DNA of 64,000 nt from Nonomuraea corallina. GTDB lineage: Bacteria > Actinomycetota > Actinomycetes > Streptosporangiales > Streptosporangiaceae. Within the stretch, counting starts at the first letter, position 1. Every line of letters begins with the position of its first letter. Shown piece by piece: positions 1 through 64,000 of the stretch. The position numbers were made by a program, and so were the translations under genes. The stretch is taken from positions 1 to 64,000 of the forward strand of contig NZ_JAPNNL010000001.1 of assembly GCF_027620315.1 (NCBI RefSeq), given 5' to 3'. The notes beneath the pieces were generated by a model. That model did not search any database. It was not told the DNA's origin and saw nothing but the letters and a program-made list of their open reading frames with translations.

Positions 1-75
1 GCGTTCCGGGCGCTCGCGTTCCGGGCGTCCGCGTTCCGGGCGTCCGCGTTCCGGGCGCTCGCGTTCGGGGCGCTC
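1..75. repeat. 15-bp degenerate tandem repeat at window edge
   Basis: Five copies of a 15-bp unit (gcgttccgggcgctc and variants) start at the window edge. They encode a repeated pentapeptide of the type RTPGT/RAPGT in the distal tail of the sigma/anti-sigma fusion. The array may continue to the left. Confidence 0.8.
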
Positions 76-1861
76 GCGGCCGATCCGCGGCTGCGGCGTG
101 CCGGGTTTCGGTGAGGTCCGTGGTCGCCGTGGCCCACCGGATCGGGCCTCGTCTCCTGGGCCAGGGGCTCTCCGCGACCAGGCCGGCCGAAGGGGCGAGG
201 GTGACACCGGGAGGCAGCTCGATGGCGGCGTAGACGTCGCGGGTCGGGGCCTCGCCGGTGTTGCGGGCGCGCAGTGCCACGATGCCCTGTTCGCCCCGTA
301 CCAGCGAGCCCATCACGGCGACGGAGGCCCGCAGCCGTGCTTCACCGGCGGCCTTTCCCAGCCCGCGCTCCCTCTCCCCTTCGCCGGGCGCGGACCCGCC
401 GGGCCTTCCCACCGAGGAACCGGCACGCTTGCGCTCGTGCCCCGGCGCATCGGCCCGTTCCCGGTCCGGTGATCCCGTGCGCTCACGCCTCGGCGCGCCG
501 GCGCGCAGCCGGTTCGGTGGGGTGGGGCCTTTCCTCGTGTGCTGATGGTCTGGGGCGGCGGCGCGGTTGTGGGAGGGGGCGGTGTCCTCTTGGGGGGTTC
601 GGCGGGGTGGGACGAGGGCCGGGGGGATGCGTGCCCGCTCGCTGACGGGGTCCGGCCTGCGGTCGGTTTCTGGCCTGTCGTCCGTGTCCTCCGCGGCCGG
701 TGATTGCGGCGCGCCGGAGCGCTGGTCGCGTGGGTCGGAGCCGGGCGGGTCCGAGCCGGGGTCGCCGGACTTCGTCCCGCCCGGGCCGGTGGAGGCCGAC
801 CCCGGGGCGGTAGCGCCGCCGGGGTCGGGGACGCCGGAGTTGGGGACGCCGGAGTTGGGGACGCCGGAGTTGGGGACGCCGGAGTTGGGGACGCCGGAGT
901 TGGGGACGCCGGAGTTGGGGACGACGTGGTCGGCGGATCGGTGGGGGTGAGGTGCCGGAGGGCGCGCTCCCAGCTCGCGGCCCGAGGCCACCGCGAAGGC
1001 CGCCGCCGCCGTCATCACGGTCAGCGCGCCGCCCGCCACCAGGACCTGCCGTACCGACCGGCGCCGCATCCAGCCGAGCACGCGGCCGGGCACCGCCGCG
1101 GGGGCGGGCCGGGACATGGCCGTCAGGTAGCCGTCGGCCGCGGCGCCGAGCACGAGCGGCCCGACGACGGCCCGCAGCCCGCGGGTGACATCGGTCAGCT
1201 CCCGCAGGACGGTGTGGCAGTTGGGGCAGTCGTTCACGTGCTCGTCCACCGCGCGGGTGTCGCGCCGGGTCAGCCCGCCCCGCACGTAGGCGCCGAGCGT
1301 GCCGATCACCGTCCTGCACTCGGACGGCGGCCCGCCCGTCAGATAGGTCCGCAGGTAGGCCTGACGCAGGCCCTCGCGCGCCCGGTAGGCCAGCGCGGCG
1401 ACCCCGTTGGCCGACAGCCCGAGCAGCGGCGCCACGTCGGCGGGCCGGGCGTTCTCCACCTCGGTGTGCCAGAGCACCGCCTGCCGGCGTTCCGGCAGCG
1501 CCAGGTAGGCCTGCGCGATCAGCGACCCTTCGAGCCGCACCGTCGCCGGGTCGTCGGCCGGGTCGAGCAGGTCGATGCCGGAGGTCGCGCGGGTGCGGTC
1601 GGCGACCGTGCGCCGGACCGTGGTGAGGAGGAAGGGGCGGAAGGCCGCCGCCGGCCCGCCACCACGGGTGACCTCGTCGAGGATGCGGGCGAACGATTCG
1701 GCGACGACGTCGCCGATCTCCGCCTCGTCCGCCACGAGCTGCGCGGCGAGGGTGCGGGCGGCGGTGACGTGGCGCTCGTGGAGCTGCCCGTATGCCGTGG
1801 CATCACCCGTTCTGACGGCATGCAGGAGGTGTGCGTCGCTCTGCGGTGATTCCGCACTCAT
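1..1861 (-). CDS. Membrane-anchored ECF-type sigma factor fused to zinc-finger anti-sigma module (partial, runs off left edge)
   Basis: Reading from ATG at 1861 leftwards, the frame stays open to base 1, giving about 620 residues with the C-terminus outside the window. Sigma region 2 covers residues 5-90 and region 4 about 118-172 (LPERRQAVLWHTEVENARP). A zinc-finger motif HVNDCPNC follows (H208, C212, C215), then one membrane helix near 272-292. The exported tail is Pro/Gly-rich, with six PNSGV repeats near 315-345, a possible Ig-like segment (IVALRARNTGEAP) and pentapeptide repeats at the window edge. A sigma factor carrying its own zf-HC2 element and membrane anchor resembles actinobacterial ECF groups with C-terminal extensions (ECF52/53 as I recall; group not verified). 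The tail could bind wall or carbohydrate. Start supported by GTGAGG about 6 nt upstream. Confidence 0.8.
   Translation of the reverse strand, partial: MSAESPQSDAHLLHAVRTGDATAYGQLHERHVTAARTLAAQLVADEAEIGDVVAESFARILDEVTRGGGPAAAFRPFLLTTVRRTVADRTRATSGIDLLDPADDPATVRLEGSLIAQAYLALPERRQAVLWHTEVENARPADVAPLLGLSANGVAALAYRAREGLRQAYLRTYLTGGPPSECRTVIGTLGAYVRGGLTRRDTRAVDEHVNDCPNCHTVLRELTDVTRGLRAVVGPLVLGAAADGYLTAMSRPAPAAVPGRVLGWMRRRSVRQVLVAGGALTVMTAAAAFAVASGRELGARPPAPHPHRSADHVVPNSGVPNSGVPNSGVPNSGVPNSGVPNSGVPDPGGATAPGSASTGPGGTKSGDPGSDPPGSDPRDQRSGAPQSPAAEDTDDRPETDRRPDPVSERARIPPALVPPRRTPQEDTAPSHNRAAAPDHQHTRKGPTPPNRLRAGAPRRERTGSPDRERADAPGHERKRAGSSVGRPGGSAPGEGERERGLGKAAGEARLRASVAVMGSLVRGEQGIVALRARNTGEAPTRDVYAAIELPPGVTLAPSAGLVAESPWPRRRGPIRWATATTDLTETRHAAAADRPRAPRTRAPGTRTPGTRTPGTRAPGT
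829..920. repeat. 15-bp tandem repeat coding PNSGV
   Basis: About six near-perfect copies of the 15-mer acgccggagttgggg lie head to tail inside the sigma/anti-sigma fusion gene. On the minus strand they encode PNSGV pentapeptides just outside the membrane helix. Because the unit is a multiple of 3, copy-number change would lengthen or shorten the linker without a frameshift. Confidence 0.9.
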
Positions 1862-1870
1862 AGTGACCTC

Positions 1871-1885
1871 ACAGTTACGAACTGT
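1871..1885. promoter_or_regulatory. Palindrome upstream of the sigma-factor start
   Basis: ACAGTT-ACG-AACTGT is a perfect 6+3+6 inverted repeat, 10 bp upstream of the sigma-factor ATG (1861, minus strand). Its position suits an operator or a short leader hairpin. No cognate regulator is evident. Confidence 0.35.
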
Positions 1886-2135
1886 TGCCCGTGGAGTCAT
1901 TCCGCACTGCCGCCCATGGCTAAACCGGGCACGCCTCTTTGCCGTCGGGTGAGGGCCCTCAGTGGTCGGCTCCGGAAGTCCTTCGGGGATTGATCAGGCT
2001 GCCGGGGCGATGGGGGATTCCTGGTGTCGTCGGCGGTTGTGCGCCGGTCGAGCCGCGCAGGCAAGCCGCCGTCGGCGAACCGGCCCCGCCAGGCCGATCA
2101 GCAGAAGTGGATCACCATGCGATGGGGGGTCTTGC

Positions 2136-3044
2136 TCATGTCGGCTCGTGATGGAGGGGGTCCAGGGCGACGAGTTCTTCCTCCGACAGGCGCAGGGAGC
2201 CGGCGGTGACGTTCTGGACGAGGTGGTCGAGGTCGCCAGTGCCGGGGATGGCCAGCACGTGGGAACCCTGGTGCAGCGTCCAGGCCAGACGGATCTGGGC
2301 TGCGCTCACGCCGTGGGCGCGAGCGATGGTGTGCACCTCCGGGCTGTCGGCGGTGGTCGCACCGGCAGTGCGTCCGGCGCCGGCGATCGCGTAGAACGGC
2401 ACGAACGCGATGCGCTGTTGACCGCAGAGGTCCAGGACCTCCTTCTCTTCGGACGATGCGCCGATGCCGTACATGTTCTGGACGCAGACCACCGGCGCGA
2501 TGGCCTGGGCCTCAGCGAGGTGGTGGGGGCGGACGTTGGACAGGCCCAAGTGACGGATGAGTCCGGCCTCGCACAGTTCGGCCAGCGCGCCGAAGCGTTC
2601 GGCGATCGAATCGGTCCCGACGATGCGCAGGTTCACCACGTCGAGGTGGTCGCGGCCGAGTTGGCGCACATTCTCCTCGACCTGGCCGCGCAGCTGCTCG
2701 GGAGTGGCGTGCGGCAGCCACTGCCCCGAGGGATCGCGGCCCGGTCCGACCTTGGTGGTGATGACGAGGTCGTCCGGGTAGGGGGCCAGCGCCTGGTTGA
2801 TCAGCTCGTTGGCCGAGCGCAGCGGCGAGAAGTAGAAGGCAGCGGTGTCGATGTGGTTCACGCCGAGCTCAGCCGCGCGGCGCAGCACACGGATCGCCTG
2901 GTCACGGTCGCGTGGGACGGCATCGGGTGCGAACGCCTCGCCGTGCTGCGGCAGGCGCATCGCGCCGAAACCGACCCGGTTGACCGTCAGGTCGCCCAGC
3001 TTCCAGGTGCCCGATGCCGCTGCGGTGATCGTCTGTGAGGTCAT
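2136..3044 (-). CDS. Aldo/keto reductase family oxidoreductase
   Basis: A 302-residue cytoplasmic (beta/alpha)8 NADPH-dependent oxidoreductase. Family features visible are VGFGAMRLP near the N-terminus, the catalytic Asp/Tyr region NHIDTAAFYFSPLRSAN, the lysine strand DLVITTKVG and the cofactor-binding end LAIPGTGDLDHLVQN. The last fits the short AKR subfamily seen in actinobacteria. Substrate unknown. I chose ATG 3044 (MTSQTI); an upstream in-frame ATG at 3089 would add 15 unconserved residues and lies inside the palindrome shared with the divergent ArsR-type gene. The divergent regulator probably controls it. Confidence 0.9.
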   Translation of the reverse strand: MTSQTITAAASGTWKLGDLTVNRVGFGAMRLPQHGEAFAPDAVPRDRDQAIRVLRRAAELGVNHIDTAAFYFSPLRSANELINQALAPYPDDLVITTKVGPGRDPSGQWLPHATPEQLRGQVEENVRQLGRDHLDVVNLRIVGTDSIAERFGALAELCEAGLIRHLGLSNVRPHHLAEAQAIAPVVCVQNMYGIGASSEEKEVLDLCGQQRIAFVPFYAIAGAGRTAGATTADSPEVHTIARAHGVSAAQIRLAWTLHQGSHVLAIPGTGDLDHLVQNVTAGSLRLSEEELVALDPLHHEPT

Positions 3045-3082
3045 GGCGGGATGATTTCCGCTCGGTAGGCTGGCCCGCCATT

Positions 3083-3102
3083 GATTCATGCATGCCTGAA
3101 TC
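3083..3102. promoter_or_regulatory. Candidate operator between aldo/keto reductase and ArsR-type regulator
   Basis: GATTCATGCATGCCTGAATC matches its own reverse complement at 18 of 20 positions. It lies in the short divergent intergenic region, 39 bp from the reductase ATG and 18 bp before the regulator's likely start, the expected place for a dimeric winged-helix repressor controlling both genes. Confidence 0.6.
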
Positions 3103-3120
3103 TATTGAGGAGGGGTTGTC

Positions 3121-4110
3121 CTGGCGGAGCTGGCGTTCTCGACGAGCGATCTGGCGCAGGTGCGGTTCGCCGTCTCACCGATGTGGGAGGTCGCGCCCAG
3201 CTTCCGATTGCTGATGTCCGGCACGACGCATTCGGTCCATCGACCCTGGGTCGACCAGGTACGGCCGCGCCTGGTGGCCGCCGGACTGGACCGGGGATGG
3301 CTGTACGAGTTGATCCCGCCCAGTGGCGGCTACGTCCCCGACTTCCTCAACCCGGCCCCCACCGGACCGGCCCCCACCCTGGCGGCAGAGCGGGACGCGA
3401 TCCGGGCAGCGCCCGCCGACCGGGTACGCCATGACCTCAACCATCTGGCCCGCCACCAGGGAACCCTCGGCCCCCGGCTACGGGCCCTGCGCAACGACCC
3501 TCAGGGCCTCCTCGCCAAGGTCACAGAGGAAGTCGAAACCTACTGGGGACTGGCACTCGCGCCCTACTGGGCACGAATCAGAGCAGTCCTGGACGCGGAC
3601 ATCCTCTACCGGGCCCGCCTGGCGGCCGAGCACGGCACCGGCCACCTCCTCAACGACCTGCACACGTCGCTGAGCTGGGATGACAACGCGCTGCGGATGG
3701 CCCGCCGAAAGCAGCCACTGACTCGCACGACGGCAGGCACGGGACTCCTGCTGATCCCCTCGGCCTTCACCGGAGCAGGGCTGCGCACCCGAACGACGCC
3801 GCCGGATCCACCTCAACTCGCCTATCAGGCACGCGGTGTCGGCTCACTCTGGCTTGCACGGCCCGTTACACGAGCCGACACCCTCTCCGCCGTACTGGGG
3901 CGCTCACGGACCTTGCTGCTGACCGAGTTGGAGATCCCGGCCTCCACCACGCAGCTGGCCCATCGCACCGGACTCTCCCCGGCCGGGGTATCCCAATACC
4001 TCACCGCGCTACGTAACGCGGGCTTGGTCAGCGCCCACCGCGCCGGCCGGTCCGTCCTCTACGCGCGCACCGCCGCAGCCGAAGTCCTTCTCCAAGCCGC
4101 TTCCGCCTGA
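3121..4110 (+). CDS. ArsR-type winged-helix transcriptional regulator with DUF5937-like N-terminus
   Basis: A protein of about 329 residues. The N-terminal two thirds resemble the DUF5937 ligand/dimerisation region (RFAVSPMWEV near the start). The C-terminus is a winged helix-turn-helix (ASTTQLAHRTGLSPAGVSQYLTALRNAGLVSAHRAGRSVLY, split here as ASTTQLAHRTGLSPAGVSQ then YLTALRNAGLV). Conserved-looking sequence LAELAFSTSDLAQV precedes the first GTG (3160), but that stretch has no ATG, GTG or TTG start in frame. GAGGAGG at 3107-3113 sits 7 nt before CTG 3121, so I take CTG as the start; GTG 3160 is the conservative alternative. Likely represses itself and the divergent reductase through the palindrome at 3083. 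Confidence 0.85.
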   Translation: MAELAFSTSDLAQVRFAVSPMWEVAPSFRLLMSGTTHSVHRPWVDQVRPRLVAAGLDRGWLYELIPPSGGYVPDFLNPAPTGPAPTLAAERDAIRAAPADRVRHDLNHLARHQGTLGPRLRALRNDPQGLLAKVTEEVETYWGLALAPYWARIRAVLDADILYRARLAAEHGTGHLLNDLHTSLSWDDNALRMARRKQPLTRTTAGTGLLLIPSAFTGAGLRTRTTPPDPPQLAYQARGVGSLWLARPVTRADTLSAVLGRSRTLLLTELEIPASTTQLAHRTGLSPAGVSQYLTALRNAGLVSAHRAGRSVLYARTAAAEVLLQAASA

Positions 4111-4162
4111 CCTCACGTCAACCCCCGAAGGACTTCCGGCGCCGGCCAACTAGGCTGAAGCC

Positions 4163-4696
4163 ATGGGTGACCGCGACAGCCTGCTGGCCGAGATCAAGAA
4201 GAAGGCCGTCGTGCACGGCCGGGTGGTGCTCTCCTCCGGGCGGGAGGCCGATTTCTATCTCGACCTGCGCCGCATCACCCTCGACGGCGTGGCTGCCCCG
4301 CTGGTCGGCGGCGTGATGCTCGACCTGACGGCCGATCTCGGTTACGACGCCGTGGGCGGGCTCACGCTCGGGGCCGACCCGGTGGCGGCCGCCATGCTGC
4401 ACGCCGCGGCGGCGCGCGGGCGCTCGCTGGACGCGTTCGTGGTGCGCAAGGCCCAGAAGGCGCACGGGATGCAGCGCCGCATCGAGGGCCCCGACGTGAG
4501 GGGCCGCCGGGTGCTCGTGGTCGAGGACACCTCGACGACCGGCTCGTCCCCGCTGACCGCGGTGGAGGCGCTGCGCGAGGAGGGCGCCGAGGTGGTCGCG
4601 GTGGCCACGATCGTCGACCGGGGCGCCGCCGCGAGGATGACCGAGGAGGGGCTCGACTACCGCTGCGCGTTCACTCTTCAGGATCTCGGACTGTGA
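4163..4696 (+). CDS. pyrE: Orotate phosphoribosyltransferase
   Basis: A 177-residue enzyme that transfers phosphoribose from PRPP to orotate, giving OMP in de novo pyrimidine synthesis. Diagnostic are the PRPP-binding motif VLVVEDTSTTGSSP near residue 115 and the substrate region SGREADFYLDLRR near 27; length is typical. No Shine-Dalgarno precedes the ATG, but a -10-like TAGGCT (4151-4156) ends 6 nt before it, so the mRNA may be leaderless. The 3' end overlaps the convergent gene at 4671 by 26 bp. pyrE next to fba is, as I recall, conserved in Streptomyces. Confidence 0.97.
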   Translation: MGDRDSLLAEIKKKAVVHGRVVLSSGREADFYLDLRRITLDGVAAPLVGGVMLDLTADLGYDAVGGLTLGADPVAAAMLHAAAARGRSLDAFVVRKAQKAHGMQRRIEGPDVRGRRVLVVEDTSTTGSSPLTAVEALREEGAEVVAVATIVDRGAAARMTEEGLDYRCAFTLQDLGL

Positions 4697-5090
4697 ACGC
4701 CTCGCGCTCCCCCGGCTCGCCCTGCGGCCGGGGCCGCCCGTTCTCGGTGACGCGTACGGTGGCGGCGTCGGAGAGCACCACGTCGAGCTCGGGCTCGAAG
4801 TAGCTGACCTCCTCGCCCCGGGTCATGTCGCGGTGCTGGAGCACGTCGCCGCCGGGGACGCGGACGGTGACGAGCGGGCAGACGTCGGCCACGCACTCGA
4901 TGCGCACGGTCGCGGCCGGCGCGCTGGTCGTGGGCGTGGACGACGCGCGCACGGGCGCCGCGTCGCCGGTGTCGAGCGAGTCGAACAACGCCAGCCCGCC
5001 GATGACCAGCAGCAGCACCAGGGCGCCCACCGCCAGGACGGCGAGCGCCAGGCGGGCGAGGCCCATCGGATCCGACCTGTGGCGTCCCAC
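4671..5090 (-). CDS. Small membrane-anchored protein of unknown function
   Basis: 139 residues from a GTG at 5090, or 131 from ATG 5066 (MGLARLAL); the sequence does not decide. One strong N-terminal membrane helix (ALAVLAVGALVLLLVIGGLALF) is followed by a soluble domain of about 95 residues, presumably outside the membrane. That domain has two cysteines (IECVADVCPLV) that could form a disulfide. I recognise no family. The 3' end overlaps pyrE by 26 bp on the opposite strand; coding-like composition and the ordered helix support a real gene. Confidence 0.7.
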   Translation of the reverse strand: MGRHRSDPMGLARLALAVLAVGALVLLLVIGGLALFDSLDTGDAAPVRASSTPTTSAPAATVRIECVADVCPLVTVRVPGGDVLQHRDMTRGEEVSYFEPELDVVLSDAATVRVTENGRPRPQGEPGEREAFTVRDPEE

Positions 5091-5244
5091 GCCAGGAGAC
5101 TATCCAATGGTAAGCGCGCTTTCCCGATCCGATCGGCATCTTCGCGCGGCCGCGGAGCCGGTGGGGGGCGTCGCCTCTACCACCACGGGTACGAGAGCCG
5201 GGATACTGAACAGCGCGAAGCCGTTACTTCTAGGGAGATGACTC

Positions 5245-6267
5245 ATGCCCATCGCGACTCCTGAGGTCTACGCCGAGATGCTCGATCGAGCCAAGGCAGG
5301 CGGATTCGCCTATCCGGCGATCAACGTGACCTCGTCCCAGACGCTGAACGCCGCGCTGCGCGGGTTCGCCGAAGCGGAGAGCGACGGCATCATCCAGGTC
5401 TCCACGGGTGGCGCCGAATACCTCTCCGGCTCGACGGTCAAGGACATGGTGACCGGTGCGACGGCGCTCGCCGAGTACGCCCGGGTGGTGGCCGCCAAGT
5501 ATCCGGTCACGGTGGCGCTGCACACCGACCACTGCCCCAAGGACAAGCTCGACGGCTTCATGCGCCCGCTCGTCGACATCTCCCTGGAGCGCGTGTCCAG
5601 GGGCCTCGACCCGCTCTTCCAGTCCCACATGTGGGACGGCTCCGCCGTACCCCTGGAGGAGAACCTGGAGATCGCCAAGGAGCTCCTCGACAAGTGCGCC
5701 CGCGCCCGGATCATCATGGAGATGGAGATCGGCGTCGTCGGCGGCGAGGAGGACGGCGTCGTCGGCGAGATGAACGAGAAGCTCTACACCACGACCGGCG
5801 ACGCGCTGGCCACCGCCGAGGCGGTCGGCGTGGGCGACCAGGGCCGCTACATGCTCGCCGCCACGTTCGGCAACGTCCACGGCGTCTACAAGCCGGGCCA
5901 CGTCAAGCTGCGGCCGAGCGTGCTCAAGGAGATCCAGGAGGCGGTCGGCGCCAAGTTCGGCAAGGACAAGCCGTTCGACCTGGTCTTCCACGGCGGCTCC
6001 GGCTCGCTGCTCGAGGAGATCCACGAGGCGATCTCGTACGGGGTCGTCAAGATGAACATCGACACCGACACGCAGTACGCCTTCACCCGGCCGGTGGCCG
6101 ACCACATGTTCCGCAACTACGACGGCGTGCTGAAGGTCGACGGCGACGTGGGCAACAAGAAGACGTACGACCCGCGCTCGTGGGGCAAGTCGGCCGAAGC
6201 GGGCATGGCCGCCCGCGTCACCGAGGCCTGCGAGCACCTCAAGAGCAGCGGGACGAAGCTCACCTAG
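5245..6267 (+). CDS. fbaA: Class II fructose-bisphosphate aldolase
   Basis: A 340-residue zinc-dependent aldolase that reversibly cleaves fructose-1,6-bisphosphate to dihydroxyacetone phosphate and glyceraldehyde-3-phosphate. Zinc-ligand and active-site motifs are visible: ALHTDHCPKDK, EMEIGVVGGEEDG, ATFGNVHGVYKPG, FHGGSGS and the phosphate-binding GVVKMNIDTDTQYA. Length is typical of the longer class II-A type. GGGAG at 5233-5237 supports ATG 5245. It is followed 34 bp later by the DUF3151 gene and then purA. Confidence 0.97.
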   Translation: MPIATPEVYAEMLDRAKAGGFAYPAINVTSSQTLNAALRGFAEAESDGIIQVSTGGAEYLSGSTVKDMVTGATALAEYARVVAAKYPVTVALHTDHCPKDKLDGFMRPLVDISLERVSRGLDPLFQSHMWDGSAVPLEENLEIAKELLDKCARARIIMEMEIGVVGGEEDGVVGEMNEKLYTTTGDALATAEAVGVGDQGRYMLAATFGNVHGVYKPGHVKLRPSVLKEIQEAVGAKFGKDKPFDLVFHGGSGSLLEEIHEAISYGVVKMNIDTDTQYAFTRPVADHMFRNYDGVLKVDGDVGNKKTYDPRSWGKSAEAGMAARVTEACEHLKSSGTKLT

Positions 6268-6301
6268 CCACGACGACGGCCCGGCGGGTATGACTTGTCC
6301 T

Positions 6302-6712
6302 ATGGATAACCTTCTCGCCGGGCCGCCCCCGATCGAACTGCCGGACACGCCCGAGGCCAGGGAGGCCCTCGAGTCCGGCGCCAAGGTCTCCGACGTCGCC
6401 GCCCGCTTTCCCGCCTACCCGGCGGCGTGGGCGGCGCTGGCGGAGGATTCCTTCGCTCAGGGTCACGCCGTCACCTCCTACGCCTTCGCCCGCACGGGCT
6501 ACCATCGCGGCCTCGACCATCTCCGCCGCAGCGGCTGGAAGGGCCATGGGCCGATCCCGTGGGAGCATGAGCCCAACCGCGGCTTCCTGCGCTGCCTGTA
6601 CGCGCTGAGCAGGGCCGCGCTGGCCATCGGCGAGAAGGACGAGGCGGAGCGCTGTCTGCAGTTCCTCAAGGACAGCACCGAGACCGGCTATGACGCGCTG
6701 ACCAAGGGGTAG
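6302..6712 (+). CDS. DUF3151 family protein
   Basis: 136 residues from ATG 6302 ([10 protein letters not shown]); an in-frame alternative 12 bp upstream adds TCP. It has the all-helical, tetratricopeptide-like look of DUF3151 ([49 protein letters not shown]). Function is unknown. The fba-DUF3151-purA neighbourhood recurs in actinobacteria, as I recall, suggesting a house-keeping role linked to central metabolism. A TATGAC hexamer lies 7 nt before the ATG, so leaderless expression is possible besides read-through from fba. Confidence 0.9.
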
Positions 6713-6715
6713 CTC

Positions 6716-6745
6716 TTGGGGCGATTAGCCCCACTCGGGTAGTCT
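6716..6745 (+). promoter_or_regulatory. Candidate purA promoter
   Basis: TTGGGG (6716-6721) and TAGTCT (6740-6745) are separated by 18 bp. Transcription would start near 6752, just ahead of the 6759 hairpin, giving a leader of about 60 nt for purA. Confidence 0.4.
6718..6732 (+). terminator. Short hairpin after DUF3151
   Basis: GGGGC-GATTA-GCCCC lies 5 bp past the DUF3151 stop. There is no T-tract, as in many actinobacterial terminators. It overlaps the -35 side of the candidate purA promoter. Confidence 0.45.
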
Positions 6746-6758
6746 CTCTACGCAAGAG

Positions 6759-6791
6759 CCCCTGTCGCGCTTGCGCCAGGGGTTTCGTTTT
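6759..6791 (+). terminator. Terminator-like hairpin in the purA leader
   Basis: CCCCTG (6759-6764) pairs with CAGGGG (6777-6782). An inner GCGC...GCGC can extend the stem, and TTTCGTTTT follows. This is the best intrinsic-terminator-like structure in the block. It ends DUF3151 transcription or, if the promoter at 6716 is real, acts as an attenuator in the purA leader. Confidence 0.5.
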
Positions 6792-6810
6792 GTGTTCGGG
6801 AGACTTCACC

Positions 6811-8094
6811 ATGCCGGCTGCCGTTCTCGTGGGTGCCCAGTGGGGCGATGAGGGCAAGGGCAAGGCCACCGACCTGCTCGGTGGCGACGTCGACTACGTC
6901 GTCCGTTATCAGGGTGGCAACAACGCGGGCCACACCGTGGTCATCGGCGACCAGAAATACGCGCTTCACCTGCTGCCCACGGGCATCCTGTCGCCACACG
7001 TGGTGCCGGTGATCGGCAACGGCGTCGTGATCGACCCGGGGGTGCTGCTGAGCGAGATCGACGGCCTGGCCGCGCGGGGGATCTCCGCCGAGCGGCTGCT
7101 CATCTCCGCCAACGCGCACCTGATCATGCCTCACCACAAGGCGCTCGACAAGGTGACCGAGCGCTATCTGGGCAAGGCCAAGATCGGTACGACCGGCCGC
7201 GGCATCGGCCCGGCCTACGGCGACAAGATCTACCGGGTCGGCGTGCGGGTGCAGGACCTGCTCGACCCGGGCATCCTGGCCAAGAAGATCGAGGTGGCGC
7301 TGGGCGAGAAGAACCAGGTGCTCACCAAGCTCTACAACCGGCGCGGCATCGATGCCGACGCGGTCGTGGAGGAGTATCTCGGCTACGCCGAGCGGCTCAA
7401 GCCGCACATCGCCGACACCTCGCTGGTGCTGAGCAAGGCGCTGGACGAGGGCAAGTTCGTGCTGCTGGAGGGCGGGCAGGGCACGCTCCTCGACATCGAC
7501 CACGGCACCTACCCGTTCGTCACCTCCTCCTCGCCCACCTCGGGCGGCGCGTGCGCCGGCGCCGGCATCCCGCCGAACCGGCTCACCCGTGTGATCGGCA
7601 TCCTCAAGGCCTACACCACCCGTGTCGGCTCCGGCCCGTTCCCGACGGAGCTGGAGGACGAGATGGGCGAGTGGCTGCGCCAGACGGGCGGCGAGTACGG
7701 CGTCACGACCGGCCGCAACCGGCGCTGCGGCTGGTTCGACGCGGTGATCGCCCGCTACGCGACCCGGATCAACGGCGTCACCGACTTCTTCCTCACCAAG
7801 CTGGACGTGCTGTCGGGGCTGGAGCGGATCCCGGTGTGCGTGGCGTACGACGTCGACGGGTCGCGGCACGACGAGATCCCGATGACGCAGACGGAGTTCC
7901 ACCACGCCAAGCCGATCTACGAGGAGCTGCCCGGCTGGCAGGAGGACATCTCGGACGCGAAGACGTTCGAGGACCTGCCGCCGAACGCGCAGGCGTACGT
8001 GCGCGCGCTGGAGGAGATGAGCGGCGCGCCCATCTCCGCCATCGGCGTGGGCCCCGGCCGCGACCAGACCCTGGTGATCCGTTCGCTGATCTGA
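6811..8094 (+). CDS. purA: Adenylosuccinate synthetase
   Basis: A 427-residue cytoplasmic enzyme converting IMP, aspartate and GTP to adenylosuccinate, the first committed step to AMP. The P-loop QWGDEGKGK sits at the N-terminus, followed by [42 protein letters not shown] and the base-binding [16 protein letters not shown] 6811 is chosen because conserved sequence starts there and GGGAG lies about 9 nt upstream; a TTG at 6790 is in frame but unconserved. Other purine genes (purD, purC) lie 5 kb downstream. Confidence 0.97.
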
Positions 8095-8103
8095 TACGGG
8101 CTT

Positions 8104-8118
8104 CCCGCGGCCGGCGGG
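8104..8118. terminator. Bidirectional hairpin between purA and oxidoreductase
   Basis: CCCGC-GGCCG-GCGGG fills most of the 29-bp gap between two convergent stop codons. Its symmetry lets it act for both strands. There is no T-tract. Confidence 0.45.
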
Positions 8119-8123
8119 CGAGC

Positions 8124-9038
8124 TCAGACGCGGATCACGATCTTGCCCCGCGTGTGTCCGCGCTCGGCGTCCGCGTGCGCTTCCGCGATCTTTTCGAGCG
8201 GGTAGGTCCGCTCGACGCGCGGGGTGTAGCGGCCCTGCCGGCCGAGGTCGCCCGCTTCGGCCAGCAGGGCGGAGTCGTTCTCGGCGTTGGCCACCCGCAC
8301 GCCCAGGCGCTGGGCGTTGGCGTGGTCGGCGACCGTCACCACGCGGCCGGAGTCGCCCACGATCGCGACGAGGTCGGCCAGGGAGCCGGAGGCCGCGGTG
8401 TCGAGCACGAGGTCGACACCGCCCGGAGCCAGGGCGGCGAGGCGCTCGGCGAGTCCGGCGCCGTAGGTGGTGGGGATGGCGCCGAGCGAGGCGAGGAACT
8501 CGTGGTTGCGCTCGCGGGCCGTCCCGATCACGGTGGCGCCCCGGGCCACCGCGATCTCGACCGCTGCGCTGCCCACGCCTCCGGCGGCGCCCTCGATCAG
8601 CAGGGTCCGCCCCCGCAGGGGTCCGAGCGCGTTCAGCCCGCCCGTCGCGGTCACGGACGCCAGCCCGGCGCCGGCCGCTTCCTCGTCGGTCCAGGTGTCG
8701 GGCGCGTGGGCCCAGGCCGAGAGCACGGCCAGCTCCGCCGTCGCGCCGGTCACGCCGCCCAGCCCGAAGACGCGGTCGCCGACGCGCACCCCCCGCACGC
8801 CCTCCCCGATCTCGTCCACCACGCCGGCGGCGTCGCGTCCGGGAATGGCGGGCAGGTCCACGGGGAGCACCTCGCGCACCGCACCGGAACGCACCTTCCA
8901 GTCGACGGGGTTGACGCCGGCCGCCGCGACGCGGACGCGGATCTCGCCGGGCCCGGGATGCGGGTCCGGCACCTGCTCGACCATCAGGGTCTCCACACCG
9001 CCGTACTCGTGATAGCGGACTGCGCGCATGTCGTTCAT
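8124..9038 (-). CDS. NADP-dependent quinone oxidoreductase-like protein (MDR/zeta-crystallin type)
   Basis: A 304-residue protein of the medium-chain dehydrogenase superfamily without the structural zinc lobe. A GroES-like N-terminal half contains VNPVDWKVRSG and PGRDAAGVVDEIG, then a Rossmann domain with IEGAAGGVGSAAVEIA near residue 150. Such enzymes reduce quinones or activated alkenes with NADPH. ATG 9038 or the internal ATG 9029 (MRAVRYHEYG) can both serve. It diverges from a MerR-type regulator and its promoter carries a dyad in the spacer, so it is probably induced by electrophiles or redox stress. Confidence 0.9.
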   Translation of the reverse strand: MNDMRAVRYHEYGGVETLMVEQVPDPHPGPGEIRVRVAAAGVNPVDWKVRSGAVREVLPVDLPAIPGRDAAGVVDEIGEGVRGVRVGDRVFGLGGVTGATAELAVLSAWAHAPDTWTDEEAAGAGLASVTATGGLNALGPLRGRTLLIEGAAGGVGSAAVEIAVARGATVIGTARERNHEFLASLGAIPTTYGAGLAERLAALAPGGVDLVLDTAASGSLADLVAIVGDSGRVVTVADHANAQRLGVRVANAENDSALLAEAGDLGRQGRYTPRVERTYPLEKIAEAHADAERGHTRGKIVIRV

Positions 9039-9114
9039 CCTTTCCGCGGGGCCTGGGGCGGCCGTACGCGGGATCTCGTGGGGTGGGTGCCCGGCGGATG
9101 CCGGCTCTCCCCAC

Positions 9115-9144
9115 GCTAAAATCTGACGTTGACGTCAGGTGCAA
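9115..9144 (-). promoter_or_regulatory. MerR-type promoter with dyad in the spacer
   Basis: On the minus strand TTGCAC (9144-9139) and TTTAGC (9120-9115) are 18 bp apart. The spacer holds the dyad CTGACGT-TG-ACGTCAG (9123-9138). A dyad between -35 and -10 with an over-long spacer is the hallmark of promoters activated by MerR-family proteins, and a merR-like gene starts 32 bp away in the other direction. Confidence 0.65.
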
Positions 9145-9175
9145 GTCGGGCGGGCCGCCCGATGGAGGAGGACCG

Positions 9176-9547
9176 GTGCGCATCGGTGAGGTCGCCGAGA
9201 AGGCGGGAGTGAGCGTCCGGGCGCTGCGTTACTACGAGGAGCAGGGCCTGCTGCGGGCGGACCGCGGTCCCGGCGGCCAGCGGCATTACCCGGGCACCGC
9301 CGTGGACCGGGTCATGCTGATCCAGCAGTTGTACGCCGCGGGCCTCCCGAGCAGAGTGGTCCGCGAGGTGCTGCCGTGTGTGGACTCGGGCGCGGACAAG
9401 GCGCCCCCGGCTCTCCTGGACCAGATGGCGGCCGAGCGGGTCCGCATCGACCGGCGGATCACCGACCTGCTGGCCGTGCGCGACCGGCTCGACGACCTGA
9501 TCGCCGCCGCGCGGGACCCTGGCTCCCCCTGCTCTCACCCGGGGTGA
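9176..9547 (+). CDS. MerR family transcriptional regulator
   Basis: 123 residues from GTG 9176, placed by GGAGGAGG at 9164-9171. The N-terminal helix-turn-helix and wing are canonical (RIGEVAEKAGVSVRALRYY, then EEQGLLRADRGPGGQRHY). A dimerisation coiled coil follows, with a short C-terminal tail. Two cysteines (LPCVDSG and SPCSHPG) are spaced too far apart for a standard metal loop, but the first could sense thiols or metals. It presumably activates the divergent oxidoreductase through the dyad at 9123-9138. Confidence 0.93.
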   Translation: MRIGEVAEKAGVSVRALRYYEEQGLLRADRGPGGQRHYPGTAVDRVMLIQQLYAAGLPSRVVREVLPCVDSGADKAPPALLDQMAAERVRIDRRITDLLAVRDRLDDLIAAARDPGSPCSHPG

Positions 9548-9551
9548 GGGA

Positions 9552-10196
9552 TCACCGCAGCACGGCGGCCGTCATGGGCGAGCAGAGCCGCCAGCCGAGG
9601 CTCTCGTACAGGCTCCTGCCCTCCGGGGTGGCCAGCAGGACCCCCGTGGTGGCGCCGCGGGAGACGGCGGTCGCGGCGAGCGTCCTCATGACGACGCTGC
9701 CCAGGCCGCGGCGGCGGTGGGCGACGGCGGTCTCCACCTGGTCCACCACGGCCGCCCAGCCCGCGTTGGCGATCTGGCCGCGGGCGGCGATCTCGCCCGC
9801 GGCCGTGAGCAGGCGGGCGGCGGTGACGCCGGAACGGGTGGTGACGGCCAGCGTGTAGCCGTCCGGCACGGCCACCGGTTCGGCGGTCAGGGGGCCGGTC
9901 ATCAGGTACTCGGGAGGGTCGATCGTCCAGCCGGACGGGAGCCAGGGGGCGATCAGCTCGGCCGGGGCGCAGAGCTTGAGCCAGGTGCCCGGCACGGTGA
10001 TCATGGACGTCAGCCGCTGGACGAGGGCGGGCGTCGGGGCGGGGACGACGTGACGGACGACGTGGTCCGGCAGTCCCACGTCCACCCGGAGCCCCCAGGG
10101 CTCGGTCACCGGCGGTGGGGTGCCGCGGGAGACGGCCCACCCGTCCACCCAGGCCCGTACTGTGTCAGCCTGAGTGGTTTCGAGCCTACTTGTCAT
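9552..10196 (-). CDS. GNAT family N-acetyltransferase
   Basis: A 214-residue protein whose C-terminal half is a GNAT fold. The acetyl-CoA-binding motif A is HRRRGLGSVVMRTLA near residue 163, followed by TGVLLATPEGRSLYESLGW. The N-terminal 100 residues are less conserved. Acceptor unknown. The stop is only 4 bp from the merR stop. No Shine-Dalgarno precedes ATG 10196; TAAACT (10210-10205, minus) ends 8 nt before it, consistent with a leaderless mRNA. Confidence 0.88.
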   Translation of the reverse strand: MTSRLETTQADTVRAWVDGWAVSRGTPPPVTEPWGLRVDVGLPDHVVRHVVPAPTPALVQRLTSMITVPGTWLKLCAPAELIAPWLPSGWTIDPPEYLMTGPLTAEPVAVPDGYTLAVTTRSGVTAARLLTAAGEIAARGQIANAGWAAVVDQVETAVAHRRRGLGSVVMRTLAATAVSRGATTGVLLATPEGRSLYESLGWRLCSPMTAAVLR

Positions 10197-10322
10197 AGTT
10201 GCTGAGTTTATTGCACTATCGTCGCATTTATTGCCAAAGATCGATCAGATGCGGCCGTGCCGGAATAACACCGGATCGTCCACATCTGAGACTTCCATCA
10301 AGGGCAGCTTTCCTGCAATCGG

Positions 10323-10328
10323 TATAAA
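10323..10328 (+). promoter_or_regulatory. Candidate -10 for the glycerophosphodiesterase gene
   Basis: TATAAA stands out in an AT-richer island (10200-10350) between two divergent genes. No good -35 is visible at 16-19 bp. The rest of the 186-bp intergenic region shows no gene. Confidence 0.3.
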
Positions 10329-10382
10329 AAGGACACGGCGTGGCACCCTCTCAGGAGTGCCTGATCCCTGTAGGGTCCCCGT

Positions 10383-11288
10383 GTGCGCGTTGAGATACAT
10401 GGTCATCGGGGAGCGCGGGGCCTCTGGCCGGAGAACACGCTGCCCGGCATGAGCCGGACGATGGAGCTCGGCGTCCACGCCCTGGAGCTCGACGTCGCGC
10501 TCACCGCCGACCGCCGGATCGTGCTGACGCACGACCTCACGGTCTCCGCCGTCACCAGCGCCGACACGCGCCCGGTCATCCCGGACGACCCGGCTTTCCC
10601 GTACGTCGGAAAACCGATCAACTCGCTCACCCTCGCGCAGCTGCGCACGCTCGACGTGGGGGTGCGCTTCCCCCGCCATCCGCAGGACCCGTTCGCGCTG
10701 ACCCAGGTGGCGATGCCCGACACCCGCATGCCCACGCTCGGAGCCGTGCTGGGGCTGGTCAACGCCTACGAGGCGGGCGGCGTACGGCTGCACGTCGAGC
10801 TGAAGTCCGACCCGACCAGGCCCACGCTGTCGGCCGACCCCGGGGAGTTCGCCGAGCTGGTGCTCGACGAGCTCGACCGGCACGGCAGGCTGCACAACGC
10901 GGCGATCCTCAGCTTCGACTGGCGGATCATCGCGCGCGTGGCCGAACGCGCGCCCGAGGTCCGGCGCTTCGCGCTGATCGAGCTCGACACCCTCGACTGG
11001 AACGGCCCGCTCGGCGACGACCTGCCCGCGGCCGCCCGCGCCGCCGGCGCCACCACGCTCTCGCCCGAGCACGTGATGGTCGACGAGCGGCTCATGTCCC
11101 AGGCCGCCGCGGCGGGGCTCGACGTCGCCGTCTGGACCGTCAACGACACCGCGCTCGGCGCCCGCCTGCTCGACCTCGGCGTCTCCGGGATCGTCACCGA
11201 CTATCCCGACCGGATGCGCGAGCTGTGGCGCGAGCGCGGGCTGGAGCTGCCCGAGCCCGTCGGCCCGCTCAGGCCGGTCGGCGTCTGA
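10383..11288 (+). CDS. Glycerophosphodiester phosphodiesterase
   Basis: A 301-residue TIM-barrel hydrolase that releases an alcohol and glycerol-3-phosphate from glycerophosphodiesters. Active-site motifs are HGHRGARGLWPENTLPG at the N-terminus (His, Arg, Glu, Asn), ELDVALTADRRIVLTHD, the HVELKSD strand and the C-terminal VWTVNDTALG with GIVTDYPDRM. No signal peptide, so it is cytoplasmic. Start is GTG 10383. Its stop is 1 bp from the convergent corA stop. Confidence 0.95.
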   Translation: MRVEIHGHRGARGLWPENTLPGMSRTMELGVHALELDVALTADRRIVLTHDLTVSAVTSADTRPVIPDDPAFPYVGKPINSLTLAQLRTLDVGVRFPRHPQDPFALTQVAMPDTRMPTLGAVLGLVNAYEAGGVRLHVELKSDPTRPTLSADPGEFAELVLDELDRHGRLHNAAILSFDWRIIARVAERAPEVRRFALIELDTLDWNGPLGDDLPAAARAAGATTLSPEHVMVDERLMSQAAAAGLDVAVWTVNDTALGARLLDLGVSGIVTDYPDRMRELWRERGLELPEPVGPLRPVGV

Positions 11289-11289
11289 C

Positions 11290-12393
11290 TCAGAGCCAGC
11301 CGTTGCGGCGGAAGCCGCGGTGCAGCAGCACGCACACCGTGACCATCACGGCCAGCACGGCCGGGTAGCCCCACGCCATCCGGGTCTCCGGCATGAAGTC
11401 GAAGTTCATGCCGTAGATCCCGGCGATCATCGTGGGCACCGCCATGATGGCGACCCAGGACGAGATCTTGCGCATGTCCTCGTTGGCCAGCGCGTTCGAG
11501 CGGGCCAACGCCGCCTGGAGGATCGAGCTGCACAGCTCGTTGGACGACTCCACCTGCTCGCACACCCGCGACAGGTGGTCGCCGACGTCGCGGAAGTACT
11601 CGCGCATCTCCGAGGGGACGACCCGCCGCTGCGGCAGCGCGGCCAGCGGCGCCTGGAGCGGGGTGACCGCCCGCTTCAGGTCGAGCATCTCGCGCTTGAG
11701 CTGGTAGATCCGGTTGATGTCGCGGGAGCTGACGTCGGCGAACACCGTGGCCTCGACGTCCTCCAGCTCCAGCTGCATGAGGTCGGCGACCTGGAGGTAA
11801 CGGTCGACGACGTGGTCGGCGATCGCGTGCAGCACACCCGCCGGTCCGCGCGCCAGCAGCTCACGGCTGTCCTCGATGCGCTCGCGCACCTCCGACAGCG
11901 GGCAGTGCTCGCCGTGGCGCACGGTGACCACGAAGTCCGGGCCGAGGAAGATCATGATCTCGCCGGTGGCGATGATCTCTCCCGTCGGCTCGGCGTGGTC
12001 CAGGTACGCGATCGTCTTGAGCACCATGAACAGCGAGTCGCCGTAACGCTCCACCTTGGGGCGCTGGTGGGCCTTGACGGCGTCCTCGACGGCGAGCGGA
12101 TGGAGTCCGAAGACCTCGGCCAGCCACTCGACCTCCGGCGCGGCCGGCTCGTGCAGGCCCACCCAGACGAACGCCTTCGCGCCCTCGGTGTGCCTGTTGT
12201 GCCGGCGGACCAGCTCCAGTGACTCGACGATGCCCGCGGCCCGGGTCTTCTCGCCCTCGACGTACGCGGCGTGGTCCACGAGGGAGTCGACGGGCGGCAC
12301 GCGCGCCTCACTCACCGGCTGGTGACGCGGGCGCGGGTGGTGCGGCTGAACGGGGTGACGGTTGATGCGACGGAAAAGCGTGGACGAGCGCAT
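11290..12393 (-). CDS. corA: CorA family magnesium/cobalt transporter
   Basis: A 367-residue channel protein. The long N-terminal cytoplasmic domain (HPLAVEDAVKAHQRPKVERYGD near residue 100) and helical stalk lead to two C-terminal membrane helices joined by the signature YGMNFDFMP. The first helix starts near ISSWVAIMAVPTMIAGI and the protein ends RRGFRRNGWL-like in basic residues, as usual for CorA. The first 30 residues are His/Pro/Arg-rich and may be an extension; GTG and ATG alternatives lie downstream. Upstream are a perfect palindrome (12431) and a large folded element (12490-12577). Confidence 0.95.
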   Translation of the reverse strand: MRSSTLFRRINRHPVQPHHPRPRHQPVSEARVPPVDSLVDHAAYVEGEKTRAAGIVESLELVRRHNRHTEGAKAFVWVGLHEPAAPEVEWLAEVFGLHPLAVEDAVKAHQRPKVERYGDSLFMVLKTIAYLDHAEPTGEIIATGEIMIFLGPDFVVTVRHGEHCPLSEVRERIEDSRELLARGPAGVLHAIADHVVDRYLQVADLMQLELEDVEATVFADVSSRDINRIYQLKREMLDLKRAVTPLQAPLAALPQRRVVPSEMREYFRDVGDHLSRVCEQVESSNELCSSILQAALARSNALANEDMRKISSWVAIMAVPTMIAGIYGMNFDFMPETRMAWGYPAVLAVMVTVCVLLHRGFRRNGWL

Positions 12394-12430
12394 GGCAGTC
12401 CCTTTCCGCCCGACCTCGCACGCTCCACGC

Positions 12431-12445
12431 GTGATGCCGCATCAC
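12431..12445. promoter_or_regulatory. Perfect palindrome upstream of corA
   Basis: GTGATGC-C-GCATCAC is a perfect 7+1+7 inverted repeat centred 45 bp upstream of the corA ATG. It is the most likely operator for corA. No cognate regulator is adjacent. Confidence 0.45.
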
Positions 12446-12489
12446 CTCTGAATCAAGAAGGAATGCGTGGAGGCATGATCAGGCTGCCG

Positions 12490-12577
12490 GATTGGAGTGG
12501 TCAGGGGAATACGGCAGGTACGTGATCGAGCACGTACTGCTGGGATCACCAGGATTCATCCCGGACCACCTCCAATC
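12490..12577. other. Candidate structured RNA element, 88 nt
   Basis: An outer stem pairs 12490-12502 (GATTGGAGTGGTC) with 12564-12577 (GACCACCTCCAATC), 13 pairs with one bulge. A continued imperfect stem pairs GGG/GAAT at 12505-12510 with ATTC/CCC at 12554-12562. Inside are hairpin A (GTACGTG-ATCGAG-CACGTAC, 12518-12537, extended by GCA/TGC) and hairpin B (CTGG-GATCA-CCAG, 12540-12552). The branched fold reads as a leader of corA (minus strand, 97 nt upstream), as a transcript toward purD, or as an imperfect mobile palindrome. No known riboswitch class is recognised. Confidence 0.45.
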
Positions 12578-12739
12578 ACACGAGACGCCATAAAGCCGCC
12601 CCAATTTACCACGGGCGGGGGAACCAACCTGACTGTACTCGTCGAGCGGTCACCGGGACCGCCGGTCGTCACCAAAGAATCCAGAACCGTTCCGGCATTT
12701 CCCGGCAGCGGGCTCCTGCCCTCCCCCGCGGCTTCCAAT

Positions 12740-12775
12740 CTCTTCTCGTCTCCTCGTCTCCTCTCGTCTCCTCAC
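12740..12775. repeat. Polypyrimidine tract with CTCGTCTCCT repeats
   Basis: Three near-copies of ctcgtctcct form a C/T-only strand of about 35 nt, 60-90 bp upstream of purD. The remaining gene-free DNA between 12578 and 12831 holds no ORF with coding-like composition and no clear promoter. A GGGGGAACCAACC stretch near 12616 is noted under rejected items. Confidence 0.6.
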
Positions 12776-12831
12776 GGGCGCGGGCCGGGGTCCTGGAGGT
12801 GGACGGGAGCGGGGGCTGCGAGAATGGGCGG

Positions 12832-14046
12832 GTGCGCGTACTCGTTATTGGTTCCGGAGGGCGGGAGCACGCCCTCTGCCGTTCGCTCGGGCTCGATCCG
12901 CAGGTCGTCGAGGTGCACGGCGCGCCGGGCAACCCGGGGATCGGGCAAGTCGCCCAGCTGCACGCCGTCGATCCGGCCGACCCTCAGGCCGTCGCCGGGC
13001 TGGCCAAGCGGCTGGGGGTGGATCTCGTGGTCGTGGGGCCGGAGGCGCCCCTGGTCGCCGGGGTGGCCGACGCGGTGCGGGAGGCCGGCATCGCCTGCTT
13101 CGGCCCGTCCAGGCAGGCGGCGATGATCGAGGGGTCCAAGGCGTTCGCCAAGGAGATCATGCGGGCCGCCGGGGTGCCGACGGCCGAGGCGCGGGTGTGC
13201 GAGAGCGCCGAGGAGGCCGCGGCCGCGTGCGCCGAGTTCGGCGCCCCGTACGTGGTCAAGGACGACGGGCTGGCCGCCGGCAAGGGCGTCGTGGTCACCG
13301 ACGACCTGGAGGAGGCGCTGCGCCACGCGCGGGCGTGCGGCCGGGTGGTGATCGAGGAGTTCCTCGACGGGCCCGAGGTGTCGCTGTTCGCGCTCTGCGA
13401 CGGGAGCACGGCGGTGCCGCTCCAGCCGGCCCAGGACTTCAAGCGGGCCTACGACGGCGACGCGGGCCCCAACACCGGCGGGATGGGCGCCTACACCCCG
13501 CTCCCGTGGATCCCCGAAGGGCTGACCGAGCAGGTGATGCGCGAGGTCGTCCACCCGACGATCGCGGAGCTGGCCCGGCGCGGGCTGCCCTACCAGGGAG
13601 TGCTCTACGTGGGGCTGGCGCTGACCGCCAAGGGGCCGAAGGTGGTGGAGTTCAACGCCCGGTTCGGCGACCCGGAGACGCAGGTGCTGCTCGACCGGCT
13701 GGAGACGCCGCTGGGCGGGCTGCTGATGGCCTGCGCGACCGGCGAGCTGGGGCTGGACCCGGTGTTCCGGCCGGGGTCGGCGGTGTGCGTGGTCGTCGCG
13801 GCCGAGGGCTACCCCGCCGCCCCGGTCAAGGGCGACGCGATCACCGGGCTGGAGCCCGCCGCCGACGCGTATGTGCTCCACGCCGGGACGACGCTGCGCG
13901 ACGGCGAACTGGTCTCCGCCGGCGGCCGCGTGCTGAACGTCGTCGGCGCCGGCCCCGACCAGGAGAGCGCGCGCGCTCGCGCGTACGAGCTGGCCGGGCG
14001 GATCCGGATGCGCGGCGCCCACTACCGGACGGACATCGCCCGATGA
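12832..14046 (+). CDS. purD: Phosphoribosylamine--glycine ligase (GAR synthetase)
   Basis: 404 residues from GTG 12832. It catalyses step 2 of de novo purine synthesis (phosphoribosylamine + glycine + ATP). The N-terminal RVLVIGSGGREHALC is diagnostic, followed by the ATP-grasp core with PYVVKDDGLAAGKGV, VIEEFLDGPEVSLFALCDG, the metal loop VEFNARFGDPETQ and GPNTGGMGAYTP. The upstream in-frame start at 12799 adds 11 unconserved residues. The stop overlaps the purC start as ATGA, so the two are translationally coupled. Confidence 0.97.
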   Translation: MRVLVIGSGGREHALCRSLGLDPQVVEVHGAPGNPGIGQVAQLHAVDPADPQAVAGLAKRLGVDLVVVGPEAPLVAGVADAVREAGIACFGPSRQAAMIEGSKAFAKEIMRAAGVPTAEARVCESAEEAAAACAEFGAPYVVKDDGLAAGKGVVVTDDLEEALRHARACGRVVIEEFLDGPEVSLFALCDGSTAVPLQPAQDFKRAYDGDAGPNTGGMGAYTPLPWIPEGLTEQVMREVVHPTIAELARRGLPYQGVLYVGLALTAKGPKVVEFNARFGDPETQVLLDRLETPLGGLLMACATGELGLDPVFRPGSAVCVVVAAEGYPAAPVKGDAITGLEPAADAYVLHAGTTLRDGELVSAGGRVLNVVGAGPDQESARARAYELAGRIRMRGAHYRTDIAR

Positions 14047-14879
14047 GACACCTGCACTCCGGCAAGGTCCGCGAGCTGTACGAGACGGACGAGGGGGCGC
14101 TGCTCATGGTCGCCTCCGACCGGATCTCGGCCTTCGACCACGTGCTGGAGCCCGAGATCCCCGACAAGGGGGCGGTTCTCACCCAGCTCTCGCTGTGGTG
14201 GTTCGACCAGTTGCGCGACGTGGTGCCCAACCACGTGCTGGCCCCGGGGCCCGACGCGCGCAGCGTGCTGGTGAAGCCGCTGACCATGGTGCCCATCGAG
14301 TGCGTGGCCAGGGGCTACCTGACCGGGGGCGGGCTGGCCGAGTACCGGGCGACCGGCGCGGTGTCGGGCATCGAGCTGCCGCCGGGACTCCAGGACGGGT
14401 CGCGGCTGCCCGAGCCGATTTTCACGCCGTCCACGAAGGCGCCGGCGGGCCTGCACGACGAGCCGATCCCGTACGAGCGGGTGGTCGACGAGGTGGGTGA
14501 GGAGACGGCGGCGGAGCTGCGCCGCGTCACGCTCGCCGTCTACGCGCGGGGCGCGGAGATCGCCCGAGAGCGCGGCATCATCGTCGCCGACACCAAGATC
14601 GAGCTGGGCCGGGACGCCGACGGCGTGCTGACGCTGGGGGACGAGGTGCTCACGCCCGACTCGTCGCGGTTCTGGCCGGCGGACCAGTGGCAGCCGGGCC
14701 GTTCGCAGCCGTCTTATGACAAGCAATTTGTCCGTGATTGGCTAAATTCGCCGGAATCCGGATGGGACAAAGACTCCGGCACTCCTCCGCCTGTTTTGCC
14801 CGACGCCGTGGTCGAGCGCACCCGTCAGCGATACCGGGAAGCATATGAGCGGCTCACCGGAGTCGCCTTTACCGGATGA
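14043..14879 (+). CDS. purC: Phosphoribosylaminoimidazole-succinocarboxamide synthase (SAICAR synthetase)
   Basis: 278 residues. It ligates aspartate to CAIR with ATP in purine synthesis. Motifs: HSGKVRELYE at the N-terminus, SDRISAFDHVLEPEIPDKG, VECVARGYLTG-type segment (IECVARGYLTGGG), FTPSTKAP and VADTKIELG with DEVLTPDSSRFW near the C-terminus. The ATG overlaps the purD stop by 4 bp. The last 45 codons are noticeably less GC-rich than the rest. The coding potential upstream of 14043 in this frame is a shadow of purD. Confidence 0.97.
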   Translation: MRHLHSGKVRELYETDEGALLMVASDRISAFDHVLEPEIPDKGAVLTQLSLWWFDQLRDVVPNHVLAPGPDARSVLVKPLTMVPIECVARGYLTGGGLAEYRATGAVSGIELPPGLQDGSRLPEPIFTPSTKAPAGLHDEPIPYERVVDEVGEETAAELRRVTLAVYARGAEIARERGIIVADTKIELGRDADGVLTLGDEVLTPDSSRFWPADQWQPGRSQPSYDKQFVRDWLNSPESGWDKDSGTPPPVLPDAVVERTRQRYREAYERLTGVAFTG

Positions 14880-14956
14880 TTCGGCAGGGTCAAGTGGTGT
14901 AACCGGCTACTGTTGGCCGGGCCGAGCCTCACGTTGAACCACAAGGAGCCGCCCGA

Positions 14957-16222
14957 ATGGTCCGTTACCGCGTGCGCGGTGGCAACCCCCTGCGTGGAAC
15001 CGCCTTCATCCAGGGCGCCAAGAACGCCGTACTCCCGATGATCGGCGCGGCGCTGCTCACGGCCCAGGGCCGCACCGTCCTGCGCAACGTGCCGATCATC
15101 GAGGACGTGCGCCGCGCCGTCGAGCTGGCCACGGCCGTGGGCGCCGGCGTCGAGCTGCACGAGTCCGAGCGCACCCTCGTCATCGACGCCTCCCGGCTGC
15201 ACAGCCCCGTGCTGCCCGCCCAGATCGCCCGCCGGTTCCGGGGCTCGGTGCTGTTCACCCCCGCCCTGCTCCACCGGCTGGGCGAGGCGATCGTGGAAGG
15301 GGTGGGCGGCTGCAACCTCGGCAGCCGCAACCTCGACTTCCACTATCTCGGCTACAAGCGCCTCGGCGCGGTGGTCGACGAGGGCGAGACCGTCATCCAC
15401 GTCAAGGCCTCGGGCCTGACCGGCGCCACCCTCTACCTCGACACCCCCTCCCACACCGGCACCGAGAACCTCATCATGGCCGCCGCCCTGGCCAAGGGCA
15501 CCACCGTCATCGAGAACGCGGCGCTGGAGCCCGAGGTCCTCGACGTCATCGACATGCTGACCAAGATGGGCGCGCGCATCAGCGGCGGCGGCACCGGCTT
15601 CATCACCGTCGAAGGCGTGGAGGAGCTGCACGCCGTCGAGCACACCGTGATGCCCGACCGGCTCGACGCGGGCGTGTTCGCCATGGCCGCCGCCATCACG
15701 CAGGGTGAGGTGAGCCTCGTCGGCACCGGCCTCGACCTCGGGGTGGTGCGCTACAAGCTGGAGCAGATGGGGGTCGACTTCGCCCGGCAGGGCGCGGTGC
15801 TGCAGGTGCGCTGCGACCGGCCGCTGCGGCCGATCAACATCATCACCGACACCTACCCCGGGTTCGCCACCGACCTGCAGTCGCCGATGATGACGGTGGC
15901 CGCGCTGGCGGACGGCACGAGCTACATCCACGAACGGATCTTCGACGGCCGCTTCGCGCTGGCCGCCGAGCTCAACAAGATGGGCGCCAACGTGGAGGTC
16001 GCGGGCAGCCGGGCCATCGTGCGCGGCGCGACGCCGCTGACCGGAGCTCACGTAACCGCTCACGATCTGCGTTCGGGTATAGCGCTGGTGCTCGCCGGAC
16101 TGGCGGCCAAAGGCGAGACCGTCATCGACTCGGGATACCTCATCGATCGCGGACACGCACATCTCGCGCCGCGAATGCGCGCGCTCGGCGCGGACATTAC
16201 ACAGGAGATTTCTGAACCCTGA
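14957..16222 (+). CDS. murA: UDP-N-acetylglucosamine 1-carboxyvinyltransferase (MurA)
   Basis: 421 residues. It transfers enolpyruvate from PEP to UDP-GlcNAc, the first committed step of peptidoglycan precursor synthesis. K22 and N23 in [10 protein letters not shown] and the nucleophile C119 in [14 protein letters not shown] are present. The last motif departs from the usual GCxIGxRPVDLH form, and the neighbouring strand reads [12 protein letters not shown]. This divergence, and location away from atp or dcw-type genes, suggest a second MurA paralogue; I cannot see the rest of the genome. ACAAGGAG precedes ATG 14957. Confidence 0.92.
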
Positions 16223-16228
16223 AAATCC

Positions 16229-16258
16229 TTGAGAATCCTGCGCTGAGCTGCTGATATA
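16229..16258 (+). promoter_or_regulatory. Candidate promoter downstream of murA
   Basis: TTGAGA (16229-16234) and GATATA (16253-16258) are 18 bp apart in an AT-richer stretch. Transcription would start near 16265 and read the regulator gene that follows. Confidence 0.45.
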
Positions 16259-16423
16259 CCTTCTCGGGCGGTCAACCAGAACAGCTTTCCGGAAAAGTCG
16301 GGCGTGACATTATGGCCCTCGCGAGCGATCGTTCCAAAAGAGAGCACTGCAACGGATCGCAGGATGGGACGAACATTGGCCGAGAGGGCGGAAGAAACTT
16401 CCCGGGTGTCACGGGCGGGCGCT

Positions 16424-17713
16424 ATGACACCGGATCTCACCATTGGCGTGGTCGGACCTCATGACCTGGTCGAGCGGGTCATGTTGATGGGGCACGCAGC
16501 AGCGCCGCTTCCGTGCCGCCTGGTGGCCGCCGCCTATCGTGACGAGCAGGAGGCGCCCGACAAGGTGACACGGCTGGGGCCCGGCGTGGACGCCTGTCTG
16601 TTCGCCAGCCCGGTGCCCTACGACCTGGCCAGGCGTTCCGGCGTGCTGACCATGCCGGCCACCTATGTCCAGGTCGGCGGGGCGGCGATGATGGCGGCGC
16701 TGGCCAAGGCGGCGCTCGACCCGCGGTTCGACCCGCAACGGGTCAGCGTGGACGTGGTGAGCCGGGCCGACGTCGAGGAGGCGTACACCGACCTCGGCAT
16801 CCCCGCGGCGGACGTGCACAGCCGCGACGAGCCGGGCGCGACCGGCACGATCGCCGCCTACCACGAGCGGCTCACCCGCCAGGGCACGACGACGGGGGCG
16901 CTGACCTGCCTGCCCGCCGTGGCCGAGCGCCTGCAGGCGGCCGGCGTGCCGGTCATCAGGGTCCGGCCGACGTCGGCGGCCATCCGCACGGCCCTGCACA
17001 CCGCGGCGCTGCTCGGCGCGCACCACCGGCTGGAGGAGTCACAGCTCACGGTCGTGCTGGTGGAGGTGCCGACGCTGCGCGAGCCGGTGCGGCGGGCGGC
17101 GCCCCGCTACTGGCGCGACGAGCTGCGGCTGTCGCTGCACCGGCTGCTCGTCCAGGAGTCGAACCGGATCAGCGCCACGGTCTGGCCGATCGACGACCAC
17201 AGCTATCTGGTGACCGCCACCAGGGGCTCGATCGCGGCGGCCACCGACGGGTTCAGGGTGCTGCCCTTCGCCGCCAGGATCCGCGACGAGCTGGGGCTGG
17301 CGGTCGAGGTGGGCGTGGGCATGGGACGCACCACGCACGACGCCGAGTCGCACGCACGGGCCGCGCTGGCGCGCACGCAGGCCGGCAAGCAGGCCCAGGG
17401 GTTCGCGGTGGACCGCGAGGGCCGGGCGCTCATCCCCGCGCCGCGGATGCCGCCGGCGGGCGCGGCCGCGCTCAAGCCGAAGGGCGTGGAGGTGCTGTCG
17501 CGGCTGGCGGCCAAGCTGGAGGGCGGCGACACGGTGGTCGACGCCGAGGGCGCGGGGAAGATGCTGGGGGTGACGCCGCGGACGGCGCGGCGGCTGCTGC
17601 GCACGCTGGTTGACGAGGGACTCGCGTGGCCGTTGCCGCCTAACCGCACACCGCAGCCGGGCCGCCCGCGCCAGCTGTACCGCCTGATCGTGGAGAAACT
17701 GGGGCCCCGCTGA
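16424..17713 (+). CDS. Putative winged-helix transcriptional regulator with N-terminal sensor region
   Basis: 429 residues from ATG 16424 (MTPDLTIGVVGPHDLVERV); 16364 is an alternative. Residues 5-200 look like an alternating alpha/beta ligand-binding region (LTIGVVGPHDLVERVML, CLPAVAERLQAAGVPVIRV). Residues 210-340 look like a degenerate nucleotide-cyclase/GGDEF-like fold (AVEVGVGMGRTTHDAESHA) without catalytic motifs I can identify. The C-terminus is a winged helix (GKMLGVTPRTARRLLRTLVDEGL). I infer a transcriptional regulator with unknown ligand. It follows murA by 200 bp with its own candidate promoter. Confidence 0.75.
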   Translation: MTPDLTIGVVGPHDLVERVMLMGHAAAPLPCRLVAAAYRDEQEAPDKVTRLGPGVDACLFASPVPYDLARRSGVLTMPATYVQVGGAAMMAALAKAALDPRFDPQRVSVDVVSRADVEEAYTDLGIPAADVHSRDEPGATGTIAAYHERLTRQGTTTGALTCLPAVAERLQAAGVPVIRVRPTSAAIRTALHTAALLGAHHRLEESQLTVVLVEVPTLREPVRRAAPRYWRDELRLSLHRLLVQESNRISATVWPIDDHSYLVTATRGSIAAATDGFRVLPFAARIRDELGLAVEVGVGMGRTTHDAESHARAALARTQAGKQAQGFAVDREGRALIPAPRMPPAGAAALKPKGVEVLSRLAAKLEGGDTVVDAEGAGKMLGVTPRTARRLLRTLVDEGLAWPLPPNRTPQPGRPRQLYRLIVEKLGPR

Positions 17714-18087
17714 GCACGCCCCCGCGCCCGCGCCACGCGCCCGGGTGGTCGCGGTTCCCCGCCGCGTTCCCCGGGTGGTCGCGGGCCGCCGCCCTCGCCG
17801 TCCTCCCCGGGCGGCGTTCGTGGGCGGGGGTTTGGGCTTCGCGGCGGGTCGTACCCCCGGTTGTGGACACGGATTTAGGGACTCTGGGTTGACTTCCGGT
17901 GAATTCACGGTTGGCGGCGTCCCGAGACGGGTATGAAGTCCGTCGCCCCCGATCGATGGTATTCGGACGGGGGCGCCAACCGTTTCAGGGCCTCTTCCCG
18001 CAGCGCCCGCTCCCCCCGCACCCCCCGCATCTCAACGTCTGATACCGGCGAGCGTTCTGTCGGTCCCGGGCACTATTGTCATGAGTC
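17714..18087. other. 374-bp intergenic region
   Basis: No ORF here has conserved-looking sequence. The first part has two copies of CCGGGTGGTCGCGG about 30 bp apart. GTGAATTCAC (17899-17908) is a perfect 10-bp palindrome. An 8-bp stem (CGCCCCCG 17944-17951 with CGGGGGCG 17968-17975) could terminate the upstream gene. The right end carries the EamA promoter/operator. Confidence 0.6.
17944..17975 (+). terminator. 8-bp GC hairpin, possible terminator
   Basis: CGCCCCCG and CGGGGGCG form a perfect 8-bp stem around a 16-nt loop, 230 bp past the regulator stop. There is no T-tract. The distance from the gene makes the terminator role uncertain. Confidence 0.35.
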
Positions 18088-18093
18088 ATGACA
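18077..18093. promoter_or_regulatory. Perfect palindrome over the EamA start codon
   Basis: TGTCATGA-G-TCATGACA is a perfect 8+1+8 inverted repeat whose right arm contains the ATG at 18088. A TATTGT hexamer (18074-18079) overlaps its left edge and there is no Shine-Dalgarno. A protein bound here would block the start point of a probably leaderless mRNA. No regulator gene lies beside it. Confidence 0.55.
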
Positions 18094-19032
18094 GCTGACA
18101 CGCCTGACAGGCGGGTTTCCGTCCTCGTCTGGGTGGCGCTGGGCATCGTCTACGTGGTCTGGGGCTCCACCTACCTGGGCATCGCCATCGCCATCGAGAC
18201 CCTGCCGCCCATGCTCAGCGGCGCCCTCCGCTTCCTCACCGCCGCGCTGCTGCTCGGCGCGTTCCTGCTGATCAGGAAGGGCCCCGAGGTCTTCCGGATG
18301 ACGCGCCGCCAGTTCGTCGGCGCGGCGGTCGTCGGGCTCCTGCTGCTGACCGGCGGCAACGGCATGGTGGCCGTCGCCGAGCAGCACATCTCCACCGGCC
18401 TGGCCGCGCTGCTCGTCGCGTCCGTGCCGCTCTGGCTGGTGATGTTCAGGATCGCGGTACGGGACCGGCCCCAGGTTCTCACGCTGGCCGGGGTGCTGGT
18501 CGGGTTCGCCGGCGTGGCGGCCGTGTCGCTCAGCGGCGGCGCCGAAGGCAGCGTGACCGGGATCGTGGTCATCCTGATCGCCTCCGCGTCCTGGTCCGTC
18601 GGCTCGTTCCTGTCGAGCCGGATCGCGATGCCGGCCGACACGTTCGCCGCCAGCACCGTCGAGATGGCCGTGGGCGGCCTCGGCATGATCGCCGTCGGCG
18701 CCGTGTCGGGCGAGAGCTTCGACCCCGCGCTCGTCTCCGGCCGATCGTGGGCCGCGCTCGCGTATCTCATCCTGATCGGCTCGCTCGTCGGCTTCACCGC
18801 CTACACCTGGCTCCTGGGCAACGCGCCGATCTCGCTCGTGTCGACGTACGCGTACGTGAACCCGGTCGTGGCGGTGATCCTGGGCGTGCTCGTGCTGCAG
18901 GAGCAGGTGACCGTGCAGCTCCTGCTGGGCGGCCTGGTGATCCTGGTGGGCGTCGCCCTGGTCGTGTCGACCGAGCGGAAGCGACGCCCCAAGATCCCCG
19001 AGCCCGTCGGGACGGTGACTACGCCTTCCTGA
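18088..19032 (+). CDS. EamA family (drug/metabolite transporter superfamily) permease
   Basis: A 314-residue inner-membrane protein with about ten hydrophobic helices in two EamA repeats ([19 protein letters not shown] at the first, [20 protein letters not shown] in the second; [19 protein letters not shown] is the usual DMT signature). It likely exports metabolites or amino acids; substrate unknown. It ends in a basic/Pro-rich tail. The last 14 bp overlap the convergent aminotransferase gene. Expression is probably controlled through the palindrome at its start. Confidence 0.93.
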
Positions 19033-20086
19033 AGTCGGCCGCGGCGGCCAGGAAGGCGTCGTTGGCCTCCGGGTCGCCGATGGAGACCCGGGCGCCCTCG
19101 CCCGCGAACGGCCGCACGGCCACGCCCTCCACCGCGCAGGCCGCGGCGAAGTCCATGGTGTCCTCACCGAGCCGCAGCCAGACGAAGTTGGCCTCCGTCG
19201 GCGGCACCTCCCAGCCCTGGGCGATCAGCGCCTCGCGGACCCGGGTGCGCTCCTTGACCACCCGCTCGACCCGCTCCAGCAGCTCGTCCTCCGCCGCCAG
19301 CGACGCCACCGCGGCCACCTGGGCGAGCTGGTTGACCGCGAATGGGATGATCGTCTTGCGTACGGCGGCGGCCACCGGCTCGTGGCCGACCAGATAGCCG
19401 ACGCGCAGGCCCGCGAGCCCGTACGCCTTGGAGAACGTGCGCAGCACGCAGACGTTCGGCCGGTCGCGGTAGAGGGTGAGGCCGTCGGGCACCGACTCGT
19501 CGCGGACGTACTCGCGGTAGGCCTCGTCCAGCACCACCAGCACGTCGCGCGGCACCCGGTCCAGGAACGCCACCAGCTCCCGCTCGCGGATCGCGGTGCC
19601 CGTCGGGTTGTTCGGGTTGCACACGAACACCATGCGGGTCCTGTCGGTGATCGCCTCGGCCATGGCGTCGAGGTCGTGGTCCTCCCCCGCCAGCGGCACC
19701 CGTACGGACGTCACGCCGGCCAGGTCGGCGAGGAGAGGGTACGCCTCGAACGACCGCCACGCGTAGACCACCTCGACGCCCGGGTCGCCGACGGTCTCGA
19801 ACAGCTGCTGCGCCACCGTCACCGAGCCCGCCCCGAGCGCGATGTGCTCCGCCGGCACCCCGAACCGGCCGGCGATCGCCTCGGTCAGCTCGACCGCACC
19901 CGGATCGGGGTAGCGGTTGACGAGCCGCGCACCCTCGGCGATGGCCGCCACGACGGACGGCAGCGGCTCGTAGGGCGACTCGTTGGACGACAGCTTGTAC
20001 GACCGGCCGTCGGAGGTCATGACGGCCTTGCCCGGCCTGTAGGCGGGCATGGTGTCGAGGATCGGGCGGAAACGAGGCATGCCCAT
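19019..20086 (-). CDS. hisC: Histidinol-phosphate/aromatic aminotransferase (HisC-like)
   Basis: 355 residues of a fold-type I PLP enzyme. Visible are [15 protein letters not shown] near the N-terminus, the PLP-binding [23 protein letters not shown] and the Schiff-base lysine in [15 protein letters not shown], then ANFVWLRLG and [16 protein letters not shown]. It may make histidinol phosphate or aromatic amino acids; being outside a his operon, the aromatic (Pat-like) role is possible. Starts at 20086 or 20080 (MPRFRP) are both plausible. The open frame continues upstream of 20086 but that part shadows the NrtR-type gene. Confidence 0.92.
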
Positions 20087-20127
20087 ACGATAGGCCAGCC
20101 CTGCCGGGAACCGTCGCCAGCCCCTGG

Positions 20128-20793
20128 TCACTCCTTGAGCGAGCGGAGCATCGGAGGGTGCAGGAGCTCGGCCGGGCCGCGGCGGTAGAGCTTGGCGGGG
20201 CGGCCGCCGTCGCGGGTCGTGGTGGCGCCGGTCTCGACCAGGAACCCTTCCGCCTTGGTCACCTTGCGGTGGAAGTTGCGCGGGTCGAGGGCGCGGCCCC
20301 AGACGAGCTCGTACACCCTCCGCAGGTCCGCCACCGTGAACTCCGGCGGGCAGAAGGCGGCGCCCAGCGGGGTGTACTCCAGCTTGGCCCTGGCCCGCTC
20401 GACCCCGTCGAGCATGATGCGGCGGTGGTCGAAGGCCATGACGGCGAGGGATCCGACGGGCTGCCAGCTCATGTGGGCCTTCTCCGAGGCGGGCAGGTCG
20501 GGGGCCAGGCCGAGGTAGGCGACGCTGAGCACGCGCTGGCGCGGGTCGCGGTCGGGGTAGCCGTAGGTCTGGAGCTGCTCCAGGTGGACGGGCGCGCCGG
20601 GGAGTCCGGCGCGCTCGGCCAGGATGCGCTGGGCGGCCGCGGGCAGGTCCTCGTCGAGCTGGATGAACCCGCCCGACAGCGACCAGCGGCGCAGGAAGGG
20701 CGGGTTGTCGCGGCGCCACACCAGCGCGCTGAGCGCCCCGTTACGGACCGTGAGCACGACCAGGTCGACGCTGACCGGAATGCGCGGGACCAT
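20128..20793 (-). CDS. NrtR-type regulator: Nudix-like domain plus winged helix
   Basis: 221 residues. The N-terminal half is a Nudix fold ([38 protein letters not shown]). The catalytic box RExxEE appears as RILAER, so two of three key acidic residues are lost and hydrolysis is unlikely. The C-terminal third is a winged helix ([24 protein letters not shown]). This is the NrtR layout, in which the Nudix domain senses ADP-ribose-like ligands and the winged helix binds DNA. Known NrtRs often control NAD genes; none is seen here. Ends 41 bp before the aminotransferase start on the same strand. Confidence 0.88.
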
Positions 20794-20890
20794 GCAGGCA
20801 CGTTACACGCTGCCACACCACTGGTGGCGGGACAGGCGAGTCCGGGTCGCGTCGACCACCTGCGATCCGCTGACCGGCGGGACCTCGATG

Positions 20891-22081
20891 TCATGATCGA
20901 GAAAGGCCGGCCGGAGCCACCGCGCCGGCGAACGCGGCCATCGCGAACGCCAGAGCAACGGGGATCGCGAGGGCGGAAGGCAGGCCGGTCGCCGTCGCGA
21001 CCGCACCGATCAGGACGGGACCGCTGAGATTGCCGACAGAGCTCAGGGCGCTGACCTTCGCGATGTTCCGCCCCGAACGTGCCGCTTGCGCGTTGCCCGC
21101 CGCGGTTATGACCTGGGGTACGAGACACGACAGCCCGGCACCGGCCGCGGCGATGCCGACGAGGGCGCCGGCCGGATGCGCGCTGACAAGGCCCAGACCC
21201 AGACCGGCGGCCGCCAGCAGACCACTGCCGCGGACCAGCCGCACGGGACCGTATCGCGCGGCCATGCGGTCACCGACCACGCGTCCCGCCGCGATGAAGA
21301 CGGAGAACACCGCGAAGCCGCTCGCCGCGAAGCCCGCGGATGTGCCCAGGCTGTCCTGAAGGTAGACCCCGCTCCAGTCGGCGATCGCCCCCTCGGCCAA
21401 GGACCCGCACAGAGCGAGCAGGCCGAGCAGCGTCGTGGACCTGGAAAGTCTGGAAGGCGGCCCATGCGTGCGAGAGGTTCCCTCGTCAGCGGCCGGTGCA
21501 CCGGGATCACCTATCGGGCCACGGGCGATCCCCGTGATCCCGGCGACGCAGACGGCGGCCAGGACGAAGGTCAGGCCGGGTGGCGCGCCCAAGCCTGCGC
21601 ATATGCCGCCGAACGCCGCCCCGACGCCGCCACCAATGCTGTACGCGGCGTGAAAGGAGGCCATGATCGGGCGACCGTAGTCTCGCTCCACGTGCACCGC
21701 GGCGGCGTTGATCGCGATGTTGAGCACGCACAGCGACGCGCCGAACAGGAGGAGCACGGCGCAGAGAGCGGGGAGGCCGGGCGCCCATCCCGGCGGGATC
21801 AGGAGGGTGCCCGCGGCCATGACACCGATGCGCATGAGGCGTCCGCTGCCGAATCGGTCCACCAGAGCGCCGGCGAACACCATCATCGTGATGCTTCCCA
21901 CCGGGATGGCGAACAGTGCGGCGCCCAGGGCCGCGTCATTCAGCGCCAGCTGATCTTTGATGGCCGGGATGCGCGCCAGCCATACGCCGCTCGTCGCCCC
22001 CATGAGCACGAAGTGCGTGAGAACGCGAATCCTGGCCATGCGCAGACGAGGATCGGGAACGTCTCGCTGCTCGCCAAGCAT
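20891..22081 (-). CDS. MFS transporter
   Basis: A 396-residue inner-membrane protein with about twelve hydrophobic helices. The N-terminal half has FVLMGATSGVWLARIPAIKDQ and the loop motif GALVDRFGSGRLMRIG (motif A-like). Between the halves is a polar loop with GDPGAPAADEGTSRTHG. It resembles fucose/YbjJ-like MFS members, in which GRPIMASFHAAYSIGG is typical. Substrate unknown. CAGGA 5 nt upstream supports ATG 22081. It diverges from the gene at 22242 across an inverted repeat. Confidence 0.9.
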   Translation of the reverse strand: MLGEQRDVPDPRLRMARIRVLTHFVLMGATSGVWLARIPAIKDQLALNDAALGAALFAIPVGSITMMVFAGALVDRFGSGRLMRIGVMAAGTLLIPPGWAPGLPALCAVLLLFGASLCVLNIAINAAAVHVERDYGRPIMASFHAAYSIGGGVGAAFGGICAGLGAPPGLTFVLAAVCVAGITGIARGPIGDPGAPAADEGTSRTHGPPSRLSRSTTLLGLLALCGSLAEGAIADWSGVYLQDSLGTSAGFAASGFAVFSVFIAAGRVVGDRMAARYGPVRLVRGSGLLAAAGLGLGLVSAHPAGALVGIAAAGAGLSCLVPQVITAAGNAQAARSGRNIAKVSALSSVGNLSGPVLIGAVATATGLPSALAIPVALAFAMAAFAGAVAPAGLSRS

Positions 22082-22166
22082 ACGTCCTGCCTATCACGTC
22101 TCGACGCGCACCTGATTGCGGGCGAAGACGATTATGGCGGCCGACATACGCGCACGGAAGATAACT

Positions 22167-22195
22167 GTCAAGACGGATGAACGAGCCTTCTTGAC
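22167..22195. promoter_or_regulatory. Inverted repeat in the MFS divergent region
   Basis: GTCAAGA (22167-22173) and TCTTGAC (22189-22195) are perfect arms around 15 bp. The right arm overlaps TTGACG (22191-22196), which could be a -35 for the rightward gene. A repressor here could affect both directions. Confidence 0.4.
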
Positions 22196-22241
22196 GATTC
22201 GCCTTGAGCCTCCACAATCAGGCTACGAAGACAAAGGGGGC

Positions 22242-22787
22242 ATGGTGGGCAATCAGATATTCACCCTCCTCGGGGTCGCATTGGGCGCGGGCACCTCGTT
22301 CCTGGTCTCTTCGCTGAACGAACGGATGCGATACCGGCGCGAGCTGAGGATTCGCTGGGACACGCACAAGTTCGAGGCGTACGGCGAATATCTGATGGCA
22401 GTCGTCGGCATGGCCCGCATCGCCGGCCAGATAGTCGGCCTGCGCGGACTGGACGACGCGGCGGCCAAGATCGCCGATGAACGGCAGGCGCTGTCGGCCC
22501 TGGACGAGGCCGAAGGCCGCCGGACAACGGCCTACGAGCGCGTCTACCTGCTGGGCGAGCAGCACTGCGTCGAGGCCGCGAATCAGCTCAACCGCAGCAT
22601 CTGGAAAATGGAATGGATCGCCCGGAAGGCGCCCGGGAACGGGGATGCGACGCCGGAAAAATGGCAGGATTGCCTGGACGATTACCGGAGAGCGCTCAAC
22701 TCCTTCCACCAGCAGGCCCGAAATGGCCTGCAGGTGTCCGGCGGGTCATTGACGGAGCGCGTCATCGCCAAGCCGATAGAGCGTTGA
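22242..22787 (+). CDS. Membrane-anchored hypothetical protein
   Basis: 181 residues from ATG 22242, fixed by AAAGGGGG directly upstream. A single N-terminal membrane helix (QIFTLLGVALGAGTSFLVSSL) is followed by a mostly helical, charged domain (RMRYRRELRIRWDTHKFEAYG, then DERQALSALDEAEGRRTTAYE) that should lie in the cytoplasm. I recognise no named family; similar tail-less one-helix proteins are frequent in streptomycetes. GC at third positions is lower than in neighbours, hinting at later acquisition. Confidence 0.75.
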   Translation: MVGNQIFTLLGVALGAGTSFLVSSLNERMRYRRELRIRWDTHKFEAYGEYLMAVVGMARIAGQIVGLRGLDDAAAKIADERQALSALDEAEGRRTTAYERVYLLGEQHCVEAANQLNRSIWKMEWIARKAPGNGDATPEKWQDCLDDYRRALNSFHQQARNGLQVSGGSLTERVIAKPIER

Positions 22788-22851
22788 TCATCCCGCCGAT
22801 TCGCGGCGCCCTGTCACGATGCCGGAGCGCACACCTCTCACGGAGAACAAG

Positions 22852-23046
22852 ATGGGAATTAAATTCATATTCTTCATGATGGTGGAGCTGCCCAGCATGA
22901 TCGCGATGACGATCCACAAGGCGATCGGTTCCATCGGCGGGCAATCCGTGGAGCCGCTCCCCATCTGGGTATACCGGCTCCTGGGCCTGACGGGACTCGT
23001 GGTGGCGTTCTTCCTCTTCGCGATCGTCTTCTCGATCGTCGCTTGA
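22852..23046 (+). CDS. Small two-helix membrane protein
   Basis: 64 residues from ATG 22852 (MGIKFIFFMMVELPS), with GGAG 11 nt upstream; an in-frame ATG at 22819 would give 75. Two hydrophobic segments (IKFIFFMMVELPSMIAMTI and LLGLTGLVVAFFLFAIVF) flank a short loop. Function unknown. It follows the preceding gene by 64 bp and may share its transcript. Confidence 0.65.
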   Translation: MGIKFIFFMMVELPSMIAMTIHKAIGSIGGQSVEPLPIWVYRLLGLTGLVVAFFLFAIVFSIVA

Positions 23047-23065
23047 GGGTGCGACGCACTGAGGA

Positions 23066-24868
23066 TCAGGTCTCGACGCGGACGTGCAGGGGTTCGGTGG
23101 TCGACTGGCCGGAGGGGAGCTTGACGCTGATGCGGACCCACTCCCCGTCGGGCACCTTGCCCCAGTCGAAGGGCACCCAGGCCGTCTGCATGTGCTCGGG
23201 CAGCTCGTCCAGGGGGTCCTCGTCCAGCCAGCCCGCCTCGGAGACGACCAGGTCGGTCGTGCCGCCCGACCAGGTGACGGTGACGGTGCCGTCCTTGAGG
23301 TTGTAGCCGCGCACCTCGACCCCGTCCTCGGGGGCGCGGGCGCGGCGGATGGCGTCGACCGCGATCGGCCGCTGCCAGTCGCGCATGATCTCCGACTCCA
23401 CCGACGGCGAGCCGCAGGTCATGAAGTCGCTCCACATGTACGAGACGATCTTCTGGACGTACCGGCCCGCCATGGCGACCGCCTGGTCGAGCCGCTTCTT
23501 GTCGGTCTTGCCGCGGGTCCCGTGGGTCGCGCAGGGCTCGTCGCCCGACGGCTCGAAGGCTTCGACGTTGGCCCAGAGCTGCACGTCGCGGCCGCCTTCG
23601 ATCATCTCCTCGCGCGCCTCCGCCATCTCGCGGTAGTAGTCGCGGGTGGAGCCGTGGTAGGCGGTCCCGTAGGTGCTCTCGCCGACGACGGGGCGCAGCC
23701 GCTCGTCCACCTCCTCGCCGCGCTCGTCGGGCCAGTAGAGGCCGACCTTGCCGGTGCCGCGGCTGTCCTGCGGGGCGATGATGCCGACGCCGGTGCGCGC
23801 CAGCGCCTTGAACCCCTCGGCGACCTGCGCGGGGGTCTGGCCGAAGGGGACGCGCTTGCGGGCGTCGAGGTAGGGGCTGATCAGGATGGGCTTGCCGGGC
23901 AGTTCCTGGGCGACGATGCGGTGCTGGTCGGCGTACACCTCAAGGGTGGGGTTGCCGGCCAGGGTGTCGGACATCTGCACCTCGAACGGCTGGTAGACGC
24001 CGCCGAGCGACTGCCGGTCGGCGAAGCGCGCGCCGTAGTCCTGCAGGATGCGGCGGGTGACCGTGGTGAGCGTGCCGATGTGCTTGCGGTTGGCCCTGAT
24101 CGGGGTGTCGGGGTCGCGCGGCGCCAGCGGCAGCGCGGGGAAGACCTGCACGCCGAACTGGTCGCCGAGGTCGAGCAGCTTGGTCAGGCTGTCCTCGGGT
24201 GAGCCGGCGATGAGGATCAGGTCGTACGTGGCGCCCTTGGAGAAGTCGCAGGTCGGGTCGTCGGAGCCGTCCGGCGGGGCGATGAGGCGGAAGTAGGTGC
24301 GCTTGCCGCCGTCGATCCTGCGTTCCATGGGCTGACACCGGAACAGGCCGTCGCCGAACGACTCGTCGGTGCGGTAGACGTACACGCGCCCGATGCGGTT
24401 GTCGGGGTGCGCCTCCTTCAGGTCGCGCTCGGCGGACTCGTGGCAGGTGACCCCGTCCTCCTCGCACGCCTCGTAGAGGGAGTCGACCTCACCGTCGCGG
24501 GTCTTGACGCGCCCCTTGCCGTCGACCGTGCGGTACTGCAGGCCGTAGCCGATCCTGATGACGGTGTCGCCGCCGACGCGGTGGATCTGCTGGAGCTGGC
24601 CGCGCCAGGTGCACGGGTTGGACGTGGGGGTGATCCAGTAGCCCGTGACGGCGTACGGGGCCTTCTCCTGGGTCTCGAACGTTCCACAGGGGTCGGTGAA
24701 CTCGCTCACCATCGGCGTCGGCTGCGTCCGGGTCGGAGTCGGGGTCGGGGTGGGCCTGGCCCGTTCGCTGGTGTTGACGGGTTCGGCGTCGTCGATGGGC
24801 AGGACGACGACCACGGCCGCGACGGCGGCCAGGACCGCCGCGCCCAGGAGGACGAGGAGCCAGCGCAT
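23066..24868 (-). CDS. Exported DUF4434-type TIM-barrel protein of the glycan cluster
   Basis: 600 residues. An N-terminal signal/anchor helix (WLLVLLGAAVLAAVAAVVVVL) is followed by a Pro/Thr linker (PTPTPTPTRTQPTP). The large extracytoplasmic region has FGVQVFPALPLAPRD, GKPILISPYLDARKR and VQLWANVEAFEPSGD, which look like strands of a DUF4434 glycosidase-like barrel. A C-terminal beta-sandwich (VTVTWSGGTTDLVVSEAGW) could be a carbohydrate- or wall-binding module. It ends an apparent operon with the glycosyltransferase 18 bp upstream, so I infer a role in trimming or exporting the surface polymer. Confidence 0.75.
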   Translation of the reverse strand: MRWLLVLLGAAVLAAVAAVVVVLPIDDAEPVNTSERARPTPTPTPTRTQPTPMVSEFTDPCGTFETQEKAPYAVTGYWITPTSNPCTWRGQLQQIHRVGGDTVIRIGYGLQYRTVDGKGRVKTRDGEVDSLYEACEEDGVTCHESAERDLKEAHPDNRIGRVYVYRTDESFGDGLFRCQPMERRIDGGKRTYFRLIAPPDGSDDPTCDFSKGATYDLILIAGSPEDSLTKLLDLGDQFGVQVFPALPLAPRDPDTPIRANRKHIGTLTTVTRRILQDYGARFADRQSLGGVYQPFEVQMSDTLAGNPTLEVYADQHRIVAQELPGKPILISPYLDARKRVPFGQTPAQVAEGFKALARTGVGIIAPQDSRGTGKVGLYWPDERGEEVDERLRPVVGESTYGTAYHGSTRDYYREMAEAREEMIEGGRDVQLWANVEAFEPSGDEPCATHGTRGKTDKKRLDQAVAMAGRYVQKIVSYMWSDFMTCGSPSVESEIMRDWQRPIAVDAIRRARAPEDGVEVRGYNLKDGTVTVTWSGGTTDLVVSEAGWLDEDPLDELPEHMQTAWVPFDWGKVPDGEWVRISVKLPSGQSTTEPLHVRVET

Positions 24869-24886
24869 GTTCAGGAGCCCACCGCT

Positions 24887-25975
24887 CTACCGCTTCACCC
24901 CGGCCCAGGCTTCGAGCTGGGCGACGAATCGCTTGGCCGAATTGGGCCAGTGGTGGTTGGCGCGGGCGGCGGCGTAGCCGCGGGCGCCCTGGGCGCGTCG
25001 TTCGCGTACCTCGTCCCTGAGGGTCAGCACGGCCTGCGCCACCGCCTTCGGGTCCTGCCACGGCACCACGACGCCGCTCTCGTAGCGTTCGACCAGCTCG
25101 ACGGCGCGGGGGGACGGGGTGGTGATGACGGGGATGCCGTGCGCCATGTACTCGATGATCTTGGTGGGCATGGAGTGGCGGTAGTTCGGCTCGTCGTGCA
25201 GCAGCGACAGCCCGGCCAGCGCGCCGTCGAGCCGTTTGAGCGCCTCGTCGTTCGGCATGAAGTCGCGCCACTCCAGCAGGCCCTCGGCGACGGCCTGGTT
25301 GAGCAGCGGCCGGCTCTGCGGGTCGGCGTAGCCGATCAGCTCGACGGCCACCCGGTAGGGCTGGAGCAGCCGCGCCACCTCGATCGCCTCCAGCACGCCC
25401 CTGGCCCTGGACAGCCAGCCCAGGTAGACGACCCTGTCGTCGCCCGGGGGCGTCACCGAGTCGGGCACCCACGTCTCGTTGGGCACGATGAGGTGGGCGT
25501 GCTTGAACCGGCCCGCGTACGCGGTCTCGGCCAGCAGCAGGTGGAGGTTGCTCTCGGCGGTGCTCTCCAGCATCCGGGCGAGGAACCGTACGGGCGGGCG
25601 CAGCAGGGACGGCAGCCACGGCTTGAGCGAGAGCGTGGCCGGGGTGTCCTCGTGCACATCCCACACCACCGGCGGCCGGTTGCGCACCCCCCACACCGCG
25701 AACAGCAGCTCGGGGTCGTGGATGAGGACCAGGTCGACCTGCCGGCGCATGCGCTTGAACAGCCGGCGCGCGGCCCAGACGGCGGAGATCCGTTTACGCT
25801 GCACGGCCCTGGGCAGATCGACGCCCGTCACCCAGGGACGCGGGACGACCCCGTGCCCGGTGTAGGAGGCGGCGTACGTGACCTCATGACCGGCATCCAC
25901 GAGGGCGCGGATCTGCCGGTGCAGGATCCTCGCGTCCTCGGGGTTATGCACCACCGTCATGACGAGCACGTGCAC
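24887..25975 (-). CDS. Glycosyltransferase, GT4-like (GT-B fold)
   Basis: 362 residues from GTG 25975, with GGAGG 8 nt upstream. N-terminal acceptor domain HVLVMTVVHNPEDARILHRQI, donor domain with VVYLGWLSRARGVLEAIEV and EYMAHGIPVITTPSPRAVELV, the usual retaining GT4 glutamate region. No membrane helix. It transfers a sugar in assembly of a surface polysaccharide, donor unknown; UDP-ManNAcA from the adjacent wecC is a plausible donor. Spaced 18 bp from both flanking cluster genes, indicating one operon. Confidence 0.88.
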   Translation of the reverse strand: MHVLVMTVVHNPEDARILHRQIRALVDAGHEVTYAASYTGHGVVPRPWVTGVDLPRAVQRKRISAVWAARRLFKRMRRQVDLVLIHDPELLFAVWGVRNRPPVVWDVHEDTPATLSLKPWLPSLLRPPVRFLARMLESTAESNLHLLLAETAYAGRFKHAHLIVPNETWVPDSVTPPGDDRVVYLGWLSRARGVLEAIEVARLLQPYRVAVELIGYADPQSRPLLNQAVAEGLLEWRDFMPNDEALKRLDGALAGLSLLHDEPNYRHSMPTKIIEYMAHGIPVITTPSPRAVELVERYESGVVVPWQDPKAVAQAVLTLRDEVRERRAQGARGYAAARANHHWPNSAKRFVAQLEAWAGVKR

Positions 25976-25993
25976 GCGCGTTGCCTCCGGTCG

Positions 25994-27256
25994 CTACAGC
26001 CGCTCGACGCGTTCACCCTCGGTGAGCACACCGCGGGTGTCGAGCACGAGCCTGGCCTTGGCCTCGACCATCCCCAGGTCGAACGCGGCGTGCTGTTGCA
26101 GCAGCACCGTCACGTCGGCGGCGGCGACGGCCTCGGCCAGATCTTCCTCACGCCGCACGGGCGTGCCATCCACTGACCACTCCTTGACATGGGGGTCCGC
26201 GAACGAGAGATCGGCGCCCAGCTCCAGCAGCGCGCGCGCCACGGGCAGGGCCGGGGTCTCGCGTTCGTCGGCGATGTCCGGTTTGTAGGTGACGCCGAGC
26301 ATAACGACTCTGGCGCCGTTCACCGCCTTTTTCTCTCTGTTGAGCAGACGTTGCACCCGGGCCACCACGTAGGACGGCATCCGCTCGTTGATCTCCTGGG
26401 CCAGCTCCACGAACCTGAACGGGTAGCCGAGCTTGCGCACGGTGTAGGACAGGTACGAGGGATCGACCGGGATGCAGTGGCCGCCGACGCCGGGTCCCGG
26501 CAGGAACTTGTGGAACCCGAACGGCTTGGTGGCGGCCGCCTCGATGGCCTCCCACAGGTCGATGCCGAGCTCGTCGCAGAAGATGGCCATCTCGTTGACC
26601 AGCGCGATGTTGACGTGCCGGTAGGTGTTCTCCAGCAGCTTGGCCATCTCCGCCTCGCGGGTGCTGCTGACCGGGACGACCTGCTCGATGAAGCGGCCGT
26701 AGAAGGCGGTGGCCCGGTCGCGGCAGGTGGGCGTGTAGCCGCCGACGACCTTGGGGGTGTTGCGCAGGCCGTACTTGGGGTTGCCGGGGTCGATGCGCTC
26801 GGGCGAGAAGGCCAGGTGGAACGCGTCGCCGGCGGTGAGCCCCGAGGTTTCGAGCAGCGGCCGGACCAGTTCGTCGGTGGTGCCGGGCCAGGTTGTGGAC
26901 TCCAGCACGACGAGCGTGCCCTCGCGCAGGTTGCGGGCCACGGCCTTGCTGGCGCTCTCCACCGCGGACAGGTCCGGCCGGTGGTCCTCGTCCAGGGGCG
27001 TGGGCACGCAGATGACGATCGTGCTGCTCTCGGCCAGGATCGCCTCGTCGAGCGTGGCGCTGAACCCGTTGGCCAGCATGTGCTCGAGGTCGGCGTCGGT
27101 CAGGTCATCGATGTAGGACTGCCCGGCCTTCAGGGCGTCGACCTTCCGGGGGTCGACGTCGAGGCCCACGACCTTCAGCCCGGCGGCCACCGCCTCCTTG
27201 GCGAGGGGCATGCCGACGTAGCCGAGACCGATGACAGCCAAGTCGATTTCTGTCAC
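25994..27256 (-). CDS. wecC: UDP-N-acetyl-D-mannosamine dehydrogenase-type nucleotide-sugar dehydrogenase
   Basis: 420 residues from GTG 27256 (MTEIDLAVIG). NAD-dependent four-electron oxidation of UDP-ManNAc to UDP-ManNAcA is inferred. N-terminal Rossmann motif VIGLGYVGMPLA, SSTIVICVPTPLDEDHRPD, AFSPERIDPGN, and the catalytic-cysteine loop PGPGVGGHCIPVDPSYL near residue 260. The C-terminal NAD-like domain ends DTRGVL. A wecB gene 1.9 kb away on the other strand makes UDP-ManNAc the likely substrate; UDP-Glc dehydrogenase is the alternative. Confidence 0.88.
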   Translation of the reverse strand: MTEIDLAVIGLGYVGMPLAKEAVAAGLKVVGLDVDPRKVDALKAGQSYIDDLTDADLEHMLANGFSATLDEAILAESSTIVICVPTPLDEDHRPDLSAVESASKAVARNLREGTLVVLESTTWPGTTDELVRPLLETSGLTAGDAFHLAFSPERIDPGNPKYGLRNTPKVVGGYTPTCRDRATAFYGRFIEQVVPVSSTREAEMAKLLENTYRHVNIALVNEMAIFCDELGIDLWEAIEAAATKPFGFHKFLPGPGVGGHCIPVDPSYLSYTVRKLGYPFRFVELAQEINERMPSYVVARVQRLLNREKKAVNGARVVMLGVTYKPDIADERETPALPVARALLELGADLSFADPHVKEWSVDGTPVRREEDLAEAVAAADVTVLLQQHAAFDLGMVEAKARLVLDTRGVLTEGERVERL

Positions 27257-27371
27257 AGCGGTGCCTTTGGGAGCCGGAAACAACACTTCATGGTCGCAAA
27301 GGTTATCTCAAGTCCACCTAGCTCACGCCTAATGCGAAGGAACCCGTCAGAACAGACAGCCCAAGCGAAGG

Positions 27372-29057
27372 TCATCGTTCGGCAAGGGTCCGGTACAGAG
27401 CTTGGTAGGTCTCGGCCACGCGGCTCCAGGTCCGCTTGGCGGCGACCTCGGCGCGGCCGGCCTCGCCCATCGCGGCCCGCCTGGCGGGGTCCTGCGCGAG
27501 CCCGTCGAGCGCCTTGGCCAGCTCGGCCGGATCCCCCGGCGGCACCAGCAGGCCGGCGCCGTCGGTGCCGACCAGCTCCGACAGGGCCGGCAGGTCGCTC
27601 AGCACGACCGGTTTGCCCAGCGCCATCGCCTCCACGGGCTTGAGCGGCGTGACGAGCCTGGTCACCCGCAGGTCCTCGCGGGGGCAGACGAAGATGTCGA
27701 TGGCGTCCTGGGCCTGCAGGGCCTCCTCGGGCCCGACCCTGCCGGGCAGGATCGCGCTCGACAGCCCCAGCTCGGCGACCAGCTCCAGCAGGGCGTCGCG
27801 CTCGGTGCCGTCGCCGACGATGAGCACCCGCACCGGCCTGCCCTCGTCGCGCAGCAGCGCCGCGGCCCGCAGCAGGGTGGCGAAGCCCTCGTAGGCCACG
27901 ATGCTGGACACCGAGCCGACCACGATCTCGCGCTCCTCGATGCCCATGGCCCGGCGGAACGAGGCGCCGTCGTAGTGGGCGGTGAGCAGCGAGTCGTCGA
28001 CGGCGTTGGGCGCGAGGTGGATCCGCTCGCGCGGGACGCCCCGCTCGACGATCTCGGTGGCCATGGTCTCGGCCAGCGTGACGACCGCGTCGGCCTCGCG
28101 CATCAGGAACGCCTCGCGCTCGCGCTGCAGCACGTGGCGCTGGCTGCCCACCCGCTTGGGGTCGCGGGAGGCCCAGGTCTCCTCCAGGAACCCGCGTACC
28201 TCGTACACGAACGGGGTGCCGGTGCGCTCGCGCACGGCGTGCGCGACCGAGCCGTTGCGGTGGTCGGTGGCGGCGTGCAGGATCTGCGGGCGCAGCTCGG
28301 CGACGAGCCGGGTGACCGCGTCGGCGCCCTTGACCATGCGGCCGTGCATCTCGAACGGCACCTCGCCGCGCCCGTCGGGCAGCAGGCGGTAGTAGGGGAT
28401 GCCGTCCAGCTCCTCGTACGGGGGCGCGTCCGCGTGACCCTGGAGCATGGGGTAGCCCCAGCTCGTGACCACGTGCGGGTCGAGCCCCGCGGCCTTCTGC
28501 GCGGTGACGATGCGGTGGGTCCTGACCGTGTAGCCGGCCTGGGTGTACGGGAGCGAGTTCGTGATGAGATGGAGCACGCGCCCGGCGACCCGGTCCAGGA
28601 CGGCCACCTTGGCGCCGGGCGGGATCGGGTCGGGGCTGATCGCGGCCAGCTCGCCGCGGTAGTAGGCGGCCCGGCGCTTGACGAACGGGTATTTGGTGAA
28701 GGGCTCCAGCACGTCGGCGGCCATGCTGACCCGGCCGGAGTCCCAGTGCTCCTTGGCCTCGTTCCACGGCGCCCTGATCATGCGCATGCCGAGCTTGCGC
28801 ACGACGTGGCGGGCGCGGCGGGCGGCGGGCCAGGCGACCTTGCCGATGACCGGGCGCAGCCGCGGCGGCATGGCGTCGGCGGCGGCCTGGGCGACCCGGA
28901 CCGGGTCGGCCCTGACCTTGGTCACGACCACGCGGGAGACGATGATCGGATGCTGGATGAAGCCCTTCAGAAGTCCACCGACGCCGGCACGGGCGGACTT
29001 CGCGGACACCCCAGCGGAACGTGGAGAGGAGTCTCGGGGACTGGCGTCGGATGCCAC
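27372..29057 (-). CDS. Large glycosyltransferase, GT4-like
   Basis: 561 residues from GTG 29057; upstream in-frame sequence to 29192 overlaps the divergent wecB and is not conserved-looking. About 170 N-terminal residues (LLKGFIQHPIIVSRVVVTKV) form an extra helical region. The GT-B core follows: VLHLITNSLPYTQAGYTVR, FVYEVRGFLEETWAS, HLAPNAVDDSLL, VVGSVSSIVAYEGFATLL, and the donor motif PLKPVEAMALGKPVVLSDL. The core resembles WcfI/PelF-like exopolysaccharide transferases. A TATGGT hexamer lies 11 nt upstream of the GTG. Confidence 0.88.
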   Translation of the reverse strand: MASDASPRDSSPRSAGVSAKSARAGVGGLLKGFIQHPIIVSRVVVTKVRADPVRVAQAAADAMPPRLRPVIGKVAWPAARRARHVVRKLGMRMIRAPWNEAKEHWDSGRVSMAADVLEPFTKYPFVKRRAAYYRGELAAISPDPIPPGAKVAVLDRVAGRVLHLITNSLPYTQAGYTVRTHRIVTAQKAAGLDPHVVTSWGYPMLQGHADAPPYEELDGIPYYRLLPDGRGEVPFEMHGRMVKGADAVTRLVAELRPQILHAATDHRNGSVAHAVRERTGTPFVYEVRGFLEETWASRDPKRVGSQRHVLQREREAFLMREADAVVTLAETMATEIVERGVPRERIHLAPNAVDDSLLTAHYDGASFRRAMGIEEREIVVGSVSSIVAYEGFATLLRAAALLRDEGRPVRVLIVGDGTERDALLELVAELGLSSAILPGRVGPEEALQAQDAIDIFVCPREDLRVTRLVTPLKPVEAMALGKPVVLSDLPALSELVGTDGAGLLVPPGDPAELAKALDGLAQDPARRAAMGEAGRAEVAAKRTWSRVAETYQALYRTLAER

Positions 29058-29113
29058 GCGGTGACCGTACCATAGGCAACGTTTTTTCCCTTCCGCTATG
29101 AAAGGCGAGGTCA

Positions 29114-30244
29114 ATGAGGGAGAACCCCCTGGTCCTGCACGTTCTGGGCGCGCGTCCCAATTTCGTGAAAGCGGCCCCGGTGGTGCGTGCACTCGGCGAG
29201 CTCGGCGTGCGGCAGGGCATCATCCACACGGGCCAGCACTACGACACGCTGATGTCCGACGTGTTCTTCGCCGACCTCGGCCTGCCCGACCCGGTGGCGA
29301 ACCTGGGGGTGGGCTCGGGCAGTCACGCCAAGCAGACGGCGACCCTGCTCGTGGGCCTGGAGGAGACCTTCCAGGAGCACCACCCCGACCTGGTGGTCGT
29401 CTACGGCGACGTGAACTCGACGCTGGCCGCGATCCTCGTCTGCGCCAAGCTCGGCATCAGGACCGCGCACGTCGAGGCGGGGCTGCGCTCGTTCGACCGG
29501 AGCATGCCGGAAGAGGTCAACCGGATCGTCACCGACGCGCTCTCCGACCTGCTCTTCGCCACCTCCCCCGACGCGCTGTCCCACCTGGCGGCCGAGGGCG
29601 TGCCCGCCTCGAAGGTGCACCTGGTGGGCAACCCGATGATCGACAGCCTGTTCTCGGCGCTGCCGTCGCTCGACCCGGCCCCGGTGGTCGCCCGGCTGGG
29701 CCTGCCGGAGCGGTACGCGGTCGCGACGCTGCACCGCCCGGCCAACGTCGACACCCCGGAGGCCGCCCGGGAGCTGGTCTCGGCGGTGCTCGGCGTGGCC
29801 GCGCACCTGCCGGTCGTGGTGCCGGTCCACCCGCGTGGCCGCACCCGCCTGGCCGAGGCCGGGCTCGTGGACGGCCCGTCGGTGCGCGTGGTCGACCCGC
29901 TGGGCTATGTGGACTTCCTCTCACTCGTCCGGGGCGCCGCGCTGGTCGTCACCGACTCCGGCGGCGTGCAGGAGGAGACGACCATGCTGGGCGTGCCCTG
30001 CCTGACCGTGCGCCCCAACACCGAGCGCCCGATCACGATCACGCACGGCACGAACCGGCTGGTCACCCCCGCCCTGCTGCCGGCGGCCGCGGAGAAGGCG
30101 CTGGCCGACGGCGCGGTCACGCCGTCGGGCGAGCTGCCTCCGCTGTGGGACGGCGCCGCGGGGCCGCGCATCGCCCGGGTGATCTCCGCGTGGCTGAAGG
30201 GGGACAACCTCTCGCCCGCGGCCCAGGGGACCCGTTCCGAGTAA
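29114..30244 (+). CDS. wecB: UDP-N-acetylglucosamine 2-epimerase (non-hydrolysing)
   Basis: 376 residues. It interconverts UDP-GlcNAc and UDP-ManNAc in the cytoplasm. Motifs: LGARPNFVKAAPVVRAL, IIHTGQHYDTLMSDVFF, VYGDVNSTLAAILVCAKL, HVEAGLRSFDRSMPEEVNR, ATLHRPANVDT, and VTDSGGVQEETTMLGVPCLTVR with RPNTERP. AAAGGCGAGG upstream supports ATG 29114. It diverges from the large glycosyltransferase across a 56-bp region and, with wecC, supplies activated ManNAc/ManNAcA. Confidence 0.96.
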   Translation: MRENPLVLHVLGARPNFVKAAPVVRALGELGVRQGIIHTGQHYDTLMSDVFFADLGLPDPVANLGVGSGSHAKQTATLLVGLEETFQEHHPDLVVVYGDVNSTLAAILVCAKLGIRTAHVEAGLRSFDRSMPEEVNRIVTDALSDLLFATSPDALSHLAAEGVPASKVHLVGNPMIDSLFSALPSLDPAPVVARLGLPERYAVATLHRPANVDTPEAARELVSAVLGVAAHLPVVVPVHPRGRTRLAEAGLVDGPSVRVVDPLGYVDFLSLVRGAALVVTDSGGVQEETTMLGVPCLTVRPNTERPITITHGTNRLVTPALLPAAAEKALADGAVTPSGELPPLWDGAAGPRIARVISAWLKGDNLSPAAQGTRSE

Positions 30245-30256
30245 TCCCCAGATTCG

Positions 30257-30274
30257 GTACGGATCTCGCCGTAC
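30257..30274. promoter_or_regulatory. Inverted repeat overlapping a -10-like element
   Basis: GTACGG-ATCTCG-CCGTAC has perfect 6-bp arms. TACTAT (30272-30277) overlaps the right arm and could be the -10 for the CgeB/GT2 gene. It could alternatively be a hairpin ending wecB transcription. Confidence 0.4.
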
Positions 30275-30310
30275 TATGACATACCTCCGCACCAGCGATA
30301 GGCGATAGTC

Positions 30311-32347
30311 ATGGCCGAAACCCCTGAAGAGCCCGCGTTCCAGCGCCTGGGACCGGTGAACTGGCTGCCCGAGGAGCGCAAGGTCGTCGAGCGCTACGAG
30401 GCGGAGGTCCGGGAGCTGCGCCGCCGGCTGGAGATCGCGGAGGCCAAGGCCGCCTACGCCACCTGGAAGCTGGAGGCGACCCAGGCCAAGCGGACCTTCA
30501 AGCTCGGCGAAGCCATCGGCTCGAAGAGCCCCGGCAAGGTGCTGGAGGCCGTCCGCTCCAGGCAGCGCGCGCCCAAGCCGCCCGTCCCGGTCAGCGAGGC
30601 CGTCGAGCTGGCCGGCAAGCGTCCGCCCGAGGTCAAGGTGCCCGCGGTCAAGTGGCCGGCCGGCCCGGTGAACCGCCCGGACCTGAAGGTCGCGGTGATC
30701 CTGGACGACTTCTCCAGGATGGCCTTCCGCTATGAGTGGGACCAGATCGAGTTCGGGCTCAAGGACTGGCCGGAGATCTTCGCCGAGAAGCGGCCCGACC
30801 TGCTGTTCTGCGAGTCGGCCTGGCACGGCAACCAGGGCCGCTGGCGCTACCAGATGACCGGCACCAACGCGCCCAAGGAGCCGCTGCGCGAGCTGGTCGC
30901 CTGGTGCCGGCAGGAGGGCATCCCGACGGTCTTCTGGAACAAGGAGGACCCGCCGAACTTCGACTTCTTCATCGACACGGCCAAGCTGTTCGACTACGTG
31001 TTCACGTGCGACGGCGACATGCTGCCGAAATATCGCGAAATTTTGGGACATGATCGGGTGGACGTGCTCCAGTTCGCCGCCCAGCCGCGCGTGCACAACC
31101 CGGTCCAGCAGCGCGAGGGCCGGCTGCACGACGTGGTCTTCGCCGGCATGTACTTCCGCGACAAGCACCCCGAGCGGCGCGAGCAGATGGAGACGGTGCT
31201 CGACCCGGTGCGCGAGCTCGGCCTGCACATCTTCGCCCGCAACGGCGAGGTGGACGAGAAGTACGCCTGGCCGGAGAAGTACCGCCCGCACATCGTGGGC
31301 GAGCTGCCCTACGACCAGATGCTCGCCGCGTACCGGATGTACAAGGTCTTCCTGAACGTCAACTCGGTGCTCGACTCGCCGACCATGTGCGCGCGCCGCG
31401 TGTTCGAGCTGTCGGCCTGCGCGACCCCGGTGGTGACGGGCTGGTCGCGGGCCGTCGAGGAGACCTTCGGCGAGCTGATCCCGATCGCCCGCGAACCCAT
31501 CGAGTCGTACAACCAGGTGCTGCACCTGATCAACAGCCCCGAGCTGCGCGCCCGGATGGGTCACCTGGCGATGCGCGAGGTGTTCGACAAGCACCTGTTC
31601 ACCCACCGGGTGGACCAGGTACTCCAGCTGCTCGGCCGGCCGGCGACGCCGCGGTCGCGGTCGATCTCGGTGGTGCTGCCGACCAACCGCGCCTCCCAGA
31701 TCGAGCACGCGATCTCGTCGGTGGCCAAGCAGATCCACCGGCCGCTCCAGCTCGTCATGGTGCTGCACGGCCTCGACATCGACCCGGTCGTGGTGGCCGA
31801 CAAGGCCCGCATGGCGGGCGTCACGGACGTGACCGTGCTCCCGGCCGACCCGGGGCTGTCCCTGGGCGCCTGCATGAACCTGGGCATCGAGGCCGCTGAG
31901 GGCGAGCTGATCGCCAAGATGGACGACGACAACCTCTACGGCGAGCACTACCTGTCGGACCTGGTGCGGGCCTTCGACTACACCGAGGCGGAGCTCGTCG
32001 GCAAGGGCGCACACTACGCGTACTTCGAGGGCTCCAACACCACCATGCTCCGCCTGCCGGGCCTGGAGCACCGCTACTCGTTCCTGGTGCAGGGCGGGAC
32101 GTTCCTCGGCACGGCGGACATGTTCCGCTCCTACCGCTTCCCCGACCTGACCCGGGGCGAGGACACCCACCTGGTCCGCCGCCTCAAGGAGGACGGGGTC
32201 AAGATCTACTCGGCGGACCGGTTCAACTTCGTCTACTGGCGCAGCGCCGACGCCGCCATGCACACCTGGCAGGCCGACCACATCAAGCTGACCAGGAACG
32301 CCCAGTTCTCCTTCGTCGGCCGCCCCGACGACCACGTGCTGATCTAG
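30311..32347 (+). CDS. Bifunctional glycosyltransferase: CgeB-like plus GT2 domain
   Basis: 678 residues. Residues 20-70 form a charged coiled coil (VVERYEAEVRELRRRLEIA). Residues 125-440 resemble the CgeB/spore-maturation GT-B family (LKVAVILDDFSRMAFRYEW, VFWNKEDPPNFDFFI, CDGDMLPKYREILG, LNVNSVLDSPTMCARRVFE, ACATPVVTG). Residues 450-670 are a GT2 domain (ISVVLPTNRASQIEHAISS, DxD-type MDDDN, QGGTFLGTADMFRSYRF, TRGEDTHLVRRL). Two transfer activities in one chain suit alternating-sugar polymer synthesis. It follows wecB on the same strand by 66 bp and belongs to the same glycan cluster. Confidence 0.9.
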   Translation: MAETPEEPAFQRLGPVNWLPEERKVVERYEAEVRELRRRLEIAEAKAAYATWKLEATQAKRTFKLGEAIGSKSPGKVLEAVRSRQRAPKPPVPVSEAVELAGKRPPEVKVPAVKWPAGPVNRPDLKVAVILDDFSRMAFRYEWDQIEFGLKDWPEIFAEKRPDLLFCESAWHGNQGRWRYQMTGTNAPKEPLRELVAWCRQEGIPTVFWNKEDPPNFDFFIDTAKLFDYVFTCDGDMLPKYREILGHDRVDVLQFAAQPRVHNPVQQREGRLHDVVFAGMYFRDKHPERREQMETVLDPVRELGLHIFARNGEVDEKYAWPEKYRPHIVGELPYDQMLAAYRMYKVFLNVNSVLDSPTMCARRVFELSACATPVVTGWSRAVEETFGELIPIAREPIESYNQVLHLINSPELRARMGHLAMREVFDKHLFTHRVDQVLQLLGRPATPRSRSISVVLPTNRASQIEHAISSVAKQIHRPLQLVMVLHGLDIDPVVVADKARMAGVTDVTVLPADPGLSLGACMNLGIEAAEGELIAKMDDDNLYGEHYLSDLVRAFDYTEAELVGKGAHYAYFEGSNTTMLRLPGLEHRYSFLVQGGTFLGTADMFRSYRFPDLTRGEDTHLVRRLKEDGVKIYSADRFNFVYWRSADAAMHTWQADHIKLTRNAQFSFVGRPDDHVLI

Positions 32348-32420
32348 GCGCTGAACGGGTCGACGTGCCACGGCGTGTTGCGCACGCCGTGCCGTGCGTG
32401 CCCGTGCCTATGGTGGCCGG

Positions 32421-32828
32421 ATGAGTGACGACTCCGGCCTGGTGACGATCACCGGTCACCAGGACTTCGGCAAGACGGTGGACGACGTGTGCGCGGCGGT
32501 GGCCGCGATGGGATATCACGTGTTCGCGCAGGTGGACCACACGGACAACGCGGTGCGGGCGGGCAGGGAGCTGCCGCCGACCACTCTGGTGCTCTTCGGC
32601 GAGCCCACCGTCGGGACCGACCTGATCGCCGAACGCCGCACCGAGGCCATCGACCTGCCGTCCAAGATCCTGGTGTGGCAGGACGCGGACGCCGTGCGGC
32701 TGACGTACAACACGGCGGACTGGCTGGTGCGCCGCCACGGTGTGGAGCGGGAGGGGGCCGCCGCCGCGCAGGTCCTGGAGGAGACGACCGAGAAGATCTG
32801 CCGGCAGGCGGCCTCCGCGCGACCGTAG
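32421..32828 (+). CDS. DUF302 domain protein
   Basis: 135 residues from ATG 32421. The DUF302 pattern is clear: FGKTVDDVCAAVAAMGYHVFAQ, TLVLFGEPTVGTDLIAER, IDLPSKILVWQDADAVRLTYN. Function of DUF302 is unknown. The start is unusual: TATGGT (32409-32414) ends 6 nt before the ATG and there is no Shine-Dalgarno, so a leaderless mRNA is likely. An in-frame ORF start at 32394 is rejected because its residues are unconserved. Confidence 0.9.
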   Translation: MSDDSGLVTITGHQDFGKTVDDVCAAVAAMGYHVFAQVDHTDNAVRAGRELPPTTLVLFGEPTVGTDLIAERRTEAIDLPSKILVWQDADAVRLTYNTADWLVRRHGVEREGAAAAQVLEETTEKICRQAASARP

Positions 32829-32860
32829 GGAGGCTCGCCCGCCGGCTGGATCTTCGCGGT

Positions 32861-33541
32861 TCAGACGGCGGCCTTGGAGAGGTTCTGGTCGGCGAGCCGG
32901 CTGAGCTCCAGCAGACCGGCGCGCTTCACCTCCTGGCCGACGACCATGAGGCTCATGACGAAGCCGCCGCGCCTGATCGTGACCGTCCCGATCTGGGCCT
33001 GCCGTTCGCCGCCGGAGGCGGTGGTGAGGTAGGCGCGCGACTCGTCGCCCTGACGCGGCAGGGCCAGGTCGCGGGTACGGTAGACGACCTCCATGCCGCG
33101 TACCTGGGCGCTGTAGGCGTCGCACTGGTCGGGCAGCGGGCCGGGGAAGGCCTCAGGGGGGAGGGCCATCACGGACTGGGTGATCACGCCCCGGGCCGAG
33201 GTGAACTTGACCACGGCCGCCGGGGCTTTGGCGATCTCCGGCCGGGCGGCGTCGAGCTGGGTGGCGCCGGCGCACTCGGGGTGCTCCAGCTTGGACTCGC
33301 GGATGGCGTCCAGGCTCTGCTTGGTGAACCGGAGCGTTCCGTAGGTGCCGATCTCGGGGCCGTACGCGACCTCCATGCCCTTGGGCACCGGGAGGAGCGC
33401 GGAGCGGAGCTTGGCCGCCTCGGCGGGCGCGGGCTGTGACGGCTGGGCGGACGCGGCGGGCGCCTGCGGGGCGGTCTTCTCGGAAGCGCAGCCCGCTATG
33501 ACCGTCATGCTGAGAAAAGCCGCGGAAAATGCCTTTAGCAT
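32861..33541 (-). CDS. Lipoprotein, possible PknH-like sensor domain
   Basis: 226 residues. A lipobox TVIAGC near residue 18 follows a short hydrophobic signal, so the protein should be lipidated and anchored outside the membrane. A Pro/Ala-rich linker leads to a domain with two cysteines (HPECAG and PDQCDAYS) placed to form a disulfide, as in PknH-like extracellular sensor domains; this resemblance is tentative. GGAGAATTC precedes ATG 33541. The gene converges with the DUF302 gene. Confidence 0.8.
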   Translation of the reverse strand: MLKAFSAAFLSMTVIAGCASEKTAPQAPAASAQPSQPAPAEAAKLRSALLPVPKGMEVAYGPEIGTYGTLRFTKQSLDAIRESKLEHPECAGATQLDAARPEIAKAPAAVVKFTSARGVITQSVMALPPEAFPGPLPDQCDAYSAQVRGMEVVYRTRDLALPRQGDESRAYLTTASGGERQAQIGTVTIRRGGFVMSLMVVGQEVKRAGLLELSRLADQNLSKAAV

Positions 33542-33813
33542 GAATTCTCCATTTCACTTCTACGGCATCGGGTAGACGTTAAGGGAAACGCGGCTCTCAG
33601 ACGGCGGCAACGGCGTTATCCATAGGTTCGACAGGTTCGGCGGGAAACCCTCACAACCCCCGCCGAGCAGCGGTTACATCCTGGTACGCGCCCACACGCG
33701 AAGGTTAGTCGGCTTTTCTCCCACGGCATTCCCCGTAACAGGGGAGCGCAAAGTCTCGCCCACCCGCCGCGCGCCTCGCACGGCCTTTTCCGGCGAGTAC
33801 TGATGATCGCCGC

Positions 33814-35535
33814 ATGGGGGACATCGGCCGTTCGGCGGCGGGACGCGAACTGGGCATGCGGCGCGCCATCTCGCGCCGCGACTTCTTCGACGGGGTGGCG
33901 GTGACGGCGGGGGTCGCGGCCGTGGGCGTCCCGGAAGCGGCCGGGACCGCCTACGCGGCCGCGTCGGCCCCGGCGCCGGCCGGGTTCCACGGCGGCACCT
34001 CCCAGGCGCTCAGCGTGCTCCACGCGCTGCGGGACGGCCGCTTCTGGCAGCACGCGGACCCGCCCGTGCCGACCGGGGAGTCCTACGACCTGGTGGTGGT
34101 CGGCGCCGGGCTGAGCGGGGTGAGCGCGGCCCACGAGTGGCTGCGCCGCCACCCGCGCGCGCGGGTGCTGATCCTCGACAACCACGAGGTCGCCGGCGGC
34201 CACGCGCAGCGCCCCGGCTCCGGCTGGACGGCGGCGCCCGCGAGCTGGACCCCGGAGTTCGGCGAGCTGCTCGACCGGCTGGGCCTCGCGGCGACCCCGT
34301 GCCAGGAGTGCGGCGCCGACGACAGCGTGATGTGCGACCGCGAGACCTTCCCCGTCGAGACCCTGGTGAGCACCGGCGCGCCCGTGGACGGGTGGATCGG
34401 CCGGCTGCCCGTCGCCGACGACGCCAGGGCGGATCTGCTCCGCCTGTACGCGGGCGGGCCCGACCCGTTCCCCGGGCTCTCGCCCGAGGACAAGCAGGAG
34501 CGCCTGGCCGGGCTCACCTACTCCCGCTACCTGCTGGAGACGCTGGGGGTGCACCCGGACGCGGAGCGGTTCTGCCGGACCATGCCCAGCGCCGCCTGGG
34601 GGTACGACGCCCGGGCCCTGGGGGCGGTGGACGCCTGGGGGCTCGGCTATCCCGGCTTCGCCGGGCTCGGCCTGGACGCGGGCAAGCCCTCACCGTTCAA
34701 CGCGCCCACGGTCGCCAAGGAGTGGGGCACGGCCGGCCGGGTCGCGCACCTGCCGGGCGGGCTGCACGGGCTGCTCCGGGCGATGCTGGACGGGCTGGGA
34801 CGCAAGGTCCGGCTGCGGCTGTCCAGCCCGGTCGTCTCGGTGCGCAACGACGGCCCGGCCGAGACCGCGGCCTCCGCCACCGTCGGCTACTTCGACGGCC
34901 ACGAGGTCAGGTCCGTCGGCGCCGGGGCGGTGATCCTGGCCTGCTGGCACGCGGTCGTCCCGCACCTCGTCCCCGACCTGCCCGGCGACCAGCGCGAGGC
35001 GCTGCGCGCGGCGGTCAAGACGCCGCTGGTGGAGGCCGTGGTGCGGCTGCGGAGCGGGGACGCCTGGCGGCGGCTCGGCGTCGCCCGCACCCGCTGGACC
35101 GGGGCGTACTGGAGCCTGAGCGAGCTGGTGCGCCACTCCGGCGACGGCGTCACGGCGCGCCTGGTGGCCGCGCCCTGCCGGTCGGAGCTGGGCCCGGCCG
35201 AAGGATCGGCCGCCGGGCGTCAGGCGCTGCTGCGCACCCCGTACGAGACGCTGGAGTTCTCGGCGCGTGACCAGCTCGCGCGGCTGCTCGGGCCTGCCGG
35301 GTTCGATCCCGGCAGGGACGTCGAGGCGGTCGCGGTCTACCGCTGGGGCCATGGGTACTCGCCCGAATACTGCCGTCCCTGGCACGCGTTCCACCCCGAC
35401 GGGCCGTCACCGGCCGAGACGGCGCGCAGGCGGTTCGGCAGGATCGCCCTGGCCGGGTCGGACTCGGCGCCCGCCGCCAGGGCGGACGCGGCCGTCACCG
35501 CCGCCTGCCGGGCCGTGCGGGAACTGGCGGGCTGA
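33814..35535 (+). CDS. Tat-exported FAD-dependent amine oxidase, spermidine-dehydrogenase-like
   Basis: 573 residues. An N-terminal stretch RELGMRRAISRRDFFDGVAV holds a twin-arginine motif followed by a hydrophobic segment, as in spermidine dehydrogenases. The FAD Rossmann motif is YDLVVVGAGLSGVSAAHEW near residue 89. RVAHLPGGLHGLLRAML and the C-terminal GRIALAGSDSAP are FAD-contact regions. The likely reaction is oxidation of a polyamine or related amine; substrate unproven. Gene stands alone with about 270 bp of upstream sequence. A GATGAT hexamer lies 6 nt before the ATG with no Shine-Dalgarno. Confidence 0.85.
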   Translation: MGDIGRSAAGRELGMRRAISRRDFFDGVAVTAGVAAVGVPEAAGTAYAAASAPAPAGFHGGTSQALSVLHALRDGRFWQHADPPVPTGESYDLVVVGAGLSGVSAAHEWLRRHPRARVLILDNHEVAGGHAQRPGSGWTAAPASWTPEFGELLDRLGLAATPCQECGADDSVMCDRETFPVETLVSTGAPVDGWIGRLPVADDARADLLRLYAGGPDPFPGLSPEDKQERLAGLTYSRYLLETLGVHPDAERFCRTMPSAAWGYDARALGAVDAWGLGYPGFAGLGLDAGKPSPFNAPTVAKEWGTAGRVAHLPGGLHGLLRAMLDGLGRKVRLRLSSPVVSVRNDGPAETAASATVGYFDGHEVRSVGAGAVILACWHAVVPHLVPDLPGDQREALRAAVKTPLVEAVVRLRSGDAWRRLGVARTRWTGAYWSLSELVRHSGDGVTARLVAAPCRSELGPAEGSAAGRQALLRTPYETLEFSARDQLARLLGPAGFDPGRDVEAVAVYRWGHGYSPEYCRPWHAFHPDGPSPAETARRRFGRIALAGSDSAPAARADAAVTAACRAVRELAG

Positions 35536-35708
35536 GGCGGGCGGTCATACCCGCGCGCCCTTCTTGGGGCTTACATCAGTAATCGCGTTGAACATCCCTG
35601 TTGCTCCCACTGCGGTGGATGCTTAATCGGTGCTAGTCTCCTGTGCGATCTTCCGGAGGTGTATTCACACAGAGGTTGTGGAAATGCCCTCGACTCCGAG
35701 GTTGGGAC

Positions 35709-37901
35709 ATGGGCTCGCAAAACCGGTCAATTCGGTTCAAGATCTTCTTATTGCTGCTGTTACCCCTCCTGTCCTTGAGCGCGCTCTGGGGCTTCGTGCT
35801 CAACCTCACCGTGAGCGACGGCTGGTCGTTGCTGCGCGGCGACACCCTCTACCGGACGGTCGGCGTCACCTCCACCGACCTGGGCGTCGAACTCCAGGCC
35901 GAGCGGGAGCGCACGCTGATCAAGCTCACCGACGGTAGGCCCAGCGCCGAGCTCGGCGAGCAGCGCGGGCGCACCGACGCCGCGCTCAACGCCTTCCGCG
36001 CGGCCATCGCCGAGGCCGACGTCGACCTCGCCGACGGCCTGCGCACCCCGCTGAGCACCCTGCAGGCCGAACTGTCCCGGCTCCCCGCCATCCGCACCGG
36101 CGTCGACGGCGGCTTCAGCACCAGGATGCTCGGCCTCAACGAGTACAACCGGGTGCTCGACGCCATGTACCGGTTCTACGACCACCTCGCCCCCGCCCCC
36201 GAACTGGCCGTCTACCAGCAGGTCGCCGCGCTGCAGACGATGAGCAACGCGCACGAGTTCCTGCTCAGGGAGCACGCCCTCATCCGCGCCGCCCAGCTCG
36301 ACGGCCGGATCACCGAGCCCGAGGCGGCCGCGTTCACCGAGTACGCCTCCTCCAGGAAGTTCCTGCACGCGCGCGGTCAGGCGAGCCTCGACGTCGAGCT
36401 GCGCCGGCCGTACGAGGAGCTCTTCAAGAGCGAGGCGTTCCTGACCTTCGCCACCATGGAGGCCAGGATCATCAGGAGCGGCGCGCCGCCCCCCGCCGCC
36501 ACGAGCTGGAACGACGCCACCGGCGAGGTGATCGCCCAGCTCGACGCGATCAGCGCCAGGACGGCCGCCCAGCTGGGCGGCAGGGCCGCCGACGCGGCCA
36601 CCGCCACCCAGATCCAGATCGGCGTCGCCGGCGGCGTCGGCCTCGTCGCCGTGCTCGCCTCCATCATCATCTCGGTGCGCTTCGGACGCCGGCTCGGCGC
36701 CGAGCTGGCCGGGCTGCGCTCGGCCGCCGTCGAGCTGTCCGAGCGGCGCCTGCCCGAGCTGGTCAGGCGGCTCAGCCGGGGCGAGGAGGTCGACGTCGCC
36801 GAGGAGGCCAAGCCGATCCAGGTCAGCGGCTCCGCGGAGATCAGCGACGTCGCGGGCGCGTTCGGCGCGGTCCAGGCCACGGCGGTGCGCGCCGCCGTCG
36901 GCCAGGCGGCGCTGCGCCGCGGGCTCGGCCAGGTCTTCCTCAACCTCGCCAGGCGCAAGCAGGGCCTGCTGCACCGCCAGCTGTCGGTGCTCGACGGCAT
37001 GCAGCGGCGCACCCACGACCCGGACCAGCTGGAGGAGCTCTTCCGGCTCGACCACCTCACCACCCGCATGCGACGGCACGCGGAGAGCCTGATCATCCTG
37101 TCCGGCTCGGCTCCCGGCCGGGCCTGGCGCAAGCCGGTGCCGGCGATCGACATCGTCCGGGCGGCCATCGCCGAGGTGGAGGACTACACCCGGGTCGACG
37201 TGGCCAACATGCCCGGCAGCGCGATCGACGGCCTGGCCGCCGCCGACCTCACCCACCTGATCGCCGAGCTGGTGGAGAACGCCACGATCTACTCGCCGCC
37301 CGACACCGCGGTCCAGGTCCGCGGCGACCGCGTCAGCAACGGCTACTCCGTCGAGGTGGAGGACCGCGGGCTCGGGCTGCAGCAGGAGGAGTACGACGCC
37401 TACAACCGCATGCTGGCGGACCCTCCGGAGTTCGACCTGGCCGACAGCGACAGGCTCGGCCTGTTCGTCGTCGCCAAGCTGGCGCAGCGGCACTCCATCA
37501 AGGTGCTGCTGCGGCGATCACCGTTCGGCGGCACCACCGCCATCGTGTTCGTGCCGGACAAGCTCGTCTCCGACCAGCGGGAACTGCCCCCCGCCGCGGA
37601 CGACGGGCTGCCATCACTGCCGAGCCGGACCAGAAGGAAGGCCCTGGCGGTCGTGAGCGGCACGCACGCGGGCTTGCCAAGGCGGGTCCGGCAGGCCACA
37701 TTGTCATCCCAAAAGTCATCCCGACAGTCATCCCGACAGTCATCCCTAGAGTCACCCCGGCTCGATCACGGCCAGCCGTCCGAGCCGGAGCCAGAGCGGA
37801 AGAACGAACGCTCTCCCGACGAGGTGCGCAACCTGTTCTCCGCGTTCCAGCGGGGAACCCAGCGCGCCCGAGAAGAAGCTGATGAGGAGGGGGAGGCATG
37901 A
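35709..37901 (+). CDS. cvnA: Conservon sensor kinase-like protein CvnA (NIT-HAMP-HATPase)
   Basis: 730 residues from ATG 35709, supported by GAGG 8 nt upstream. N-terminal membrane helix (IFLLLLLPLLSLSALWGFVL), an exported nitrate/nitrite-sensing-like helical domain (residues 40-310), a second helix (GVGLVAVLASIIISVRFG), a HAMP-like region, an H-box-like LDHLTTRMRRHAES, and a HATPase domain (HLIAELVENATIYSPPDTAV, VEDRGLGL, RSPFGGTTAIVFV). The tail has GLPRRVR and SSRQ repeats. Codons 14 and 18 are TTA, very rare in this DNA. Stop overlaps cvnB as ATGA. With cvnBCD it forms the Streptomyces-type conservon, likened to a membrane GPCR/G-protein module. Confidence 0.95.
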   Translation: MGSQNRSIRFKIFLLLLLPLLSLSALWGFVLNLTVSDGWSLLRGDTLYRTVGVTSTDLGVELQAERERTLIKLTDGRPSAELGEQRGRTDAALNAFRAAIAEADVDLADGLRTPLSTLQAELSRLPAIRTGVDGGFSTRMLGLNEYNRVLDAMYRFYDHLAPAPELAVYQQVAALQTMSNAHEFLLREHALIRAAQLDGRITEPEAAAFTEYASSRKFLHARGQASLDVELRRPYEELFKSEAFLTFATMEARIIRSGAPPPAATSWNDATGEVIAQLDAISARTAAQLGGRAADAATATQIQIGVAGGVGLVAVLASIIISVRFGRRLGAELAGLRSAAVELSERRLPELVRRLSRGEEVDVAEEAKPIQVSGSAEISDVAGAFGAVQATAVRAAVGQAALRRGLGQVFLNLARRKQGLLHRQLSVLDGMQRRTHDPDQLEELFRLDHLTTRMRRHAESLIILSGSAPGRAWRKPVPAIDIVRAAIAEVEDYTRVDVANMPGSAIDGLAAADLTHLIAELVENATIYSPPDTAVQVRGDRVSNGYSVEVEDRGLGLQQEEYDAYNRMLADPPEFDLADSDRLGLFVVAKLAQRHSIKVLLRRSPFGGTTAIVFVPDKLVSDQRELPPAADDGLPSLPSRTRRKALAVVSGTHAGLPRRVRQATLSSQKSSRQSSRQSSLESPRLDHGQPSEPEPERKNERSPDEVRNLFSAFQRGTQRAREEADEEGEA
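37703..37762. repeat. 12-bp tandem repeat in cvnA tail
   Basis: Five copies of a 12-bp unit (tcatcccgacag and variants) encode a serine-rich tail of CvnA, of the type SSRQ. The tract is richer in A/T than the rest of the gene. The unit is divisible by 3, so slippage changes tail length only. Confidence 0.8.
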
Positions 37902-38302
37902 GCGTGCCGACGACCAACACCGGTGAGCTGAACTGGCTCCTTGACGACCTGACGACCCGGGTGGGCGCCGTCAGGCAGGCGGTCATCCTGTCGACCGACG
38001 GCCTGGCCGTCGGCTACTCCAAGGGACTGACCCGCGAGGACGCCGAGCACCTGTCCGCCGTGGCCGCCGGTTTCCAGAGCCTGGCCCGGGGCACCGGCCG
38101 CCACTTCGGCGGCGGTGACGTACGCCAGACCATCGTGGAGATGGAATCGGCGTTCCTGTTCGTCACGGCCGCCGGCCAGGGCACGTGCCTGGCCGTGCTC
38201 GCCGACGCCAACGTCGACGTGGGCCACATCGCCTACGAGATGGCGATGCTGGTCAAGCGGGTCGGCCAGCACATCACGACCAATCCCCGAGCGATGCCAT
38301 GA
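37898..38302 (+). CDS. cvnB: Roadblock/LC7 domain protein CvnB
   Basis: 134 residues of a roadblock/longin-type fold: LNWLLDDLTTRVGAVRQAVI, LSTDGLAVGYSKGLTREDAE, HLSAVAAGFQSLARGTGRHF, AFLFVTAAGQGTCLAVLADA, GHIAYEMAMLVKRVGQH. In conservons it is thought to interact with the small GTPase CvnD (family knowledge). Starts and stops overlap cvnA and cvnC as ATGA, indicating coupling. Confidence 0.96.
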   Translation: MSVPTTNTGELNWLLDDLTTRVGAVRQAVILSTDGLAVGYSKGLTREDAEHLSAVAAGFQSLARGTGRHFGGGDVRQTIVEMESAFLFVTAAGQGTCLAVLADANVDVGHIAYEMAMLVKRVGQHITTNPRAMP

Positions 38303-38661
38303 GCGATACCCCGCAGTGGCTGGACGAGGACGCGGGGCCGATCGTGCGGCCCTACGCCCTCATCCGAGGTCGTACGAGGTCGTCGGGGGACAGTCTCGAC
38401 CTCGTCGCGACCGTCCGCGCCGTGGGGGACGCTCCGGATGACCTCTCCCCCGAGCAGTCGCTCATCCTGAGGGCGGCTCGCGCCCCGATCTCGGTGGCCG
38501 ACGTGGCCGTCGAGGTCGACCTGCCTGTCGGCGTCGTCCGGGTGCTCCTGGGCGACATGCGTGACCAAGGGCTCATCTCGGTATCGGCCCCCTCCGCGGC
38601 CGGATCGCGCCCGAGTGAGGGCATTCTCAAGGAAGTGATCAATGGACTCCGTGCTCTCTGA
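38299..38661 (+). CDS. cvnC: DUF742 protein CvnC
   Basis: 120 residues. N-terminal WLDEDAGPIVRPYALIRGRT, central helical segments with a winged-helix-like pattern (APISVADVAVEVDLPVGVVR, VLLGDMRDQGLI) and the invariant ending VINGLRAL. Role in the conservon is unclear; DUF742 may bind DNA or partners. The ATG overlaps the cvnB stop, and its 3' end overlaps cvnD by 20 bp. Confidence 0.95.
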   Translation: MSDTPQWLDEDAGPIVRPYALIRGRTRSSGDSLDLVATVRAVGDAPDDLSPEQSLILRAARAPISVADVAVEVDLPVGVVRVLLGDMRDQGLISVSAPSAAGSRPSEGILKEVINGLRAL

Positions 38662-39214
38662 GGACCCCGTCGCGCTCAAGATCCTCATCGCGGGCGGCTT
38701 CGGCGTGGGCAAGACCACCCTGGTGGGATCGATCAGCGAGATCAGGCCGCTGCGCACGGAAGAGGTGCTGTCCGACCGCGGGGTCGGCGTCGACGATCTC
38801 GACGGCGTCGAGGCCAAGACCACCACGACCGTGGCGATGGACTTCGGCCGCATCACGATCCGCGAAGGGCTGGTCGTCTACCTGTTCGGCACGCCCGGTC
38901 AGGAGCGGTTCTGGTTCATGTGGGACGAGCTGTCCTACGGCGCGCTGGGCGCGGTGGTGATCGCCGACACCCGGCGGCTGACCGACTGCTTCCCCTCGGT
39001 CGACTACTTCGAGCAGCGCGGCACGCCGTTCGTGGTGGCGGTCAACTGCTTCGACGGCGCCGACCGGCACAGCGTGGACGACGTGCGCATCGCCCTCGAC
39101 CTGGACGACGACGTGCCCGTGATGCTGTGCGACGTGCGGCGGCGCACCTCGGCCAAGGAAGTCATGATCACGCTCGTGGAGCACTCGCTCCGCACGCTGA
39201 CCACGACCGGCTAG
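38642..39214 (+). CDS. cvnD: Conservon small GTPase CvnD
   Basis: 190 residues with GTPase motifs: G1 GGFGVGKTT at residues 18-26 (K24), G2/switch region TTTTVAMDFG, G3 FGTPGQERF, and G4-like NCFDGAD in place of NKxD. Such proteins form the GTP-hydrolysing arm of cvn modules. It overlaps cvnC by 20 bp and its stop overlaps the end of the convergent cvnC2 by 4 bp. Confidence 0.96.
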   Translation: MDSVLSEDPVALKILIAGGFGVGKTTLVGSISEIRPLRTEEVLSDRGVGVDDLDGVEAKTTTTVAMDFGRITIREGLVVYLFGTPGQERFWFMWDELSYGALGAVVIADTRRLTDCFPSVDYFEQRGTPFVVAVNCFDGADRHSVDDVRIALDLDDDVPVMLCDVRRRTSAKEVMITLVEHSLRTLTTTG

Positions 39215-39597
39215 AGCGCGCGCAGGCCGTTGATCACTTCACGCAGCAGGCTCTCCGAAGGCGTCGCGGCCTTGGACCGCGGCGCCTTCACCGCCACCAG
39301 GCCGTAGTCGAGCAGGTCGCCGAGCAGCACCCTGACCACCGCCACCGGCAGGTCGAGCTCGGCCGCGACCTCGGCGACCGGCCTGGCGTGCTGGACCAGG
39401 CAGCCCAGCAGCCGGCGGTGCTGGACGCCCAGCTCCGCCTTCGGCGGCGCCGGCCGGCCGGTGAGCGACACGGTGGCCAGCAGGTCGAGCCCGGTGGACA
39501 GCGCCTTGGCAGCGGGCCTGGTGCGTCCGCGGGTCACCGCGTACGGGCGCACGACCGGCCCGGCCTCCTCGTCGACCCACTCGTGCTCGCGGCTCAC
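39211..39597 (-). CDS. Second DUF742 protein (CvnC-like) of a reduced conservon
   Basis: 128 residues. WVDEEAGPVVRPYAVTRGRT matches the N-terminus of the plus-strand CvnC, and both end VINGLRAL; the middle (PVAEVAAELDLPVAVVRVLLG) is alike with several changes. It starts by ATGA overlap with the upstream second CvnA-like gene. No roadblock or GTPase gene accompanies it. The 3' end overlaps the convergent cvnD by 4 bp, so the two conservons are locked tail to tail. Confidence 0.93.
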   Translation of the reverse strand: MSREHEWVDEEAGPVVRPYAVTRGRTRPAAKALSTGLDLLATVSLTGRPAPPKAELGVQHRRLLGCLVQHARPVAEVAAELDLPVAVVRVLLGDLLDYGLVAVKAPRSKAATPSESLLREVINGLRAL

Positions 39598-41849
39598 GAT
39601 GGCGTCCCCCCGTCCTGGTCACTGTCCTGACGTCCGCGCTGCCAGCCCGACTGGAGCGAGGAGAGCAGCGCCCTGGTCTCCTCCGGCGAGCGTTCCCGCG
39701 CCTGCTCCCCGGCGGCCGGCGGGCCGACCTGAGGCGCCTGATCCGGGACGCGCTTGCTGGTCCGCACCCGGCGCGGCAGACCGGAGTCCTGGGCCTGCTC
39801 GGGAGCGCGCTTGCTGGTCCGGACCCGGCGCGGCAGCCCGCCGGGTCCGGAGCTGCGGGCGAGCCGGACGTCCGCGGGCGCGCCGCCCTCCGGCGGCGCC
39901 TCCCTGCCGGCGGCCGACGCCGCGACGGACTCCAGCTCGGGCGGCTCGGGGGGCCGGATCGCGGGCATCGGCTGGATCAGGTGCGCGGGCACCAGCACGA
40001 TCACCGTGGTCCCCCCGTACGGCGACGGCTTGAGCGTGACGCTCACCCCGTGCCTGGCCGCCAGCATGCCGACCACCGCGAAGCCGAGCTGCTCGGTCCG
40101 CGCCGGGTCGAACTCGGGCGGGCCGGCCAGCCGCCGGTTGACGGCGTCCCTGGCCTCGTCCGTCATGCCCAGCCCGCGGTCCTCGATCTCGACGGCGAAG
40201 CCCCTGCCGACCAGATCGCCGCGGACCGACACCTCGCTGCCGGGCGCGGAGAAGGCGGCCGCGTTCTCGATCAGCTCGGCGAACAGGTGCATGAGGTCGG
40301 CCACCGCCTCGCCTCCGACGCCGGACTCCGGCATCGGGTAGACGCGCACCCGGGTGTACTCCTCGACCTGGGCGGCGGCCCCGCTCAGCACCTCCTCCAC
40401 GCCGATCACGCCGCGCCAGCGCCGGCCGACCGTGCCGCCGGACAGCAGCACCAGGCCCTCGGCGTGCCGACGCATCCGGGTGGTCAGGTGGTCGAGCCTG
40501 AACAGCCGCTCCAGCGCCTCCGGCTCCTCGGTCTCCCGCTGCATCTCGTCCAGCAGCTTGAGCTGGCGCTGGACCAGCGACTGGCTGCGCCTGGCCAGGT
40601 TGCGCAGCGCCTGGGCCACCCCTTCGCGCAGCCGGGCCTGTTCCACGGCGGCGTCGACGGCGGTGGCCCGCACGCTGTCGAACGCGGCCGCCAGGTCGGC
40701 CACCTCGCCGGTGGCGCCCGCGTCCACCCGGATCGGGGGCACCTCGGCGGCGGGGTCCACCGGCTCGCCGCGGCGCAGCTTGCCGACCACGCACGGCAGG
40801 CGCTCCTCGGCCAGCTCCCCGGCGGAGCCGCGCAGCGCCGCCAGCTCGCGGGAGATCCGCCTGCCGACCCGTACCGAGACCACGACGGAGAGGATGACGG
40901 CGACCAGGCCGAGCGCGCCCGCGACGGCGGCGCGCACGATGATGGCCATGCCGGCGGGCTCCATCCGGGCCAGCAGGACGTCACCGGACCGGTAGAGGCC
41001 CTGGGTGAAGTCCTCCAGCACCGGTTCGACCGCGCCCCGCCACTGCCGCAGGTCGACCGGCTGGCCGCCGACGTAGGACTGCAGCGCCCGCTCCATGGAC
41101 CCGTAGGCGCCACTGGCGGCCATGCTCTCGAGCGGGGCGCGCATCTCGGCGTCCAGGTTGGCCAGGGCCTTGGGGAAGAGGTACGTGCGCGCGCCGTCGA
41201 TGCCGGCCAGCAGGTGGACCTCGGTCATGGTCCAGCCGTCGCCGTCCACGGCGGAGTTGCCCGCGACGATCAGGGCGTGCTCGCGGCTGAGCAGCTCGCG
41301 CACCTGCGCGGCCATGATCAGGCCCTGGGCCTGGCGGGCCAGCTCGACGTCGGTGCTGACGGTCATGGCGGAGTAGAGCCGGTCGATGGTGTCCGGGATG
41401 GTGGCGTACTCGCTGATCAGGGTGTGCGGGGCGAGCTGCCGGCCGTCGACCTTGCTCCGGATCTCGGGCAGCCGGTCGAGGACCTTGAGTACCTCGGCGA
41501 GCCGCGCCTTCATGGCGTCGTCGAGCGAGGCCTGGGTGTCCTCGGCCGTCGCGCCGCGCACCAGCCGCTGCTTGACCTCGTCCACCTTGGCGCGGGCCTC
41601 GGCCAGCTTCTTGGCGTCGGTCGAGGTGCCGGCCAGCAGCTCGGCGGAGGCCAGGCGCTCGGCCTGGAGGTTGACCACCAGGAAGTCGGCGTGATCGACG
41701 ATCCCCGTCCAGAAGGTCTCGACCTTGAGAAGGTTGAGCGCCTCCCGTGTCGTCGTGCTCGCGGCGAACCCCCAGAGCGCGACCAGGGAGACCAGGGGGA
41801 TGACGAGCAGCGCCGAGATCTTGAATCGGATGGATCTGCCCGATGCCAT
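39594..41849 (-). CDS. Second conservon sensor kinase-like protein (CvnA-like, NIT-HAMP-HATPase)
   Basis: 751 residues from ATG 41849 (MASGRSIRFKISALLVIPL), with GGAGCAGG upstream. Same layout as the plus-strand CvnA: membrane helix, long exported helical sensor, second helix (AAVAGALGLVAVILSVVVSV), HAMP, H-box LDHLTTRMRRHAE, and ATPase domain (LMHLFAELIENAAAFSAPG, VEIEDRGLGM, SPYGGTTVIVLVPAHL). The tail repeats GLPRRVRTSKR twice. It is linked to a DUF742 gene but not to roadblock or GTPase genes, so it may use CvnB/CvnD of the facing conservon or others elsewhere. Confidence 0.93.
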   Translation of the reverse strand: MASGRSIRFKISALLVIPLVSLVALWGFAASTTTREALNLLKVETFWTGIVDHADFLVVNLQAERLASAELLAGTSTDAKKLAEARAKVDEVKQRLVRGATAEDTQASLDDAMKARLAEVLKVLDRLPEIRSKVDGRQLAPHTLISEYATIPDTIDRLYSAMTVSTDVELARQAQGLIMAAQVRELLSREHALIVAGNSAVDGDGWTMTEVHLLAGIDGARTYLFPKALANLDAEMRAPLESMAASGAYGSMERALQSYVGGQPVDLRQWRGAVEPVLEDFTQGLYRSGDVLLARMEPAGMAIIVRAAVAGALGLVAVILSVVVSVRVGRRISRELAALRGSAGELAEERLPCVVGKLRRGEPVDPAAEVPPIRVDAGATGEVADLAAAFDSVRATAVDAAVEQARLREGVAQALRNLARRSQSLVQRQLKLLDEMQRETEEPEALERLFRLDHLTTRMRRHAEGLVLLSGGTVGRRWRGVIGVEEVLSGAAAQVEEYTRVRVYPMPESGVGGEAVADLMHLFAELIENAAAFSAPGSEVSVRGDLVGRGFAVEIEDRGLGMTDEARDAVNRRLAGPPEFDPARTEQLGFAVVGMLAARHGVSVTLKPSPYGGTTVIVLVPAHLIQPMPAIRPPEPPELESVAASAAGREAPPEGGAPADVRLARSSGPGGLPRRVRTSKRAPEQAQDSGLPRRVRTSKRVPDQAPQVGPPAAGEQARERSPEETRALLSSLQSGWQRGRQDSDQDGGTPS
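39752..39836. repeat. Duplicated GLPRRVRTSKR-coding segment
   Basis: Two near-identical 33-bp segments about 48 bp apart encode GLPRRVRTSKR in the second CvnA tail. The other CvnA has one GLPRRVR. The motif sits in otherwise disordered, Pro/Glu-rich sequence and could be a docking site. Confidence 0.75.
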
Positions 41850-41911
41850 GACACCTGCTCCCGGATAGAAGATCGCGGGAGAGAATAGCACTCAATGAGG
41901 CCGAGAAAAGA

Positions 41912-42625
41912 TCAACTAGCGATAAATCTGTGATATGTCGGAAATTTAAGGACGCTACCCATCCAGACCACGCGAAGCAGCCAGATCGCCAGCACAGCCA
42001 GCAAAGCCACCTCCGCGCTCAACAGCGCCCGCTCCACCAGTCCGATCATGACCCGCTCCCCCGGCAGCGCCACGTACGTGATCGCCAGCAGCCCGATCCC
42101 GCCCGCCAGGGCCACCCACTCGACGGTCCTGGCCACCGGCCGCCACACCCGGTCGCGGGCCAGCCGGGGCACCAGCAGCGCCCCCGCCGCCGGCAGGCTG
42201 ACGAACGCCGCGATCGACGCGTACCGGTGGATCTGGGCCGCGACCGTCAGGTCGTCGCCGAACGGTGTGGTCGGGACCGCCGCCGCCACCAGCAGCGCCC
42301 CCGACCACACCATGAGCAGCCCCTCCGGCATCCCTCTGACCGGAGCCCCCACCGACCGCAGCCCCGCCAGCAGCGCCAGCGAGCCGAGAGCGACCGCCGC
42401 CATCGCGAACTCCGTGACGCCCCCGCGGCTCGCCACGGCATACTCGCTCACGGTCGCGTTCAGCGGGTCCAGGTATGGACCGGAGCCGAACTGCGCGGCC
42501 ACCACGCCGGACACACCGGTCGTCAGCGCGACGAGCGCGACGATCGGATAGGCCCTCGGGCCCGGGGAGAACCGGCCGCCTCCGGTGAGAGCCGGCGCGG
42601 AGGTTCCCTCGGTCGCTGTGGTCAT
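41912..42625 (-). CDS. DUF998 family membrane protein
   Basis: 237 residues from ATG 42625 (MTTATEGTS). Six or so hydrophobic helices (AYPIVALVALTTGVSGVVAAQ, GLLMVWSGALLVAAAVPTT, WVALAGGIGLLAITYVALP, LLAVLAIWLLRVVWMG) match the DUF998 pattern, including YLDPLNATVSEYAV after the first helix. Function unknown. The last 12 codons are unusually AT-rich. It lies 62 bp upstream of the second cvnA on the same strand and may share its transcript. Confidence 0.88.
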   Translation of the reverse strand: MTTATEGTSAPALTGGGRFSPGPRAYPIVALVALTTGVSGVVAAQFGSGPYLDPLNATVSEYAVASRGGVTEFAMAAVALGSLALLAGLRSVGAPVRGMPEGLLMVWSGALLVAAAVPTTPFGDDLTVAAQIHRYASIAAFVSLPAAGALLVPRLARDRVWRPVARTVEWVALAGGIGLLAITYVALPGERVMIGLVERALLSAEVALLAVLAIWLLRVVWMGSVLKFPTYHRFIAS

Positions 42626-42679
42626 GGCACCGAGTCTTCCCCCGCGACGGCCCGCGGACATCCGGCGTCGTCCCCTACC

Positions 42680-43387
42680 TCACCCTGATCGATCCCTGAG
42701 TTGCCGGGCCGCGCTGTCGAGGAGCATGTCCAGGGCCGCCGGGTAGCCGCTGTCGTTCATCCTGGCCACCAGGAGCGGCGCCGTGGCGGCGATGTGCGGG
42801 TGGGTGACGGCCGGGAGCCGGGCGTAGGTCTCCTGCCAGACCTGCTCGTCGGCCCTCCTCGTCGCCTCGGGCAGCGCGAGCGAGGCGGCGTCGAGGACGG
42901 CGAAGGCCAGGCTCTGGTCGATGAACGCGTGGTAGACCCGCACCGCGTCGGCATCGGGGAACCCGGCGGCGCGCAAGATGCCGAGGATCGTCTCGTCCAC
43001 CGCGACCTCGTGCGGGCGGCCCGCCACCCGGCTCGCGGTCAGCACGGCCGCCTGCGGGTGCGCCAGATAGGCCCGGTAGATGCTCAGCCCCAGGGCCCGC
43101 AGGTCGGCCAGCCAGTCGCCGGTCGCCCGCCAGCCCTCCAGCGCGGCGGCGAACAGCGCGTCGGCGATGGCCAGGGTCAGGTCGTCCATGCCGCGGAAGT
43201 AGCGGTAGACGGTGCTGGCGTCGGCGCCCAGCGCCAGCCCCAGCCGCCTGGCCGTCAGACCGGCCGCGCCGTGCTCCCTGAGCATGCGCAGCGCGGTGTC
43301 GATGATCAGGTCGTGGCTCAGCACCTGGCCCTGGCGGGTGGGCCGGCGTCGCCGCCGCGCCGCGTCGGGCACCACGCGCTTCGGCAT
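42680..43387 (-). CDS. TetR family transcriptional regulator
   Basis: 235 residues from ATG 43387 (MPKRVVPDAARR), with AAGGAGG upstream. N-terminal helix-turn-helix: LIIDTALRMLREHGAAGLTA, RRLGLALGADASTVYRYF. The C-terminal domain is TetR_C-like (AHPQAAVLTASRVAGRPH) and probably binds a small ligand. Basic residues RRRRRPTRQG precede the HTH. It diverges from a saccharopine-dehydrogenase-like gene with a dyad between. Confidence 0.93.
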   Translation of the reverse strand: MPKRVVPDAARRRRRPTRQGQVLSHDLIIDTALRMLREHGAAGLTARRLGLALGADASTVYRYFRGMDDLTLAIADALFAAALEGWRATGDWLADLRALGLSIYRAYLAHPQAAVLTASRVAGRPHEVAVDETILGILRAAGFPDADAVRVYHAFIDQSLAFAVLDAASLALPEATRRADEQVWQETYARLPAVTHPHIAATAPLLVARMNDSGYPAALDMLLDSAARQLRDRSG

Positions 43388-43397
43388 GCCCCTCCTT

Positions 43398-43434
43398 ATG
43401 CCAACACCATTGACGTTAACCAGCTTAATGGCAT
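43398..43434. promoter_or_regulatory. Nested dyad between TetR and dehydrogenase genes
   Basis: ATGCCA (43398-43403) and TGGCAT (43429-43434) are inverted arms; inside lie CCATT (43407-43411)/AATGG (43427-43431) and a central GTTAAC (43415-43420). The arms are slightly offset from one centre. Position between divergent genes suits a TetR operator. Confidence 0.45.
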
Positions 43435-43472
43435 TTCCTGGACCCGCACCCCCCGTGTCACCAGGAGTCATC

Positions 43473-44693
43473 ATGCGTATTCTGCTCGTGGGCGCCGGCG
43501 GTGTGGGCACCGCCGTCACCCGCATCGCCACCCGCCGCGCGTTCTTCGACCATATGGTGGTCGCTGACTACGACCTGTCCAGGGCGCAAGCGGCCGTCGC
43601 CGCGCTCGACCCCCGCGAGACCCGTTTCACCGCGGTCCAGGTCGACGCCTCCGACCGGTCGGCGGTCATCGACCTGCTTCTCGACCACCGGTGCGACGTG
43701 CTGCTCAACGCCACCGACCCCCGCTTCGTGATGCCGCTGTTCGAGGCGGCGCTCGCGGGCGGGGCGCACTACCTCGACATGGCGATGTCCATGTCGAAGC
43801 CGCACCCCGAGCTCCCGTACGAGAAGGTCGGCGTCAAGCTCGGCGACGAGCAGTTCGCCCGCGACGACGACTGGCGGCGGGCCGGGCGGCTCGCGCTCGT
43901 CGGCATGGGCGTCGAGCCCGGCCTGTCGGACGTGTTCGCCCGCTACGCCGCCGACGAGCTGTTCGACGAGATCGAGGAGATCGGCGTACGCGACGGCGCC
44001 AACCTCACCGTCGACGGCTACGAGTTCGCCCCGTCGTTCTCCATCTGGACCACGATCGAGGAGTGCCTCAACCCGCCGCTCGTCTACGAGCGCGACCGCG
44101 GCTGGTTCACCACCGAGCCGTTCAGCGAGCCGGAGGTGTTCGACTTCCCCGAGGGCATCGGCCCGATCGAGTGCGTGAACGTCGAGCACGAGGAGGTGCT
44201 GCTGGTGCCCCGCTGGGTGGACGCCGGCCGGGTCACCTTCAAGTACGGGCTGGGCGAGGACTTCATCTCCCGGCTCAAGACCCTGCACGAGCTGGGCCTC
44301 GACCGCACCCGGCCGGTCACGGTGCTGACCGACCGCGGCCCCGCCCGCGTCTCGCCGCGCGACGTGGTGGCCGCCGTGCTGCCCGACCCGGGCGAGCTGG
44401 GCGACCGGATGCACGGCAAGACCTGCGCCGGCACCTGGGTGAAGGGCGTCAAGGACGGCCGGCCGCGCGAGGTGTACCTCTACCACGTGGTGGACAACCA
44501 GTGGTCGATGCGGGAGTACGGCTCGCAGGCCGTGGTCTGGCAGACCGCCGTCAACCCCGTCGTCGCCCTGGAGCTGATGGCCACCGGCGCCTGGCAGGGC
44601 GAGGGCGTGCTCGGCCCCGAGGCGTTCGCCCCGCGCCCCTTCCTGGACCTGCTCGTGGAGTACGGATCCCCCTGGGGCCTGCGCGAGCAGTGA
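43473..44693 (+). CDS. Saccharopine dehydrogenase-like oxidoreductase
   Basis: 406 residues from ATG 43473, with CCAGGAG upstream; conserved sequence starts there. N-terminal Rossmann motif ILLVGAGGVGTAVTRIA, then LNATDPRFVMPLFEAALAGG, YLDMAMSMSK, LVGMGVEPGLSDVFARYAA, and a C-terminal substrate lobe (WSMREYGSQAVVWQTAVNP). The family includes saccharopine and carboxynorspermidine dehydrogenases; the substrate is not evident. Likely repressed by the divergent TetR protein. Confidence 0.9.
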   Translation: MRILLVGAGGVGTAVTRIATRRAFFDHMVVADYDLSRAQAAVAALDPRETRFTAVQVDASDRSAVIDLLLDHRCDVLLNATDPRFVMPLFEAALAGGAHYLDMAMSMSKPHPELPYEKVGVKLGDEQFARDDDWRRAGRLALVGMGVEPGLSDVFARYAADELFDEIEEIGVRDGANLTVDGYEFAPSFSIWTTIEECLNPPLVYERDRGWFTTEPFSEPEVFDFPEGIGPIECVNVEHEEVLLVPRWVDAGRVTFKYGLGEDFISRLKTLHELGLDRTRPVTVLTDRGPARVSPRDVVAAVLPDPGELGDRMHGKTCAGTWVKGVKDGRPREVYLYHVVDNQWSMREYGSQAVVWQTAVNPVVALELMATGAWQGEGVLGPEAFAPRPFLDLLVEYGSPWGLREQ

Positions 44694-44744
44694 TCGGCAC
44701 ACCGCGGACGACGCGCTCCCCCGCGCCGGGGAGCGCGTCCCGCG

Positions 44745-44936
44745 TCACAGGCCCGACGGGTCGCGCCCCACGCTGATCTCCTCGGCGATGCGTCTGATGT
44801 CGTCGCCGGTGATGCCGGGGGCCGGGGGAAGCTGCCGCACCAGCGCGTCGATCACCACGGGCACCGGCCGGCCCGCCAACCGGCCCGCGATGCCGTGGAC
44901 CGTGCGGAACAGCGCGTCTTCTTCGGACATCCCCAT
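44745..44936 (-). CDS. Small helical protein of unknown function
   Basis: 63 residues from ATG 44936, or 61 from 44930 (MSEEDALFRTVHGIAGRL). GAGGAG upstream favours either. It looks like a small three-helix protein (PVVIDALVRQLPPAPGITGD, DIRRIAEEISVG). Function unknown. It lies between the dehydrogenase and a MarR gene. Confidence 0.65.
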   Translation of the reverse strand: MGMSEEDALFRTVHGIAGRLAGRPVPVVIDALVRQLPPAPGITGDDIRRIAEEISVGRDPSGL

Positions 44937-44989
44937 CTCCTCATCCGGCTACCGAGGCCACGCTACGACCGGGCGCCGACAGTTTCCGG

Positions 44990-45439
44990 CTACCGCTCCA
45001 GCGTGTCCCGTACCGTGGCGCAGATCTCGTGCAGGTCGCGGACCTGCTGGGGCGTGAGCACGTCGAACAGGACGCGGCGCACCTCCGCCACGTGGCCCGG
45101 CGCGGCCTCCTCCAGCGCCGCGAAGCCCGCGTCGGTGAGCACCGCGACGTTGCCGCGCCGGTCCTCGGGGCAGCGGTCGCGGCGGACCCAGCCGCGCTCC
45201 TCCAGCCGGGCCACCGCGTGCGAGAGCCGGCTCTGCGAACTCTGCGCCTTGGCGGCCAGCTCGCTCATCCGCAGCGCCCGCCCCGGCGCCTCGGACAGGG
45301 CCACCAGGATCATGTAGTAGGCGTGCGGCATCCCGGCGTCGCGCTGCAACTGCCGGTCGAGCGCCTCGTGCACGCGCTGGGTCGCCACCAGGAAACTCCG
45401 CCAGGTGCGCTGCTCGTCGTCGTCCAGCCATCGGGTCAC
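44990..45439 (-). CDS. MarR family transcriptional regulator
   Basis: 149 residues from GTG 45439 (MTRWLDDDEQRTWRSFL); TTG 45448 adding SDV is an alternative. Winged HTH: RMSELAAKAQSSQSRLSHAV, ARLEERGWVRRDRCPEDRRG, with the DRR wing typical of MarR. The opening WLDDDEQRTWR is shared by many actinobacterial MarR proteins. It diverges from a VOC gene; the shared region contains that gene's promoter. Confidence 0.92.
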   Translation of the reverse strand: MTRWLDDDEQRTWRSFLVATQRVHEALDRQLQRDAGMPHAYYMILVALSEAPGRALRMSELAAKAQSSQSRLSHAVARLEERGWVRRDRCPEDRRGNVAVLTDAGFAALEEAAPGHVAEVRRVLFDVLTPQQVRDLHEICATVRDTLER

Positions 45440-45441
45440 AT

Positions 45442-45470
45442 CTGACAATTTACTTGAACTCTCATATACT
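45442..45470 (+). promoter_or_regulatory. Promoter of the VOC gene with direct repeat
   Basis: CTGACA (45442-45447) and TATACT (45465-45470) are 17 bp apart. A direct repeat TTACTTG/ATACTTG (45450-45456 and 45466-45472) overlies the spacer and -10, where the divergent MarR protein could bind and repress both genes. Confidence 0.6.
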
Positions 45471-45502
45471 TGGGGTGAATCCACCCCAAAAAGGAGATCA
45501 CC

Positions 45503-46012
45503 ATGCCCGTCCAGCGGCTCAACCACGCGGTCCTGTACGTGCGCGACGTCGCGCGCAGCGTCGCCTTCTACCGCGAGGCCCTCGGCTTCGAGCCGGTCAT
45601 GGAGCTGCCCGGCGCCGCGTTCCTCCAGGCCGAAGGCTCGACCAACGACCACGACCTCGGGCTGTTCCAGATCGGCGCGGCCGCCGGGCCCTCACCCGCC
45701 GGCCACACCGCCGTCGGGCTCTACCACCTGGCCTGGGAGGTCGACACGCTCGACGAGCTGGAGCGCGTCGCGGCCAAGCTGACCGAGCTCGGCGCGCTGG
45801 TCGGCGCCTCCGACCACGCCACCACCAAGGCCCTGTACGCGCGCGACCCCGACGGGCTGGAGTTCGAGGTCTCCTGGCTGGTCCCCGCCGACATGATCGA
45901 CGACGAGCTGCTCGCCGCCCGCACCCGCATCCTGCCGCTCGACCTGGCCGCCGCCAAGGAACGGTTCGGCGCCCGGACGCGCGGCGGCGTCGGCGTGTCC
46001 ATCCCGGTCTGA
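45503..46012 (+). CDS. VOC family (glyoxalase/dioxygenase-type) protein
   Basis: 169 residues from ATG 45503; AAAGGAG upstream is a strong Shine-Dalgarno. Two beta-alpha-beta-beta-beta repeats with likely metal ligands His (RLNHAVLYVRDVARSVAFY), His (GLYHLAWEVDTLDELER) and Glu (DGLEFEVSWLV). It may be a ring-cleaving dioxygenase or a resistance/isomerase protein. Regulated by the divergent MarR gene (inference). Confidence 0.92.
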   Translation: MPVQRLNHAVLYVRDVARSVAFYREALGFEPVMELPGAAFLQAEGSTNDHDLGLFQIGAAAGPSPAGHTAVGLYHLAWEVDTLDELERVAAKLTELGALVGASDHATTKALYARDPDGLEFEVSWLVPADMIDDELLAARTRILPLDLAAAKERFGARTRGGVGVSIPV

Positions 46013-46072
46013 CCGGACCGGGCTCCACCGGGTTACCGTGGTCAGTGACCGGTTCCTCTCCTGGAGAACGTC

Positions 46073-46339
46073 ATGCCGAGGGATCCTGACCACGTGCTCG
46101 ACGCCATCGACGGCGTCGTCGACGAATGGGAGACGCTGAGCGCCGACGCCATGCGCTGGTCGCCTCCCGAAGACAAGAGCGACGACCTGCTGCGCGAGGT
46201 GACCGACATCCTCGGGCCGCTGGCGAACGCCCTCACCGAGGCGTTCCGCCCGCTGGGCGAGGCCGTGAACCGCGTCCTGGAGGAGCTGATCCCCGACGAC
46301 CAGGGGCCCGCCTACGACCCGGACGACGACGAGCGCTAA
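46073..46339 (+). CDS. Acidic hypothetical protein
   Basis: 88 residues, rich in Asp/Glu (HVLDAIDGVVDEWETLSADA, C-terminal YDPDDDER). GGAGA precedes the ATG. Mostly helical by composition. I recognise no family. Its end overlaps the convergent radical SAM gene by 4 bp. Confidence 0.75.
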   Translation: MPRDPDHVLDAIDGVVDEWETLSADAMRWSPPEDKSDDLLREVTDILGPLANALTEAFRPLGEAVNRVLEELIPDDQGPAYDPDDDER

Positions 46340-47628
46340 CCCGTCCTGCGCCGGCGGGCCCTGCGCGGGTAGGCCTTGGCGGTCTCGGCCAGCCTGGCCG
46401 CGTGCTCGGCCTGCTTGCGCCAGTGGCCGTAGGCGTCGCCGCGCTGGGCCAGCCGGTCCAGCTCGCGCACCGTCGCCAGCGGCACGAACGCGGGCTCGGC
46501 GTCCCGCCACGGGGTGCCCGGCAGCGGCATGAACGTGTGGGTGTGGATGCGCGCCCCCAGCTCGGCCAGGTCGGCGGCCAGCTTCAGCGAAGCCTCCTGG
46601 TCCTCGGCCCGCTCGCCCGGCATGCCGAAGATGAAGTCGACGTTCGGCCGGAAGCCGTGCTCCACCGCGATCCGCACCGCGTCCCGTACCGGGGAGGTGT
46701 CGTGACCGCGCCCCGAGGCCGCCAGCACCCGGTCGGAGCCCGACTGCGCGCCGATGATCAGGTTGTCGTTCGCCACGTTGCGCTTGAGCAGCCGCATCGC
46801 CTCGGGCGTGACGTGCTCCGGCCGCACCTCGGAGGGGAAGCTGCCGAAGAACACCCGGCCGTGCGGCGGCAGCTCCTCCTTGACCCCGGCCAGCAGCTCC
46901 TCCACCGCGTCCAGATCGGGATCGGGGCCGGGCGACCCGTACGAGAGCGAGGTCGGCGTGATGAACCGGACGTCGCGCAGCCCGTGACCGGCCATCGCCC
47001 GCACGTGCTCGCGCACGCTCGCCACCGACCGATGGCGGAACTGGCCGCCGAACATGAACGGTGTTTGACAGAAGCGGCAGGTATAGCGACATCCGCGGGT
47101 GATCTCGATCGGCCCGAACCGGCCGCGCCGCGCCGGGAACGACGGGAACGCGTCCAGCGGGAGCTGTGGCGCCGGCCGGGTGCGCAGCGCCACCCCGTCG
47201 GCGTCCCTGAGCGCGAGCCCGGGGACGTCCGTGAGCGGGTCGTCGCGGCGCAGCGCGGTGACCAGCGAGACGATCGTCGACTCGCCCTCGCCGATGCCCG
47301 CCAGGTCCCACCCGGCGTCGATGACCTGCTGCGGCTCGGCGGTGGCGTGCACCCCGCCGGCGATGTGCAGGACGCCGTCCCGGCCGGCCAGCGCCCGCAC
47401 GGCGGCCAGTTCGGCGGCCATCGCGTCGGCGTCGGGCGAGTAGAACGACCACAGCACCAGCACCCGATCGGCCCGGCTGCCGGCGATGTGCGCCGCCGTC
47501 TCCTCGACGGTGGTGCCGAGGCTCAGGCCGTGCTCGACCCCGGCGCTCTCCAGCGCGGCGAGCAGCGCGTGCACGCCGTAGGTCACGGCTTTGCGATATC
47601 GGACCACCACGTCAACAGCGAGCGCCAC
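46336..47628 (-). CDS. B12-binding/radical SAM protein
   Basis: 430 residues from GTG 47628. The N-terminal cobalamin-binding-like domain (residues 1-130) includes VLVLWSFYSPDADAMAAEL and HIAGGVHATAEPQQVID. The radical SAM core holds the [4Fe-4S] motif TRGCRYTCRFCQTP with C180, C184 and C187, then NDNLIIGAQSGSD and VDFIFGMPGE. It resembles the TIGR04013-type family as I recall; reaction unknown. No Shine-Dalgarno; TACGCT (47641-47636) ends 7 nt before the GTG, so the mRNA may be leaderless. Confidence 0.9.
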   Translation of the reverse strand: MALAVDVVVRYRKAVTYGVHALLAALESAGVEHGLSLGTTVEETAAHIAGSRADRVLVLWSFYSPDADAMAAELAAVRALAGRDGVLHIAGGVHATAEPQQVIDAGWDLAGIGEGESTIVSLVTALRRDDPLTDVPGLALRDADGVALRTRPAPQLPLDAFPSFPARRGRFGPIEITRGCRYTCRFCQTPFMFGGQFRHRSVASVREHVRAMAGHGLRDVRFITPTSLSYGSPGPDPDLDAVEELLAGVKEELPPHGRVFFGSFPSEVRPEHVTPEAMRLLKRNVANDNLIIGAQSGSDRVLAASGRGHDTSPVRDAVRIAVEHGFRPNVDFIFGMPGERAEDQEASLKLAADLAELGARIHTHTFMPLPGTPWRDAEPAFVPLATVRELDRLAQRGDAYGHWRKQAEHAARLAETAKAYPRRARRRRTG

Positions 47629-47734
47629 GCCGTGCAGCGTAGCCGACGACGTCCCACCCGCACGCCGGCCGGACGCCCTCGGGACGCCGGCCGGTCTCCC
47701 CGCCGTGCTCCAAGGCCCCCGCTCACGGGTGGGT

Positions 47735-48649
47735 TCAGGGGGCGAAGCGCCGGGTCTGCGCCGCGAGGACGTCGCCCATGCCGCGGCCGGTGCCGTGACC
47801 GGCCTCCTCCACGATCACCAGCTCGCAGCCCGGCCAGGCCTTCGACAGCTCCCAGGCGGTCCGCAGCGGGGTGCTCAGGTCGATCCGGCCGTGGACCAGC
47901 ACGCCCGGCACGTGACCCAGCCCTGCCACCCCGGCCAGGAGCTCGCCGTCCTCCAGCCACGCGTGGTGGCGCCAGTAGTGGGTGACCAGCCGCGCGAACC
48001 GCATCCGGAACACCGGGTCGGCATAGCGCGGGTCGGGCCGGTGATCGGCGTGGGACCGTACGTGCGAGTCCTCCCAGTCGCACCAGTCGCGGGCGGCCTG
48101 CTCGCGGACGGCCGGGTCGGGGTCGGCGAGGAGCCGGGCGTAGGCGTCGACGAGCCGCTCGCCGGGCAGGTCCGCGGGGACCGCGTCGCGGAACCGTTCC
48201 CACTCCCGGGGGAAGTAGCGCCCCACGCCCTCGGTGATCCACTCGACCTCGGACCGGCGGGTGGTCGCCACGCCCGCCATGACGATCTCGCTGACCCGGC
48301 CGGGGTGGCGGATCGCGTAGGCCAGCCCGAGCGTGGTGCCCCACGAGCCGCCGAACAGCATCCACCGCTCGACGCCCAGGTGCTCGCGGAGCAGTTCCAT
48401 GTCGGCGATCAGGTGGTGGGTGGTGTTGGCGGACAGGTCGGCGCCGGGGTCGGCCGCGTCGGGCGTGCTCCGGCCGCAGCCGCGCTGGTCGAACAGGACG
48501 ACCCGGTAGGTCTCCAGGTCGAAGAAGCGCAGCCAGCCCGTCCCCGCCCCGGACCCCGGTCCGCCGTGCACCACCACCGCGGGCTTCCCGCCGGGTGCGC
48601 CGTGGACCTCCCAGTGCACGCGGTTGCCGTCGCCCACGTCGAGCATCAT
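47735..48649 (-). CDS. pip: Prolyl aminopeptidase (alpha/beta hydrolase)
   Basis: 304 residues from ATG 48649, AGGAGAACGCG upstream. Oxyanion motif VHGGPGSGAGTGWL, nucleophile GGSWGTT (S102), likely acid in VHGRIDLSTP and His in EEAGHG. FDQRGCGRSTP is typical of proline iminopeptidases, which release N-terminal proline. It diverges from a MarR gene through a dyad. Confidence 0.93.
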   Translation of the reverse strand: MMLDVGDGNRVHWEVHGAPGGKPAVVVHGGPGSGAGTGWLRFFDLETYRVVLFDQRGCGRSTPDAADPGADLSANTTHHLIADMELLREHLGVERWMLFGGSWGTTLGLAYAIRHPGRVSEIVMAGVATTRRSEVEWITEGVGRYFPREWERFRDAVPADLPGERLVDAYARLLADPDPAVREQAARDWCDWEDSHVRSHADHRPDPRYADPVFRMRFARLVTHYWRHHAWLEDGELLAGVAGLGHVPGVLVHGRIDLSTPLRTAWELSKAWPGCELVIVEEAGHGTGRGMGDVLAAQTRRFAP

Positions 48650-48663
48650 CGCGTTCTCCTCAA

Positions 48664-48685
48664 TATCTGACAGTGCTGTTATATT
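48664..48685. promoter_or_regulatory. Dyad between pip and MarR genes
   Basis: TATCTGACAG-TG-CTGTTATATT pairs at about 8 of 10 positions around the centre. It covers most of the 46-bp divergent gap and is the probable MarR operator for both genes. The rightward gene's Shine-Dalgarno starts right after it. Confidence 0.55.
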
Positions 48686-48695
48686 AGGAGATGTC

Positions 48696-49163
48696 ATGAC
48701 AGAGAACCCCACGCTGGGCACCATGCTCCGCCACCTGAGCGAAGTGATGGACGGCGCCATCGCCGGGCACTACGCCGACCTGGGCCTGCCCGACTACCGG
48801 CCGCGTTTCTCCCCCGTCGTCCGGCTCCTGGCCGCGCGGGGTCCGATGGCCATCCACGACCTGGCCGCGGCCATCGGCGTCACCCACTCCGCCGCCAGCC
48901 AGACCGTGGCCCAGATGCGCCGGTCGGGCTGGGTGTCCCTGGAAAAAGGCGCCGACGCCCGCCGCCGCATCGTCCACCTGACCGACAGGGCACGCGGGGC
49001 GCTGCCGGACATCCAGGCCGAGTGGGACGCCACCGAGCGGGCCGTCGCGGACCTCGACGCCGAGCTGCCCGTGCCGCTGGCCGAGATGGTCCGCGCCGCG
49101 CTGGACGCGCTCGCCCGCCGGCCCTTCAGGGAGCGGATCGAGGACGGGCTGAAAACGACCTGA
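48696..49163 (+). CDS. MarR family transcriptional regulator
   Basis: 155 residues from ATG 48696, AGGAG 5 nt upstream. Winged HTH MAIHDLAAAIGVTHSAASQT, VAQMRRSGWVSLEKGADARR, with a DARRR-type wing. It starts with MTENPTLGTMLRHLSEVM. Probably regulates itself and the divergent aminopeptidase. Confidence 0.92.
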   Translation: MTENPTLGTMLRHLSEVMDGAIAGHYADLGLPDYRPRFSPVVRLLAARGPMAIHDLAAAIGVTHSAASQTVAQMRRSGWVSLEKGADARRRIVHLTDRARGALPDIQAEWDATERAVADLDAELPVPLAEMVRAALDALARRPFRERIEDGLKTT

Positions 49164-49194
49164 TCTTGTCGGTGGCGCCTGCGATAGTGAGGGA

Positions 49195-49386
49195 GTGTTC
49201 CACACCTCCCCGATCTCCCACGTCCCCTGCCACGTCCGTCACCTGCCGGACGGCGCGATCGAGCTGATGCCGATCGTGCTGCCCATGACCCTCACGGCCG
49301 CCCAGCGCCGCAGCCTGGCCGCCATCCTGCTGGAGGGCCTCGACGACGACACGGCCCCCGCCACCGCCGAGCTCTGCCTCAGCTAG
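49195..49386 (+). CDS. Small protein of unknown function
   Basis: 63 residues from GTG 49195 (MFHTSPISHVPCHVRHLPDG). It has a short cysteine/histidine-containing N-terminus and a helix (LTAAQRRSLAAILLEGLDDD). GATAGT (49183-49188) lies 6 nt before the GTG, suggesting a leaderless mRNA. No family recognised. Its 3' end overlaps the convergent hydrolase gene by 4 bp. Confidence 0.55.
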   Translation: MFHTSPISHVPCHVRHLPDGAIELMPIVLPMTLTAAQRRSLAAILLEGLDDDTAPATAELCLS

Positions 49387-51398
49387 CCCAGCCTGGCCCG
49401 ATAGACCTGGCGGGCGCGGTCGTAGAGCGCCACGTGGTCGTCGTACTGGCCCTGGTCGGCGAAGACGCCCGACTCGCGCAGCACCGCCTCCAGCCGGTCC
49501 AGCCAGTCGAGACACCACAGCACGTCCTCCTGCCGCGCCACGTGCGTGCCCGCCACGTTCAGGTAGACCGGGCTCGTGTGCGCGTACGCCCCGCCGGTGT
49601 GGAAGCTGCGCGGGTGCGGCCCTCCGGTGGCGACCGCGACCACGTACGTGGGCTCGCCCGCCTCCAGCACGGTCGTCAGGCGGCCGGGCGGCCCTTGGGC
49701 CAGCACGCCGTCGGCGGTGCGGATCTCCAGGTTCTCGACCTCGGGGCCGACCGACGTGACCGTGACCTCCACCCGCTCACCCGGCGCCAGGTCCAGCGTG
49801 TCGCCGGGGGCGTGGCCGTTGACGCTCAGCCCCAGCCACGGGCCGGTGGTGGCGAAGGTGCGGCCCATGAGGATCGCCTCGGCGAACGACTCGGCGGTCA
49901 GCGGGCCGTCCACCCGGGCGTACACCCGCTCCCATCCGGGCGGGCCGGACGAGGTGCCGCGGTGGCAGAACGACAGCACAGCGTCGGTGCCGGCGGTCAC
50001 GGTCAGCCGGTTGCCCGCGCCGATCAGGCGGCGGTAGACCGTGGCCGTCGCGGTGATCGAGGAGTGGTTGAGCACGTCCAGCGTGTCGATCAGGCCGAGC
50101 GCGGCGTCCGCGACGATCTCCCTGGCCGAGCAGTTGCGCCCGCGCGCCACCGCCTTCTCCGGCGGGTCGGTGTCGGAGACCGGCAGGTGGAACGGGTGGC
50201 CGTAGCCGAGCACGGCGCCCAGCCGGTGCAGTTCCTCGCAGGCGACCGCGTTGGGGGGCCAGTCGACGTCGCCGGCGAAGCCGGTGTGGAAGCGCTCCGG
50301 CAGTCCTCGCAGCCCGAACGCGCCGACGTGGCCCACCAGGTCGTTGCGGTACTCGACGCCGATCCTGGCCAGGTGGCGCTCGTCCGACCACGGCAGGTCG
50401 CGGCCCACCCAGTGGTCGAGCGCCTCGCGGTCGTAGACCCGCGCGCTCGCCACGTTCCCCGCGACCAGGTTGAGCACGTGCAGGTCCTCGCCGTGCTGGG
50501 CGAGCGCGGCCAGCTCGGGCGCGGCGGGCTCCTCCCCCATCCAGTTGAGGTGGACGTGCATGTCGCCGCCGTACCAGCCGTGGGCCGCCGCGTCGTACAG
50601 CCGCTCGGGGGTCAGCTCGACCACGGTCTCCGCGCCGGCCGCCGGGGTCAGCTCGGCCTCGGCGGTGGTGTACTCCATGCCGCGGGTCACCGTCACCCTG
50701 ATGGGCTCGGCCGGCACCGCCACCACGAGGTCGTCTCCGTGGAAGTAGGGGGCGCCGTGCCCGTCGGCCTTGGGCGGGCGGCCCTGGGGGTACCAGCCCT
50801 GCCCGCCGGCCGACGTCACGCTCCACCGGCACGGGAACCCGGCGCGCAGCCGCACCGCGGCCGCCGGCGCCCGCCTGGTCAGCGGCGCCAGGTCGACCGG
50901 GACCCCGTCGGCGACGACCTCACGGCACACGCCGACGATCTTCGCGCCGCGGGGCGGGACCTCGTACGGCTCCCCGTCGACGACCACCGTGGCCGGCTCG
51001 TCCCGGCTGGAGTCCAGCAGCAGCCACGTACGGACCGGCGCGTCGCCGAGCACCACCCGGGCGCGGGCCTCCAGCGCGGCGCCGCCGGGCCGCAGCCGCA
51101 GCGCGGGCAGGGCGGCGATCAGTTCGCCGCCGAGCGCGTCGCGGACCACCAGGTCGGGGTCCACCTCGCCCATCCGGTCGTCGATCTCGTCCTGCGACGC
51201 CCCGGGCAGGCGTTCGGCGAGCTGCCGCGTGCCGGTGCCCCAGTAGTCGTGGTGCTGTTCGAGGAAGACGGTGGCCCGCGCCTGGACCACGTACGACAGC
51301 GACTCCTCGCCCCAGAGGACGCCGTGCCTTTCACGAAGGGCTCGATAGTCGGCCAGCGCGCGGGAGACGGTCTCGGGAAGCAGCGGATCGTCACACAT
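49383..51398 (-). CDS. CehA/McbA family metallohydrolase
   Basis: 671 residues. N-terminal beta-rich region with an all-helical lead-in (LRERHGVLWGEESLSYVVQ). The PHP-type metal site WYGGDMHVHLNW near residue 285, VEYRNDLVGHVGAFGL, HRLGAVLGYGHPFHLP, DTLDVLNHSSI and TAGTDAV mark the CehA/McbA hydrolase family (carbaryl-hydrolysing members known). No signal peptide, so cytoplasmic. Substrate unknown. The Shine-Dalgarno-like GAGTG/GAGG upstream supports ATG 51398. Confidence 0.87.
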   Translation of the reverse strand: MCDDPLLPETVSRALADYRALRERHGVLWGEESLSYVVQARATVFLEQHHDYWGTGTRQLAERLPGASQDEIDDRMGEVDPDLVVRDALGGELIAALPALRLRPGGAALEARARVVLGDAPVRTWLLLDSSRDEPATVVVDGEPYEVPPRGAKIVGVCREVVADGVPVDLAPLTRRAPAAAVRLRAGFPCRWSVTSAGGQGWYPQGRPPKADGHGAPYFHGDDLVVAVPAEPIRVTVTRGMEYTTAEAELTPAAGAETVVELTPERLYDAAAHGWYGGDMHVHLNWMGEEPAAPELAALAQHGEDLHVLNLVAGNVASARVYDREALDHWVGRDLPWSDERHLARIGVEYRNDLVGHVGAFGLRGLPERFHTGFAGDVDWPPNAVACEELHRLGAVLGYGHPFHLPVSDTDPPEKAVARGRNCSAREIVADAALGLIDTLDVLNHSSITATATVYRRLIGAGNRLTVTAGTDAVLSFCHRGTSSGPPGWERVYARVDGPLTAESFAEAILMGRTFATTGPWLGLSVNGHAPGDTLDLAPGERVEVTVTSVGPEVENLEIRTADGVLAQGPPGRLTTVLEAGEPTYVVAVATGGPHPRSFHTGGAYAHTSPVYLNVAGTHVARQEDVLWCLDWLDRLEAVLRESGVFADQGQYDDHVALYDRARQVYRARLG

Positions 51399-51455
51399 CG
51401 GGCACTCCTCGAAGTCACCGACATCGTGTCACGATTCGCAGACCCCGTCAGGGCC

Positions 51456-51557
51456 TTACCACCCACCGCCCGACTGCACGGCCGACACGACCACGGCCAG
51501 CCCGCTCATTCCGATCATCCCGATGATGACGAGCAGGGCGACGATGCGACGGTTCAC
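51456..51557 (-). CDS. Very small membrane protein
   Basis: 33 residues from GTG 51557 to TAA 51458: M-N-R-R then a hydrophobic helix (IVALLVIIGMIGMSGLAVVV) and SAVQSGGGW. It is preceded by the CPBP protease gene on the same strand, 10 bp away, and probably sits in the same transcript. Too short for automatic calling; the typical R-R then one-helix layout suggests a real membrane micropeptide. Confidence 0.55.
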   Translation of the reverse strand: MNRRIVALLVIIGMIGMSGLAVVVSAVQSGGGW

Positions 51558-51567
51558 AAGGCGGATG

Positions 51568-52284
51568 CTACCCGGCCGACAGGAGGAAGATGGCCAGGCC
51601 GTGGGCCAGGGCGGCGGCGGCCACGCCGTGTCGGAGCCGGAGGAAGGCGCAGATCAGGCCCTCGTAGAGGGTGAAGACCAGCAATGGCCAGCCGAGGTCG
51701 GTCACCGTCGAGGCGAGGTAGGCGTGGCAGGCGGCGAACATGACCGCCGACAGCAGGGCGGCGCGCACCGGGCCGGAGCGTTCCAGGTGGCCTTGCAGGA
51801 AGCCTCGGAAGAGCACCTCTTCGGCGAGGTTCCCGGCCAGGGCGAAGAGCAGCAGCGCGGGCAGCAGGCTCGCGGCGACCGGCCCGCCGCGTTCGGTCAG
51901 CGGGGTGGAGAGCGACAGGAGGAGCACCGGGGCCGCGATCAGCGCGCCGCCCGCCAGGCCGGGGATCGCGGTGACCGGACGGCCCCAGCGCACGAGGGCC
52001 CGCAGGTCGTCGTCCAGGCGCAGCACGGTGACGGTCAGCGCCAGCGTGGCGGCGCCGAACACCAGCAGGGTCCCGGCGTCGTCGGTGAAGCGCAGCCACG
52101 GCACCGGCCCGGCGGTGCCGACGCGCCAGAAGCCGAGCGGCGTCATGGCGTCGCGGATCAGCACGAAGCCGAGCATCAGCGCCGCGATGCGCAGCAGCGG
52201 CTCGCGGGCCAGGGCGAAGCAGGCACCGATGAGGAGGAGGCCCGGCAGGACGCGGGCGGTGTAGGCAAGCAGGTCGGGGAGCAC
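51568..52284 (-). CDS. CPBP family intramembrane glutamic endopeptidase
   Basis: 238 residues from GTG 52284. About eight membrane helices; catalytic motifs EExxxR in LAEEVLFRGFLQG, HxxxN-type second helix FAACHAYLAS, and LAHGLAIFLLS. Such proteases (CAAX/abortive-infection type) work in the membrane on unknown substrates. ATG 52326 is in frame, but it lies at the edge of a perfect 33-bp inverted repeat. CATTAT (52296-52291) ends 6 nt before GTG 52284, giving a leaderless-like layout, so I prefer 52284. Confidence 0.85.
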   Translation of the reverse strand: MLPDLLAYTARVLPGLLLIGACFALAREPLLRIAALMLGFVLIRDAMTPLGFWRVGTAGPVPWLRFTDDAGTLLVFGAATLALTVTVLRLDDDLRALVRWGRPVTAIPGLAGGALIAAPVLLLSLSTPLTERGGPVAASLLPALLLFALAGNLAEEVLFRGFLQGHLERSGPVRAALLSAVMFAACHAYLASTVTDLGWPLLVFTLYEGLICAFLRLRHGVAAAALAHGLAIFLLSAG

Positions 52285-52293
52285 CAGGCCATA

Positions 52294-52326
52294 ATGCGAG
52301 TAAACTTCAGCTTTTGGTACTCGCAT
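52294..52326. promoter_or_regulatory. Perfect 9-15-9 inverted repeat between CPBP and TetR genes
   Basis: ATGCGAGTA (52294-52302) and TACTCGCAT (52318-52326) are exact inverse copies around 15 bp. It lies directly before the TetR gene (GTG 52337) and overlaps the possible CPBP -10. It is the best operator candidate for this TetR protein. Confidence 0.7.
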
Positions 52327-52336
52327 CGGAGCACCC

Positions 52337-52921
52337 GTGGTCACCCCCCGCAAAAGCCCCCGCCAGCAGCGCTCACGCGAGACGGTGGAGGCGATCCTGG
52401 AGGCCGCTGCTCAGCTTTTCCAGCGGCACGGCTACGCCACCACGACCACGAACAAGATCGCCGATCGGGCGGGCGTGTCCGTCGGCTCGCTCTACCAGTA
52501 CTTCCCGAACAAGGACGCGCTCCTGCTCGCCCTGGCCGACCGGCACCTCAACGCGGCCGCCCGCGAGGTCATGCGGGTGTTCGAACGGGCCGCCGGGCAG
52601 CCGCCCGACCTGACCCGGCTGGTGACCGACCTGGTGGCCTGCGTGGCCGCGCTGCACGAGGACCGGCCACAGCTGCACCGGCTCCTGTTCGACCAGGCCC
52701 CCCGCACTCCCGAACTCGTCGCCCTCTTCCGGGAGACCGAGCGGGTCCTGGCCGCCGCCCTGGCGGGCGAACTGCGCAGGCTCGGCGCCGACGACCCCGA
52801 CGTCACCGCGCTGCTCGCGGTGCAGGGCGTCGAGGCGCAGGTCCATGGCGCCCTGCTCGACGATCCGGGACGCCGGGAGGCCATCGTGCGCCTCTGGGTC
52901 AACGCTCTGGGCCGGAAATAA
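52337..52921 (+). CDS. TetR family transcriptional regulator
   Basis: 194 residues from GTG 52337, CGGAG upstream. HTH region RSRETVEAILEAAAQLFQRH, ATTTTNKIADRAGVSVGSLY, QYFPNKDALLLALADRHL, as in AcrR/TetR. The C-terminal ligand domain is compact (LTRLVTDLVACVAALHED). Flanked by two different inverted repeats (52294 and 52940), it may control the divergent CPBP gene and the downstream LLM oxidoreductase. Confidence 0.94.
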   Translation: MVTPRKSPRQQRSRETVEAILEAAAQLFQRHGYATTTTNKIADRAGVSVGSLYQYFPNKDALLLALADRHLNAAAREVMRVFERAAGQPPDLTRLVTDLVACVAALHEDRPQLHRLLFDQAPRTPELVALFRETERVLAAALAGELRRLGADDPDVTALLAVQGVEAQVHGALLDDPGRREAIVRLWVNALGRK

Positions 52922-52939
52922 CGGGATACCGGCCACGGT

Positions 52940-52969
52940 TACCTTTCGTGCGCCCTCGAACGAAAGGTA
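52940..52969. promoter_or_regulatory. Perfect 10-10-10 inverted repeat holding the Shine-Dalgarno of the LLM gene
   Basis: TACCTTTCGT (52940-52949) and ACGAAAGGTA (52960-52969) are exact inverse copies around 10 bp. The right arm includes AAAGG, the only Shine-Dalgarno for ATG 52976, so an RNA hairpin could block translation; as DNA it could be a TetR site. Confidence 0.65.
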
Positions 52970-52975
52970 TGTCCC

Positions 52976-53965
52976 ATGGCTCTGCCTCTCTCCATTCTCG
53001 ATCTCGCGTACATCGGCAAAGGAGAGACCGCGGCCGACAGCTTCGCGGGCAGCGTGGAGCTGGCGCGGCGGGCGGAGCAGTGGGGCTACAGCCGCATCTG
53101 GTACGCCGAGCACCACAACATGCCGTCGATCGCGTCCTCGGCCACCAGCGTGCTGATCGCGCACGTGGCCGCGCACACGAGCACGATCCGGCTGGGCGCG
53201 GGCGGCGTCATGCTGCCGAACCACTCCCCGCTCACCATCGCCGAACAGTACGGCACACTCGCCACGCTGCACCCCGGCCGGATCGACCTGGGGCTAGGGC
53301 GGGCGCCCGGCAGCGACCAGGTGACCATGCGGGCACTGCGCCGCACCCCCGCCTCGGCCGACAGCTTCCCGCAGGACGTGCTGGAGCTCCAGGGCTACCT
53401 GACCGGCGACTCCCGCATCCCCGGCGTGGACGCGACCCCTGGCAAGGGCACCGACGTGCCGCTGTACATCCTCGGGTCGTCGCTGTTCGGCGCCCAGCTC
53501 GCCGCCATGCTCGGGCTGCCGTACGCGTTCGCCTCGCACTTCGCGCCCGCGGCGCTGGAGGAGGCGGTCGCGCTCTACCGGCGCGAGTTCAAGCCGTCCG
53601 CGCAGCTCGCCGAGCCGTACGTGATCGCCGGCGTGAACGTGATCACCGCCGACACCCGGGAGAAGGCTGAGGAGCAGTTCCTGGCCGCCAAGCGCAACCG
53701 GGTGAGCCTGCTCCTGGGCCGCGACCGCGAGTTCACCCCCGAGGAGGCGGACGCCATCCTGGAGTCGCCGGCCGGGCAGCAGATCCTCCAGATGACCACC
53801 TACTCGGCCGTCGGCACGCCCGGCGAGGTCAAGGAGTACCTGGACCGGTTCGCCCGGCATGCCCGCGCCGACGAGCTCATCGCGGTGTCGGCCGCGCCCG
53901 ACCGCGAGGCGTGGCTACGCTCCTTCGAGCTGCTCGCCGACGTCCAGGGCCTCGTCCCCGCCTGA
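52976..53965 (+). CDS. LLM class flavin-dependent oxidoreductase
   Basis: 329 residues. Luciferase-like TIM barrel: [75 protein letters not shown]-like ([20 protein letters not shown]), [22 protein letters not shown]. Probably uses FMN or F420; substrate unknown. A DDN-type F420 enzyme converges with it. Its mRNA leader carries the hairpin at 52940. Confidence 0.93.
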
Positions 53966-54391
53966 CGGCACCCGCTCCAGGATCACCAGCGGGATGTCCC
54001 GGTCCGTCCTGGACTGGTACGTGTCGTACGTCGGGAACACCGCGACCATGCCCGGCCACAGCTCCTTCTTCTCCTCCTCGGTGGCGGTGCGGGCGCGGGC
54101 GGCGAACCTGTCGGCCCGCACCTGTACGGCGACCTCCGGGTCGGCGGCCAGGTTGAGATACCAGGAAGGGTGCCCAGCGGAGCCGCCGTTGGAGGCGACG
54201 AGCAGATAGCGGTCGCCGTCCCGCCCGTAGATCAGCGCCGTGCGGCGCAGCCGCCCCGACCTCCTGCCCCGGGTGGTGAGCAGCAGCGTGGGCAACCCCT
54301 GGTACAGGTGCCCGCTCTCCCCGTCGGTCTCCACGTAGCGGCGGATATGCTCGGCCACCCAGCCCGTCGGGCTGTCGATCACGTCGTCCAT
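53915..54391 (-). CDS. Nitroreductase/DDN-type deazaflavin (F420)-dependent oxidoreductase
   Basis: 158 residues with the DDN split-barrel pattern: [60 protein letters not shown]. The Rv3547 (Ddn)-like family uses reduced F420. Physiological substrate is unknown, quinones being likely. The last 51 bp overlap the LLM gene, which is convergent. No Shine-Dalgarno precedes ATG 54391. Confidence 0.9.
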
Positions 54392-54534
54392 GCGGGCAAG
54401 TGTGGAACATCGACCAGGGCTGAGGTCAAGCGTGTGACCATTCCCTCCCCGGCGACGTCTGCCTTTGACGTGACCATCGAAACCGTTCGGGGGGCGACAT
54501 CATCGAGGAGCTGTACCGCGAGCACTGGCCGCTC

Positions 54535-54954
54535 GTGTGCGGGTTCCTCCTGCGCAGGACCCGTGACCCGCATCTCGCCGAGGACCTGGCGCAGGAGACT
54601 TTCATCAAGGCGACCAGGGCGCTGCTCGGCTGGCGGGGGCAGAACGCGGCGGCGTGGCTGCTCACGATCGCGCGCAACACCCTGGTGGACCACTTACGCA
54701 GGAACCGCCGCGAACTGGCCCTCCCCGACGTCGGCGAACTGGGCGTGCCGCCCCTGCACGTGGCGGCGCTGGACGTGCGCGACGCGCTCGACCGGCTGCC
54801 CGAGCAGCAGCGCCGGCTTCTCGCGCTGGTCTACCTCGAGGGCTTCTCGATGGTGGAGGTGGCCGCGATGACCGGCAGGACGCACAGCTCGATCAAGACC
54901 GCGGTGTGGCGCGCGAGAGCCGCCTTCGCCGATCTCTACCGGGAGACCCCATGA
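54535..54954 (+). CDS. ECF-type RNA polymerase sigma factor
   Basis: 139 residues from the first canonical start, GTG 54535. Region 2 LRRTRDPHLAEDLAQETFIK and region 4 LPEQQRRLLALVYLEGFSMV, EVAAMTGRTHSSIKTAVWRA are clear. Conserved-looking in-frame sequence IIEELYREHWPLVCGF starts at 54499, upstream of that GTG, but has no ATG/GTG/TTG; GGGGGG at 54489-54494 could serve ATC 54499/54502. So the true protein may be 12 residues longer with a rare start codon. Codon 54 is TTA. Its stop overlaps the next gene by ATGA. Confidence 0.85.
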   Translation: MCGFLLRRTRDPHLAEDLAQETFIKATRALLGWRGQNAAAWLLTIARNTLVDHLRRNRRELALPDVGELGVPPLHVAALDVRDALDRLPEQQRRLLALVYLEGFSMVEVAAMTGRTHSSIKTAVWRARAAFADLYRETP

Positions 54955-55880
54955 ACATGCCCGAGATTCCAGATCTGCCGGACTTCGACCCCGGTCGCAC
55001 CCGTCGCGCGGTCCGGCGAGGACTGGCCAGGACGGTCGCCATCGTCCTGGCCGTGCTGGCGCTGCTCGCGGTGACCGCCACCGTGGGCTCGTCCCTGGCC
55101 CAGACCCGCGGCGACCGCGAGATCCGCATGGGGGCCGTGCTCGGCACCGCCTTCAAGATGTACAGCCCGGCCTACAGCGTGACGATCGGCTCCTGCTGCC
55201 AGACCACGCCCGTGTCGATGTCGTTCGAGGTGGCCGCCCGCCCCCTCGGGCCTGTCGGGGCCTGGCCGGCCGGGACCGCGTCGTACACGATCAGTCAGGA
55301 CTTCTTCGGCCGCGTGGGACGCCTGCCGCTAGGGGTGAGCGCCAACACCAGGCTTTCGCAGGCCCTGTTCGACGTCGGCACCACGCTGGCGCCCAAGGAC
55401 GACGTGCGGGAGGTGCTCGCCCGGCTGCCCGCCGACCTCAGCACGCTGTCGGTGGTGGAGTTCGAGCGGCCGCTCGGCGAGGCCGAGCTCCGGGCGTTCC
55501 TGAAGCGGCACCGCTCCTGCGCCGACAGGGTCGTGTACGAGCGCAGGCCCGGCGCTCTCCCGATCACCTGGGGCCACGACTACTGGCTCGACGGGCGCGG
55601 TCCCGGCCGGAGCGGCGACATGACCGAGGAGATGTGCGGCGGCGGCCTGCCGGAGTTCCGTGACTGGGTCGGCCTGCTGCGCGACCATGACGACGCCAAC
55701 CTGCGCTCCTTCGACCTGTCGCTGGACCGGCTGCGCAAGGCGTCCGAGGCCGGGCTCGCCTACGGCTATGTCGATCAGACCGCCTCGGTCCGCGGGCTGC
55801 GCGAACTGCTCAAGGACCCGATGGTGCGCACGATCCGCCCGGCCGGTGTCGCGTTCGACCTGGACCGGCCCGCGCCGTAG
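54951..55880 (+). CDS. Membrane regulator of the adjacent sigma factor (Sigma_reg-like)
   Basis: 309 residues from ATG 54951 (MNMPEIPDLPDFD), overlapping the sigma stop. A cytoplasmic N-terminus, one membrane helix (ARTVAIVLAVLALLAVTATV) and an exported domain with TFK-type strands (SYTISQDFFGRVGRLPLGV) and LSVVEFERPLGEAELRAFL resemble the Sigma_reg_N/Sigma_reg_C domains of anti-sigma partners. Likely restrains the coupled ECF factor. Several cysteines (GSCCQT, SCADRV, EMCGGG) could form disulfides outside the membrane. Confidence 0.75.
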   Translation: MNMPEIPDLPDFDPGRTRRAVRRGLARTVAIVLAVLALLAVTATVGSSLAQTRGDREIRMGAVLGTAFKMYSPAYSVTIGSCCQTTPVSMSFEVAARPLGPVGAWPAGTASYTISQDFFGRVGRLPLGVSANTRLSQALFDVGTTLAPKDDVREVLARLPADLSTLSVVEFERPLGEAELRAFLKRHRSCADRVVYERRPGALPITWGHDYWLDGRGPGRSGDMTEEMCGGGLPEFRDWVGLLRDHDDANLRSFDLSLDRLRKASEAGLAYGYVDQTASVRGLRELLKDPMVRTIRPAGVAFDLDRPAP

Positions 55881-55892
55881 GCGGCGTCGCCG

Positions 55893-56480
55893 CTACGCCG
55901 AGCGGGTGGCGTAGTAGCGGCGGGACTTGTCGCGGCTGCCGCAGGTCGTCATGCTGCACCAGCGGCGCCGCCGGTTCCTGCTCGTGTCCAGGAACAGCCA
56001 CACGCACGACGGGCAGGCGCCGAGCCGGTCCAGCGGCCCGTGCGTGAGGAGCTCGACCGCCGACGCGGCCACCTCCCACATCAGCACGCGCACCGTACGA
56101 GGACCCTCCCAGCGCAGCCGGTACGCCCCGCCGCCCGCCTGCCCGCCCGCCTGCCCGCCCGCCTGCCCGTACGTCCCGCCGGCCGGTTCCAGGCGGGCTC
56201 GGGCGGCTCCTTCTGCGTGGACGGCCAGCACCGCGTCGAGGTCCGCCCGCGGCGGGGACCCGTCGCGGGCGAGCGCCTCGAAGATCCGGAACACCGCCTC
56301 CCGCAGCTCCCGCGCCTCGGCCAGCCCCGCCGCGTCCTCGACGGGCAGGCCGGCGGCGCGCGCCCAGGTCAGCGCCTGCTCGGGCGTCGCCAGCCAGTCG
56401 CGCGCCGCGACGGGGCGGGCGTTGACGGTGTTGGCGAAGTCCAGGCAGAGCGCGTTGCCGACCAGTTCCACCTCGGTCAT
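55893..56480 (-). CDS. CGNR zinc-finger domain protein, putative regulator
   Basis: 195 residues. N-terminal ABATE-like region (LVGNALCLDFANTVNARPVA), then a Gly/Gln repeat GQAGGQAGGQAGGGA, and a C-terminal zinc finger CPSCVWLFLDTSRNRRRRWC, SMTTCGSRDKSRRYY. The canonical CGNR appears as CGSR. The family is thought to act as DNA-binding regulators in actinobacteria. It diverges from an MFS gene with repeats between, fitting regulator/transporter pairing. Confidence 0.88.
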   Translation of the reverse strand: MTEVELVGNALCLDFANTVNARPVAARDWLATPEQALTWARAAGLPVEDAAGLAEARELREAVFRIFEALARDGSPPRADLDAVLAVHAEGAARARLEPAGGTYGQAGGQAGGQAGGGAYRLRWEGPRTVRVLMWEVAASAVELLTHGPLDRLGACPSCVWLFLDTSRNRRRRWCSMTTCGSRDKSRRYYATRSA

Positions 56481-56500
56481 GCCTCCACTATCTCACCAAT

Positions 56501-56563
56501 CAACCGTTATTGACAGGTGAGACCACGCGGTCTTACCGTTCAACGGTCTTTGAAAGGTGTGAC
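56501..56563. promoter_or_regulatory. Direct repeat plus palindrome between CGNR and MFS genes
   Basis: Two 23-bp segments at 56501 and 56541 (period 40 bp) share 18 bases (CAACCGTTATTGACAGG-type). ACCGTT-C-AACGGT (56535-56547) is a perfect 6+1+6 palindrome overlapping the second copy. These are likely binding sites for the CGNR protein. Confidence 0.55.
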
Positions 56564-56565
56564 GG

Positions 56566-57819
56566 ATGCGTCTGCTCCCCACGTCGCTGGGCCGGTCGTT
56601 CAACGGGCTGTGGTTCGGCACCGGGTCCTCCAATCTCGCCGACGGCATGGCCCTGTTCGTTCTCCCCCTGCTGGCGCTCGCCATCGGCGCCTCGCCCGGC
56701 CAGGTCGCCGCCGTGACGACCGCGCTCACCCTGGCCTGGCCGCTCTTCGGCCTGCACGCGGGCTGGATCGTCGACCGCGTCGAGCGGCGCGCCCTGCTCA
56801 CCGGCGTCAGCCTGGCCCGCGCGGCGGTGCTGGCTGGCCTGACCGCCGCCCACCTGACGGGCACCCTGTCGATCCCGCTGATCCTGCTCGCCGCCGTCCT
56901 GCTGGGCGTCGCCGAGACCCTCGTCGACACGGCGCTGACCTCGACCATCCCCCGCGTCGTCGCCCCCGCGGCCCGCAACCGCGCCAACGCCCGCATCGAG
57001 GCCACGATCAACATCACCAACCAGCTCGCCGGCCCGCCCCTGGCCGGCCTCCTGGCCGGCACCACGCTCGCCCTGGCCACGGGCGCCGGCGCCGTCCTCT
57101 ACGTCCTGGCGGTCGCGGGCATCCTCGTGATGGCCCTCTCCCCCGCCGAGCCGCGCGCGGCCGAACCCCGGCGGGGCGGCCTGGTCGCCGGGCTGCGCCA
57201 CCTGTGGCGGCAGCCGGTGGTGCGCACCCTCACCCTCTACACCGCCGCGATGAACCTCGTCTGGGCCGCCGCCACGGCCCTGCTCGTCGTGTACGCGGTC
57301 GCCCCGGGACCGCTCGGCCTCAGCACCGCCCAGTACGGCCTGCTGCTCACCGCCATGGCGGTCGGCGGCCTGGTCGCGTCCATGGTCGTGGAGCCGCTGC
57401 GACGCCGGTTCGGCGTGACCACCCTGCTCGTCGCCGACGCCGCCGGCACCGTGCTGCTGGTCCTGCCGGTCGCCGTCGGCGCCCCCGCCTGGGCGGTCGC
57501 CGCGGGCGCGGTGGTGGCGGGCGCGGGGGCGAGCGTCTGGCGCATCCTCGTGGCCACCATCCGCCAGAACCTCTCCCCGCCCGAGCTGCTGGGCCGCGTG
57601 TACGCGGCCTCACGCGTCATCAGCTGGGGCGTGCTGCCCCCGGGGGCGGCCGTGGCCGGGGTGATCGCGGAGGTGTGGGGGGTGCGCGCGGCGTTCGCCG
57701 TCGCCACGGCGCTCGCCCTGGCGGTGATGGCGGCCTTCCTCCGGTACGCGTTCCGTACCGACCTGTCGTCCGCCGCCGAGAGCTCCACCACCGAGACCGG
57801 CGGCGCCCTCACCTCGTGA
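56566..57819 (+). CDS. MFS transporter
   Basis: 417 residues, about twelve helices. N-terminal RSFNGLWFGTGSSNLADGMA and motif A-like HAGWIVDRVERRALL; the second half has MVVEPLRRRFGVTTLLVAD. Typical of small drug/metabolite exporters of the EntS/DHA3 type. AAAGGTGTGAC precedes ATG 56566. Likely regulated by the divergent CGNR protein. Confidence 0.92.
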   Translation: MRLLPTSLGRSFNGLWFGTGSSNLADGMALFVLPLLALAIGASPGQVAAVTTALTLAWPLFGLHAGWIVDRVERRALLTGVSLARAAVLAGLTAAHLTGTLSIPLILLAAVLLGVAETLVDTALTSTIPRVVAPAARNRANARIEATINITNQLAGPPLAGLLAGTTLALATGAGAVLYVLAVAGILVMALSPAEPRAAEPRRGGLVAGLRHLWRQPVVRTLTLYTAAMNLVWAAATALLVVYAVAPGPLGLSTAQYGLLLTAMAVGGLVASMVVEPLRRRFGVTTLLVADAAGTVLLVLPVAVGAPAWAVAAGAVVAGAGASVWRILVATIRQNLSPPELLGRVYAASRVISWGVLPPGAAVAGVIAEVWGVRAAFAVATALALAVMAAFLRYAFRTDLSSAAESSTTETGGALTS

Positions 57820-57869
57820 CGGACCGCCGGCCTCCCGGCCGGGCGTAACCGTCGTAGAGTCAGGGCGAT

Positions 57870-58997
57870 ATGGGGATCGAAGGGTCGTTCTGGCGGGCGA
57901 TCGCGGTCTACCGCGTCGCCTCCCTGGGCTACGCCGCGCTGCTGCTGGCGACCTCCGGCGGCTACGAGCGGCCCGTCGCGGGGTGGCTCGTCCTCGGCGT
58001 GATGGCGGTCTGGACGGCGGTCACCACCGTCGCGTACTCCGTGAGGAGGAGCCGCGCGCTCCTGGTCGTGGACGTTCTCGTCACCCTCGGCTGCCTGCTG
58101 GCCTCCGTCCACGTCCAGGGCTCCGAGGCCGGCCGGGCGGGTCTGATGCCGGTGACGGCCACCTGGGTCGGCGGGCCCGTGCTCGCCTGGGCCGTCCACG
58201 GCGGACGGCGGGCCGGGACGGTCACGGCCGTCCTCCTGTCGCTCGCCGACCTGTGGATCCGCGGCCTCGACGAGTCCCTGTCCCTTCCCGTCAACGGCGC
58301 CGTCCTGCTGATCCTCGCCGGCGCCGTCGTCGGCCATGTCGCCCGGCTGACCAAGCAGGCGGAGGAACGGCTGCAACGGGCCGTGGAGATCGAGGCGGCC
58401 AACCGGGAGCGCGAGCGGCTCGCGCGCGGCATCCACGACTCGGTCCTGCAGGTCCTGGCGCTGATGCAGCGCCGGGGGCAGGAGATCGGCGGGGAGGCCG
58501 CCGAACTGGGCCGGCTCGCCGGAGAGCAGGAGGCCGCGGTACGGGAGCTGATCCGCAGCGGTCCTGCCACGGCGGAGCAGGACGGTGCCGGCCTCGTCGA
58601 TCTGGGGGCCCGGTTACGCCGGTTCACCACGCCGGCCGTCACCGTCTCGGCGCCCGCGACCCCGCTGCCGCTCCCCGCGGGCCAGGCCCGGGAGGTGGTC
58701 GCGGCCGTGGGCGCGGCGCTCGACAACGTCCGGCGGCACTGCGGCGAGGACGCGCGGGCCTGGGTCCTGGCCGAGCACGACGGCGACCTGATCACCATCA
58801 CCGTGCGCGACGAGGGCCCCGGCATCCCCGCCGGACGCCTCCAGGAGGCCGAGGCGCAGGGCAGGCTCGGCATCGCCCAGTCCATCAAGGGCCGGATCGC
58901 CGGCCTGGGCGGCACCGTCACCCTCATCTCCGCGCCCGGCGAAGGGACCGAGATCGAACTCGTCGTCCCCGCCCACCCGTCTACAGTTGGCGCATGA
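57870..58997 (+). CDS. macS: MacS-family sensor histidine kinase
   Basis: 375 residues. About five N-terminal helices of the DUF5931 type (FWRAIAVYRVASLGYAALLL onward), a dimerisation/phospho-acceptor helix RLARGIHDSVLQVLALMQRR with H189, and a C-terminal ATPase (GAALDNVRRHCGEDARAWVL, VRDEGPGIPAGRL, LGGTVTLISAPGEGTEIEL). MacS/MacR is a known streptomycete pair affecting morphology and antibiotics. Codon 249 is TTA. TAGAGT (57855) and AGGG precede the ATG. Stop overlaps macR by ATGA. Confidence 0.93.
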   Translation: MGIEGSFWRAIAVYRVASLGYAALLLATSGGYERPVAGWLVLGVMAVWTAVTTVAYSVRRSRALLVVDVLVTLGCLLASVHVQGSEAGRAGLMPVTATWVGGPVLAWAVHGGRRAGTVTAVLLSLADLWIRGLDESLSLPVNGAVLLILAGAVVGHVARLTKQAEERLQRAVEIEAANRERERLARGIHDSVLQVLALMQRRGQEIGGEAAELGRLAGEQEAAVRELIRSGPATAEQDGAGLVDLGARLRRFTTPAVTVSAPATPLPLPAGQAREVVAAVGAALDNVRRHCGEDARAWVLAEHDGDLITITVRDEGPGIPAGRLQEAEAQGRLGIAQSIKGRIAGLGGTVTLISAPGEGTEIELVVPAHPSTVGA

Positions 58998-59644
58998 CCG
59001 GGGCGCTGCGGGTGATGGTGGTGGACGACCACCCGATGTGGCGCGACGCGGTCGCCCGCGACCTGGAGGACGCCGGGCACGAGGTGGTGGCGGCCACGGG
59101 CGAGGGCCGCCAGGCGCTCCGCGTCGCCGCCGCCGTACGCCCCGACATGGTCGTCCTCGACCTGAGGCTGCCCGACCTGCCGGGGGTGGAGGTGGCCAGA
59201 GGGCTCGCGGCGGCCGACCCTCCGCCCCGCGTCCTGGTGCTGTCGGCGAGCGGCGAGCACGAGGACGTGCTCGAAGCCGTGAAGGCCGGCGCCTCCGGCT
59301 ACCTCGTCAAGTCGGCCGGCCGGGAGGAGTTCCTCGACGCCGTCAGGCGCACGGCCGAAGGCGAACCGGTCTTCACGCCGGGACTGGCGGGCCTGGTGCT
59401 GGGCGAGTACCGGCGTCTCGCCACCCAGCGGCCCGTCGACGACGGCCCGCGCCTCACCGACCGCGAGACCGAGGTGCTCCGCCTGGTCGCCAAGGGCCTG
59501 TCGTACCGGCAGATCGCCGAACGGCTCGTCCTCAGCCACCGCACCGTGCAGAACCACGTGCAGAACACCCTGAACAAGCTCCACCTCCACAACCGGGTGC
59601 AACTCGTCCGTTACGCGATCGAACGCGGACTCGACCAGGCGTAG
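58994..59644 (+). CDS. macR: MacR-type NarL/LuxR response regulator
   Basis: 216 residues. Receiver domain with MVVDDHPMWRDAVARDLEDA and phospho-acceptor D56 in MVVLDLRLPDLPG; K in LVKSAGREEF. Output domain is a LuxR-type HTH: LTDRETEVLRLVAKGLSYRQ, IAERLVLSHRTVQNHVQNTL. Coupled to macS by ATGA. A sequence like the MacR box (59976-59991) lies in the promoter of the neighbouring YiaA/YiaB gene. Confidence 0.95.
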   Translation: MTGALRVMVVDDHPMWRDAVARDLEDAGHEVVAATGEGRQALRVAAAVRPDMVVLDLRLPDLPGVEVARGLAAADPPPRVLVLSASGEHEDVLEAVKAGASGYLVKSAGREEFLDAVRRTAEGEPVFTPGLAGLVLGEYRRLATQRPVDDGPRLTDRETEVLRLVAKGLSYRQIAERLVLSHRTVQNHVQNTLNKLHLHNRVQLVRYAIERGLDQA

Positions 59645-59650
59645 ACCGGC

Positions 59651-59941
59651 TCAGTTGCTGTCGACCTTGTACGGGTCGTGCTCGGCGAGCAGCTTGTCCA
59701 GCCGCGCCTGGTCGACCCGGCTCGACATGTTGGAGCTCTCCTGCCGGTCCCGCACGCACTTCGCCAGACCGAACGCGGACGTCACCGTGTAGAGCACCGC
59801 GACCGCCAGGAACGCGCGGACCCAGGGGTTGACCGGCAGGAAGATCAGGCCGATCGCCACGCTGCCGATCGCCACGGCGAACGAGATGACACATTGCGCG
59901 TAGTAGGCGGCCGTCATGGTGGGCTGGACTGGTTTGGTCAT
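59651..59941 (-). CDS. YiaA/YiaB family two-helix membrane protein
   Basis: 96 residues from ATG 59941 (MTKPVQPTMTAAYYAQ). Two hydrophobic segments (CVISFAVAIGSVAIGLIFL and VRAFLAVAVLYTVTSAFGLA) then a charged tail (CVRDRQESSNMSSRVDQARL). Matches the YiaA/YiaB two-helix domain; role unknown. Promoter region contains the MacR-box-like dyad, so MacRS may control it. Convergent with macR, 6 bp between stops. Confidence 0.88.
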   Translation of the reverse strand: MTKPVQPTMTAAYYAQCVISFAVAIGSVAIGLIFLPVNPWVRAFLAVAVLYTVTSAFGLAKCVRDRQESSNMSSRVDQARLDKLLAEHDPYKVDSN

Positions 59942-59975
59942 GCGCCAAGGGTCCGGCACGGGCAGGACGTCCGCC

Positions 59976-59991
59976 TGAGTACGCGTACCTA
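59976..59991. promoter_or_regulatory. MacR-box-like dyad upstream of the YiaA/YiaB gene
   Basis: TGAGTAC-GC-GTACCTA matches TGAGTAC-N2-GTACTCA (the Streptomyces MacR box as I recall it) at all but two specified bases. It lies 35-50 bp upstream of the YiaA/YiaB ATG and 330 bp from macR's stop. Confidence 0.6.
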
Positions 59992-60022
59992 ACTTCTCTG
60001 GGAGGTTCCCCCGTCGTGGACG

Positions 60023-60658
60023 TCAGGAGACGGTGATGGTCGCGCCGCCGCCGGACAGGCCGAAGATCTGGACGCAGTTGGCGGAGTGGTCGGCGATCAG
60101 CCAGGCGTGGTTGCCGAAGGAGTCCACCCGCCAGTTGTAGCCGGGCTGCAGCGTCGTGTACTGCTGCCGGTTTCCCGAGCCGTCCAGCCAATGGATCTGG
60201 ACGGCATGCGGGCTCTCATTGATGACCAGCAACGACGAGGGCCACCCGCTCACGGAATGGAGACGGCCTTCCACGGAGCAGGCGTACGCGCTGGCGCCGA
60301 CGTGGGTGAACGAATACCGGTAGGAACTCGGGTCGGGCGCCTCCGTTTCCTCCTCGGTCGGTTCGTCCGCGGCTTCTTCCGTCGGCTCTTCGGTCGGCTC
60401 CTCCGTGGGCTCTTCAGTCGTTTCTTCGGTGGGCTCGGGGGTGGCCTCCGGGGTGGGCTCCGGGGTGGGCTCCGGGCTGGGTTCGGTGGGGGACGCGCTG
60501 GTCGGGGCGGGCGACTCGACAGATATCAGGGTCCCCTTCCACAGCGGCACGACGGTGACAACAAGGGTTAAAACGCCGACAATTCCTGCTATTACCGTCC
60601 AAAAAGCTACAGAGCGGGGCCCCAGCCATCCGCGGGAATTCGGGGAGGAACTCGCCAT
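60023..60658 (-). CDS. Membrane-anchored protein with exported VHL-beta-like domain
   Basis: 211 residues from ATG 60658, GGAGGG upstream. Short cytoplasmic end, one helix (SVAFWTVIAGIVGVLTLVVT), then an extended Pro/Thr/Glu linker of EPTPE and EEPTE repeats. The C-terminal 95 residues hold SLLVINESPHAVQIHWLDGS, then GNRQQYTTLQPGYNWRVDSF, then GNHAWLIAD. In order and spacing these match the human VHL beta-domain pattern (NRSPR, VWLNFDGEPQPYPTLPPG, HLWLF). In animals that domain binds hydroxyproline; here it is outside the cell. Ligand unknown. Family assignment by eye. Confidence 0.75.
   Translation of the reverse strand: MASSSPNSRGWLGPRSVAFWTVIAGIVGVLTLVVTVVPLWKGTLISVESPAPTSASPTEPSPEPTPEPTPEATPEPTEETTEEPTEEPTEEPTEEAADEPTEEETEAPDPSSYRYSFTHVGASAYACSVEGRLHSVSGWPSSLLVINESPHAVQIHWLDGSGNRQQYTTLQPGYNWRVDSFGNHAWLIADHSANCVQIFGLSGGGATITVS
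60370..60485. repeat. Tandem repeat coding a Pro/Thr/Glu linker
   Basis: Degenerate 12-bp units (ctcttcggtcgg-like, then gtgggctccggg-like) encode EEPTEEPTE and EPTPEPTPE in the linker of the VHL-like protein. Expected to be extended and rigid, it would lift the terminal domain away from the membrane. Confidence 0.8.
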
Positions 60659-60787
60659 GTCACCCTCCAGAACACAGAACACTCCGCTAATTCAAGGAAT
60701 ACATCCTCATAAGAGACGCGGTACATACGGTTCTGGCTGACACGGTGGACCATTCCGGCCACGGCCTTGCAGGGCGTGGCCGTCGCG

Positions 60788-62944
60788 TCAGGCGAGACTC
60801 CCGTCAGGCTTCGCGGCGGCGAGGCGTTCGCGTTCCTCCCGCACGATCTGCTCGGCCAACGCCTCACCGGAGACGTCGACGGCGTCGGGCGTCGACTCGG
60901 CGAGGTGGCTGCGCCTGGCGTAGGCGTCGAACAGCGCGGCCTTGGACTGCATGATCGCCAGCAGGCGCTCGTCCATGCTGTCGGGCGTCAGCAGGCGGTG
61001 CACCTGCACGCGCCGTACCTGCCCCATCCGGTAGGCGCGGGCCACGGCCTGGCTCTCCAGCGTCGGCTTCACCTGAGGCTCGCACAGGATCACGACGGAG
61101 GCCGCCTGGAGGTTGAGCCCGACCCCGCCCGCCTGGATCTGCGCGAGCAGCACCGCGTGGCCCCGGACCGCCGAGAACGCGTCGACCACTTCCTGACGGC
61201 GTCCCGGCGTCAGCCCGCCGTCGAGCGGCCCGTGAACCGGCGCGCCGAGCGCGCCGCCGACGGCGGCGAGCACCTCGCGGAAGTAGGAGTACACCACGAC
61301 CTTGAGCCCGGCCCCGGCCGCCGCGTCGACCAGCTCGCGCAGCCGTTCCAGCTTGGCGGACTTCTCCGGCACCGCGTAGGCCGCGCGGCGCATCGCCATG
61401 AACGCCCCGGCCTCCACCGCTTCCCGGTAGGCGGCGGCGTCGGCGGCGCTGAACTCCTCCCACTCGTCCCTGTGGACCAGCTCGGGCAGCTCCGTGAGCA
61501 CGTCCTGCTGGTTGCGGCGCAGGTAGACGGGCGCGACGGCCCGCCGGAACCCCTCCGCCCCGCCGGCCGGCTGGACCGGGCCGTCCAGCAACCCCGGCCG
61601 GAGACGGTCCACCAGGGCGCGGAACTCGTCGAGGCGGTTCTCCATCGGCGTGCCCGTCATGAACAGCACCGTCTCGACGTGCTCGCACCACCGGGCGACG
61701 GCCTTGGAGCGGCGGGCCCGAGGGTTCTTCACATAGTGCGCCTCGTCGACGACGAACGCCCCGACCTGCGGCACGGGGTCCAAGGCGTGCAGCCCGTCGT
61801 ACGTGGTGACGGCGACCCCGCCCCGGGCGAGCCACGCTTCGCGGGCCAGCAGGCGGTCATCGCCGTGCAGCCTGTAGACCTGGAGCGAACTGCGGCCCTC
61901 GATCTCGCGCAGCCAGTTGACCAGCACGCTCGCCGGGCAGACCACCAGCGAATGCGTCGCGCCCCGCGCGTGCAGGTGCGCGAGCACGGCGATCGCCTGG
62001 ATCGTCTTGCCCAGCCCCATGTCGTCACCGAGGATCACCCGGCGCTGGGCCAGCGCGAACCGCGCGCCGAACGCCTGATAGCCGCGGAGCGACACCCGCC
62101 GCAGGGTGTCGTCGAGCTCCTGCGCCCTGACCCGCCCGGCCAGGTCCTCCGGCAGGAAGCCCTCGGCCGCGGCCTGGTCCGACGGCGCCACGGCCGAGAG
62201 CTCCGCCAGCAGGTTGTAGTAGTCGGCGGCGCGGAGCTCGAAGTCGATCCACGCCAGGGCGCCGTCGGGCGGCGGGCGCAGCAGGTCCGTCGTGGCCTGG
62301 GCGATCAGCAACCTGGTCTCGGTCTCGTACCGGAGCAGACCGGCGAGCTGCGTGGCCGCCTCGGTCGCGCGGCCGAGGCGGCGGCTTCCGGACAGGAGCC
62401 TGCGCAGCCAGGAGCTGAGCGGGCGGGCCCGCGCGATCAGCACGCTCAGCCGCCGCACGACCTCCAGGGCCGTACGCCGGGCCCGGACCAGCTCGGGACC
62501 GACGGCGACCAGCCGGGACAGCGCGACGAGCAGCCGGGTGGTCTCCGCGTCCCGGTCGTCGACGTCGATGTGGACGGCGCCGGACTCCCGCACGGCTCGC
62601 GCGAGCCGCTCCGCCGCCTTCTGCGCCTGCCCCCGCGTCTGCTGCCCCACCCCGGGAACCTTCTGCAGCTCGTACGGGGTCGCCTCCAGCACGCTGAGCA
62701 CCGTGGCGTAACCGGCGTCGCGCAGCGCCCCGAACCGCAGCCGGCCACTGGTGACGTCCTTCAGCCGGGAGACGGGCATGGCGCCGAGCTCCGCCCTGAC
62801 CTGCCGCATGCGCAGCGGTTCGAGCGCGGCCCGGGCCTCGGCGACCGCCCGGTCGTACTCGGCGATCAGCTCCCGGGCGTCGCCCAGCAGCCGTCGCGCG
62901 CGTCGTAACAGGCCCCGGACATCCCCGGCGGACGGCGATCCCAT
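60788..62944 (-). CDS. SNF2-family DEAD/DEAH-box helicase with HhH motif
   Basis: 718 residues from ATG 62944 (MGSPSAGDVRGLL). An N-terminal helical region carries a helix-hairpin-helix (ATPYELQKVPGVGQQTRGQA). The Snf2 core follows: motif I ILGDDMGLGKTIQAIAVL, II VVDEAHYVKNPRARRS, III LFMTGTPMENRL, V QAGGVGLNLQAASVVI, VI ARAYRMGQVRRVQVHRL (His to Tyr in RAHRxGQ). Translocates on duplex DNA; probable repair or remodelling role. TACCTT (62957-62952) ends 7 nt before the ATG, so leaderless is possible. Further upstream in-frame sequence overlaps the divergent gene. Confidence 0.9.
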   Translation of the reverse strand: MGSPSAGDVRGLLRRARRLLGDARELIAEYDRAVAEARAALEPLRMRQVRAELGAMPVSRLKDVTSGRLRFGALRDAGYATVLSVLEATPYELQKVPGVGQQTRGQAQKAAERLARAVRESGAVHIDVDDRDAETTRLLVALSRLVAVGPELVRARRTALEVVRRLSVLIARARPLSSWLRRLLSGSRRLGRATEAATQLAGLLRYETETRLLIAQATTDLLRPPPDGALAWIDFELRAADYYNLLAELSAVAPSDQAAAEGFLPEDLAGRVRAQELDDTLRRVSLRGYQAFGARFALAQRRVILGDDMGLGKTIQAIAVLAHLHARGATHSLVVCPASVLVNWLREIEGRSSLQVYRLHGDDRLLAREAWLARGGVAVTTYDGLHALDPVPQVGAFVVDEAHYVKNPRARRSKAVARWCEHVETVLFMTGTPMENRLDEFRALVDRLRPGLLDGPVQPAGGAEGFRRAVAPVYLRRNQQDVLTELPELVHRDEWEEFSAADAAAYREAVEAGAFMAMRRAAYAVPEKSAKLERLRELVDAAAGAGLKVVVYSYFREVLAAVGGALGAPVHGPLDGGLTPGRRQEVVDAFSAVRGHAVLLAQIQAGGVGLNLQAASVVILCEPQVKPTLESQAVARAYRMGQVRRVQVHRLLTPDSMDERLLAIMQSKAALFDAYARRSHLAESTPDAVDVSGEALAEQIVREERERLAAAKPDGSLA

Positions 62945-63182
62945 GGAGTCGAAGGTATCCCCCGGACTCACGGACCGGGGAACGAGGCCGTCGATCCGCC
63001 CTGTCAGATCAAGAGGTGCCGCGACTCCTGCCGCTTGTACGGGTGCGGGCGGGGTAGCGAGACTAGATTTCGACGTATCGGATGGGGCCACGGAAGGGGA
63101 TCCGATCATCGGCAACGACTCATTCTCTCCCTGGGAGGACCGGTCCAGGCCACCGCGCCGCCGCGTCACCGAGGCGGCGATC

Positions 63183-63554
63183 CTGAGCACGCGTGACCAG
63201 AGCCGGGCCGACCTCGCCCAGTGGACCTGCCCGCACGGTGAGCACGCCGGCAACGGCTGCGTCACCTGCTACTACGCCACCGCCGACGTCGACCAGGCCC
63301 TGCCGCTGTGGGATGTCGCGGCCTGGTTCACCACGGAGCGGCCGATCCCGATCAGGGCGTTGCAGGACGTCCACCGCCACGACCGGGCCCTGATGCTCAC
63401 CCAGCCGTCGACGCCCCTCGTCTACCTTCTGAGCGCCCAGGTGAGAGCCGCCCTGGCCGTGGAGGCGGTGGCGGGCGTGGTCGGCTTCCTGGTGCAGAAC
63501 CGGCACATCGTCGACGCGTTCACCGTGACGGAGATCCGCGCCGCCCACTCCTGA
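63183..63554 (+). CDS. Cys/His-containing hypothetical protein
   Basis: About 123 residues. N-terminal CPHGEHAGNGCVTCYY is a likely metal-binding cluster (three Cys, two His); the rest is alpha/beta (PIRALQDVHRHDRALMLTQP, AALAVEAVAGVVGFLVQNRH). No family recognised. The frame has no ATG/GTG/TTG between 62943 and the conserved start. CTG 63183 gives MSTRDQSRADL after GAGGCGG, so I take CTG. An ATG at 62943 overlaps the divergent helicase start and is unlikely. Confidence 0.65.
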   Translation: MSTRDQSRADLAQWTCPHGEHAGNGCVTCYYATADVDQALPLWDVAAWFTTERPIPIRALQDVHRHDRALMLTQPSTPLVYLLSAQVRAALAVEAVAGVVGFLVQNRHIVDAFTVTEIRAAHS

Positions 63555-63587
63555 TCGCCCGCGGCGGCTCCGGCGCGGAGCGGGTGG

Positions 63588-63848
63588 TCAGCCGGTGGTG
63601 ACGATCGTGGCCATGAACGCCAGGTAGACCACCCCGGCGCCCATCCCCGCCACCTTCGCGGCCGTCGCCGTGAAAGGCGCCAGGAACGCCGCGAGACCGA
63701 GCAGCAGCCATGCCAGCGCGTGCCCCCAGCGCAGGATCAGGTAGGCCAGGCCGTCGACCTGACGCTGCGGCCACACCACCACCCACACCACGGCCAGAAC
63801 CAGCGCGATCGCGCCCCACACCTGGACGGGGACACCGATGACCTTCAT
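63588..63848 (-). CDS. Small membrane protein
   Basis: 86 residues, ATG 63848. Three hydrophobic segments (VWGAIALVLAVVWVVVW, LAWLLLGLAAFLAPF, GMGAGVVYLAFMATIV). Function unknown. Convergent with the Cys/His protein gene. Confidence 0.75.
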   Translation of the reverse strand: MKVIGVPVQVWGAIALVLAVVWVVVWPQRQVDGLAYLILRWGHALAWLLLGLAAFLAPFTATAAKVAGMGAGVVYLAFMATIVTTG

Positions 63849-63955
63849 GGCGCGATCCTACGAGCCCGCGGTCCCGGCGCGTTCACCCACCTCCGTGAGC
63901 GGCGGATCGTCCTTCCGCGAACCTCCTCCGTCCCCGCGGCGTCGAACGCTCCGTG

Positions 63956-64000
63956 ATGACCGCGACGCTCTCCTTACTCCTGGCCCTTTCCCCGGTGACC
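63956..64000 (+). CDS. Start of a probable exported protein (partial, runs off right edge)
   Basis: ATG 63956 (or GTG 63953) opens a frame reading MTATLSLLLALSPVT to the window end, like the start of a signal peptide. One codon is TTA (63974). No Shine-Dalgarno is visible. Too short to assign, and it could be chance. Confidence 0.35.
   Translation, partial: MTATLSLLLALSPVT

Follow-up and report, generated by a model that had tools for sequence, protein, structure and literature searches.

Two conservons stand tail to tail in the actinomycete Nonomuraea corallina, a complete one (cvnA1-B1-C1-D1, 35709-39214, plus strand) and, convergent with it, a reduced one made up of cvnC2 and cvnA2 (39211-41849, minus strand). 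The DUF998-CvnA2-CvnC2 unit is best read, with confidence slightly better than even, as a second receptor arm that would act on the GTPase CvnD1 and the roadblock protein CvnB1 of its neighbour. CvnA2 would sense a separate signal through its own NIT domain and pass it via CvnC2 to CvnD1, its LPxR tail would dock CvnB1, and the two inputs would be joined at a single switch, CvnD1. The tail-to-tail inverted duplication of a conservon from which this arrangement would derive is proposed to predate the split of the sampled genera, the copy lacking cvnD and, in Nonomuraea, cvnB as well. If CvnA2 and CvnC2 do act on CvnD1, these bacteria combine two receptors at a single Ras-like switch, and a role for the LPxR tail follows. 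The reduced unit makes the wiring of the poorly understood conservon systems easier to test, and the graded loci, in which the gene for the GTPase, then that for the GAP and then that for CvnC is missing and the tail changes, suggest how the parts may depend on one another.

Organisation of the convergent locus

The conservon, or actinobacterial G protein system (AGPS), comprises the genes cvnA, cvnB, cvnC and cvnD, arranged in that order on a single strand, and the plus-strand operon of the window (the whole stretch of 64,000 nucleotides that was analysed, positions 1 to 64,000 of contig NZ_JAPNNL010000001.1) has this standard layout, both in its Pfam domains and in its coordinates (Table 1). 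To judge from its P-loop and its kin, the product of cvnD1 is a GTPase. The minus-strand genes belong to the CvnA and CvnC families: the kinase has the NIT and HATPase_c domains and the LPxR tail of the CvnA type and falls inside the CvnA tree, and the smaller protein is placed in the DUF742 (CvnC) family by Pfam and by its tree. From the standard conservon the minus-strand unit differs in being without cvnB and cvnD, in standing behind a DUF998 gene and in having a 3' border in common with a complete conservon. No MglA-type GTPase gene (CvnD) was found in the window's minus-strand unit, and a roadblock gene (CvnB) was found neither there nor in the reduced units of the 43 unique Nonomuraea loci.

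Open reading frames and Pfam domains thus bear out what the sequence-only reading had claimed, namely two tail-to-tail conservons, one complete and one reduced, the latter without roadblock and GTPase genes. Its coordinates and gene calls were correct throughout, as were the 4 bp shared by the 3' ends of cvnD1 and cvnC2 (39211-39214) and the end motifs, GLPRRVR in both kinases, with two copies in CvnA2, and VINGLRAL at the C-terminus of both CvnC1 and CvnC2. The spacing between cvnC2 and cvnD1 ranges from -23 to +1019 bp across the 43 unique Nonomuraea loci and is -4 in 10 of them, and the 4-bp overlap is not a conserved feature. Since GLPRRVR is a case of the LPxR motif general to conservon kinases, it marks no special tie between CvnA1 and CvnA2.

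Table 1. Genes of the convergent conservon locus in the window
Gene	Coordinates	Strand	Product and features
cvnA1	35709..37901	+	Sensor kinase; Pfam NIT 1.2e-32, HATPase_c 4.5e-10; LPxR motifs in tail
cvnB1	37898..38302	+	Roadblock/LC7 protein; Pfam Robl_LC7 5e-26; GAP role presumed by analogy with MfpD
cvnC1	38299..38661	+	Pfam DUF742 7.2e-30; presumed GEF or DNA-binding partner of CvnD
cvnD1	38642..39214	+	Ras-like (MglA-type) GTPase, predicted; Pfam ATP_bind_1 1.7e-32; P-loop GGFGVGKTT
cvnC2	39211..39597	-	Pfam DUF742 5.4e-30; reduced, convergent unit
cvnA2	39594..41849	-	Sensor kinase; Pfam NIT 7.1e-24, HATPase_c 4.7e-12; GLPRRVR x2 in tail
DUF998 gene	41912..42661	-	Pfam DUF998 1.7e-23; 62 bp upstream of cvnA2

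Of the 65 unique cvnA2 loci, 64 have the DUF998 gene upstream of cvnA2 and on its strand, the contig of the 65th beginning within cvnA2. The two genes are separated by 56 bp in 23 of 42 Nonomuraea loci, and over all loci the gap spans 33-911 bp, the value of 911 bp coming from a locus with a split cvnA2 (L089). This gene is probably the first of the reduced operon, with a predicted shared transcript, and its protein may be part of the signal input.

Spread of the arrangement among relatives

With CvnA2 as the sole query and one genome per species, 46 loci were returned, comprising 44 from Nonomuraea (one listed under the name [Actinomadura] parvosata), one from Thermoactinospora rubra and one from a Planomonospora. 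As far as the contig reaches, cvnA2 faces cvnD1-C1-B1-A1 in 45 of these 46, an arrangement that is thus not due to chance, the presence of cvnA2 at loci retrieved by a CvnA2 query being itself a selection effect. In the remaining locus the contig ends just past cvnC2. As a check on this selection, the 11 sampled genomes of the genus, that of N. corallina included, all have cvnA2 and a facing cvnA1 with a CvnD1 match in between. The reduced unit of the Planomonospora has a roadblock gene of its own, in the order cvnA2-B2-C2.

CvnD1 as a query against 100 genomes of the family (68 genera) gave 37 matches of at least 79% identity, the next matches being at 77% or below; the 37 genomes include that of N. 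corallina and two other Nonomuraea, and the 36 others were retrieved. Both Nonomuraea loci found in this way have A2-C2. Among the 34 cvnD1 loci of other genera, cvnA2 is present in 21, as A2-B2-C2 in nine, as A2-C2 in ten and without cvnC2 in two, one of the latter being the locus with the split gene; one locus (L064) has the A2-C2 pair twice, in tandem. The other 13 have no cvnA2: six of them carry a DUF998 gene near cvnD1, as though a remnant, five have neither, and two lie on short contigs.

Altogether 82 loci were annotated and 78 were unique, those left out being three repeats (L060, L061 and L086, equal to L017, L040 and L050) and a second contig (L038) from the species of L045. When four CvnD proteins were used as queries in an unfiltered search, each of the 78 unique loci showed exactly one cvnD, that of conservon 1. 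Within the same set cvnA2 occurs in 65 loci, cvnC2 in 63 of these and cvnB2 in nine of the 65, all nine outside Nonomuraea. On sequence evidence the convergent layout is old, and the absence of cvnA2-cvnC2 from several genera that keep conservon 1 means that the unit is dispensable in those genera.

Origin of the reduced unit

In a quick tree computed without bootstrap, A2 forms a single clade (SH-aLRT 100), which groups with the kinases of the type found in a second A-C pair of this genome, on contig C22 (97), and not directly with A1. C2 is likewise a single clade (100/99), sister to C1 without the sequence of L095 (99/94), and B2 is a single clade (89/87) without a resolved sister. With C2 sister to C1, the two conservons are adjacent related copies of which one is without a GTPase gene. 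The simplest history would be an inverted duplication of a conservon, with the loss of the cvnD copy preceding the divergence of the sampled genera and that of cvnB2 following later. Alternatively, the copy may never have included cvnD, a history that would look identical. The presence of B2 on the kinase tree takes at least two changes when gains are permitted as well as losses, and three, by reading of that tree, under losses only.

Candidate GTPase partners elsewhere in the genome

The 7.56-Mb genome has 12 DUF742, 10 roadblock and 11 CvnD-type genes. Ten complete conservons lie on contigs C1, C31, C68, C316, C319, C331 (three) and C335 (two), and what is left over beyond these is cvnA2-cvnC2, the A-C pair on C22, which has neither B nor D alongside, a lone cvnD on C195 and a lone kinase on C168. 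All 10 roadblock genes sit within complete conservons, so that A2-C2 is without a free CvnB of its own. From kinase matches in genomes of the genus, 13 stretches were picked, of which seven (seven genomes) hold a C22-type pair without B or D and six (six genomes) a lone kinase, counts that give no frequency because the stretches were picked by match.

It is unlikely that CvnA2 and CvnC2 signal through a GTPase encoded elsewhere, whether the cvnD of C195 or that of another conservon. The C195 gene does stand apart from any conservon, its contig of 6,040 bp carrying no other conservon gene, and its product has matches of at least 81% in 10 of the 11 genus genomes (own included), the isolated context having been seen in the genome of N. 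corallina itself. One relative (G006, 98% complete), however, has no better match to the C195 CvnD than 74% and yet carries cvnA2 beside cvnD1 as well as a C22-type A-C pair, and the constancy with which cvnD1 adjoins cvnA2 in the CvnA2-found loci (45 of 46) also argues against a GTPase from elsewhere.

Fold and possible role of CvnC2

The predicted structure of CvnC2 is a winged helix. The best fold matches of the model are an RNA polymerase III subunit, GATOR1 complexes and MarR/ArsR-type repressors, with scores at or near chance, and Pfam gives matches to DprA_WH and HTH_IclR that are both below the cut-off. Two roles have been put forward for CvnC proteins. In the Mfp system, according to PMC13343842, CvnB is the GAP and CvnC the GEF, MfpC being reported to act as a GEF; PMC8510531 proposes CvnC as a DNA-binding partner of CvnD. 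Whether GEF or DNA-binding partner, a CvnC that accompanies a kinase would need an external CvnD, and since cvnD1 adjoins the pair, the reading of a second arm is favoured.

There is a small chance that the pair is GTPase-free, the kinase controlling a DNA-binding winged-helix protein in the manner of a receiver-less two-component system. The winged-helix model and the sub-cut-off Pfam matches of CvnC2 are consistent with such a function, as are the DNA-binding CvnC proposed in PMC8510531 and the occurrence of C22-type A-C pairs without B or D in this genome and in the stretches of seven relatives. That proposal, however, itself includes CvnD in the DNA-binding role, and MfpC is described as a GEF in PMC13343842; the nearest folds of CvnC2, moreover, include subunits of GATOR1, a GTPase regulator, at scores that do not discriminate.

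The LPxR tail and the kinase motifs of CvnA2

A C-terminal LPxR motif is known from conservon kinases generally, as described in PMC4316618. All 76 full-length A1 have it, as do 9 of 9 A2 accompanied by B2 and all ten kinases of the genome's complete conservons (nine scored in the last 330 residues). Nonomuraea-type A2 apart, 27 of 28 kinases without an operon roadblock gene are without the motif: it is absent from 12 of 13 other-genus A2 without B2 (the exception, L069, carries it in a tail of 25 residues), from all 8 C22-type kinases and from all 7 of the C168 type. The Nonomuraea-type A2 (Nonomuraea and Thermoactinospora) keep the motif in 45 of 45 cases despite having no roadblock gene, with at least three copies in 30 of the 45, at least four in 18 and a maximum of 10; the 43 Nonomuraea A1 have three copies or fewer, and the window's CvnA2 has two only. 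The many-copy tails exceed all of 2000 shuffles, and the array of L012 is, at the DNA level, a tandem repeat of about 27-33 bp, so that it may also reflect slippage.

From this distribution we infer that the LPxR tail may be a docking site for roadblock proteins. If so, the Nonomuraea-type CvnA2 would keep its tail because the CvnB1 of the neighbour must be recruited. There are only 3 to 4 independent contrasts between tail and B2 (sign test p 0.5), and one deletion over the A2-B2 border could explain their joint loss with no functional link needed. A wider proposal, rather doubtful but worth stating, is that of a conserved two-receptor, one-GTPase circuit of the Streptosporangiaceae in which LPxR would serve in GAP docking and would have been multiplied in many Nonomuraea into an array that captures CvnB1, the C22 pair being a further, distant and tailless arm.

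CvnA2 retains its main catalytic motifs, together with some fixed changes. In A2 the N-box and G1 motifs are both preserved, and the LDHL motif has its histidine in 67 of 67 A2 and 74 of 76 A1. At one helix-1 position 72 of 76 A1 have a histidine and 67 of 67 A2 have Q; as the kinases of five complete conservons of the genome have E there, Q by itself does not mark a kinase as dead. For CvnA8, which lies outside the present alignment, autophosphorylation at H183 has been published (PMC13343842). Close to the second glycine box, 92-100% of Nonomuraea-type A2 carry S580T, D581E, L585F and F586A (A1 numbering).

The sequence-only reading had offered, beside two sensors sharing one CvnB/CvnD, a decoy or antagonist arrangement; partner sharing is kept as the best reading, in the form that we infer here, and is indirectly supported by the single cvnD of each locus, by the position of cvnA2 next to cvnD1, by purifying selection and by the LPxR tail retained in Nonomuraea-type CvnA2, and the decoy has gained little specific support. 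Such a unit, in which CvnA2 and CvnC2 would titrate CvnB1 or CvnD1 and pass on no signal of their own, is improbable. The LPxR arrays of the Nonomuraea-type CvnA2 would fit a multivalent sink, and the fixed near-catalytic changes of A2, the helix-1 Q and the four substitutions at the second glycine box, would fit as well. N-box, G1, LDHL histidine and NIT domain are nonetheless all retained in A2, and the helix-1 change is uninformative taken alone, given the E of five complete conservons.

Selective constraint and weight of the evidence

Between close pairs, dN/dS is 0.23-0.63 for A2 (10 pairs), 0.08-0.57 for C2 (9 pairs), 0.14-0.52 for A1 and 0.02-0.11 for D1 (10 pairs each). Purifying selection acts on both A2 and C2, though less strongly than on D1 and B1. 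No A2 or C2 frame is interrupted in any of the 43 unique Nonomuraea loci, one A2 (L042) being cut by its contig. That the reduced unit is left over from a duplicated conservon and decaying, with no current role, is very improbable, since the graded forms over genera (A2-B2-C2, A2-C2, A2 only, none) and the split A2 of L089 would suit decay but the intact Nonomuraea frames, dN/dS below 1, the presence of cvnA2 in 11 of 11 genus genomes and a tail motif multiplied instead of lost speak against it.

In favour of a second arm were counted the single cvnD per locus, the presence of cvnD1 beside cvnA2 in 45 of the 46 CvnA2-found loci, the one-way pattern of other-genus cvnD1 loci (21 with cvnA2, 13 without), the clades, purifying selection, the kinase motifs, the kept tail and the lack of a free CvnB. 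Counted against it were that neighbouring position alone could hold cvnA2 beside cvnD1, that the reduced unit is missing in several genera and that the tail is gone in B2-less genera outside Nonomuraea and Thermoactinospora. On the same side were placed the C195 cvnD, which could be a partner, and a winged-helix CvnC, which could bind DNA without a GTPase, together with the grouping of A2 with the C22 kinases, the unsettled sister of B2 and the weaker constraint on A2 and C2 than on D1 and B1.

Comparison with known conservon systems

Some adjacent duplicated conservons in which one mglA-type gene was lost have been described by Wuichet and Sogaard-Andersen (PMC4316618). In the main text of that paper, the GTPase gene is missing from copies that retain their MglB gene (1:2 MglA:MglB), the cases being in the supplement, and many roadblock orphans are located among conservon genes. 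The present locus resembles those duplicates in having a neighbouring copy with the GTPase gene lost; it differs from them, as far as that text describes them, in that the Nonomuraea reduced copy is without the MglB/CvnB gene as well, which the nine other-genus loci keep.

Cvn proteins have also been proposed, from transcriptomes of cvn8 mutants, to work with partners from other conservons (PMC8510531). This crosstalk proposal shares the idea of partnering across conservons, and in its available text comes without a gene layout of the present kind. In view of these two accounts, the earlier statement that no such conservon had been described was too strong and overstated the novelty of the locus. 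A GTPase-less adjacent duplicate was already known from PMC4316618. None of the open-access literature searched, the supplement of PMC4316618 aside, described the tail-to-tail arrangement, how widely it occurs, the further loss of cvnB, the DUF998 gene or the altered LPxR tail, and these features are apparently new.

The accessory proteins CvnF and CvnE of the AGPS (PMC13343842) are likewise an extra input component on a conservon. The two are a GAF protein (CvnF) and a P450 (CvnE), their genes lie four genes from cvnA, and the kinases concerned are without a sensory domain. In N. corallina, by comparison with the systems so described, both kinases have a NIT domain, cvnC2, not a GAF or P450 gene, stands behind cvnD1, and the extra input would be a whole NIT-domain kinase together with a CvnC protein.

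Gene neighbourhood and variant forms of the reduced unit

The paired conservon units are bordered by genes (see table) that accompany them in other genomes as well. The DUF998 gene still lies near cvnD1 in six loci without cvnA2-cvnC2, and the FAD/NAD-binding protein gene accompanies the conservon in most Nonomuraea loci. The reduced unit itself varies in form, with two cvnA2-cvnC2 pairs in tandem facing a single cvnD1 in one fetched locus (L064). In another (L089), cvnA2 is in two pieces and abuts cvnD1, with no cvnC2 in the locus; this two-piece gene is perhaps a decaying copy.

Coordinates of features in the window and in fetched loci
Feature	Location	Coordinates	Position
FAD/NAD-binding protein gene	window	33814-35535	upstream of cvnA1
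cvnC2	window	39211-39597	
DUF998 gene	window	41912-42661	upstream of cvnA2 in 64/65 unique loci
Tandem cvnA2-cvnC2 locus	L064	8603-13197	
Two-piece cvnA2	L089	5474-8008	
cvnA-cvnC pair	L055 (contig C22)	4286-6536	
Solitary cvnD	L056 (contig C195)	1774-2367	
Solitary CvnA-type kinase	L096 (contig C168)	4385-6286	
Further kinase	L097 (contig C313)	3974-4747	

Conservon genes elsewhere in the N. corallina genome

Contig C22 carries a second cvnA-cvnC pair adjoined by neither cvnB nor cvnD, its kinase sequence being devoid of the LPxR tail. Across seven fetched relatives, chosen by kinase match and hence giving no frequency, the CvnC of this pair is 88-96% identical, exceeding the identity of CvnC2 within the genus.

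Other genes stand alone. The 6-kb contig C195 holds no conservon gene besides cvnD, which precedes a gene that, judged on visual inspection, resembles one for an Lrp-type regulator; in a search of 11 genus genomes this cvnD had matches of at least 81% in ten, with none in the Nonomuraea genome G006. The fetched C168 and C313 stretches likewise contain no conservon gene besides their kinases. The former kinase is tail-less and is found in the same solitary state in six fetched relatives, a count that, given their selection by kinase match, conveys no frequency, while the latter has a CvnA-like catalytic part (39%).

Predicted fold of CvnC2

The predicted structure of CvnC2 is a winged helix, and the folds nearest to the model include, with weak scores, chains of the GATOR1 and SEA complexes, which we take to be NPRL2/NPRL3. 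Proteins of this kind combine a longin domain, related to roadblock, with winged helices, as described in PMC3521125. CvnB plus CvnC might be a split counterpart of such longin and winged-helix proteins.
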